In this document: positions 1 through 37,885 of the stretch, piece by piece
Layout: every line of letters begins with the position of its first letter
Position numbering within the stretch: the first letter of the stretch is position 1
Virus record (IMG/VR): IMGVR_UViG_3300021373_001597
Span: 1-37,885 of that record
DNA: 37,885 bases
Origin: a virus
Strand: one strand, 5' to 3'
Position numbers and translations under genes: made by a program
The notes under the pieces: generated by a model
What the model was told of the DNA's origin: nothing
What the model saw: only the letters and a program-made list of their open reading frames with translations
Database searches by the model: none

Positions 1-858
1 ACTGCGGAAGCGGAGATCAAGATACGAGACGAAGCAAAAGCAGAAATAGAACGGCTAGAAAAAGAAGTTAATGATATTGGTCGTCACAACATGAAAGTAA
101 AAAAGTTTGAAAAGTTACAACAAGATTGGTCAAATACCTTTAGATCAATAGATAGAAGTCTACCTACTCGCATACAAAATGAAGACGATCTAAAAGAAAA
201 AGCAGAACATTTATCTAGTATACTAAAAGAAAAAAGAAAAGAAATAAAACTTATAGCCAATCAAAATACTGAAATAACTAAAAGGAATACTCGTATACAA
301 GTTATACAGGAGCAAACCCAAGAGTTTATAACTCAGTTAGGAGAAGCTACAAAGACCTTGAATCAACATGCCGAGCTAGACTCAAACTTAGAAGTTCTCA
401 AAAAGGCATTTAGCACCAACGGATTATTAGCCTATAAAATAGAGAATCTAGTAGTAGAGCTAGAAGAGGTTGCAAATACTTATCTAGCAGAGTTATCCGA
501 TGGTAGATTTACTCTTGGCTTCAATGTTCAGAAAGATAAGTTAAATGTAGAAATTACAGATAATGGCAACATAGTAGACATTCTTGCGCTATCTTCGGGA
601 GAGTTAGCAAGAGTAAACACTGCAACTTTGATTGCAATTCGTAAATTAATGAGTAGTATATCAAAATCCAAAATCAATATACTATTTTTGGATGAAGTTA
701 TAAATGTATTAGACGATGTCGGTAGGGAGAAGATGGTAGAGCTCCTTATCAAAGAAGATGAACTGAACACTTATGTAGTATCTCATGGATGGACTCATCC
801 GTTGCTAGATAAAATAGAAGTAGTCAAAGACGGAAACGTGAGTAAATTAGAATGGTAG
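1..858 (+). CDS. SbcC/Rad50-like (T4 gp46-like) recombination ATPase, C-terminal part
   Basis: This is the C-terminal part of an SMC/Rad50-type ATPase. The frame is open from base 1 with no start, so the gene begins before the window. The first ~130 residues are a charged coiled coil (the second arm). The ATPase lobe follows: an ABC signature LSSGELARVN (roughly residues 198-207 of the visible part), a Walker B strand INILFLDEV, a D-loop-like VLDDVGR and a switch histidine in VVSHG. In phages such proteins pair with an Mre11-like nuclease (gp47) to process DNA ends during recombination and replication; that partner would be upstream. The stop overlaps the next gene by 7 bases, which suggests translational coupling. 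The family is clear; the exact phage function is inferred. Confidence 0.88.
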   Translation, partial: TAEAEIKIRDEAKAEIERLEKEVNDIGRHNMKVKKFEKLQQDWSNTFRSIDRSLPTRIQNEDDLKEKAEHLSSILKEKRKEIKLIANQNTEITKRNTRIQVIQEQTQEFITQLGEATKTLNQHAELDSNLEVLKKAFSTNGLLAYKIENLVVELEEVANTYLAELSDGRFTLGFNVQKDKLNVEITDNGNIVDILALSSGELARVNTATLIAIRKLMSSISKSKINILFLDEVINVLDDVGREKMVELLIKEDELNTYVVSHGWTHPLLDKIEVVKDGNVSKLEW

Positions 859-1310
859 ATTCAAGAGCAAAGGGAGCAAGAGGAGAGTATATAGTAAGGG
901 ATATGCTGAGAGAAGTTACAGGTCTCCAGTTTGAAAGAGTTCCCGCTTCAGGTGCTTTAGAGTACTTAAAAGGAGATCTATATGTTCCTAGGGAAGCAAA
1001 TAAGTATTGTATAGAAGTAAAGAACTATGCAGATTCTCCACTAACAGATAAGGTATTTACACAACAAAAAACAAATAATCTTATAAGGTGGTGGAAAAAA
1101 GTAGTTCAACAAGCAAAAGGCGGAGATCAAGAGCCTATGCTATTTTTTAAATATAACAGATCCAAAGTATTTGTAGTAGTATCAGACAAGCCTAAAAATA
1201 CAGATTATATGTATATTAGCTCGCTAGATTGTTATACCTGTCTAGCGGAAGATTGGTTGTTAAATGAGGAGGTATACTTTATTCATGAGACGACAATTAC
1301 TAAGAAATAA
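852..1310 (+). CDS. PD-(D/E)XK nuclease, Holliday-junction-resolvase-like
   Basis: A 152-residue protein with the layout of archaeal Hjc-type and related PD-(D/E)XK resolvases: KGARGEYIVRDML (Glu12) at the N-terminus, KGDLYVP (Asp42), then CIEVKNY (Glu55, Lys57), the metal-binding core, followed by a Gln-rich helix. Such enzymes cut branched DNA, and in a phage would resolve recombination or replication intermediates before packaging. It starts inside the end of the SbcC-like gene and precedes the flap endonuclease, a sensible DNA-processing cluster. It could also be a structure-nonspecific nuclease of the same fold; the sequence alone does not settle substrate preference. Confidence 0.72.
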   Translation: MVDSRAKGARGEYIVRDMLREVTGLQFERVPASGALEYLKGDLYVPREANKYCIEVKNYADSPLTDKVFTQQKTNNLIRWWKKVVQQAKGGDQEPMLFFKYNRSKVFVVVSDKPKNTDYMYISSLDCYTCLAEDWLLNEEVYFIHETTITKK

Positions 1311-1341
1311 CTTTTGTAGGCTGAATAGAAGGAAAACACAA

Positions 1342-2175
1342 ATGGCATTTACATTTTTAAAACAATTTGAAAAAGATGCGGGGTCAACGCTAGTAGTAGA
1401 TGCTTTAAACCTTGCATTTAGGTGGAAGCACCAAGGTAGAACAGATTTTGCACAGGACTATGTTGCAACGGTACAGTCTTTGGCACAATCTTATAACTGT
1501 GAGAAGATCATAATCACAGCAGATCAGGGTTCATCTGCTTACCGAAGAAATTTAGACCCTGGCTACAAGCAAAACCGTAAAGATAAGTATGCGGAACAGA
1601 CCGAAGAAGAAGCAGAGGCTTTTCGTAAATTCTTTGCAGAGTACGAAAAAACCTTAATAGCTTTAGAAAATCAGTACCCCATACTAAGATATGAAGGTGT
1701 AGAAGCTGATGATATAGCAGCGCACCTAGTAAAGTTCAAAGCCCATTATGGGTTAGATAAAATTTGGTTAATTTCTAGTGACCGAGATTGGGACTTGTTG
1801 ATTGATGATAATGTATCTCGATTCTCTTATGTTACAAGAAAAGAAATAACTAAAGATAATTGGTCAGAACACTATGATGTTTCAAGAGATGAGTATATTT
1901 CTTTGAAATGTCTAACAGGCGATAAAGGGGACAATGTTCCTGGTATTCCTGGTGTAGGCCCAAAACGTGCCCAAAGTCTTATAGAGCAATTTGGAAGTGC
2001 ACTAGATGTATATGATGCGACACCTATAAGTGGTGCGTACAAATACATCCAGGCTGTAAATGAAAATGCAGAGCAAATCCTAAAAAACTACGAGCTTATG
2101 GATTTAATAACATATTGCGATGAAGCGATAGGGATCGATAATATAAACGACATCGAGGAGAAGTTAATTGGTTAA
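1342..2175 (+). CDS. 5'-3' exonuclease / flap endonuclease (T5 D15-like)
   Basis: A 277-residue FEN-family nuclease that removes RNA primers or 5' flaps. Visible metal-binding motifs are LVVDALNLAF near the N-terminus, IITADQGSS, VEADDIAAHL, ISSDRDWDLL and LTGDKGDNVPGIPG. The last runs into the helix-hairpin-helix VGPKRAQSLIEQFG that grips duplex DNA. The arch region contains the basic GYKQNRKDKY. The frame is open back to 1264, but I chose the ATG at 1342 because a Shine-Dalgarno AGAAGG lies just before it and family homology starts at MAFTFLKQF. The end overlaps the TTG start of nrdA by 8 bases. Confidence 0.9.
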   Translation: MAFTFLKQFEKDAGSTLVVDALNLAFRWKHQGRTDFAQDYVATVQSLAQSYNCEKIIITADQGSSAYRRNLDPGYKQNRKDKYAEQTEEEAEAFRKFFAEYEKTLIALENQYPILRYEGVEADDIAAHLVKFKAHYGLDKIWLISSDRDWDLLIDDNVSRFSYVTRKEITKDNWSEHYDVSRDEYISLKCLTGDKGDNVPGIPGVGPKRAQSLIEQFGSALDVYDATPISGAYKYIQAVNENAEQILKNYELMDLITYCDEAIGIDNINDIEEKLIG

Positions 2176-3940
2176 AATCGATTATAATAGAGATAACTAT
2201 CTATCCGAGTTTAGTATAAAAACTCTAAAAGATAGATATTTAATAGAGGGCGAAAAATCCCCTCAAGATGCCTTTGCGAGAGCTGCAAAAACTTTTTCAG
2301 ATAATGATGCACACGCACAAAGACTTTATGATTATGCTAGTAAGTTGTGGTTTATGTTTTCTACTCCCGTTCTTAGCAATGGTGGTACAAGTCGCGGCCT
2401 ACCTATTAGTTGTTTTTTAAACTATGCTGAAGATAGTCGTACAGGAATCACTGGACACTATACTGAAAATGCTTTTTTAAGTTCTGTAGGCGGTGGGATA
2501 GGCGGTTGCTGGGATTCTGTTAGAAGTGTGGGGTCTAAAACCTCTGCGGGGTCAGAGAGTACTGGAGTAATCCCATTTTTAAAAGTAGTTGACGCAGAAA
2601 TGTTAGCATTTTCACAGGGCGTCACAAGGAGAGGAAGTTATGCAGGATATTTGGATATTAGTCATCCAGAAATTGAAGAGTTTCTCGACATTCGAAAGCC
2701 TACTGGTGGTGATGTTAATAGAAAATCTGTTAATCTTCATCATGGCGTTACGATTTCTGACAAGTTCATGTCAATTATAGAAAATGCCACACTTATAGAA
2801 GGTTTTGATGATTCGTGGGACTTAATCGACCCACATAGTAATAAAGTAATAAAAACTGTATCAGCAAAAACATTATGGGTAAAACTTATCCAAAATAGAG
2901 TTGAAACAGGTGAACCCTACATTATGTTTAAGGACACAGTGCAGGATGCTCTACCTCAGTTCCAAAAGGATCTAGGTTTACAGGTTCACCACTCGAACTT
3001 ATGTTCGGAAATCACACTCGCAACCAGCGCAGAAAGAACAGCAGTATGTTGTTTATCAAGTGTAAATTTGGAAGAGTATGATGAGTGGTGTGATGATGAT
3101 TTGTTTATACCTGATCTAGTAAGAATGTTAGATAATGTTCTAGAGTATTTTATAAAAAATGCTCCGCCCGAACTATACAGAGCAGTTTATAGTGCTAAAA
3201 ATGAAAGAAGTATTGGTTTAGGGGCTATGGGGTTCCACGCGTACTTACAGAGACAAGATATACCCTTTGAAAGTATGTGGGCTACAAGCACTAACCATAA
3301 AATGTTTAGTAGAATTAAATCGGAGGCAACCCGTGCAACACAACAACTTGCAGCAGAACGAGGAGAGTGTCCTGATGGCATTGGTTCAGGAGTACGTAAC
3401 ACCCATCTTCTTGCCGTTGCTCCTAATGCCAGCAGCAGTATTATTTGTGGTAATACTTCTCCTAGTATTGAGCCTTATCGGGCTAACGCCTTTACTCAAA
3501 AAACTAAGTCAGGCTCTAGTCTACTTAAAAATGAGTATTTGGAACACGCTCTTCAAGAAATAGAAATGGATACAGATGAGGTATGGTCTAGCATCATGAC
3601 CAATGGAGGAAGCGTACAGCATTTAGAGTTCTTAGACGAGCATACAAAAGAAGTATTCAAAACGGGTGTAGAGATAGACCAGAAATGGGTAATACAACAT
3701 GCCGCAGACAGACAAAAATACATTTGTCAAAGTCAGTCGTTAAATGTATTTTTCCCTTCAGATGTGTCTAAACAGGAGCTTCACGCTATACACATGATGG
3801 CATGGAAAAAGAAAGTAAAAACTTTGTACTATCTACGGAGTGAGGCAATGAAACGGGCTGAGAATGTATCAGAAGAGGCGCTAAGACAATATGTTTTATC
3901 TAGCATAGATGAGAACGAATGTTTAGCGTGTGAGGGGTAA
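2168..3940 (+). CDS. nrdA: Class I ribonucleoside-diphosphate reductase, alpha subunit, short form
   Basis: Catalytic subunit of ribonucleotide reductase, which makes deoxynucleotides for phage DNA synthesis. At 590 residues it is shorter than the ~760 of E. coli NrdA. The N-terminal ATP-cone is missing: the first active-site cysteine is Cys82 (in LPISCF) and corresponds to E. coli Cys225. The radical and catalytic set is present as Asn277, Cys279 and Glu281 in SNLCSEITL, the partner cysteine of the redox pair at Cys294/295, the radical-path tyrosines Tyr554-Tyr555 in KTLYYLRSEA, and a C-terminal CLAC pair (Cys585, Cys588) for re-reduction by thioredoxin. The start is TTG at 2168, supported by GAGGAG just upstream. 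No intein is seen. Loss of the cone implies no dATP shut-off. Confidence 0.95.
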   Translation: MVKIDYNRDNYLSEFSIKTLKDRYLIEGEKSPQDAFARAAKTFSDNDAHAQRLYDYASKLWFMFSTPVLSNGGTSRGLPISCFLNYAEDSRTGITGHYTENAFLSSVGGGIGGCWDSVRSVGSKTSAGSESTGVIPFLKVVDAEMLAFSQGVTRRGSYAGYLDISHPEIEEFLDIRKPTGGDVNRKSVNLHHGVTISDKFMSIIENATLIEGFDDSWDLIDPHSNKVIKTVSAKTLWVKLIQNRVETGEPYIMFKDTVQDALPQFQKDLGLQVHHSNLCSEITLATSAERTAVCCLSSVNLEEYDEWCDDDLFIPDLVRMLDNVLEYFIKNAPPELYRAVYSAKNERSIGLGAMGFHAYLQRQDIPFESMWATSTNHKMFSRIKSEATRATQQLAAERGECPDGIGSGVRNTHLLAVAPNASSSIICGNTSPSIEPYRANAFTQKTKSGSSLLKNEYLEHALQEIEMDTDEVWSSIMTNGGSVQHLEFLDEHTKEVFKTGVEIDQKWVIQHAADRQKYICQSQSLNVFFPSDVSKQELHAIHMMAWKKKVKTLYYLRSEAMKRAENVSEEALRQYVLSSIDENECLACEG

Positions 3941-3941
3941 T

Positions 3942-4196
3942 ATGAAATTATTAAAATTTAGTGCATCATGGTGTGAGCCCTGCAAAGTGCTTACTAGAAC
4001 TATAGAAGGTATGGACTTATGGCTTCCAGTAGAAAACTTAGATATTGATGAATATCAAGCATTAGCAAGAACGTATGGAGTTCGTGGAGTACCTACAATG
4101 ATATTAGTGGATGCAACAGGAAAAGAGTGTAGACGCTTTAGTGGCGTAAAAAGCAAGGGCGAAATAGACGCCTGGTTGGGAGATATATACGAGTGA
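3942..4196 (+). CDS. Small thioredoxin
   Basis: An 84-residue thioredoxin-fold protein with the redox motif WCEPC (Cys11, Cys14) and the cis-proline loop GVPTMI, both needed for the fold and for disulfide exchange. It sits between nrdA and nrdB and overlaps nrdB by 4 bases, so its likely job is to re-reduce the NrdA C-terminal cysteine pair. The active site is CEPC rather than the usual CGPC, which probably shifts redox potential or partner choice. The ATG at 3942 is preferred over GTG-type starts further up because it follows GAGGGG at the end of nrdA. It could be called a glutaredoxin-like protein, but the length and WCxPC context fit thioredoxin better. Confidence 0.88.
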   Translation: MKLLKFSASWCEPCKVLTRTIEGMDLWLPVENLDIDEYQALARTYGVRGVPTMILVDATGKECRRFSGVKSKGEIDAWLGDIYE

Positions 4197-5152
4197 GTTT
4201 ACTAGATGAAAGAGAATATTATAAACCTTTTAATTACCCTTGGGCTTTTGAGCATTATAAATCTCAACAGCATATGCATTGGTTGCCTGACGAAGTCAAC
4301 CTTGCTGACGATTTAAAAGACTTTAGGGAAAAGTTGAGTCCAGGCAACAAAGCTTTGCTTACTCAAATATTTAGATTCTTTACACAGGCTGATGTAGATG
4401 TGTGTTGTGGATATGCTAAACACTACCTGCCTACTTTTAAGCAGCCTGAAGTAAGAATGATGTTAAGTGCCTTTGCAGCTATGGAGGCAGTACATCAAGA
4501 AGCATATTCTTTACTATTGGAAACTTTAGGTTTTCCAGAAGAAGAATATCAGGAGTTTATGAAGCATAAAGCAATGATGGATAAGCACGAGCACCTAAGT
4601 GACTTTGGTATGGGCAGTAGTATGGATATAGCAAAGACCATGGCTATTTACTCTGGATTTACTGAAGGAGTACAACTATTTAGTAGCTTTGCTATCTTAC
4701 TTAACTTTCCTCGACATAATCTAATGAAAGGTATGGGACAAATTGTTACTTGGTCTATTCGAGACGAAAGCCTTCACGTAGAAGGCATGTCCAAGCTATT
4801 TCGTACTTTTATCCAAGAAAATCCAGAATTATGGAATGATGAACTAAAGTATGAAATCTATTGTGCTGCAGAAAGAACTGTAGAGCTAGAAGATGCTTTT
4901 ATTGATTTGTGCTTTGAAGGGGCTGATGTACCCGACTTAACCCCTGAGGAAGTAAAAGAGTATATTCGTTACATTGCGGATAGACGCTTATTGGGTCTAG
5001 GAATGAAGAAGATTTTTGGTAGTAACGATAATCCTCTACCTTGGCTAGATTATATGTTAAATGCAGTTGAACACGCAAACTTTTTTGAGAATCGTGCAAC
5101 TGAATACTCACGAGCTAGTACCACAGGTAACTGGCAAGACATTTTTAAATAG
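4193..5152 (+). CDS. nrdB: Class I ribonucleoside-diphosphate reductase, beta subunit
   Basis: The radical-generating partner of NrdA, 319 residues. All metal ligands are at canonical spacing: Asp67 (FTQADVDV), Glu98 and His101 (MEAVHQEAY), Glu158 (FTEGVQLF), and Glu192 and His195 (RDESLHVEG). The radical tyrosine is Tyr105, in the position of E. coli Tyr122. This indicates an oxygen-dependent class I enzyme with a tyrosyl radical and a di-iron or iron/manganese site; sequence alone does not fix the metal. The GTG start at 4193 overlaps the thioredoxin stop (GTGA), so translation is likely coupled. The C-terminal tail that docks on NrdA is present. Confidence 0.96.
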   Translation: MSLLDEREYYKPFNYPWAFEHYKSQQHMHWLPDEVNLADDLKDFREKLSPGNKALLTQIFRFFTQADVDVCCGYAKHYLPTFKQPEVRMMLSAFAAMEAVHQEAYSLLLETLGFPEEEYQEFMKHKAMMDKHEHLSDFGMGSSMDIAKTMAIYSGFTEGVQLFSSFAILLNFPRHNLMKGMGQIVTWSIRDESLHVEGMSKLFRTFIQENPELWNDELKYEIYCAAERTVELEDAFIDLCFEGADVPDLTPEEVKEYIRYIADRRLLGLGMKKIFGSNDNPLPWLDYMLNAVEHANFFENRATEYSRASTTGNWQDIFK

Positions 5153-5160
5153 GAATAGAT

Positions 5161-5409
5161 ATGACCAGACATGAAACACCGCAAGACAAGAACTATGTTA
5201 CATTTGAGGGCAAGGACTATGATATTGAATCTCTAACAGAAGAGCAGCAGTATTTAGTACATCAAATGAAGATACTACAAGAAGAGTATTTAGAGCTGCA
5301 AGCAGCGATGGATAGAAGCAAAGTAGGATTAGAAGCTTTTTCTACAATGTTTAGAAATAATCTGCTTAAAGAACAACAAAGCAAAGAAGAAAGTGAAGAA
5401 GGGGCGTAA
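5161..5409 (+). CDS. Small acidic protein of unknown function (DUF6447-like in appearance)
   Basis: An 82-residue protein, last gene of the plus-strand operon. It opens with a short beta hairpin (YVTFEGKDYDIESL) and continues as a charged helix rich in Glu, Gln and Leu, ending in a Lys/Glu tail. This layout resembles small phage proteins of the DUF6447 type (a hairpin plus a coiled coil), but I can only say it looks alike. It has AGGAA upstream and lies 8 bases after nrdB. Its stop codon is inside the loop of the terminator hairpin. No catalytic motif is seen. Confidence 0.7.
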   Translation: MTRHETPQDKNYVTFEGKDYDIESLTEEQQYLVHQMKILQEEYLELQAAMDRSKVGLEAFSTMFRNNLLKEQQSKEESEEGA

Positions 5410-5420
5410 GCCCCTTTTTT
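5399..5420 (+). terminator. Rho-independent terminator of the replication operon, probably bidirectional
   Basis: A perfect 7-base-pair stem AAGGGGC / GCCCCTT (5399-5405 and 5410-5416) with loop GTAA, followed by T residues to 5420. It ends plus-strand transcription after the last small gene, whose stop codon is in the loop. The minus-strand late genes end at 5419, so the same hairpin faces them. On that strand it is followed by TTCTTC, a poorer but possible U-tract. Confidence 0.9.
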
Positions 5421-5946
5421 ATTGAAGAGGCATATATATTCTAGTATACCTATTATTTTTAACTCCTGTTACTTTTTTATAGCTTGTTTCTTTTTCTGTC
5501 GGAGCAGGAACATCTCCACTACTAAACACTGTTTCATTCTTAGTCCCTTCTGCTACAGTCCACAATAGACCTGAAAACCCGTTATCAGATAAAAAAGAAC
5601 AAAAGGAATCAGTATTTTCCTGGGTATAGATATAAGACCTAGACCCCTTATAGTTTCTACCCCATAAAGTATATTTATCTACATATACATTTGCTTTGTC
5701 TCTTATAGCCACTCCCATACAACATATTCTTCCCGTACTATCCCTTCCAGCGAACCCAAAACTATTATCAGCAGCCAAAGTTCTATTCCACGCTTTCAAC
5801 AAGTAAAAAGCTCTATCTTGATCCGTATTTATATCACTAGGCCAGTATACTACTTTATTTTTAACGATACTGGAGTAGCTATCGTTTAATAGTACTTGCC
5901 AAGTTTTTAGTGGTATTTCTGTAATTCTTTCATATGTTATTGACAT
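5419..5946 (-). CDS. Unknown protein, last gene of the fibre/desaturase cassette
   Basis: A 175-residue protein I do not recognise. It is rich in aromatic residues and mixed alpha/beta in appearance, with no signal peptide or membrane helix. A central stretch (SFGFAGRDSTG, then CMGVAIRDKANVYVDK) followed by a helix and a strand GLLWTVAEG is loosely reminiscent of acetyltransferase folds, but the acetyl-CoA loop is not clear, so I do not assign it. It starts with a good ribosome site (AGGAG), overlaps the desaturase by 17 bases, and ends against the terminator. The conserved operon position suggests a role linked to the tail fibre or the desaturase. Confidence 0.75.
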   Translation of the reverse strand: MSITYERITEIPLKTWQVLLNDSYSSIVKNKVVYWPSDINTDQDRAFYLLKAWNRTLAADNSFGFAGRDSTGRICCMGVAIRDKANVYVDKYTLWGRNYKGSRSYIYTQENTDSFCSFLSDNGFSGLLWTVAEGTKNETVFSSGDVPAPTEKETSYKKVTGVKNNRYTRIYMPLQ

Positions 5947-6586
5947 TTTTACTCCTAAAAAGTTTTTCTATTATAAAGCCAGATATATCATACTTATTTA
6001 ATCTAACTTGCTTGCAATTTTCGTGGTGTACATCATGAAAACCCTCGCCAGCAGAAAGTAGGTTTATCCACAAGTCTGTTCGTGGCTTCTTATCCTTATG
6101 GCCTCTAGCATTGAATATACCATAACCAAAGAACGATAAAGCTGTGGGTGTAAGCATGAAGGCAACAAAAAATTCTATACTAATCAGTACTGATACTACA
6201 GAGAATACTAAGTACAAGTATCTCCAGTATTTATGAAAAAACATAACTCTAGGATTTCTTACTAAGTCTCTCATAAATACTCTATTTTTTATATCCCACA
6301 AGTCTTTTACATTCCACTCATTAAATAAGACTTTCCAAAATCCTATATAATCAGGAGAGTGTGGATCTTTTTCAGTATCAGCATGAACATGGTGTAGTCT
6401 GTGTGCTGTGACCCAAACCAACGGAGATCTAGCGCCTGCTAGAGTTACTAGTAGTAGGGAGATGATTTCAAAGCTTGACCCTGCCTTAAATTGTCTATGG
6501 GAAAAATATCTGTGTAATCCCATTGAGTGACCAAATATTGCAATCACTTGATACCATAATATACCTAATAGTATGGCTGTAATCAT
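5930..6586 (-). CDS. Membrane fatty-acid desaturase (delta-9 type)
   Basis: A 218-residue integral membrane di-iron enzyme that introduces a double bond into acyl chains. All nine histidine ligands of the stearoyl-CoA desaturase type are present: His25 and His30 (HRYFSH), His62, His65 and His66 (HRLHH), His163 with Asn159 (NARGH), and His184, His187 and His188 (HDVHH). The 32-residue spacing from His30 to His62 equals that in mammalian SCD1. Hydrophobic helices lie around residues 2-20, 38-50 and 122-155. It is shorter than usual host enzymes and lacks the first upstream membrane hairpin and a C-terminal domain. It overlaps the gene before it (ATGA) and the gene after it. The substrate (acyl-CoA, acyl-ACP or lipid) is not known. 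It needs an electron donor, which must come from the host. Confidence 0.92.
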   Translation of the reverse strand: MITAILLGILWYQVIAIFGHSMGLHRYFSHRQFKAGSSFEIISLLLVTLAGARSPLVWVTAHRLHHVHADTEKDPHSPDYIGFWKVLFNEWNVKDLWDIKNRVFMRDLVRNPRVMFFHKYWRYLYLVFSVVSVLISIEFFVAFMLTPTALSFFGYGIFNARGHKDKKPRTDLWINLLSAGEGFHDVHHENCKQVRLNKYDISGFIIEKLFRSKNVNNI

Positions 6587-6963
6587 TCTCTAAATGTCTC
6601 GATTATTGTTGTTTTCCATTTTTCATCGTTTGCTTCTTTATCTAGAGCATTTGTGGAAGATACATCGTATGCACTTAAAACCGTTAAAAGAGTATCTCTT
6701 CTTATATCATACTCTTCGGAACAACAAGTCTGTGCTACAGCCCTAAGCTTTTCTTCTGTGTCATCTCTAGTTTTTATCTGCATAATACCATATAATAAAT
6801 GCTTAACTTCGAAATCGTCAATTGCTTGAGCAGGAGTAATAGTATCTTCATTGTTTCTTCCTTCACAAAAGCTAACTGCTTCTGCACAGGGAGCAAGAGC
6901 TTTAAGGTTTTCTACCCTAGTAACTATAGCATTTTTACCGTCTGAAGGCTCTACCCTACTCAT
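6583..6963 (-). CDS. Unknown acidic protein in the fibre cassette
   Basis: A 126-residue, acidic, mostly helical protein with five cysteines (PCAEAVSFCEG and QTCCSEEY plus flanks) and no known motif. I chose the ATG at 6963, which overlaps the upstream stop (TAATG) and follows GGAGAG at a 7-base distance; a GTG at 6978 is also in frame but has no ribosome site. It lies between the lectin-like fibre gene and the desaturase and is coupled to both. Small helical proteins next to phage fibres are often fibre assembly helpers, so a chaperone is one guess; nothing in the sequence proves it. Confidence 0.78.
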   Translation of the reverse strand: MSRVEPSDGKNAIVTRVENLKALAPCAEAVSFCEGRNNEDTITPAQAIDDFEVKHLLYGIMQIKTRDDTEEKLRAVAQTCCSEEYDIRRDTLLTVLSAYDVSSTNALDKEANDEKWKTTIIETFRE

Positions 6964-7889
6964 TATGATACTCTCCACTTACCCATTAAATGTCCTATAA
7001 CTGTCTTTATTTCTTGTTCTGATAGTATTCGATCGTATTCTATTAATTCCATAATATGACCCTTATAAGGAGATTGTGTGTTGAAGGCTAAGCGATTATT
7101 AGAGTTATTTGAAGCAACAGATGGATCTGCTGCGCCCCCTAAATAGTGCTTTGCAGCAAAGTCAGTAATTTTATCTTTTGTCAGCCCATCAGCAGCATCA
7201 GTTCCTGAAAATATATCCGTTCTAGCAGCTACTGCCTGCGTACCTTCGTTTGGAGAAATAGCATCTTCATTGTTAAAAAATAACTTAAATACACAATCCG
7301 CGTCAGCTTGCTGATGGTTTTGTTGATGACAAACTATAAAATCAATATCAGAAGTACCTATTGACTTTTCTGTCCAAGCGCTGCTAGAGTCAAGAGCGCT
7401 CCAACTACCGCTCTTGCCCCATAAACTAGATTGCTTGTTCGTAGTCCACCAAAAATCCGAACCACTTCCCCCGATTTGAATACCACTAGCACCTGAGGTT
7501 ACTGATTTAAACCTAAAAAGACTACCATCTACACAACCATCAAAAAATTGTGCAGAGCCCTTCCTTATAGAGTAGAAAGTAGTGGTCTGAAACTTATCCC
7601 AAATAGAAGCATCAGTTGCAAACTTAAGATCATATACTTCCCCTTGTGACCCGAAATTAATACTAGTAAGACCAGCATTTGAAGTGGATATAGTAGGTGA
7701 TTCGGTGGATGAGCCAGAGTTTGTCCCATGATAATTATTGCCAGATTTATCATTCCAAGCAGAGACATATGTAGTACCTGCTAGCGTGGTAGAAGTTATA
7801 GTACTAGTATCTGAGGCATCATACCATCTGTAGACATCAACAAAGTCACTAGGATTAAACACGCTTGCAACAACGCCTGCACTCATCAT
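6963..7889 (-). CDS. Concanavalin/LamG-like lectin tail protein
   Basis: A 308-residue protein made essentially of one concanavalin A-like jelly-roll. The N-terminal signature is VYRWYDASDTSTIT followed by VSAWNDKSGNNYHGT. The C-terminal signature is GHIMELIEYDRILSEQE followed by a helix and GKWRVS. Both are typical of LamG-like domains in phage fibres and marine surface proteins, which bind sugars. It follows the tail fibre gene with a TAATG overlap, so it is likely a receptor-binding tip or an accessory fibre subunit acting on host surface glycans. Two adjacent ATG codons are possible starts. The sugar specificity is not visible. Confidence 0.82.
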   Translation of the reverse strand: MMSAGVVASVFNPSDFVDVYRWYDASDTSTITSTTLAGTTYVSAWNDKSGNNYHGTNSGSSTESPTISTSNAGLTSINFGSQGEVYDLKFATDASIWDKFQTTTFYSIRKGSAQFFDGCVDGSLFRFKSVTSGASGIQIGGSGSDFWWTTNKQSSLWGKSGSWSALDSSSAWTEKSIGTSDIDFIVCHQQNHQQADADCVFKLFFNNEDAISPNEGTQAVAARTDIFSGTDAADGLTKDKITDFAAKHYLGGAADPSVASNNSNNRLAFNTQSPYKGHIMELIEYDRILSEQEIKTVIGHLMGKWRVS

Positions 7890-9016
7890 TAGCTTATACC
7901 ACCACCATAAATAAGATAGTTTGGAACTGAAGCAGAGTTTGTTACACTACCATCAGTGATACAAATTATCTCAGCTGTACCGCCTGCTGCGATTACTCTA
8001 TTTACACTATTTGAGGTTGATACTGCACCACCAGTTAAGAATCGTACATATTGAGCAGTACTAGAACCATCAACATCTATTGTTAGTGCTCCTGTACCGG
8101 CATTTATAATTACCCAGGATTTGCCTGCATCAGCAGCCACTGCAGCAGGGAGATCTATCTCTCCTGTACCACCAGTATAAATTATCTTCTTACCTGTATA
8201 TGTAGCAAATTCTGTGGTGGTTATAGAAGTATCTGTCACATAGTTAGCAATTGTTTGTGACCCTGTATAAGCAGCAGCATTTACAGTGCCGCTGATTGCT
8301 ATATTATTACTTAAAGAGATAGTACCGTTTGTATTAATAAATTGATTATTAAAAGAACCTGTTGAGGAATAGTTATTAGAATCCCCTATAAAGAATTTTC
8401 CTTCATCTAAGTTAGGAGTAGCTGCGGTTCGTCCGGCCCCCGCAACCATGATAGACCCACTAGATGCATGCACTCTTTCAACCTTACCGATATTTTGAAT
8501 AAGGTTACTTTCTCCAGACGGTTTAAGATTTGTTAATGCACCTGCAGTAGTACTACTTATATAGAGTACATCTCCAATTTCCCAATTTTCAGCACCGCCT
8601 GTTGTATTACCATGTGCAAATGTGCCAAAAGAAATAACTTCAAGATTAGCATTATTATTAACAGTTGAATTAGCTAGTCCAAAGGCGGGCATTGTGGTTG
8701 CAGAGTTTGCTCGGGCCTTACTTACTACAGGTTTTTGACCACTAACACCAGAGATATAAACCACATCCCCTTTTGTCAAATTTTCCCCTGCCTTAGCTTG
8801 AAACCTTACAGCACCTCTTAGGTCTCCAATAAACTCATCAGCAGTTACACTACTAAAAGTAGGACTGTCTCCAGTGCCAAGAGCTTGAGGAAGAGCAATA
8901 GCCTGATTATTAACTTCTACAGTAGTAGTGGGGTTAGTTAAGCTGACTGCAATATCATTTGCAGAAGACACACTAACCTCTGTATTTACTGGAGCTAAAG
9001 AAACACTTATACTCAT
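7889..9016 (-). CDS. Tail fibre protein
   Basis: A 375-residue, Ser/Thr/Asn/Gly-rich beta protein. After a short N-terminal attachment segment it has ALGTGDSPTFSSVTADEF, a repeat common in tail fibres, and a domain (about 70-180) with the paired phrases KGDVVYISG and IGDVLYISS that recurs in phage fibres. The C-terminal 130 residues form a beta-rich, alanine/glycine-rich region (GTGEIDLPAA, GAGTGALTIDVDG) like trimeric fibre needles. It starts by ATGA overlap with the small protein before it. Likely role: the side or tip fibre that contacts the cell. No peptidase or chaperone-release motif is clear at its end. Confidence 0.82.
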   Translation of the reverse strand: MSISVSLAPVNTEVSVSSANDIAVSLTNPTTTVEVNNQAIALPQALGTGDSPTFSSVTADEFIGDLRGAVRFQAKAGENLTKGDVVYISGVSGQKPVVSKARANSATTMPAFGLANSTVNNNANLEVISFGTFAHGNTTGGAENWEIGDVLYISSTTAGALTNLKPSGESNLIQNIGKVERVHASSGSIMVAGAGRTAATPNLDEGKFFIGDSNNYSSTGSFNNQFINTNGTISLSNNIAISGTVNAAAYTGSQTIANYVTDTSITTTEFATYTGKKIIYTGGTGEIDLPAAVAADAGKSWVIINAGTGALTIDVDGSSTAQYVRFLTGGAVSTSNSVNRVIAAGGTAEIICITDGSVTNSASVPNYLIYGGGIS

Positions 9017-9345
9017 CTTGTAATTCCTCGAATTACTTGAACTTTACCTTGAATTAAACGAGTTACAGCAGCATCGTTTGCAGTGTATATTTCTAAATCA
9101 TATACATACTCTCCTTCATCTAAGGTTTTGGTTACACTATTTCCCATGGTAAGAGTGATTACTCCACCTGAGTCATTGTGTGTCCCCGTAAATTCAGCGG
9201 ATACATCTGCCTCTTTAGTTTTTCGCACGTCTGCACGAACAAAATAGTTGGTTAAGTTATATGCCGAACCGTTTTGTGTAAGTGTCAAGGTCATAGAAAA
9301 GTCTGCTCCTTGATCTATAGTTAAGTTGTGATTACCTGCTGCCAT
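9013..9345 (-). CDS. Small beta-rich baseplate/fibre attachment protein
   Basis: A 110-residue beta-sandwich-like protein (TIDQGADFSMTLTLTQNG, then GGVITLTMGN and GEYVYDLEIY). This pattern, an opening Gln-Gly-Ala/Asp-Phe strand and a closing Gly-Glu-Tyr-x-Tyr-Asp-Leu strand, is common in small phage baseplate or upper-fibre proteins such as BppU-type N-terminal domains. It is the first gene after a consensus promoter, with GGAGAT at 9351-9356 as ribosome site, and is coupled by ATGA to the fibre gene. Likely role: linking the fibre to the tail tip. Function is inferred from fold appearance and position. Confidence 0.75.
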   Translation of the reverse strand: MAAGNHNLTIDQGADFSMTLTLTQNGSAYNLTNYFVRADVRKTKEADVSAEFTGTHNDSGGVITLTMGNSVTKTLDEGEYVYDLEIYTANDAAVTRLIQGKVQVIRGITR

Positions 9346-9364
9346 TTTTTATCTCCATTGCTGT

Positions 9365-9393
9365 ATTATACTTGTCTTGGACATTTTTGTCAA
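9365..9393 (-). promoter_or_regulatory. Consensus sigma-70 promoter of the fibre/desaturase operon
   Basis: Minus strand: -35 TTGACA (9393-9388), 17-base spacer, -10 TATAAT (9370-9365), a perfect match to the sigma-70 consensus. The expected start site is near 9358, giving a leader of about 13 bases that begins almost at the Shine-Dalgarno GGAGAT. The -35 lies in an imperfect inverted repeat (TTGACA, AAAA, TGTCCAA). No terminator separates it from the giant tail gene, so it adds to read-through from upstream. Confidence 0.9.
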
Positions 9394-9403
9394 GAATTAT
9401 TTT

Positions 9404-12400
9404 TTAAACGTTGTCGGGGTTAAAGTTAAGGGGCAATGGTACAGTAACTTCTGTACCCGAGACACATCTACCTCTAATTAGTTTTGTGTCTGTCGCATTA
9501 ACCTTTTCCAGTAAATAAGTATCATCACTATGTTCCTGGGCAACAATATCTACCAAACCATTTGTTTTTAGAGTTATATCACTTATTCTAAATAATTTTT
9601 CTGTGAAATTAAACCTAGCGTAGCTTATTTTTATGATACTACCTGCTTTAAGCATAGCTCCTTTAGGTGCCATAGTAAACCCTATAATTAAACTCAATCT
9701 AGACATATCTAAATATTGTTTTACATTTATACGAGCATTGAAGTAATTACTAATATATGGAGATGCATAAGAACCTTTTTTAGGTATATTATTATCTTGC
9801 TCTAAGTACGTAGAATTAAAGAAAGAAATTTGTCTACCTTCAAATTGCATAGAGGGGTCGGCTACTGTTGCATCTATGCTATTGAATGATGTTTTAACTC
9901 CCCTGTCATCTATAGTAATTTTTCCTATTATATCCTCTTCTGATATTTTTGATACGTCTGAGGTTGGTACGCCTGTAAGCGCAGGTTGAGCAGTGCTACC
10001 TGTAACATCTTTATCTTGTCGTCTCTTTACATCAAGCGAATACTTACCTGAAGTAAAAGTTAGAGTGCCATTAAACTGACTAAGAATATCAAAAGTATTC
10101 TCAAAAAGAGTATTTCCTGTATCTATTAAACAGTTTAATTGGTGTCTAGAAGCATACCTTTGGTCTTGCTCGCTCCATCCTACGTATCTCCAATATTTTA
10201 CATGATCTGCATCGTACAAAGAGTAACCACTATTTTGAAAAGTAGAGGAATTTGATTCAAAAGATTTGACTATAGGATTTCCATCTACACTTATTAAGTT
10301 GTTATCAACAGATTCTGAGCTAAACTGTACGTAGTAGTGAGTATTTCCTGTATCTTCAGCCGCTGTATTTTCTACGTCTAGATTTGCTCCACCGGGAAAA
10401 GCTAGTACTATACTGTTTGCAGATTCATCAATACTTTCTATTGTAACTATTCTACTTACACCACCAGTATCAGTGAGTGTAGCGTACATTCCTACTTCTA
10501 ACTGGCCATCTATTTCGCCCATCGCAAAAGTACTCCCTGAAGCTTTAGTTGCATTTTCTGCAAAGTGAGCATGTACTATATCTGTTCCTATATTTAGTCG
10601 TATAGGTATACTGGCAGAGTGTCTAGTTGATGTTGTATCATTAGGATTAGTAGCAGATCTATACAATCTTAATCCATCTGCAGTTAGTTTATTGAATGCT
10701 TCAGTCTCTGCTGCAGTATACGTACTTGATAATCCGCCTGTTGTACCAACTAGATGCACGTTGTTATTTATATAAACTAGATCTTCATTGAAATCCTTCC
10801 ATGTATTATGCTTTTTACCTAAGCTACCGATAACTTCGTCAAAAGTTATCTCATAAAAGCCTTTTAGATTCCCTTGTTTAGTTGTTGCTAATCTAAAACT
10901 TACTTTTTCTACGGTGCCCTGGAATAAAAGTTTGGCTCCTGCACTTTCTGAAGCAGACAAAGTATTTCCCCCAAAAAAGTATTTATAAGTATCACCAACA
11001 ACAGGAGGCCTAGCTCTAAGAATAACAGTAGAGTTTATCGGTAAACTAGCATTTGCAGATAGTTCTATATCTCTTTGATCTGCTGCTCCTGTTCTATCTG
11101 GATTAGTCACTGTTATTTCCGTAGATATATTATTATGAAGTACTAGGTCTCCTACACGTATTGGATCTCCCTCGTTATTTTTCAGAGTAAGTGTACTAGA
11201 GTTATTAGTAGTAGCTGCCACAGTAGCTAGTGTGTCTGCTGGCATGCACACTGTTACCTGAGATCGTGCATCACACAGTCTTGCTGCTTCTATAAAAGAA
11301 TCAAAATCTATATCAGAATTTTGTTCGTCTACCTTTCTTTGACCGGTTTCAGAATCAAACGTAAAGTTTAACTTTAAACCTTTTCCATATTTAGTATCGG
11401 TTAAGTAGTCAAGTAATTGCATAGCAGGGTTATTGCTTACCCGCAAATCTTTTATATTCTCATCAAAAAACTTAAACTGAGTATGATTATCTTGGATAAA
11501 CGTATTATCCATATCTATAATGCCAAATCCTGTAGTGAAGTCGTATGCAAACAGTTTTGCAGTATGCAGTGATTTTGCTATACCTCCTTGATTGTATATA
11601 CCTTTTTCAGGCTCTGAGAACCCCTCTAGTTCATCATTTCTGAAAGATACGTTCACAAGAGAGTCCGAGGTAGCCTTACTAGGGTGGGCTTTTCTATCAA
11701 ATTCTACGATATCTGTCCATTCTAGGTTTAAGCCTTCACCGTCTAACATCTGTACTTTAGCTGCATCATTAGCTTTTTTATACCCTTCCATAGCTTTACA
11801 GCCTAGTAATACATGACTATGAGTAATGAATGTAACTTCTGTATCATTAGCTACTGTTATATCTTTGGTCAGCTTTATAGTATTAGTAGATGAATCACTG
11901 AGTGTGCCCACCGCAGTTACATATATAATCTCCTCCGGAGGCATCCCGTCATATAAAAACTGATCGCCTACTTTAGGGTAAGTTCTTCCAGTGCTTAATA
12001 GATTTGCAGTAGTATCTATGTTAAAGAATTCATCTACACCTTCTCCATTTACTGCTCCATTAATTAAAGCCGTTACCACACTATCCTCAGTATTATGTCG
12101 GTACACAAAAGGATAGGAAGCACTATCCCACATTTCTGGAGTTATATCTAAAACGGAATCCACCACCATTGCATATAACTCATCATAGGTTCCGGCAACA
12201 TTATACATAGTAAGTTGAGCAAGTTGAGCTCTATAAGGTAGCTCTCCCTGTAATTTAAGGTTTCTACACTGATCCCACACCACTTTAGCTCTAAGATTAT
12301 CTAGTGGCGCTGTATCTATAGTTCCAGTTACTCCGAACGGCCTAAAAAAGCTTTCTTCTGCTACTCCAAAAAAGAATTTATTTCTATTTATGTCCGTAGG

Positions 12401-15400
12401 GTGAGAATAGTTTAATAAGTCTTCGTTAAGGTTCAAACCTATTACAGAACTAGATACGTGGGTAGAAAAAGATACGTCCTGCCCTTTACTAGTCCAACCG
12501 AATGGACCATTAGATATTTGTGTACTTTGTCCCGAGCCCTGAACTAATTGAGTGCTGGATGCACTAGGAGTTATTAAATTAGATGCCAGAATCAAAGGAT
12601 TACTAGACCCATCTGTTGTTATAGTATAAGAATCTACCTCTCCTTTTTCAAAATTTGAATCCAGACTAATTCTATATGCTCCAGCTGCACCAGAAAAGCT
12701 ATCCTCTCTAGATATATCTGTAATTGTTACTCCGGAAATAGAGGGTGGAGTAGTGTGCAAATCCTCTCCATCTCCGCTTCTAGTAAGACTGGTGGCTGTT
12801 TCATCATATTCATGAAACAAATTACCTGCAACAAAAATTACACTATTTCCATCTAATTGGAAAGAACCCGAATAGTTAATCGGTAAACTAGTGTCTGCAT
12901 CTGTTACAGGGGCAAAATCAAAAGTTCTTAAGAAAGGAGCATTTGCATTAGTAGTTGCTGCATCATCAGGAGCAGTTAGCTGAGTCATAACACTAGTTTT
13001 AGAAGTAGCACTTCGTGGCTGTCCTAGTTGTATAGTACCGCTAGCTCCAAAACTCGTATATGTTGCTAAAGCATTAGTGCCTTCAGTGTATGCAGTTACA
13101 AATGGGTCTTTTCTAGCTATGGGTCTTTGCGTACAGTTATAATCTGCATTCTCTATTACCAAATATCTATTTGCTCCACCTGATGCTACGATAGCCAATC
13201 CTGCCATGTTGCTTCTATCAGTGCCTTGAGTAACTCCTGTCCTACTAAAGAATTTTTTGGAAGCAGTAGTGCTATTTGTAAGAATTACTGCGGTACCATC
13301 ATTGTCTCTAGCAGTTGTTGCTAGTACGGGCATAGGAATAGGACTTCCAACTACTGCATTGTATGTATTTCCAGGAACAATAGATAGACCATGTAGTCTG
13401 GTGCTGTTTGTTGCACTTGACAGGCCTCCTACTTCCGCAGTTATATTAGTGTCAAAATTGGAGTGAATTCCATAAGTTCTATTAGTATAGTCATGGGCAA
13501 ACTCGTAACGACTGTCTGCATAGTGGTCTCTATTGTAGGGCGGCATACTGTAGTCTTCGTCTCTGAATCTAGTCGTGCCCTGCGAGTTTCTTCTCCAACC
13601 TAGTTCTGAATCTCCAGAAGCTATCTCATTAGTGTTATTAGCATTATATGGATATCCAGTCATTAGACAGTTACCATTAATATCTATTTCAGGTCTTCCG
13701 AAACTTATACTATTTCCACCAGATGTGTTTTCAAAATCTAATAAATAAGTCCTTATAGTATATTCTAAGTTCTTAGAAGGATTATCATTGTGCTCTACTA
13801 AACAATATAAAAACGTAGGATTATTAGCCTGACCTCCAGTATTACCGTTAAGATCCCTGTCGTCAGCATAGCTGTACGTACATATACCTACAGTACCGGT
13901 AGGCACAGAAATGGCTTTTGTAAACATTCTTCCAGTGTCCATATTATAGAAAAATACATGACTACCAGAAACTTTTTCACTTATCCAATTACCTGTTGTG
14001 GTGTTAGTTGAGCCCGCATTTAATGCAGTATTTATAGAAGTATCTAAAGTATTTATGGCTATATGCTCTCTATGTTTGTTAAGCATACACATGTAGTTTA
14101 CTCCGTTTATAACATGGTGAGATATGTCATAAACATTATCAGGATTTAACGCATTAAGACGGCCACCAATTTTATAAACACCATCATAAGAGTGGTATCT
14201 ATCATCCTGTAGAGCGGTTAAAGCTCCCTGAGTATGGAAGTCTCCATCTGTTTCACTAGTATATCTATACATATAATTTATGTCATTGTATGGAAGTTGA
14301 TATCTAGTATGGTTTTTAAAGTTGTAACCTATGTCTACTGTTACACCGCTGTCAATGTCAGGAATTATAAGGAATCTATCTAGCAGCACTTGATTAGTGG
14401 TATTGTCCATCCTGATTATCGTGGCACCATGAGACGACCCCAAAAAGCTATTTGTCAAGTATAGAGGTTTTGCCAAAACTGCTTTTGCTCCAGTACTAGT
14501 TGTTCCCGAGTAGCTACTAGAATCTATATAGTTACCTGCATCATCTTTAATCCTAAAACTAGTTGATAAGACATCAGCTACAGTAAAAGGAGTATCATAC
14601 AGTCTTTCGTTATTTACTGCATTTAACTCTGAAATATCTCCTCCTTCTATTACAATTCTATCTCCATCTTTAAAATTATGTCCCTCTGCCATAAAGATAA
14701 AAGTTTGAGATCCCTTAGTAATACCAGTAATAACAGGTTGATATATTTGATTTATTGCTCTGGCTTTGTTATACATATGATCGCCAGTATAGTAGCTTTT
14801 AGTATCGCTAGCTAGAAAGTGAATACTCATACCCTTTCTAATACCAGTTAAATTATTAAGAGTAACTACTGAACCTCCAGAAGTTATGCCTATAGATCCA
14901 AAACTTGAAGCCCCCACATATCTACGTCTATTATTGTACGCAGTTATAGTTTTTTGATATACATCATAAGAAGCACTAAGTGTAGGAATATAAGGTTTTA
15001 TATCTTTTGAAGCGTCTCTATTACCATTACTAAGAGTATAGGCATATATCATTCCATTTCCGGAAAAGTTTTTGAATAAAAGAGTAGAATCTAAACCTCT
15101 ATAGTTATCTACACCAGGTTTAGTCTCGTCATCATTTACGAAACATCTTAGCTCGTTAATATTTGATAAAGTAGTTCTCGAGTCGCTTTGAAATCCTGGG
15201 AGATATACATCATCTCCTTCGTCAGGCAAAGAGGGTTTTCCTATCGTGGTAAACCAATCTGCAACCCATAAAGTTGTACCGTCCGTAGTCATACCTTTTG
15301 GAAGCTCATTATCTTGAACAAAAGTATGCACAGTATCAAAGTAGCAATGTAATGCATTATCAAATGCAGTCATAGTTTGTATTTTATCTGGTATTGCTCC

Positions 15401-18400
15401 ATTTTGAGATTGTGTAATAAACTGTTCCGCAAATACTATAGAATATTTTCCTGCCCAAGGGTTTAAAGTTTGATCGTTATTCTCATTATCAATATCATCA
15501 TACTCGGAACCAAAAAATGTAGTAGTTTGATGTTTTCTATCGTTAGATTGACGATGATATCGAGCCTTATGCGTGCTAGAATAGTCCTCAGTAGTATTAT
15601 CGTACGTACTGGTATTTTCAACATATTTAGCGCCTACAAGTAAGTCTGATTTTTTATATTTATAGATTGCAGGTACTAGCATATCTCCATAGCGTAATCC
15701 TGGATTAAGAAGATCGGAAGAGCCAGCACCATTATACTTAGATTGATACGATCCCCTACCTGCGGCTCTAACGGAATATACAGAATCATGCAAGCCATCA
15801 TTCTCTGTTGCTGCTATGTGCTTAGGAGAATATATGTATACGTAAGTTCCATCGCCTGATATATTAGTTACCAGGCGTTTTTTCTGTGCAACCATTCTTG
15901 AATATCTTGGTGTACCTGGATTGGTTGACGTTCCCGCTATGCCTGTATTTGAACCTGATAATTCATCCTCATAGGCAAACATTACCTGTCTTTGTACAAG
16001 CTGTTTTGTGGACAACTCATATACAGAAAGAAAAGTTTCGTGTACAACATACGCATAGCTACCGTCTGTGTATATATCCTCTGCATGTACATGTCCCGCA
16101 ATAATAGTCTGGCTAGAATCTAAACTATTATTATTTGTATTATATACATAAATTATTGACCCATTTTTGAAAGAATCCCCCGCAGCATCTACAGTAAGAT
16201 TATTAGAGAAGTGCTTAACATGAACTTCTTTTTGTGCTGTAGAATCAAAATCACTTGCTACTATATTAGTTAGTATAAGCTGTTGTGCTCCACCACCTAT
16301 TGATACTGAATCACCTATTTTGTAGCTATTAATATTTGATGTATCAAGAACACCAAAGCTGTTGTCATAGTTATAGCACTCTAAAAACTTGCCTTTTACT
16401 ATATATTTATGTATAGCTTGGTTTGCGTCTCCGGATTCCATTCTTTTAAAAGATACAATATATGCAGTATCTAGTAGCCTATGATTAGTGCTCCAGTAAG
16501 GAATGGGCGAGTTAGAATAGTAATCATGCTGTATCTTAAAGCCAAGGTCCGGGGTACCCTCATCTATATCCGTAATTACAACAGGGGTTTGATTCTGTGC
16601 ACGTAATGCGTCTGCAACTTTAATGCCACGAATAGCGGCAATAGCTCCTCCTATTAGCCTTTGTGTTTGTGAATATTGCTCAAAATTTAATTGCAATCGT
16701 ATCGAATTATTTGAGCTAATACCAGAAAGAGTAGGAAGCTTTTTTCCTTTAAAACCTATAATGCTTTTTTTAACTATGGAACTACCGGAGCTAAAAAAGC
16801 TACGGCTGGGTCCTTTGCTTTTATATGTTTTTTGTATCTTGAAGCCATAAACGGGAGTCCGAACGTATGCAACAGAATCAGATACAATGTCTATTACCTT
16901 AAAAGTACTCCCAACCGTAGAAGAGACTGACGAATCTGCTTTTACAACCTCATACAGCTTTTGCTGTCTAAGTGCAGAAAGACCAGTACCGCTTATTTTA
17001 TAAGGTTTTTGACCTCCTGTATTTTCTATGCTGTTAGCTATTGACGATAATATTTGATTGCATTCTTGATACTTCTGTCCTGCATGAAACATTATTTGTT
17101 CTTTCGAAGTATTAATACTAACTCCATGCTCATGAGTTATAGGGGTTTCTACTGTTTTAAAAATATGTAAATTTGTTCCTGTAGTACCCGCATTACCTAA
17201 CGAAATAGTGTTTGCACCATGCAGAGCATCTTGAAACGTATTATGTAAGTAAAACTCATTGGCATCAAAATATCTAATAAAGTATTGTCCCTTGTGAACT
17301 AGTCCACTAATATCACTTCCTTGAGTTTTATTCAAGTATTCAACAGGAACACCTGTTTTAAGTCCATGATCAGAACTAGTGTTTATTCTATTACTTGAAG
17401 GAGTACCATCGTGCCCCAGCTCTATATGGCCCATCCATCTTTCTAGAAGCTTTCTAGTGCCAACTATCCCTAACATTCTTACATTAGTTGTATTTATAGT
17501 ATTACCAGTAGCCGTATAATCTAAATCTTGAACAGTGCCAGTCTGTCCAGAATTACCTACATTATATTGCCCTATAGCGGTTCTGAATGTTAAACTTGCA
17601 TTATCCTCTAGAGTTATTGGGAACTCGAGTTCTATATCTGTCTGGCTATGAACCTTTGTTATTATATTACCTCGTACTTGTCCCTCAGTATCTAACTCTA
17701 ATCCTGCAACTAGAGTACCTTCTACATTATCTACTGTAAATCTTCGTACTTTATCTACAGACCCGCTATCAACTGAGCAAGTAACAATCGTTCTGTTATA
17801 AAAGGGAGAGCCCGATAAAACATCTCCTCTATCTGCTCTGCCCACACATGTTCTAGATTCAGTAGCTAAATTAGTATTACGAGTAACAAAATCAGGAAAG
17901 TCTCTACAAACAGAGGGCTCATCTTCCACTACAATATCTAATATGGAGCTTATTGGTCCTTCACACAATACTTGCGCACTAACAAATTTAGTATGTGTTA
18001 CGCCTGTAGATACTGTCCCCAAAGGAAGGTTTAAAACGTCTGCAAATACATTGATAGGGTCTTCTAGCATCTGCACTCCATATACTAGTGGTATGTGTGA
18101 GGAGTTTAAATTAAAAGCAAGTTTTTGTTCTCTTGCAGTGTATTCTATCCATTTTCTAGTCTTTGATTTGGTGCTTTTATACCACTTTCCTTTTACTTTT
18201 GTTTCTTGTTTCTCGATACCAGTTCTATATTTTGCTGCAACATTGAAAGCTTTATCTGCATGAATAAAACCTAAATCTTGTTCATACTCTGGTCTCTTCA
18301 AGGATTCAAAATCAGAAGTAAGTTGATTGGACTTTAAAGCTCTATGGGTATCATCCGAAGTTGTACGACCATTAACGGTTGTAAATGCTGACCAATGAGA

Positions 18401-19186
18401 AGATACCTGCCAAGTCATTGTAGAGGACTTCAGAGGATTTTCTGTAAGCTTGCCGTTTGCAATAAGACCTTTAAATATTAAGTAAGTACCGGCCTCTGAA
18501 AAACCACCATCTTCTGTAGGCACATATACTCTTCTAAATACACTTACATCTCTATTTAAATACTCAGTAAAAGATGTAGATATATCTCCAGCCGTAAAAG
18601 TCACAATTTCATCTGAGCTAAGAGATGCTGTATAGGAATAGTTAGAGTTAGACTCAGTACTAAGTGTTGCTTCGGAAACAGAAGTAGCTTGAATCGTTTT
18701 ATTGTTGTTTGTAAAAACATCTATTCTTACAGAAACTAAGCTATTTATCCCTGTGTTTGACTGAAAAGTAACTATGTCTCCTTCTTGAAACCCAGAATCT
18801 TTCCAACTATGTGTAGAAGTTACGGTTGAGCTTGTAAAGGTAAAAGTACCTGTTAAAGACGTGCCTACAGCTGTAGCATCAAAAGTCAGGGTTACATTAG
18901 TATTCTGTAGCATCTCTTTTTCTTGAATGTCTGACATTTTAAGAAACTTATTTTGTAAATAAGTCTGAGCTCCATTAAAAGAGCCCCTTATATCTTTAGA
19001 TCCATCATCAAATATCTCAGGGTTAGACGAAGTAGTAAAATAGCCGTAAGAAGTAGCATCTTTATTGCCTGTACTTTGAGAAGGTCTCTCAAATTTTATT
19101 AGGTGCACAATTTTTAGCTCTGGGCTATTTATTAGAGCATCTTTAATTCCTTGATCATTTATTCCTAAGTTTCTGTAAAATGACAT
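9404..19186 (-). CDS. Giant tail tip / host-specificity protein (J-like, 3260 residues)
   Basis: The largest gene here. Residues ~1-290 look like a lambda L/DUF2163-type tail protein, ending in SSHWSAFTTVNGR. Residues ~345-430 match the start of tip attachment protein J (TAREQKLAFN, IPLVYGVQML, AQVLCEGPIS). J-type sequence returns after ~2300: NPAMQLLDYLTDTKYGKGL near 2586, FDSFIEAARLCDARSQ near 2626, and the end of the tip core at ~3100-3230. Between ~450 and ~2300 lies a long beta-rich insertion with propeller-like strands, such as DGSYAYVVHETFLSVYEL (~1035), DGTYVYIYS (~1112) and GMTTDGTTLWVADW (~1297) followed by GMIYAYTLSNG. Lambda J is 1132 residues, so this is a fused and greatly enlarged tip. 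It should form the tail end and contact the receptor. No frameshift is seen. Confidence 0.85.
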   Translation of the reverse strand: MSFYRNLGINDQGIKDALINSPELKIVHLIKFERPSQSTGNKDATSYGYFTTSSNPEIFDDGSKDIRGSFNGAQTYLQNKFLKMSDIQEKEMLQNTNVTLTFDATAVGTSLTGTFTFTSSTVTSTHSWKDSGFQEGDIVTFQSNTGINSLVSVRIDVFTNNNKTIQATSVSEATLSTESNSNYSYTASLSSDEIVTFTAGDISTSFTEYLNRDVSVFRRVYVPTEDGGFSEAGTYLIFKGLIANGKLTENPLKSSTMTWQVSSHWSAFTTVNGRTTSDDTHRALKSNQLTSDFESLKRPEYEQDLGFIHADKAFNVAAKYRTGIEKQETKVKGKWYKSTKSKTRKWIEYTAREQKLAFNLNSSHIPLVYGVQMLEDPINVFADVLNLPLGTVSTGVTHTKFVSAQVLCEGPISSILDIVVEDEPSVCRDFPDFVTRNTNLATESRTCVGRADRGDVLSGSPFYNRTIVTCSVDSGSVDKVRRFTVDNVEGTLVAGLELDTEGQVRGNIITKVHSQTDIELEFPITLEDNASLTFRTAIGQYNVGNSGQTGTVQDLDYTATGNTINTTNVRMLGIVGTRKLLERWMGHIELGHDGTPSSNRINTSSDHGLKTGVPVEYLNKTQGSDISGLVHKGQYFIRYFDANEFYLHNTFQDALHGANTISLGNAGTTGTNLHIFKTVETPITHEHGVSINTSKEQIMFHAGQKYQECNQILSSIANSIENTGGQKPYKISGTGLSALRQQKLYEVVKADSSVSSTVGSTFKVIDIVSDSVAYVRTPVYGFKIQKTYKSKGPSRSFFSSGSSIVKKSIIGFKGKKLPTLSGISSNNSIRLQLNFEQYSQTQRLIGGAIAAIRGIKVADALRAQNQTPVVITDIDEGTPDLGFKIQHDYYSNSPIPYWSTNHRLLDTAYIVSFKRMESGDANQAIHKYIVKGKFLECYNYDNSFGVLDTSNINSYKIGDSVSIGGGAQQLILTNIVASDFDSTAQKEVHVKHFSNNLTVDAAGDSFKNGSIIYVYNTNNNSLDSSQTIIAGHVHAEDIYTDGSYAYVVHETFLSVYELSTKQLVQRQVMFAYEDELSGSNTGIAGTSTNPGTPRYSRMVAQKKRLVTNISGDGTYVYIYSPKHIAATENDGLHDSVYSVRAAGRGSYQSKYNGAGSSDLLNPGLRYGDMLVPAIYKYKKSDLLVGAKYVENTSTYDNTTEDYSSTHKARYHRQSNDRKHQTTTFFGSEYDDIDNENNDQTLNPWAGKYSIVFAEQFITQSQNGAIPDKIQTMTAFDNALHCYFDTVHTFVQDNELPKGMTTDGTTLWVADWFTTIGKPSLPDEGDDVYLPGFQSDSRTTLSNINELRCFVNDDETKPGVDNYRGLDSTLLFKNFSGNGMIYAYTLSNGNRDASKDIKPYIPTLSASYDVYQKTITAYNNRRRYVGASSFGSIGITSGGSVVTLNNLTGIRKGMSIHFLASDTKSYYTGDHMYNKARAINQIYQPVITGITKGSQTFIFMAEGHNFKDGDRIVIEGGDISELNAVNNERLYDTPFTVADVLSTSFRIKDDAGNYIDSSSYSGTTSTGAKAVLAKPLYLTNSFLGSSHGATIIRMDNTTNQVLLDRFLIIPDIDSGVTVDIGYNFKNHTRYQLPYNDINYMYRYTSETDGDFHTQGALTALQDDRYHSYDGVYKIGGRLNALNPDNVYDISHHVINGVNYMCMLNKHREHIAINTLDTSINTALNAGSTNTTTGNWISEKVSGSHVFFYNMDTGRMFTKAISVPTGTVGICTYSYADDRDLNGNTGGQANNPTFLYCLVEHNDNPSKNLEYTIRTYLLDFENTSGGNSISFGRPEIDINGNCLMTGYPYNANNTNEIASGDSELGWRRNSQGTTRFRDEDYSMPPYNRDHYADSRYEFAHDYTNRTYGIHSNFDTNITAEVGGLSSATNSTRLHGLSIVPGNTYNAVVGSPIPMPVLATTARDNDGTAVILTNSTTASKKFFSRTGVTQGTDRSNMAGLAIVASGGANRYLVIENADYNCTQRPIARKDPFVTAYTEGTNALATYTSFGASGTIQLGQPRSATSKTSVMTQLTAPDDAATTNANAPFLRTFDFAPVTDADTSLPINYSGSFQLDGNSVIFVAGNLFHEYDETATSLTRSGDGEDLHTTPPSISGVTITDISREDSFSGAAGAYRISLDSNFEKGEVDSYTITTDGSSNPLILASNLITPSASSTQLVQGSGQSTQISNGPFGWTSKGQDVSFSTHVSSSVIGLNLNEDLLNYSHPTDINRNKFFFGVAEESFFRPFGVTGTIDTAPLDNLRAKVVWDQCRNLKLQGELPYRAQLAQLTMYNVAGTYDELYAMVVDSVLDITPEMWDSASYPFVYRHNTEDSVVTALINGAVNGEGVDEFFNIDTTANLLSTGRTYPKVGDQFLYDGMPPEEIIYVTAVGTLSDSSTNTIKLTKDITVANDTEVTFITHSHVLLGCKAMEGYKKANDAAKVQMLDGEGLNLEWTDIVEFDRKAHPSKATSDSLVNVSFRNDELEGFSEPEKGIYNQGGIAKSLHTAKLFAYDFTTGFGIIDMDNTFIQDNHTQFKFFDENIKDLRVSNNPAMQLLDYLTDTKYGKGLKLNFTFDSETGQRKVDEQNSDIDFDSFIEAARLCDARSQVTVCMPADTLATVAATTNNSSTLTLKNNEGDPIRVGDLVLHNNISTEITVTNPDRTGAADQRDIELSANASLPINSTVILRARPPVVGDTYKYFFGGNTLSASESAGAKLLFQGTVEKVSFRLATTKQGNLKGFYEITFDEVIGSLGKKHNTWKDFNEDLVYINNNVHLVGTTGGLSSTYTAAETEAFNKLTADGLRLYRSATNPNDTTSTRHSASIPIRLNIGTDIVHAHFAENATKASGSTFAMGEIDGQLEVGMYATLTDTGGVSRIVTIESIDESANSIVLAFPGGANLDVENTAAEDTGNTHYYVQFSSESVDNNLISVDGNPIVKSFESNSSTFQNSGYSLYDADHVKYWRYVGWSEQDQRYASRHQLNCLIDTGNTLFENTFDILSQFNGTLTFTSGKYSLDVKRRQDKDVTGSTAQPALTGVPTSDVSKISEEDIIGKITIDDRGVKTSFNSIDATVADPSMQFEGRQISFFNSTYLEQDNNIPKKGSYASPYISNYFNARINVKQYLDMSRLSLIIGFTMAPKGAMLKAGSIIKISYARFNFTEKLFRISDITLKTNGLVDIVAQEHSDDTYLLEKVNATDTKLIRGRCVSGTEVTVPLPLNFNPDNV

Positions 19187-20158
19187 TTAGTCTGCTGCCT
19201 CCTCTAAAGATAACTTAATTGAATATAAATTATCTTGGTCTATTGTGTATTGTTGTTTATCTGATTTATTTATAACTTTTACTAAAGGCCTATCAAAAAT
19301 TATTGTAGACCCTGAAGAAATACTGTTTGACAGTGGGGGAGTAAAATATATATTAATCTCGTCCTCAGCAGGCTGTGCCGCTCTATACTCCTCGTATGTT
19401 TCTATTTTATTTACCATATAAGACTTAGTATGGTTGCTATTAGAAGAATCTTCAATAGTAAATAAGTCCCCTAGTGCAGGAGCTACTCCATCTGTGCCTA
19501 ATGAAACTGTTAAACTTACATCCCCTGCTGTGCCTGTACTAGCTAAAGTTAGATTTCCTCCAGCACCTTGATACTGCGGCATCTCTACAAAGAAGGGCTT
19601 TAAGCTGCCCTGTTTTTCTAAAAGAAAGGTATATAATGGCATAAACTGAGATTTTTGTAGTTTATGATAGCTCACTGAAAAATCGAATCTGTGATAAGAA
19701 GCATATCTAGTTATTAACTTTCCTGAGTTAGTTCTGCTTTTCATAATGGGGGAAGTAGAAGTAACAGAAACAGTTTTAAAACCTGGCGCAGAGTCTCCAG
19801 AATTAGCTACCCTAGATACTTTCAGAATAATCGAAGTACCTGTAGTGTTAGGTAAATTAGCAGAGGGCAGAAAAAAAGTATCTCCTACTTTATACCCCCT
19901 ACCTGCTAAATCTATGTTCGTTGATGTGACTTCTCCGTTTGTGTCAGTAGTTATTGAGAACTTAGCTCCTGTACCATTATCAGAGGTTTGAGAATACTTT
20001 GAGCTATCTAATGTAACGGTTCCTGAGGTTCCCACCCCCGAAGTACTATTTGTACCTTGAACAATAACTTCTATTACTGAGCCACCTAATGCGCCCGCAG
20101 TAGATATAGAGTTTACTCCATCTGGTAATATATTACTAAAATTATTAAATGCTGTCAT
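19187..20158 (-). CDS. Distal tail / minor tail protein
   Basis: A 323-residue protein between tape measure and tip, the usual place for distal tail or lambda M/L-type proteins. The core YHRFDFSVSYHKLQKSQF followed by PLYTFLLEKQGSLKPFFVEMP is the pattern of distal tail proteins that form the ring at the tube end. The N-terminal ~120 residues are an added beta domain with GRGYKVGDTFFL, a motif seen in other phage structural proteins. The C-terminus carries a second beta segment. The start overlaps the tape measure stop (TAATG), and the stop abuts the ATG of the tip gene. The exact ring position is inferred. Confidence 0.78.
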   Translation of the reverse strand: MTAFNNFSNILPDGVNSISTAGALGGSVIEVIVQGTNSTSGVGTSGTVTLDSSKYSQTSDNGTGAKFSITTDTNGEVTSTNIDLAGRGYKVGDTFFLPSANLPNTTGTSIILKVSRVANSGDSAPGFKTVSVTSTSPIMKSRTNSGKLITRYASYHRFDFSVSYHKLQKSQFMPLYTFLLEKQGSLKPFFVEMPQYQGAGGNLTLASTGTAGDVSLTVSLGTDGVAPALGDLFTIEDSSNSNHTKSYMVNKIETYEEYRAAQPAEDEINIYFTPPLSNSISSGSTIIFDRPLVKVINKSDKQQYTIDQDNLYSIKLSLEEAAD

Positions 20159-23100
20159 TACTCTACTACTCCTTCAAGAAACTCTTCACCTATATTATTT
20201 GCAGAGTCTCGAATCATTCCTATTATATTACCTCTTTGACTAAGAAGTATATCTTCTACTCCTGAAGCGTCTAAAGTATTAATGTTAAAAGTTACATTTG
20301 AAGCTGTGCCGCCTAAGGCTTCTTCTGTTTCTCCTGCAGAAACAACCTCACCTGCACTATCCGGCATAAATAGTTCTGGTCCTTGTTCTCCTACCATATA
20401 CCCAACTCGTCCGCCTTCTGCTCTATATCGTGTACCAGTAAACGCAGGTTTAAAGTTACTTGCATTACCTATTCCCTGCTCTCCTCGCATATACCCAAGC
20501 TCGCCAGAAGCATTATTTGAGTTAGCAAGATCTATTGAATTCTGTCTAGACCCCACAGTGATTTCTGAAGGAGCGGATGCTGATTCAGTTCCACCTCCGC
20601 CATCAAACTGCATTTTGCTTATAATCGCTACCTGAGCGGCACCAAGAGCTCCTACCATTATTGCTAACGGTATGCCAAAGCCGCCTGTCATACCTAAAGT
20701 CATAGCTATACCTGCTGCCGTAGACATAATAGCTTGAGCAATCATTAATTTTTTCTTCGTTTCAAAAGCCTTTCTGTCTATTTTTTCCTTATCTTTTTCC
20801 ATTTTCTTAATTAATGCGAGAGATTTTACTGATTGTCCATCTCGTTTCTTTTCTGCAGCTATTTCTTTGTCTATGGCTCTGGTTTTCATTTTTGCCTGAG
20901 CACCCAATAATCCTATTACAGAACCAAGTCCTCCTGCAATTGCACTAAAAGCAGCTCCTGCTTTTTCTTTTGTGCCTACGGCCTCCTCCTCAAAAAACTT
21001 CATAGATTCTATCATAGTGTCCATGCCGCCTGATATATTATCGATGGCACCTGCTACGATTGCTCCATCTGGTCCAAGGTCTTTAAAGGCTGCTGCCGAT
21101 GACTGTAGTACCCCTTTAAAAATTTGCATTTTTTCTATAGCAGTATCATAAGCTTCTGGCGGTATACCCAGAGGCGTTGCTGCAGTAGTAGTAGCTTCTG
21201 CTCCTTCTCCTACCGTAACACTTTCTGTAGAGCTCATCATTGAGCCAAGAGTTCCAAAAGCTCCATTTCCAGAAGCACTAATACCACTGTTACCAATACT
21301 TAATCCTGACTCCATAGAAGCAGTAGTTGCGTCATATTGTAGCTTAGCATTTTCTTTTTGCACACCTAAAAGTAACTGTGCTGCATCTGCTGCTTTACCT
21401 GCCGCTTGAACTTGTGCTCTAATATTATCTGCTTCTACCCCTTTTATCTCTAGTTCTTTTATAAGTAGCCGTGCTTTTAAATCTAACAACATAAAATCTA
21501 GGTCTATTCTAGTCATTTCTATTTTATGTACTGCTTCTATATGCTTAAATTCGTTATCTCTATTTAGTTTTCTACGAGAAATTTCAGTTCTTGTAATTGT
21601 ATTGCTGTTTGTTATACCTGATTTTTTAGAGTCTCTTGCTATTTTGCTTTGTAGCTCACCCTGCTTAAACATCTCTTTGTTTACTGCTTGCAGGCCTTTT
21701 GCTGTTGACGAAATAGTCTGGTTATATTTTAAAGCTTCTCCGATCTGTTTTTGTGCGATAAGAATAGCTTTCTCTTCTTCACTTCTTCGCTCAAAAGCAA
21801 GTTTAGCTCTCTCTATCTCTAATTGAGTTAGCCTGTAACTACTTTCTCCTTGCTCAACCAGACTCTGTTGAATAGCAATTTCTGCATCTACTGCCTCTAA
21901 CTTCTTGTTTAGTAATACATCTTCTTGCTGTAAGCTCATAGCGTATAACTGAGAGCTTTGACCAGCATATTCTTTTAGATCTTTTAGTTTTGCGGCTTCT
22001 AGTGCCTGTGCTTCTTTTGCCTGCGCTAATATATCTATGTTTGAGTCTAAAGCTTCTGCACTTGCATTGAAAGCGTCTATATCTGCCTGAGTTATTTGCT
22101 TTTTCGTCTTTAGTATTTTTTGTAGTACAGCTGCTTGGCCTGCTATGCCAACACCTGTAAGAGAGTCTGCTTCTTTTTGGGTCTTTAAAAGAGCTACGTG
22201 CACTTTCATTTGCTTATTTAAGCCGTCATATGCAGTTACTCTTTTACCCAAGACTTTTGTTAATTCTGTATTAAAAGTCTTTTGACCTTCTGTTGCTTGA
22301 GCTAAGTTTGACTCAAATGAATTTGCTGCCAAGCCTAGTGCGCCTAGCTCATTTTTTGCCTTTACTAGCCCCTCTTTTGTAGTTGCTTTAGTTACTTTTT
22401 TGGTCTTTTCCAGTATAGCATTGAACATTATGAAAGAAGGGCTTCCTTCTTCTGTAGCGGCTTGCATTGCCTTAATATTATCTGCTAGACCTCCGCCTGC
22501 TGCTCTTACACCCTTTCTTGCGGCATAGCCTAGCTTATTGCCCTTGCCTCTGCTACGTTCTGCAGCATCTAGGTCATTGAGCATTTCTACTGTTTGAGAT
22601 ATTAGTCCAGCCGAAGTTTTATTACTTCTAGCAAATCTATCGTTAGCATTTGTCATAGCGGCCATGTCGCTAACGTATTTAGAAGAAGCCTCTGAAAACT
22701 TGTCTATTGCTTCTTTTTGCTCTTTCATAGTCTCTGTTACAGGATTTTCTTTTACGAATAATCTAAACACAAACATAAACGCATCTTTAAGCATCATAAG
22801 GCCAGTAATTACTAATCCTATAATAGGTATTGCTTGTAAGAATGCAATACCTAGTACTTTTAAGGCTCCTGCTAGTGCCATAGCATTTACTTTTGCAAAT
22901 ATTAATGCTTTACTGTAAAGTCCCATCCCTCTAGTTGCACTTATAACATTTACATTTGCTACTTTGAAAGAAATAATTAGCTTTTTAAGCATAAGATTAT
23001 ACTTACCAGCTTCTAAGTACGATAAAGCTTGTGCTTGTTTATGTGCTACCTGAGCAGTAGTTGAAGATACTACGGAATTTTTAAGGTTTTTTATTGCAAC

Positions 23101-24321
23101 GGCTTGGTTTTTATATCTCTTTGTTCTTAAAGATATTTCATCTTTACTCATTGCTGCTGATTCTTCTTTTAATTTTCTTATATTCTCAGCTCTTTGAGCA
23201 CTTAGAGTTCTTAGACCATGTCCATGGTCTTCCATGCTTACATTGCCTTGTTTAAATCTTTCCTGTACTTCTTTAGTTGCATCAGAAAGAGCATTTACTC
23301 TAAAAAATGCTTTTTGATTTTGTTTTGCAAAGGTTGCGGAGGCTTTTGCAGACTCGGAGAATCCCTTCATCATTCCGCCCAAAGCAGGAACAACTGAGCT
23401 AGCAATTTTAGCACCTATAATAGATATTACTGCCAGGAGCGCAGTAGGCGACCCCGCCAAGAATCCTATAAAAGGTTTGACTGCCATATTAAGCGTATTC
23501 GCTATAGCGTGGGATAAATCTGTAAATGTGGCGGCTAGTTGAGAATAGGGGTTATCCTCAACCGAGTCAGCAAGGTCTCCGAACTTTTTCTGTCCTTGAG
23601 TAATGATTTCATTTGTAAAAGCCATGCGCTTTTCAAAGTTTGTAACTTCTTCAGCTGTTTTACCTACACTAGCTGCAAAGTCATTAGTAACATCGTCTAG
23701 ACGAATCATAATGCCTAATTCATCTACGATCTCTGACTCTAGCTTTGCGGCACCTCTAGTAAGACGATCCATTGCATCGGTCAAATCTCTACCTAGTGCT
23801 TTTGAAGCTCCAGTAGCTACTTTGGCCAGGCCTTCCATCTGACTTTGAGAAAAGCCCGCACTAGTTCCTAATGCTACCGATTTCATAGCATCTGCGGCAG
23901 AGATAGCTCCACCAGATATTTCTCTTAGATTTTCTGCTACTGCTTTTAAGTTTCTGCCTCCAACTGCTCCAGTTTCTTGCAAACCTGAAATCAACTGTTG
24001 AACACCCGCAGCTCGATTTAAGAAGCCAAAGGCTTGAGACAAAGCAAACACATTTGCCATGAGAGCAGCATAAGCACCCACAAGCCCGAAATTGCCGCCA
24101 CCGATAGTTTGGGCTTGTTTGGCAAATGCTTTAGTAGAATTATTAGTAAGACCGCCCACTCCTTTTTCTTGTTTGGAGTAGTCATTTCGTTTCTTTTTTA
24201 GTCCATCAGTAGATTTACCGAGATTGTCAGTAGCCTTACTAGCCTTTTTGGCTTTATCAACAATGATGTCAAAAGTACCGTCATCTCCAACCTTGAGCTT
24301 AAACGAAATTGTATTAGCCAC
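20158..24321 (-). CDS. Tail tape measure protein
   Basis: A 1387-residue, mostly helical protein, Lys/Ala/Glu/Gln rich, with long coiled coils. Hydrophobic segments lie at about 77-99, 480-523 and 1194-1235, as expected for a tape measure that fills the tube and later inserts into the host membrane. The C-terminal GGRVGYMVGEQGPELFMP is a hallmark of the family. The N-terminal ISGLQETGAVGG and GGAISAADAMKSVALG regions also fit. At about 1.5 angstrom per residue the tail would be near 200 nm. The start is GTG at 24321, overlapping the chaperone stop by 8 bases. No lysozyme or peptidase domain is obvious. Confidence 0.95.
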   Translation of the reverse strand: MANTISFKLKVGDDGTFDIIVDKAKKASKATDNLGKSTDGLKKKRNDYSKQEKGVGGLTNNSTKAFAKQAQTIGGGNFGLVGAYAALMANVFALSQAFGFLNRAAGVQQLISGLQETGAVGGRNLKAVAENLREISGGAISAADAMKSVALGTSAGFSQSQMEGLAKVATGASKALGRDLTDAMDRLTRGAAKLESEIVDELGIMIRLDDVTNDFAASVGKTAEEVTNFEKRMAFTNEIITQGQKKFGDLADSVEDNPYSQLAATFTDLSHAIANTLNMAVKPFIGFLAGSPTALLAVISIIGAKIASSVVPALGGMMKGFSESAKASATFAKQNQKAFFRVNALSDATKEVQERFKQGNVSMEDHGHGLRTLSAQRAENIRKLKEESAAMSKDEISLRTKRYKNQAVAIKNLKNSVVSSTTAQVAHKQAQALSYLEAGKYNLMLKKLIISFKVANVNVISATRGMGLYSKALIFAKVNAMALAGALKVLGIAFLQAIPIIGLVITGLMMLKDAFMFVFRLFVKENPVTETMKEQKEAIDKFSEASSKYVSDMAAMTNANDRFARSNKTSAGLISQTVEMLNDLDAAERSRGKGNKLGYAARKGVRAAGGGLADNIKAMQAATEEGSPSFIMFNAILEKTKKVTKATTKEGLVKAKNELGALGLAANSFESNLAQATEGQKTFNTELTKVLGKRVTAYDGLNKQMKVHVALLKTQKEADSLTGVGIAGQAAVLQKILKTKKQITQADIDAFNASAEALDSNIDILAQAKEAQALEAAKLKDLKEYAGQSSQLYAMSLQQEDVLLNKKLEAVDAEIAIQQSLVEQGESSYRLTQLEIERAKLAFERRSEEEKAILIAQKQIGEALKYNQTISSTAKGLQAVNKEMFKQGELQSKIARDSKKSGITNSNTITRTEISRRKLNRDNEFKHIEAVHKIEMTRIDLDFMLLDLKARLLIKELEIKGVEADNIRAQVQAAGKAADAAQLLLGVQKENAKLQYDATTASMESGLSIGNSGISASGNGAFGTLGSMMSSTESVTVGEGAEATTTAATPLGIPPEAYDTAIEKMQIFKGVLQSSAAAFKDLGPDGAIVAGAIDNISGGMDTMIESMKFFEEEAVGTKEKAGAAFSAIAGGLGSVIGLLGAQAKMKTRAIDKEIAAEKKRDGQSVKSLALIKKMEKDKEKIDRKAFETKKKLMIAQAIMSTAAGIAMTLGMTGGFGIPLAIMVGALGAAQVAIISKMQFDGGGGTESASAPSEITVGSRQNSIDLANSNNASGELGYMRGEQGIGNASNFKPAFTGTRYRAEGGRVGYMVGEQGPELFMPDSAGEVVSAGETEEALGGTASNVTFNINTLDASGVEDILLSQRGNIIGMIRDSANNIGEEFLEGVVE

Positions 24322-24724
24322 TATGTTTTCTCTTTAGCTTGTCATGCTCTTGCTTCATTTTTTCAGCAGATTTTTTTATTGCCCTAGAGTCTAGCCAAGC
24401 TAGTACTTCTATGAACAACATTCGTTCTTCGGTATCGTATTCTTCAGTGAAGGCAGATAAAGCAGTATAGTCTTTTCCTAAATATCCTATATCCGCTTCT
24501 ATTCTATCTCCTAGTATATTGAAACAATTGACTGCTTCTTGTACTATTAGAGGAAGATCATCCCAACTTACTGGTATCTCTTCCTCTTTTGGTTTTTTGT
24601 TCATCTGTTCGCAGAGTTCAAAGTACCTATCTGCAGTCATTTTTACATCAGAATTATTAAAGTAATTATTAAGCCTCGACCACAGAGTCTCCTTTTGAGT
24701 CTCCGCGAAAGTTGGCAAGATCAA
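24314..24724 (-). CDS. Tail assembly chaperone, T-type second part (made by frameshift)
   Basis: A 136-codon open frame overlapping the end of the upstream chaperone by 56 bases and lying just before the tape measure gene, the classical G/T arrangement. The sequence MTADRYFELCEQMNKKP, an acidic Pro-rich strand, WDDLPLIVQEAVNCFNIL and a C-terminal basic helix look like the T-type domain of such pairs. No good ribosome site precedes the only ATG (24640), and the first codons are not a credible start, so it is most likely expressed as a fusion after a +1 (or -2) shift. The fusion binds the tape measure while tube subunits assemble; it is absent from virions in known phages. Confidence 0.78.
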   Translation of the reverse strand: MILPTFAETQKETLWSRLNNYFNNSDVKMTADRYFELCEQMNKKPKEEEIPVSWDDLPLIVQEAVNCFNILGDRIEADIGYLGKDYTALSAFTEEYDTEERMLFIEVLAWLDSRAIKKSAEKMKQEHDKLKRKHSG

Positions 24725-24728
24725 AGAT
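24669..24728 (-). promoter_or_regulatory. Programmed frameshift window of the tail chaperone pair
   Basis: Region where the first chaperone frame and the second are both open. Going from one to the other needs +1 (or -2), not the -1 shift of lambda. Candidate slip codons for +1 are TTT-C (24710-24707, Phe to Phe) and AAA-G (24695-24692, Lys to Lys). The latter is flanked by two copies of GGAGACTC (24704-24697 and 24692-24685), a Shine-Dalgarno-like sequence that could stimulate shifting. Confidence 0.5.
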
Positions 24729-25100
24729 TACCTCGTTTAACCAAGTATCAAATTCAGTAGAAGAGCTTACTAAAGTTTCAGCATTATCTAATGAGTACTC
24801 GATTTCTTTGCTGGCATCTTGATCACCAATATCTAATAAAATTAATTCTTGTGCATGTTCTAGTGTTAAACCCTTCCAGTTTTTGACAACTGCTGCTGTA
24901 AATTCTACAATAAACCTATCTTCATCTAGAACTTCTTCCATTTGTCGGGTTTTACGATCTAACTTATTAGTTAGACATTTTTTTCGTAGACCCTGTAATT
25001 GTTTTCTTGATAGATTTACTACTTCTACAGAGAAGCCATCTAAGCCGGGATAATCTACCCATGCTGATTTGGTATCTATCATTAGTTTTTTTAGTTGCAT
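24669..25100 (-). CDS. Tail assembly chaperone, G-type first part
   Basis: A 143-residue protein with a beta-rich N-terminus (KKLMIDTKSAWVDYPG and GFSVEVVNLSR) and a helical C-terminus, matching the size and position of lambda gpG-type chaperones. It follows a strong ribosome site (GGAGG at 25108-25112) after the third tube-like gene. Its last 18 codons overlap the T-type frame. Known pairs make mostly G and a few percent G-T fusion; both act only during assembly of the tail around the tape measure. The assignment rests on position, length and overlap more than on a sharp motif. Confidence 0.78.
   Translation of the reverse strand: MQLKKLMIDTKSAWVDYPGLDGFSVEVVNLSRKQLQGLRKKCLTNKLDRKTRQMEEVLDEDRFIVEFTAAVVKNWKGLTLEHAQELILLDIGDQDASKEIEYSLDNAETLVSSSTEFDTWLNEVIFDLANFRGDSKGDSVVEA
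24685..24704 (-). repeat. Tandem GGAGACTC direct repeat in the chaperone overlap
   Basis: Two identical 8-base units separated by AAAA, so the period is 12 bases (four codons). The units encode Gly-Asp-Ser in the first frame. They contain GGAGA, which can pair with 16S rRNA, and lie at the likely frameshift site. Confidence 0.7.
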
Positions 25101-25112
25101 ATAATTGGCCTC

Positions 25113-26144
25113 CTAAGCCGTAGTGTAAGTTAGTATATTACTGATTGTATTGATGTTGCTTGAAAGTCTCCAATCTAAGTCCATAGAAAAGAAAGGACCT
25201 GCAGAAACTCTTGATGTATAATTAACAGTGTCGGAAAATTGTATTCCATAATTAACACCACTAATTCTACTAAATGCCGATAACGTAAATTTCTGGTTTT
25301 CGACAAATTTTTGGTTTAATCCAGAACTATAATCGTCTGAAAAATTTGTATCGCTCTCAGTAGGCATATAAAACTTGCAATTGCCTGCTAGTGCTCTATC
25401 TTTTAGTACGAAAGTAGTAGGGTAGATAACATTTGAGCTGTCTGTTGTTGCTATGCCGTCTGCTACTGTCCTTGACTGTACCCAGGTAACATTATTTTGT
25501 AGCTCTAGATTACAGCTATATAGAGAATACTGTGATACTCCTCCTGCTGTTCCATAATCACTACTAAACTGAACCTGAGCCTCTGTTAAAGGAAGAAAGG
25601 TTCTTGTGGCAGATCTAGGCTGTACTTTATCATTTGTAAAAGTTAATCCACCTTTTTGAATAACATTACTTAAATCTACAACCCCGCTAGAAGATATAAT
25701 ATCTTCAGTACTTTTTGCCGCTACTAGCTTTGAAGCCTGTCCAGTTAGTTGTAGTGCTAGAGGCTTGCCTTTATCTATAGTAAAATTTCCAGATTGAAAA
25801 ACGCAAGTTTCTAAAGTAAATACTTTATTCTCATTTATAAAAAATAAGTTAAAACTATCAAGATTACTTGAGCTGTTTAAATCTACTAATAGATTAAATA
25901 CAAAATCAAAATCATTCTCTTTCAATAGGGGCAGTGTAAAGGTAAAAGAAGCAGGGTTTGCTTTCTTAAACACCCCCTCTTTAATTAAAGAGGACTGACT
26001 TTGTAAAGTTTTTTGACTAAAAGTGGTTTCTGTAAATGTTTGGGAAAACTGTACGCCTTCTGGTGTTATATCAAGTTTATATACAAGTCCCGAGGAAACT
26101 TGTATATAAACTTTTGTATTTTCTAAAAAATGATATAAAGCCAT
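25113..26144 (-). CDS. Tail tube-like protein, third paralogue
   Basis: A 343-residue beta-rich protein related to the two upstream tube-like proteins. Its N-terminal KVYIQVSSGLVYKLDI matches RVFLQTGTSLRYYEIVV of the 941-residue protein, and FTIDKGKPLALQLTGQ matches LSIGKGAVNTISWAGK. In the C-terminal half, PLTEAQVQFSSD corresponds to PITEASFSFSYP. It has its own near-consensus promoter upstream and lies directly before the chaperones. It could be the main tube subunit, or a minor ring near the baseplate or neck. There is only a weak ribosome site (AGTGGA). Confidence 0.7.
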   Translation of the reverse strand: MALYHFLENTKVYIQVSSGLVYKLDITPEGVQFSQTFTETTFSQKTLQSQSSLIKEGVFKKANPASFTFTLPLLKENDFDFVFNLLVDLNSSSNLDSFNLFFINENKVFTLETCVFQSGNFTIDKGKPLALQLTGQASKLVAAKSTEDIISSSGVVDLSNVIQKGGLTFTNDKVQPRSATRTFLPLTEAQVQFSSDYGTAGGVSQYSLYSCNLELQNNVTWVQSRTVADGIATTDSSNVIYPTTFVLKDRALAGNCKFYMPTESDTNFSDDYSSGLNQKFVENQKFTLSAFSRISGVNYGIQFSDTVNYTSRVSAGPFFSMDLDWRLSSNINTISNILTYTTA

Positions 26145-26196
26145 TTGTTAAATCCACTTAGGCTTATACGGCCTTCTTTTAATTTTTATAAACTAT

Positions 26197-26225
26197 AGTA
26201 TAGTGGAATAAGGGCTAAAAGTCAA
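26197..26225 (-). promoter_or_regulatory. Near-consensus sigma-70 promoter before the third tube-like gene
   Basis: Minus strand: -35 TTGACT (26225-26220), 17-base spacer, -10 TATACT (26202-26197), each one base off consensus. The start should be near 26190, giving a leader of about 46 bases that contains a small AGGC/GCCT inverted repeat. It would drive the tube-like gene, chaperones, tape measure, distal tail and tip genes. Confidence 0.85.
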
Positions 26226-26236
26226 GAACTTTTTTT

Positions 26237-29062
26237 CTAAGCTCTGGTGGCCGTACTTGAGGATTTATACTCTATAGCAACAGCATTAGATGTATTTGTT
26301 GAGTTGCCAAGAGGGTTAGTTGATAAAGCTATAAAAGATAGCTTATACGTAGCTGCTTTATCTATAGATATCTCTGGCTTGCTTAGTATACACTTAGGAA
26401 AATGCATTCGTACTCTATTCGTACTTACAGCTCTACCACCCAAATGAAATTCTAAATCAGTGTGTTGATTTTCGCTTGCTAGCAGAGTAGATATAAAGTC
26501 CTCTCCATCTCTCTGATCGTCACTATTAAATATATAACCAGAAATATTGCCTTGTATTTGTAAAGGCCCTCTTTTATAGTCTATAGTTGATGTTACTTCA
26601 CCAAGAATTGGATAAGTAATAGACTGAGTAGGATAACTAAAAGAAAACGAGGCTTCTGTTATCGGTAGTAAACCATTTACAGCTAAAGTAGTATCAGAAA
26701 GTTTATACGTGTGTACCATGCCTTCCTGTCTTTCAAATATCTCTATAGTTGAACTTGAGCTAAGTGAGTTGGCACTAACTAAAGTTGCTAGCTCACTTTG
26801 TGTGAGCACAAGTGCCTCTGAAGGATTTGTACGGTGGGAGCTGGTAGTTGTATCCTGTGCATAGTGGCTTCTATGCTTACTGACTTCAAAAGATCGATAG
26901 TCCGATGTATCATAATTACCTGTAGTAGTATTATTATGTAAGTAGTATTCTACGCCACCTAAGGTGAAACTGCCCCCGTTACGAGGATAATGTTGTTCGT
27001 CCCCCGAAACAAAAGTAGTATGATTTTTAGCTACTCTAAGTACGTGTTTAGTACCTCCTTCATCTACTGTATGATTAACCGGATTGCCATCCCCATCATA
27101 CCAGTTAAACAGCAGTGAGTTATGTGTTGCATTATCTTCTTCGGGCGCACCTACTGCTACCATATCATTGTATATAGCTACGCTTAAGCCAAAGTTATTA
27201 TTTTCTGCTGAAAAAGAAGCGCTTTGGCCTGTAGTAAGGCTAGCTTTATCTAATCTTTTTGCAAATTCAAAAGCAGTACCCTCCTTGTTTAACTTAAATA
27301 CGTAAGCTGCGCCTGCTCCTGTTTCTTCTATTGTAGAGTCACCAAAAGTGATACTATTTTGCCTTGCTCCAACTATTATAGTGCTTTCGGTCACTGGGTC
27401 TATAGCTGTTGAGTCACCAAACTTAAGATAATTGGTAGTAAATGAAGTTGTTCCAAGACGATTTACAGGTCTATGTGCTGGATTGGTTTCGGTTGGGCCT
27501 ATAGTTTGAAATATAGTCCACCCACTTGCAGAGCCTGGAGTGCCTGTTAATTTCCAAATAGTTGCTCTTCCTAGGTCTTCACTACTTAACCCCGGCTGTC
27601 CTATTACAGCATAGTTGGCACTCATTGAAATCGTATCTAGTTCTGTATCTGCAGTTAACCCGTCCATTGTTTCCGTTTGTGCAATACTCCATGTATCAGT
27701 GATAGGGTCTCTGTATAAAAACGCTAAGTCTCCAAAAGCTAGCGCTATGGCATAATCCCCATGAATACATACATCTATGCCAAAATAATGCGCAGATCCA
27801 AATGTACCAACTATTCTAGAGTGAAAGTTCCACCCATTATTATACTTCCAAAACTCTATCATGCCATTGTTGCTAGAAGCTGAAGTCTTTCCTTCGTCTG
27901 AGTAGTCAAATCCTGGAATTCCTACAATCATGTAGTCTCCTGATATATCTACAGCTTTTCCGAAGTTGTCATCCTCTTCATTAGCCACAGACGATTGTAG
28001 TACTTTGCTGCCAGGAAGAAACTTTACTTGACCATCTACAAACTCCCTGGTATATGTGGCTACTCCACCTACATCGTCTGTTCCAGAAGCTGTTACTCCT
28101 GCCTCATAGCCGTAACCACCTATTGCTATATGATTACCCTCTACTGTGACATGACTCGCATAAGTATATGTTTCGTCATCTAGAACAGGAGGAGTTGCTA
28201 TTCTGCCCTCTAAAGACCAAGTGCGGCCTTCGTCTTGCGTAGAATAAACGTGTGCTCCTCCATCATATGTGTACCCAGGACCTGGCTGGTGTCTAGTTAT
28301 ATTTTGCATTAATGGGTTGTCCATCCAGTGCTGCCCTACTACAAGGACATTTCCTGACATAGATACAGATCTTCCATAATGTCCAAGCCCTTGTCTAAAC
28401 TCTCCACCGTCTAAACTTTGAGTTAACCCATTACTTTCCATGTAGGATAGTTTATCTGTTGAAATATAGTTATCTGTTTTAGCAACCCCGGCACTGTTTT
28501 GTATAGTAAGGCTAGCTACATTCAGAGTCGTTTGCTCTAGTGTAGTTCCTTTCCCTGCCCATGATATAGTATTTACTGCTCCTTTCCCTATAGAAAGGTT
28601 GGCACTTTCAAGTACACAATTTGATATTTTATATCCTGGAAGACTACCACTGCCTGTGCCATATATAAAGTATAAGTTAAATTTATTTACTGGATCTTCT
28701 AATATGAAGGGAGGAACTTTAAACTCAGTGGAACTAGTGGGTGGTGTAGTATTTGGATCTACTAGAAAACTCCAAAGAGCCGCCTCTACTGCATTTTCTA
28801 CATTGCTATCTTGATAAGGCCTAATATGAGTAGATAAATTGAAAGTTACATCTGACAGAGAAGTCTCGAAAGACTCTGAGTGAGTTTGGTGGCGTACCGC
28901 GTGAACGTCTCCCCCGCCTGGCATGCTATTAGTTGTGATAGTTTGAATATCACTCTGCTGCCCAAAAGTAGGAGGAGTTGTAACTACTATTTCGTAATAC
29001 CGCAAGCTAGTGCCAGTTTGTAGAAATACTCGTAACTCTTGTCCAAAATAAAATGTACTCAT
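26237..29062 (-). CDS. Tail tube paralogue with an inserted seven-bladed FG-GAP beta-propeller
   Basis: A 941-residue protein. The ends (about 1-210 and 790-941) match the major tail protein: FNLSTHIRPYQ with FSFSTYVRPFQ, AVEAALWSFL with AVEEVLWAMM, and INTISWAGKGTT-type with INWSGMGTT-type strands. Between them is a propeller with seven FG-GAP-like blades starting at about 225 (GHYGRSVSMSGNVLVVGQ), 301, 363 (NFGKAVDISGDYMIVGIPG), 425, 473, 545 and 620 (NFGLSVAIYNDMVAVGAPE). Each blade is followed by a closing strand of the type GGAHVYS, GRATIWKL, GAAYVFKL and finally GMVHTYKL near 780. The last blade carries a ~130-residue insertion. FG-GAP propellers, known from integrin alpha chains, bind proteins or sugars, often with calcium. 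Likely a minor tube subunit with an adhesive surface domain. Confidence 0.82.
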   Translation of the reverse strand: MSTFYFGQELRVFLQTGTSLRYYEIVVTTPPTFGQQSDIQTITTNSMPGGGDVHAVRHQTHSESFETSLSDVTFNLSTHIRPYQDSNVENAVEAALWSFLVDPNTTPPTSSTEFKVPPFILEDPVNKFNLYFIYGTGSGSLPGYKISNCVLESANLSIGKGAVNTISWAGKGTTLEQTTLNVASLTIQNSAGVAKTDNYISTDKLSYMESNGLTQSLDGGEFRQGLGHYGRSVSMSGNVLVVGQHWMDNPLMQNITRHQPGPGYTYDGGAHVYSTQDEGRTWSLEGRIATPPVLDDETYTYASHVTVEGNHIAIGGYGYEAGVTASGTDDVGGVATYTREFVDGQVKFLPGSKVLQSSVANEEDDNFGKAVDISGDYMIVGIPGFDYSDEGKTSASSNNGMIEFWKYNNGWNFHSRIVGTFGSAHYFGIDVCIHGDYAIALAFGDLAFLYRDPITDTWSIAQTETMDGLTADTELDTISMSANYAVIGQPGLSSEDLGRATIWKLTGTPGSASGWTIFQTIGPTETNPAHRPVNRLGTTSFTTNYLKFGDSTAIDPVTESTIIVGARQNSITFGDSTIEETGAGAAYVFKLNKEGTAFEFAKRLDKASLTTGQSASFSAENNNFGLSVAIYNDMVAVGAPEEDNATHNSLLFNWYDGDGNPVNHTVDEGGTKHVLRVAKNHTTFVSGDEQHYPRNGGSFTLGGVEYYLHNNTTTGNYDTSDYRSFEVSKHRSHYAQDTTTSSHRTNPSEALVLTQSELATLVSANSLSSSSTIEIFERQEGMVHTYKLSDTTLAVNGLLPITEASFSFSYPTQSITYPILGEVTSTIDYKRGPLQIQGNISGYIFNSDDQRDGEDFISTLLASENQHTDLEFHLGGRAVSTNRVRMHFPKCILSKPEISIDKAATYKLSFIALSTNPLGNSTNTSNAVAIEYKSSSTATRA

Positions 29063-29073
29063 ATTATTCCTTC

Positions 29074-29095
29074 AAAAAAGGGGGCGATTGCCCCC
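29074..29095 (-). terminator. Rho-independent terminator after the major tail protein gene
   Basis: Minus strand: stem GGGGGC (29095-29090), loop AATC, GCCCCC (29085-29080), then six T residues (29079-29074). It lies in the 60-base gap between the major tail gene and the propeller-bearing gene. It should cut most transcripts after the major tail protein, so that downstream genes depend on read-through. Confidence 0.92.
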
Positions 29096-29122
29096 CTCTC
29101 TTTTTCTTTTTTAAACTAAGTA

Positions 29123-30292
29123 TTATGCTGGACCTACATACTCTAAAGTAAGTTCGTCTGCATTCTCTAAGTTACTACCCAAAGCGTCAAATGCTACATC
29201 TACAGAAATAACATCATCAAAACTATGTGTGGGAACTTGTACATTACAAGTAGGTAATATTACACTTAAGTTAGGTGCACTTGCTCCGCCCAAAGCAAAA
29301 GTTAAAGCCATTGAGTTAGTAATTGCAGAGGTAGTACCAGAAGTTAAGCTAGTGCTTAAATCTTCAAATAAGTCTGCTGACCCTGCGGTTGTACCATCTA
29401 AATAACAAGTAAAGTTACCTGAAATAGAACGAGTACCTGTAACATGACCAATCGGCTTATTAATCTTATCTAACTCAGAAGGAGTTAAAAAGCTAATGTT
29501 ATTAGAGATAGTAATACTACCGCCTGTTAAAGTAACATTATATGCATCTAACATACCAGTAAAGTCACTACCTGTAGAATCAATCGTACAAGTACTGATC
29601 TTATTCTGGATAAAGTTATTTGTTGCTGTAGTACCTTCATAAATTGTAGGGGTAATTTCTGCAGAATCTTCAGTAATTGTAGTACCCATACCAGACCAGT
29701 TAATAGTTGCAATTCCTTCGATATCAAAATCAATAGTTGCTTCGTTAATTACTGCTCCATCTATTGTGTAAGTTAAAAAGCCGGCATCACTATCCTGCTC
29801 TTCGATCTGAAAGATGATGCTAAAGCCTGTACCCAATTGAACGACATTTGACTGACTCCAATTAATTGTAGTCTTAGTTGCTCCATTTGGAGTAACTACA
29901 TTTGTACTATTGCTTGCTGTACCTTTTGAGAAAGGATAAGCATTGTTTGCGGTGTAAGTATCTGCACCTGCCATCATTGCCCATAAAACTTCTTCTACAG
30001 CATGAGTTTCATTATCTGTAGTAGTTGCTGCACCGCCTCCTGTTCCTGTTGATTGAAAAGGTCTAACATAAGTAGAGAACGAAAACTCTGCAGGGGCTAA
30101 AGAGTCATTAAAGATTCTACGTCCTCTGCGGCTTGCGCCTCCTGAACCTGCTGCCTCACTAAGTGTTACTTCCGAAGTGTTTGAGGATTGTGATAAGCTA
30201 TAACCTTCGAGAATTGGAAGTTCCCAAATATTATTGCCTAGCTTACAAAACATCTTCGCTGACCGGCTTAAATATACGCCTGCTACTGCCAT
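29123..30292 (-). CDS. Major tail protein (tail tube)
   Basis: A 389-residue beta-rich, Thr/Ser/Gly-rich, acidic protein that follows the tail terminator gene and is followed by a strong transcription terminator, as expected for a highly made structural subunit. The N-terminus MAVAGVYLSRSAKMFCKLG is a tube-type start. The core has FSFSTYVRPFQ, AVEEVLWAMM, INWSGMGTTITE and TRSISGNFTCYLDG, all shared in order with the 941-residue neighbour. The C-terminal ~100 residues form a second beta region that may be exposed. Its job is to polymerise around the tape measure into the tail tube. The ribosome site AGGAG is 8 bases before the ATG. This is the best candidate of three paralogues for the main tube. 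Confidence 0.82.
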   Translation of the reverse strand: MAVAGVYLSRSAKMFCKLGNNIWELPILEGYSLSQSSNTSEVTLSEAAGSGGASRRGRRIFNDSLAPAEFSFSTYVRPFQSTGTGGGAATTTDNETHAVEEVLWAMMAGADTYTANNAYPFSKGTASNSTNVVTPNGATKTTINWSQSNVVQLGTGFSIIFQIEEQDSDAGFLTYTIDGAVINEATIDFDIEGIATINWSGMGTTITEDSAEITPTIYEGTTATNNFIQNKISTCTIDSTGSDFTGMLDAYNVTLTGGSITISNNISFLTPSELDKINKPIGHVTGTRSISGNFTCYLDGTTAGSADLFEDLSTSLTSGTTSAITNSMALTFALGGASAPNLSVILPTCNVQVPTHSFDDVISVDVAFDALGSNLENADELTLEYVGPA

Positions 30293-30330
30293 AGTATTTC
30301 TCCTATGTAAACTTGAAAAGGCTTAATCTT

Positions 30331-30342
30331 GAACATTTGTTC
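30331..30342. repeat. 12-base palindrome upstream of the major tail protein gene
   Basis: GAACA-TT-TGTTC, a perfect inverted repeat, in the 64-base gap before the major tail gene. Read as GAAC-N4-GTTC it resembles a Gram-positive-type LexA box, but no clear promoter is seen next to it and there is no T-run for a terminator. It may be an operator or mere chance. Confidence 0.5.
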
Positions 30343-30356
30343 GTGTAAGCGATTTC

Positions 30357-30812
30357 TTAGTAATGAACCTCTAGCTGCATTTCTGCTACTCCTAGGGGCT
30401 CTAACACACCTTCATCGGTATCGATACCAAGTATGGTGATCTGTTTAATATTATGGGCTTTTCCCTTAATATCGTAATATCGTAAACTTGTAGTTTCCTC
30501 TAGTAAGGTTTCTACATCTTCTAGTAATCTGCCTAAAGCATTGGCAGCATCATCTTCTTGTACATAGCATCTTATAGTTACAGATAGAAATCTATCTTTA
30601 TACCCACCTGCTTGATACCTACGTGTTTCTGACCCTGCGTTCAAGTGTACTGCAGGGAACTCTGTTACTTCATCCCAAAATAAAAGTCGTGGGCTAACAT
30701 TTTCATATAAGTTTGTAAGATACTCTCCAGTACCATCAATCTCTTTAAGCTTTTCTGCCAAAGATGCCACAATATAATTTCGTTTTGTGGAATATAGTCT
30801 TTCAGTACTCAT
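30357..30812 (-). CDS. Tail terminator / tail completion protein
   Basis: A 151-residue protein with the alpha-beta pattern of lambda gpU-like tail terminators: a helix near the N-terminus (YIVASLAEKLKEID), a strand PRLLFWDEVTEFPAVHLN, then YKDRFLSVTIRCYVQEDDA and the helix ALGRLLEDVETLLEE. The end is GVAEMQLEVHY. It caps the finished tube and joins it to the head. It sits between the neck protein and the major tail protein, as in many siphoviruses, and its ATG overlaps the preceding stop (ATGA). Confidence in the role comes from position and pattern together. Confidence 0.8.
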   Translation of the reverse strand: MSTERLYSTKRNYIVASLAEKLKEIDGTGEYLTNLYENVSPRLLFWDEVTEFPAVHLNAGSETRRYQAGGYKDRFLSVTIRCYVQEDDAANALGRLLEDVETLLEETTSLRYYDIKGKAHNIKQITILGIDTDEGVLEPLGVAEMQLEVHY

Positions 30813-32212
30813 ACACGCCTCAACATAAATTTATTTACCGCTAACTCTGCGGCTGCCTTTCTAATAGACATTTCTATTAGGTTTCTTGGGTCTCTTTCAG
30901 GGGTAGCCCAGTTTTTATTGCCATTCCCCATCTCAAATACCTCATAAGGATCTTTTTGATACGTGTATTCTACAGCAGGTAATCCTGATGGAGGCTGCAG
31001 AACACTGGTTACTTTTACGCTATCTGCAAAAGTACCTGTTCGATTTACCAACCTTGGAGCTCCCATTTCCGATCTTATAGATGCTGGAAGGTTTTTGTTT
31101 ATTGCTCCAATTAACTGTATGGGAGTACTTGCTGGAGATCGCTTCTTTCTGCCATCTCTCTTTCGCTTTTCTTTTGCTACTTCCATTGCACCCGTTACTG
31201 TCATGGTAGGTACTGTAACTTTTTGCTTTAGTTTCTTTTGTCCTTTTCCTGCGCTTTTAGCTTTGTATGCTTTCCTTCTAGGGGCTCCTGAGATTCTTAC
31301 TGTCGCCCCTGTTCCTTTTAAAGCGTGAGTAAGTGCATGAAACAGTACTTGCTCTAAAGCCTCTTCCATGCTTAATGAGCCTTTTAGTTTTGCTAAACCA
31401 CCAATCTTTGCAAGCTGCAAAGTGGCTTCCGTTTCAAAAGTATTAGAGGCTTCCTGATTTAATCTAGCGTCTATTGCCTGTAGCTCTACCGCGTGTTCTA
31501 AAAGAAAAAGACCATCGTCTGATACTTTAAGCTCTCTATCTACTGAGACCTTTAATACGTCTTCGGAGTTAAATATTTCTTCTACGGCTTTCTGCTCTTC
31601 GGCCGACATACCTTGTCTGGTAGCTGCAAACTGTTGCTTTGCTAAATTTGCTCTAACACCAACACCGGCCAGTCCACCACCACCATGCTCAAACTGAACA
31701 CCCTCGGCTCCCATACCACCAATCTTCTTTAGGTCTTCTTTTTTTCTACCCTGTAATAAGGGAAGAACTGCTGTTACAAGATTGGTACCTTTCATCTTTC
31801 TTAAAGTATCATACCCTGCACCTATAAAAGATTCTATGCCTTGTGATCTTCTTTTATCTCTTATTTCGTATAGCTTTTTTACTACGAGTGCATTATCATC
31901 AAAGTCTACTAAAGGAGCATTTTTTCCTCTCCCTTTCATTTGTCCTGCTTTTTGCGCTTTTTCTATATTTCCTATAGTACTCTTTTCATGCTTTTTAAGC
32001 ATACCAATATACGTTTTATATATTATATCCAGTTCTTCTTCTGTGAAAGAAGGATTTGCGCCCCTTAATCCATCGTAATACTCATCTCTTGGTACAGTAA
32101 CTACATGAAACTGTGCACTTTCATTAAGCGCCCTACCTGAGCCAGCTTTTTTACTTCCACCTGCAGTATCTGCGAGTGATTGTGCGAACGCCTTTAAAGC
32201 CGAACTAGACAT
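30809..32212 (-). CDS. Large neck / HK97 gp10-like head-tail connector protein
   Basis: A 467-residue, Lys-rich protein between the adaptor and the tail terminator. The C-terminal ~110 residues (IQLIGAINKNLPASIRSEM, GTFADSVKVTSV, EYTYQKDPYEVFEMGNG, then ARDPRN-type helix) resemble the HK97 gp10-like family of neck or tail-completion proteins. Those are normally only 110-150 residues, so ~350 residues are an added N-terminal region. That region is helical and charged, with a Gly-rich stretch (HGGGGLAGVGVR) and very basic patches around 310-350. It has no motif I can name. The start overlaps the adaptor stop (TAATG). The neck role is likely; the job of the extension is unknown. Confidence 0.7.
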   Translation of the reverse strand: MSSSALKAFAQSLADTAGGSKKAGSGRALNESAQFHVVTVPRDEYYDGLRGANPSFTEEELDIIYKTYIGMLKKHEKSTIGNIEKAQKAGQMKGRGKNAPLVDFDDNALVVKKLYEIRDKRRSQGIESFIGAGYDTLRKMKGTNLVTAVLPLLQGRKKEDLKKIGGMGAEGVQFEHGGGGLAGVGVRANLAKQQFAATRQGMSAEEQKAVEEIFNSEDVLKVSVDRELKVSDDGLFLLEHAVELQAIDARLNQEASNTFETEATLQLAKIGGLAKLKGSLSMEEALEQVLFHALTHALKGTGATVRISGAPRRKAYKAKSAGKGQKKLKQKVTVPTMTVTGAMEVAKEKRKRDGRKKRSPASTPIQLIGAINKNLPASIRSEMGAPRLVNRTGTFADSVKVTSVLQPPSGLPAVEYTYQKDPYEVFEMGNGNKNWATPERDPRNLIEMSIRKAAAELAVNKFMLRRV

Positions 32213-32811
32213 TAATACTGCTTATAAAAATCTAGCACTCTTTTAATGTGGTCTGGAAAAGAGATACTATTTTTTCCGCCTGCTGCAGGGTTTTGTTGTG
32301 TAGCCCCTTGTATTGTTCGTCTTTCTTTATGCTCACTTTTAAAGTAGTAAGTAACTAAGTCGCAAACAGCTAGTTTTAAATCTGCAGGCAATGAGGAATA
32401 TCCTGCGCTATAAGTAAGTTTTACTGTACCATACCCTACTTCCCAAAATTTTTCTCTTCCTGAAATTAGTCGTACAATAGTATCTGTTTCTGTATCTACA
32501 TGATAGTCTGTATCTACCACTAAAGTGTTGTAGGAATCTGCACCTGCTTTTTTCTCTTGTACAGAAGTCACAGTAATTATAGGACTCTCTGTAGTTTGAA
32601 CTTTAGCACTAGGAAATTCCATGTTTATGGTTTCTACCTTGTCACTAGTTACATAGTCTACTAAACTATTTCCACAATAAGTTTTTACTAATTGACTCAC
32701 AGAGGTAATTATAGCACCAAGACGAACATCGTCATTGTTACTTTTTAAGCCCTCAAGGTCTTTATATGTTTGTAGGGTGATTAAATCATTCCCATTTATA
32801 TTTACTGACAT
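32212..32811 (-). CDS. Head-tail adaptor (HK97 gp6 / SPP1 gp15-like)
   Basis: A 199-residue connector protein. The N-terminal helical part (LITLQTYKDLEGL, VRLGAIITSVSQLVKTYCG) and the C-terminal half (VKLTYSAGYSSLPADLKLA, VCDLVTYYFKSEHKERR) are the hallmarks of gp6/gp15 adaptors: helices that bind under the portal, a beta hairpin in the middle and a final helix. It builds the ring between the portal and the tail. It is the first gene after the capsid terminator and has only a weak ribosome site, so it should be made in much lower amounts than the capsid protein. Confidence 0.85.
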   Translation of the reverse strand: MSVNINGNDLITLQTYKDLEGLKSNNDDVRLGAIITSVSQLVKTYCGNSLVDYVTSDKVETINMEFPSAKVQTTESPIITVTSVQEKKAGADSYNTLVVDTDYHVDTETDTIVRLISGREKFWEVGYGTVKLTYSAGYSSLPADLKLAVCDLVTYYFKSEHKERRTIQGATQQNPAAGGKNSISFPDHIKRVLDFYKQY

Positions 32812-32828
32812 ATTATAAATCCATTAGT

Positions 32829-32860
32829 AAAAACTTGGGGGTGGCGAACCACCCCGAAGT
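32829..32860 (-). terminator. Rho-independent terminator after the capsid gene
   Basis: Minus strand: inner stem GGGGTGG (32855-32849), loop TTCG, CCACCCC (32844-32838). The stem is extended across one mismatch by ACTT/AAGT and followed by TTTTT (32833-32829). The UUCG-type loop makes a very stable hairpin. It probably limits expression of the connector and tail genes relative to capsid. Confidence 0.9.
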
Positions 32861-32880
32861 TATAAGTATAACTACCGTTA

Positions 32881-34344
32881 TTAAGCGTAAGACGCTCGAA
32901 CAACAGGAGCATTACCTGTAGTACCGTCTTCAATTTCATTGAAGCCGACAGCTTGAGATGCAACTAAAGCTGTACGCTGTTGTGCAACCTGATAATCAGA
33001 TTCAATGTTTACACCAGCAAGACGTGGGATAACATAGTTATTCACGTTAACTGCACAAGCAGCAGTTGAAGTTTCTGCACTTGCATCATCTAACTTATTC
33101 GCAAGAATATCACTAGAGATTACAGGAGAACCGTAAATGGTACCAACTAAACCAGAAAGCTTAGAAGCTAAAGCTTCACCAACTTCTGACACATCAGTAA
33201 ATCCAGGACCATCGATAAGCTGTAAGTAGCCATCAGTAGGTAAGATGTAAGCTACATCTTGTGGATTCATACCAAATTTACCCATGTTTTGACGCATGGC
33301 TAAAAGACCATTTGCAGTGATTTCTTCTGCAGTGTCTGCATTAATAGAAGTTTGAGCACCAGAAGTTTCAGTGTCAACGTCACCAGTAGGTGCAACGCCA
33401 TAAGCGCCAGTTACTGTATCAGTACCATCTTTACCTACAAGACCTTCACGTACTGAAGAAGCGCCTGCACCAACTAAACACATGCTGTCCATCGCGCGAG
33501 CGTGTGAACGTGCAAGAGCTGATTGAATCATTGGCAACATTGCAACAACAGTCTGCTCATCAGTGTCATTGCTCAAGAAAGTACCTGCTACCAAACGATA
33601 TGCACGTAAGATAACTTGAGTAGTTGCATATGCATTATCAGAACCTGCAATACTATTAATAATAGTATTATCAGTATGCTCAATACCTCCAGCACTAAAA
33701 GTTGCTAAACCAGTATCAGGAGCTACTGGTAATACAGTCGCACCAGAAGTAACTGGAATTTCACGGAAAAGACTAGCAACACGTTGCTCTAAACGAACTG
33801 CTTCAGTAAACGCAGTAATAACGCTAGAGTCAATACCCAACGAACCTGCACCAGTATAAGTAATATCTACACCAGCTTTTTCCATTAAGCCTTTAGCATA
33901 GTCAGTATCCCATCCTTTGCCTGTAATAGCACCAACAATTTTTGCGCCTAAAAAGTCTTTGCCCCATGCAGAGACATCGCCTTGTTTACGACCAGAGAAG
34001 TCACGCTTGCTGTTACGCATAGCTTCAAGCTCAGCAGCTTTTTCAGCTACTTCAGCTTCATACTTTTTGGTGAGTTCAGCAATTTCAGAATCTTTTGCTT
34101 TTGCAAAATCAGCTTCCATGTCTGCTTGTAAACGCTCAGCACCAGTTTCAATACCAGTACGGATAGTTTTTTCTACTGCTTCTTGTTCTGCAGCTTTTTG
34201 GGCTTCAGCTTCGGCAGCAGCCTTTTGTTCCGCTTCGTCAGCGGCTTTTTGTTCGGCTTGTTTCATTGCAATTTTAGCAGCAGTTTCATCAGCTACTTTC
34301 TTAGCAAATGCTTCCAAGTCGATTGTGGGTTCTTTAGAATCCAT
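32881..34344 (-). CDS. Major capsid protein from an internal in-frame start
   Basis: An ATG at 34344, in frame inside the protease-capsid gene, is preceded by AGGAG (34355-34351) at a 6-base spacing, the best ribosome site in the head region. Its product would be 487 residues starting MDSKEPTIDLEAFAKK, exactly where the protease linker ends and the scaffold coil begins. It would thus be a complete delta-domain plus capsid protein. Making hundreds of capsid copies and few protease fusions fits HK97-type assembly. Translation from this site is inferred from sequence only. Confidence 0.75.
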   Translation of the reverse strand: MDSKEPTIDLEAFAKKVADETAAKIAMKQAEQKAADEAEQKAAAEAEAQKAAEQEAVEKTIRTGIETGAERLQADMEADFAKAKDSEIAELTKKYEAEVAEKAAELEAMRNSKRDFSGRKQGDVSAWGKDFLGAKIVGAITGKGWDTDYAKGLMEKAGVDITYTGAGSLGIDSSVITAFTEAVRLEQRVASLFREIPVTSGATVLPVAPDTGLATFSAGGIEHTDNTIINSIAGSDNAYATTQVILRAYRLVAGTFLSNDTDEQTVVAMLPMIQSALARSHARAMDSMCLVGAGASSVREGLVGKDGTDTVTGAYGVAPTGDVDTETSGAQTSINADTAEEITANGLLAMRQNMGKFGMNPQDVAYILPTDGYLQLIDGPGFTDVSEVGEALASKLSGLVGTIYGSPVISSDILANKLDDASAETSTAACAVNVNNYVIPRLAGVNIESDYQVAQQRTALVASQAVGFNEIEDGTTGNAPVVRASYA

Positions 34345-34959
34345 TTTGATCTCCTGTTTTTCCGATTTCTCGGAGCTTGTAGGTGTGTCACTAACCAGGT
34401 TGGATGAAATTTCATCTTCTTTGGTCAGAGACTGACCTGTTAGATCTACACGATTGGTGAAAGTTTTCTTGAAGGCTTCATACTCGTCAATAGAGTCGAA
34501 AGACTTCGCTAGCGAAAAAGTAGCTGCTTGATTGCAAGGTACCGATACAACCGATACTTCAAACAACTCAGCATCCTTAATCATTAATCCGTCAGTTTCT
34601 TTTAGGTAATCGGCATCCTTGACTTTGAAACCAACGGAAAAGGCTCCAAGAACACCGTCTTTTACTAGTTCACAGACTGCGGCAGGAGCAGATTTACTAA
34701 TCTTTGCTTCTAGCTCTAGTCCATTTTCTGTTACTTTAACTCCAGTAGCACGACCAATAGGCTTATCATAGTCGTGATTAAATAAAATTACAGGGTTATT
34801 TTTAAAGTTTTCTAAACCTCCCTTGCTCCAAGCTTCTGCAGATATTACATCTCCTGCTCGGTCAGAGTGGTTAGTACTCGCCATACCTCGTATCATTACG
34901 CTACCGTCATCACTCTCATGAGATTTGAACGTAGAGGCTACATGTAAGATTTTATCCAT
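32881..34959 (-). CDS. HK97-type prohead protease fused to the major capsid protein
   Basis: A 692-residue fusion. Residues 1-~190 are a U35-family prohead protease: FNHDYDKPIGRA (His62), GAFSVGFKV (Ser108) and LFEVSVVSVPCN (Glu134) hold the likely catalytic residues. A linker leads into an Ala/Glu/Lys/Gln-rich coiled coil (~215-315), the delta-domain-like scaffold. The capsid fold follows from about 330: VITAFTEAVRLEQRVASLF, a P-domain helix AMLPMIQSALARSHARAMD and the end FNEIEDG. The protease should cut off the scaffold, perhaps in the basic stretch near SKRDFSGRKQG (~316-326). The start ATG at 34959 has AGAGAAG upstream. The frame is open further back but without a ribosome site. A second strong internal start makes capsid alone. 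Confidence 0.93.
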   Translation of the reverse strand: MDKILHVASTFKSHESDDGSVMIRGMASTNHSDRAGDVISAEAWSKGGLENFKNNPVILFNHDYDKPIGRATGVKVTENGLELEAKISKSAPAAVCELVKDGVLGAFSVGFKVKDADYLKETDGLMIKDAELFEVSVVSVPCNQAATFSLAKSFDSIDEYEAFKKTFTNRVDLTGQSLTKEDEISSNLVSDTPTSSEKSEKQEIKMDSKEPTIDLEAFAKKVADETAAKIAMKQAEQKAADEAEQKAAAEAEAQKAAEQEAVEKTIRTGIETGAERLQADMEADFAKAKDSEIAELTKKYEAEVAEKAAELEAMRNSKRDFSGRKQGDVSAWGKDFLGAKIVGAITGKGWDTDYAKGLMEKAGVDITYTGAGSLGIDSSVITAFTEAVRLEQRVASLFREIPVTSGATVLPVAPDTGLATFSAGGIEHTDNTIINSIAGSDNAYATTQVILRAYRLVAGTFLSNDTDEQTVVAMLPMIQSALARSHARAMDSMCLVGAGASSVREGLVGKDGTDTVTGAYGVAPTGDVDTETSGAQTSINADTAEEITANGLLAMRQNMGKFGMNPQDVAYILPTDGYLQLIDGPGFTDVSEVGEALASKLSGLVGTIYGSPVISSDILANKLDDASAETSTAACAVNVNNYVIPRLAGVNIESDYQVAQQRTALVASQAVGFNEIEDGTTGNAPVVRASYA
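34342..34355 (-). promoter_or_regulatory. Internal ribosome binding site for the capsid protein
   Basis: AGGAG followed by ATCAAA and ATG on the minus strand, within the protease-capsid open frame. It is stronger than the site at the gene's own start (AGAGAAG) and falls at the domain border. Confidence 0.8.
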
Positions 34960-34960
34960 A

Positions 34961-35311
34961 TTACTTCTCTTTTTTGCTTGCCGCTTTAGCAGCAGGTTTA
35001 GCCTTTGGCTTTGGCGTAGCCTTTGGCGCAACTTTGGGTGCTGCCTTAGGCTCTACTTTCGGCTTGGGGGCTACTTTTGGCTCTGGCTTAATATTGTTAG
35101 CTAAAGCCCATAACTCAGGTTCTGCTTTACTCATATACGTTAAAAAACTATTCCAGCTTTTGAAGTTGCTTAAAATAAATTTAGGTGCCATACCTTTTGG
35201 TCTAGATCCATCTGATCTATACTCATAGTAATTTGGAACTTTGCCTTTTTCTGCAAAGTATAAACCAAGGGTTCTTGTTATATTATTCTTTCTCTGAGTA
35301 GTTAATGGCAT
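34961..35311 (-). CDS. Basic K/P/A-rich protein, possible DNA binder
   Basis: A 116-residue protein between portal and protease. The first ~70 residues form a small domain with GLYFAEKGKVPNYYEYR and FILSNFKSWNSFLTYM. Its pattern (Gly-x-x-Pro, Tyr, a Ser/Lys-Trp-Asn motif) resembles short helical repeats found beside homing nucleases. The last ~45 residues are an almost pure Lys-Pro-Ala tail (PKVAPKPKVEPKAAP and similar), like the tail of histone H1 or TolA-type linkers. Such tails bind DNA or span distance. The start overlaps the portal stop (TAATG) and the stop is one base before the protease ATG. A role in packaging or head assembly is possible but not shown. Confidence 0.75.
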   Translation of the reverse strand: MPLTTQRKNNITRTLGLYFAEKGKVPNYYEYRSDGSRPKGMAPKFILSNFKSWNSFLTYMSKAEPELWALANNIKPEPKVAPKPKVEPKAAPKVAPKATPKPKAKPAAKAASKKEK

Positions 35312-36498
35312 TAGTCTTCTTCCTCTGCGGGTCTACCGCCTTCGTTTGGATTTGCTGCAGAACCTGCTATATTTGCAGGAACTCTAATATCTTGTGTATT
35401 ATCAATTTCATCAAAACCTAATCGATCTCTAGCTTCTGCTGCAGTAATAATTCCGCCATTTACTAGTGATGTATAATAAGCTGATTGATCTCGTAATTCT
35501 GGTTGTAAAGCTGGAATATCTGTAGTATCCTCTTTTACTTCGAAACCAAAAAATCTTTCTAGTGCGTAATTAATTTTTCGATTAATAGGAAGTATAGTCT
35601 CCAAATAATACATTCGCATATTTGGGCGAATGTTGGCGTTATTGCCAGAGTCAAAAAGTAGATAGGGGATTCCTAACGCCTTTGCTAAAACCTTTTCGTT
35701 TTCTAAAATTGCATTTTGAAAATCTAAATCTTTAAAATTTATATTTGTAAGGTCATCTACTTCAATACCACCATCTAAAATTAAAGGTCTTCGACCTCCA
35801 TTTTCGGGATTATACCTAACTGACCATGACTGCATCATGCGCTCTTTAATTTTTTCTGAAAGAGTATTTGGAGATTTTAGTACTAACCCTGGAACAGCAC
35901 CATTTTTAAAGAAATTATCCTGAAAGGTACGCATAGCTTTAATAATCTTCATAGTACGAACTGCAGGCTTTAATCTAGAGACTCCTCGATACATACTATA
36001 AAAAGAATTCTCTTTTATGTGTATGATTTCATCGGGAGAATAGTCTATATCGTTGTACGTATATTTTTCTATATAATCTCTAGAGTCTGAATGAATCTGT
36101 ACATTTTCTGCAGGAATATGATATAAATGGGCACCATCATAGTATATAAAAATATTACCGTCTAGTAAGTAGTCGGTGATTAAGTTGCGTTTAAATGTGC
36201 TAATATCCTGAAACAGATTAGGCTCAAGATTTAAAAGTAAGTCTACTTTAGAACGTTTAATTCCCTTTACAATACTTTGTGCTTTTGTAGGGCCTCCGAT
36301 ACGAACAGGAATCTCAGCAACATCATCTACAATCATATTTACCCCACGATTAACTATCTCTAGTTCTTCGTAAAACCTTTCATATGATGTGTGATCTTCC
36401 CGAGACGAGCTGATTTCTTGGATGTACTGCTGAATTGGATTTAGCTTTTCAACTACCTCCTCTTCTTTTCTTCCTAAAATTTTATCATACCAAGCCAT
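35311..36498 (-). CDS. Portal protein (HK97 family)
   Basis: A 395-residue portal, which forms the 12-subunit channel at one capsid vertex through which DNA enters. Family marks include the N-terminal EELEIVNRGVNMIVDDVAEIPVRI, the segment LLNLEPNLFQDISTFKRNLI, IPAENVQIHSD, the stem and crown region GAVPGLVLKSP, and the later AKALGIPYLLFDSG with MRMYYLETILP. The length matches HK97-type portals (about 400-420). It overlaps the HNH gene by 14 bases and is followed by a coupled small gene. The Glu/Asp-rich end is typical. Confidence 0.95.
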   Translation of the reverse strand: MAWYDKILGRKEEEVVEKLNPIQQYIQEISSSREDHTSYERFYEELEIVNRGVNMIVDDVAEIPVRIGGPTKAQSIVKGIKRSKVDLLLNLEPNLFQDISTFKRNLITDYLLDGNIFIYYDGAHLYHIPAENVQIHSDSRDYIEKYTYNDIDYSPDEIIHIKENSFYSMYRGVSRLKPAVRTMKIIKAMRTFQDNFFKNGAVPGLVLKSPNTLSEKIKERMMQSWSVRYNPENGGRRPLILDGGIEVDDLTNINFKDLDFQNAILENEKVLAKALGIPYLLFDSGNNANIRPNMRMYYLETILPINRKINYALERFFGFEVKEDTTDIPALQPELRDQSAYYTSLVNGGIITAAEARDRLGFDEIDNTQDIRVPANIAGSAANPNEGGRPAEEED

Positions 36499-36847
36499 GT
36501 TTTTCTCTTTGTATCTTTACCCATCGCTCTTGCTTTTTAGCAGTTGCTAGGCTGGGGTCTTTACCGTATATTGAGTGTAGGTTTAGATGGTGCGTATGAC
36601 ATAAAGTTACTGTATGGTCATATAGTTCAGCATCATGTTTCTCTATAAATTCTTCCCGCCACTCTAACACTTCAGAAGGCTCTAGATTATGCTCTCTTAC
36701 CCACTTGCGTAGTAAGGGACTTAAACTATAAAAGTGATGAAAGTCAAGTTTCTCAGTAGTACCACAAATGAAACACTCTGTTCCTTTTTGATACTTTGAT
36801 TTGGCTTTATCACGAATGTATTTTACTAAATCTCTTTTTAGTTCCAT
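36485..36847 (-). CDS. HNH endonuclease
   Basis: A 120-residue HNH nuclease with a zinc-type frame: CFICG (Cys25, Cys28), the active-site pair DFHHFYSL (His37, His38), and VTLCHTHHLNLHSIYG (Cys83, His86, His87, His91). HNH proteins next to terminase and portal genes are common in HK97-type phages, where some help the terminase cut and package DNA; others are homing nucleases. I chose the ATG at 36847: the TTG at 36862 would fall directly beside the -10 box. The leader is then only about 9 bases with no clear ribosome site. It is the first gene of the late promoter. Confidence 0.88.
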   Translation of the reverse strand: MELKRDLVKYIRDKAKSKYQKGTECFICGTTEKLDFHHFYSLSPLLRKWVREHNLEPSEVLEWREEFIEKHDAELYDHTVTLCHTHHLNLHSIYGKDPSLATAKKQERWVKIQREKHGLV

Positions 36848-36862
36848 TTTTTTAATACTCAA

Positions 36863-36891
36863 ATTATACTGAGTTTGAGGTGTCTTGTCAA
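36863..36891 (-). promoter_or_regulatory. Consensus sigma-70 promoter of the head operon
   Basis: Minus strand: -35 TTGACA (36891-36886), 17-base spacer, -10 TATAAT (36868-36863), a perfect consensus. The predicted start is near 36856. It lies between the terminase stop and the HNH start. It shares the sequence TTsTTGAC before the -35 with the other two late promoters. Confidence 0.92.
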
Positions 36892-36912
36892 CAACTATTT
36901 TTCTCAGGTATG

Positions 36913-37885
36913 TTAGAAAGTTCCTCCACCAGTTGTAAAGGAGTAAAGTGCGTATCTTAATGCATCGGCCATGTGGGAAGCCATATTGTGTTTTGGTTTC
37001 TCTCTTACTAAATTAGGGTTAGTGTCCCATTGATAAGCATCCAAACACGCTAGAGTCTCTTTACACTCCTGGTGAACGAAAAGTTTATCGTTGTCTACTA
37101 TACCTGCTACATGAGATATACCATCTAATACTGATTTTTTAGCATTTACTGTACTAATGTCATAATTTTGGGCAAAATCAAATCGTGTCTGCTGAGCGGC
37201 AGAGTCTATATAAATAAAATCAATATCCCATCTAGCTATGAGTTTTTGTATTTCCATGGCGTGCTGTTCTGTAGTTCTTTCTGAGTCAAAGTATTCATCC
37301 AGCAAATGAAAAGTTTCTGTCTCCCAATCATAAGCAATTACACAAAATGCAGTAGGATCTCTATAGCCTACGTCAAGCCCTGCAAATACATCCATCTTCT
37401 TGGGCTCAAATTGACTATAATCCTGTACTTGGGTTTCGAAGTTAAAGTCCCATACCTGACCTTCGTATGTATTGAAGTCAGCTTCGTACTCTTGCTTGAA
37501 CTCTGCTTCACTCATCGACTTGCGAGCTTCATCAATATCTGATTCTGTCATTCGAGGATTATCTCGATAAGTGGCTTTGATTGAGCACCACTCTGGAAAC
37601 TCATCACTATATCCTCTATAGTAAAACTCAGAGAACCAGTTGTTGCGTCCCCGAGGTGTTGATACAAATATAGCTTTGGAATTGGGCTTATCTAGTGTGG
37701 GTCGTAAAGCTACGTTGAAAGCATCTTTGCCATCTGATAATGCTGCTTCATCGAAGATAATAAGATCATAGCTTCGTCCAACACAAGAGTCGACTTGGTT
37801 AACAGAACCCATGCGAACATTAGAACCATTAGATAGTGTAATAACCTTGTCTTTAGCGTTATCTTTAGTAACTTCTAAATCAAAA
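36913..37885 (-). CDS. terL: Terminase large subunit, C-terminal part
   Basis: The packaging motor ATPase/nuclease, cut by the right edge of the window; the frame is open to the last base. The ATPase end is visible as a Walker B strand YDLIIFDEAA and the coupling motif IFVSTPRG. The RNase H-like nuclease domain follows: first acidic residue in VFAGLDVGYRDPTAF, second in DFIYIDSAAQ, and last in HNMASHMADALRYAL. It cuts concatemeric DNA and pumps it through the portal. The Walker A part lies outside the window. The stop is 22 bases before the -35 of the head promoter. Confidence 0.94.
   Translation of the reverse strand, partial: FDLEVTKDNAKDKVITLSNGSNVRMGSVNQVDSCVGRSYDLIIFDEAALSDGKDAFNVALRPTLDKPNSKAIFVSTPRGRNNWFSEFYYRGYSDEFPEWCSIKATYRDNPRMTESDIDEARKSMSEAEFKQEYEADFNTYEGQVWDFNFETQVQDYSQFEPKKMDVFAGLDVGYRDPTAFCVIAYDWETETFHLLDEYFDSERTTEQHAMEIQKLIARWDIDFIYIDSAAQQTRFDFAQNYDISTVNAKKSVLDGISHVAGIVDNDKLFVHQECKETLACLDAYQWDTNPNLVREKPKHNMASHMADALRYALYSFTTGGGTF

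Follow-up and report, generated by a model that had tools for sequence, protein, structure and literature searches.

The window analysed here, meaning the whole stretch of 37,885 nucleotides, is a 38-kb virus contig whose portal and terminase are ~40% and ~50% identical, respectively, to those of T5-like siphophages. Terminase, portal and distal tail genes are encoded on the same record as the desaturase gene, which identifies it as a bona fide phage genome. As listed in Table 1, the gene belongs to an operon on the minus strand that extends from 9345 to 5419 and encodes, in this order, an LtfC-like protein, a 375-aa fibre protein, a 308-aa structural protein, a 131-aa protein, the desaturase and a 175-aa protein. 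The operon is preceded by the perfect promoter reported in the preliminary description; two such sequences occur in the 37.9 kb versus 0.02 expected. A convergent operon lies on the opposite side, separated from the fibre operon by a hairpin with a T run behind it on the plus strand. A single tail ORF of 3260 aa (9404-19186), with no match in PHROG, separates the distal tail gene from the fibre operon.

Table 1. Genes and regulatory features in and around the fibre operon, with the second consensus promoter of the window
Feature	Position	Strand	Length	Remarks
Ribonucleotide reductase small subunit (RNR2)	4193..5152	plus		penultimate gene of the convergent operon; served to find the phage's relatives
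G+C-rich hairpin between the two convergent operons	5399..5416			terminator-like for the minus strand
Last protein of the operon	5419..5946	minus	175 aa	distant relative of the 198-aa protein found at the same place in L166
Putative membrane fatty-acyl desaturase, SCD/delta-9 type, compact phage clade	5930..6586	minus	218 aa	
Small protein upstream of the desaturase	6583..6963	minus	131 aa in the ORF list (GTG at 6978)	ATG at 6963
Virion structural protein	6963..7889	minus	308 aa	PHROG 10356, its one named-family match
Tail-fibre-like protein	7889..9016	minus	375 aa	S-N03 tail fibre (3e-16) and other annotated tail fibres
LtfC-like L-shaped tail fibre assembly protein, opens the operon	9013..9345	minus	110 aa	phrog_3304 (2e-19), phrog_1084 (2.7e-25)
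Perfect sigma-70 consensus TTGACA-N17-TATAAT before the fibre operon	9393-9365	minus		consensus match
Other perfect sigma-70 consensus, just before the head/portal operon	36891-36863	minus		consensus match

The presence of fibre genes in the desaturase operon, as had been described, was confirmed by the match of the 110-aa product to phrog_3304 and that of the 375-aa product to annotated tail fibres; the 110-aa product also matches PF23926, below the cut-off. The lectin identity proposed for the 308-aa protein was not shown, since no Pfam or PDB match was found and its only named family is a PHROG of virion structural proteins; the label is equally unsupported by phage records. Translational coupling, also part of the preliminary description, is evident on both sides of the desaturase. 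The TGA of the 131-aa gene overlaps its ATG (ATGA at 6586-6583), and its 3' end is overlapped by 17 nt by the start of the 175-aa gene, with an AGGAG at 5956-5952. The junctions farther upstream are of the ATGA/TAATG type, with overlaps throughout the operon. The AlphaFold2 model of the 175-aa protein was unusable (pLDDT 35).

The preliminary description had placed the desaturase gene correctly without indicating its strand; the gene is read on the minus strand, from 6586 to 5930. Its 218-aa product matches the Pfam family PF00487 (FA_desaturase) at 1.2e-8, with 35.5 bits against a curated cut-off of 29.7, and its PDB matches are structures of the stearoyl-CoA desaturase SCD1 (4ymk, 7e-12; 4zyo, 1e-11). 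With the DesA equivalog model NF049918 of NCBIfam, it scored 40.9 bits over residues 5-91, below the curated cut-off of 400 bits. The nine histidines and the asparagine of delta-9 desaturases that had been noted are all present in the ORF. In the PDB alignment, H25/H30, H62/H65/H66, N159/H163 and H184/H187/H188 align with the HxxxxH, HxxHH, NxxxH and HxxHH motifs of SCD1, positions that are metal ligands in that enzyme. Residue 185, within box 3, varies among the aligned sequences (K, D, N, R). Just before box 2, the phage protein has T60-A61 where SCD1 has R-D, so that acyl-CoA need not be the substrate. The R-D pair was rejected as a marker for acyl-CoA; prokaryotic homologues also vary at this site, which is therefore uninformative on the substrate.

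The AlphaFold2 model of the desaturase, built from 36 phage sequences, has a mean pLDDT of 92.5 and long helices at residues 2-29, 37-49/55-67, 112-135 and 137-161. This predicted model displays the SCD1 fold with its transmembrane helices, and SCD1 structures were its best fold matches (TM 0.81, Z 19.2 over 207-209 residues). Every other structural match reached a Z of at most 10, including the Orf2971/Ycf2 motor subunits in the lower rows (Z 9-10).

A profile scan of IMG/VR identified 407 relatives of the desaturase, of which 80 were kept. In the maximum-likelihood tree, the window gene falls inside a compact clade of 47 rows (support 100/93) that is set apart from other cellular homologues and consists of phage relatives together with four sequences from MAG contigs; deeper relations in the tree are unsure given its long branches. 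Members of the clade have 207-225 aa. The products examined from the scan measure 206-223 aa, with the exceptions of one fragment at a contig end and an unrelated Acinetobacter gene. The Acinetobacter "phage" matches H2 and H3 were left out, as they resemble bacterial chromosome contigs. Among isolates, Pelagibacter phage Mosig is the only one with a clade member. The gene content of three of these MAG contigs is that of T4-like phage islands. The fourth, L246 (Bacteriovoracaceae, 118 kb), on which Terminase_6N was not found, may be cellular; the phage module could have its cellular home, or its origin, there. In this contig, the genes of two desaturases (254 and 225 aa) overlap and are followed by a gene for a PLP enzyme (L246:4195-6462). 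Across a cellular sample of ~1,080 genomes, obtained in three phylum/class draws, nearly all desaturases lie outside the compact clade, and a gap from 121 to ~194 bits separates the scores of cellular proteins and the phage clade, the Bacteriovoracaceae MAG contig excepted. These ~1,080 genomes lend no support to a recent capture from a host, which is usual for cargo genes though not a requirement, as no other near-scoring cellular member was found in them.

The metal site is strongly conserved within this family. When the phage relatives of the desaturase were clustered at 95% identity, the ten ligand positions were invariant in 43/43 groups, or in 42/43 for those of the last box, as one member lacks box 3. 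In 45 cellular homologues these residues are conserved as well, the asparagine in 41 of them. Between close pairs of phage relatives, dN/dS was ~0.03-0.25 (Nei-Gojobori), indicating purifying selection; these values concern the relatives, as the sole close neighbour of the window gene is an identical copy in L002, and distant pairs, near saturation, were left out. Desaturase activity is likely, because the ligands are invariant in relatives and dN/dS is low between close pairs. Together with the shared promoter and overlapping genes, the sequence lends good support to the earlier proposal of a probably functional enzyme that would be expressed with the fibre genes. The clade member that lacks the third histidine box (L083:10001-10642) is probably a broken copy, and a second partial desaturase-like match is located ~2.3 kb further along the same record.

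Relatives of the phage itself were found through RNR2, with 80 loci at 87-97% identity. The desaturase had no match in these 80 loci, an absence that is informative for the handful that reach the fibre operon, since most of them stop short of it. The contigs that reach it (L166, L176, L179, L194, L211-L213, L217 and L220) contain variable fibre genes in the interval between the reductase and LtfC, and L194 also contains other genes. These non-fibre genes (L194:11234-14569) provide another case of cargo in this slot. In L166 (RNR2 94% identical), no desaturase separates the fibre gene from the gene for a 198-aa protein homologous to the 175-aa one (pairwise E 6e-6). The desaturase is thus optional and inserted where gene content varies: the nearest comparable T5-like relative, L166, contains the fibre and downstream genes but not the desaturase. 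A search for relatives with the LtfC gene returned a single match, and the portal-based search returned many contigs, none of which was used for the placement of the desaturase.

In the phages that carry members of the compact clade, the genes around the desaturase were compared with the expectation if its position among the genes of each locus were random. A PF05118 hydroxylase adjoins the desaturase in 22 of 44 groups (5.4 expected), a TauD oxygenase is located within three genes in 25 (7.6 expected), and a PLP enzyme adjoins it in 11 (1.1 expected). The associated probabilities are optimistic, because the null assumes independent groups and shared ancestry violates this assumption; the excess is still large. 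The PLP enzyme (cluster 4; L076:3972-4790 and 33 other proteins) has ~270 aa, a fold-type-I-like sequence and an SFSK-type lysine motif, with a weak Aminotran_1_2 match in one member and no Pfam match in another. Some relatives also encode a partner in clusters 7/57, for which "acyltransferase-like" is a guess from sequence, with no Pfam match. The 175-aa protein of the window was considered as its counterpart and rejected, as hhalign found no similarity. In the literature searched, a partial collection, no such neighbour statistics for phage desaturases were found.

The distance from the desaturase to LtfC within the same loci (44 groups) was not shorter than under random placement. Among whole records, the two genes are ~1.7-9 kb apart in six and ~67 kb and ~44 kb apart in two, the larger separation occurring in a 157-kb record; LtfC was not found in ten records, several of which are fragments. 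The position next to fibre genes anticipated in the preliminary description is thus shared by many relatives and not by those with the two large separations. The functional link to adhesion that it had suggested is unsupported: the enriched partners are PF05118, TauD and PLP genes, and LtfC is no nearer than random. In the sub-clade nearest the window, the desaturases of L003 and L009 are located beside tail genes, and those of L004, L011 and L017 have a Gly-rich gene on one side and the major capsid gene on the other. Because of these placements, the desaturase is better described as tied to late or structural islands, more loosely than to fibres.

Considering these observations, the window gene most probably encodes an active accessory acyl-desaturase that acts on host lipids and is carried as late-expressed cargo at the 3' end of the fibre operon. 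According to this proposal, a T5-like siphophage would have acquired a desaturase of a phage lineage by insertion at the 3' end of its tail-fibre operon, a slot that appears to tolerate variable genes. It would be transcribed late from the fibre promoter, as the gene content of the operon suggests, and translated by coupling. The product, a minimal four-helix membrane di-iron desaturase, would form a double bond in host-lipid acyl chains, and we infer a delta-9 regiochemistry. During assembly and release, the lipids of the host membrane or envelope may thereby gain fluidity or change in other ways, or the surface may be altered; the presumed benefit to the phage would be a change in membrane fluidity, a change in the envelope or lipid A, or an effect specific to the oxygenase cassette of its relatives. 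Cargo status is supported because the record is a bona fide phage genome and the gene is absent from close relatives that reach the fibre operon. On its own, the window's gene is an ordinary case of cargo, which can be explained without any physical or functional tie to the fibres.

One such tie would be a change in membrane fluidity specifically for adsorption, DNA entry or lysis, the last two named as possible roles in the preliminary description. The common promoter, the overlapping genes and the location of the desaturase in the same island as fibres in many relatives are consistent with it. We regard this reading as quite improbable, given that LtfC is no nearer than random within loci, that the two genes are tens of kb apart in two large records and that some relatives' desaturases adjoin head genes. 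Still more remote is another reaction of the same di-iron fold, such as small-molecule hydroxylation by AlkB- or Scs7-type enzymes. Both of these proteins appear lower in the structural list and the partners in relatives are oxygenases, but their Z scores (7.7 for AlkB and 3.8 for Scs7p) compare poorly with the 19 of SCD1, and the HxxxxH/HxxHH/NxxxH/HxxHH series with a GEG(F/Y)HxxHH box is the pattern of SCD-type desaturases.

A less unlikely alternative, to which we still give only a minor share of credence, is an envelope-modifying pathway in which the desaturase acts with the PF05118 hydroxylase, TauD, the PLP enzyme and sometimes the acyltransferase-like protein to alter acyl chains of lipid A or the envelope. 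The PF05118 family includes the lipid A hydroxylase LpxO. The pathway would change the receptor layer or exclude rival phages, and the window would have kept only the desaturase, beside the adhesion genes. The strong enrichment of the PF05118, TauD and PLP neighbours argues for it, as do the LtfC, fibre, radical SAM and other surface-type genes of the relatives' islands and the surface alteration suggested for such an island (PMC7029224). Against it, none of the partner genes is present within the window, a 38-kb fragment of a genome that may carry them elsewhere; the cluster-1 proteins, whose LpxO-type function would be conjectural, match PF05118 only; and TauD and PF05118 genes, common in islands of this kind, may use other substrates. 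A somewhat bolder version, which we consider rather doubtful, is that the compact desaturase, PF05118, TauD and PLP genes form a mobile phage cassette that rewrites host envelope lipids (e.g., lipid A acyl chains) in host-recognition islands. With none of the partners in the window, this version rests on neighbours in other phages. If it held, the surface would be altered during infection and competitors excluded, and the window would represent a stripped-down form in a fibre operon.

Accessory cargo remains our preferred reading for the window gene. It belongs to a compact clade that is widespread (~400 IMG/VR relatives), strongly conserved and nearly confined to phages in the genomes sampled, with oxygenase and PLP genes as its recurring company. 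These features raise the testable question of which acyl chain or envelope molecule is rewritten in infection and, further, why the desaturase is retained among late or structural genes.

Several known systems can be compared with this locus. Lipid desaturases have reportedly been described in marine cyanophages (Roitman et al. 2018, ISME J 12:343, as cited in PMC7300359 and PMC11480375); in tblastn, neither two clade members nor a longer desaturase encoded on a phage-like contig matched a cyanophage isolate. SCD1 (4ymk, 4zyo, 6wf2) and the phage desaturase have in common the fold, the ten metal-site residues and the motif order, whereas the phage protein is ~100 residues shorter, ~25% identical and without R-D before box 2. 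The closest isolate counterpart is Mosig_00080 of phage Mosig EXVC030M (QOI69044.1, putative FA_desaturase domain protein), which belongs to the same compact clade, is 42% identical over its full length and likewise has all the ligands. An LtfC-like gene lies 5.2 kb away from it, and annotated tail fibre genes are nearby. Mosig is a T4-like myophage and its gene is flanked by PF05118, PLP, FMN reductase and TauD genes, whereas the window gene is coupled directly within the fibre operon of a T5-like siphophage.

The vFADs of Arctic brine viruses are also phage-borne, with three His boxes and SCD (4ZYO) as best structural match, and a role in membrane fluidity was proposed for them (PMC7300359). 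They resemble the window gene by description in these three respects, and the available part of that report describes no fibre-operon link, whereas the window desaturase is in a fibre operon. A scaffold that probably belongs to a pelagiphage has likewise been reported to encode a fatty acid desaturase (PMC11480375). In pelagimyophages, the host recognition cluster is a variable island of fibres and enzyme genes for which surface alteration was proposed, and a stearoyl-CoA desaturase is listed for genomes of the freshwater group (PMC7029224). Phage desaturases in such fibre-bearing islands fit ordinary cargo behaviour too (PMC7029224). The pelagimyophage island contains enzyme genes along with its fibres, and the fibre operon of the window, in a T5-like siphophage, contains one recognisable enzyme gene. 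Phage desaturases are already established, and the window adds a member from a T5-like phage that is placed directly in the fibre operon.
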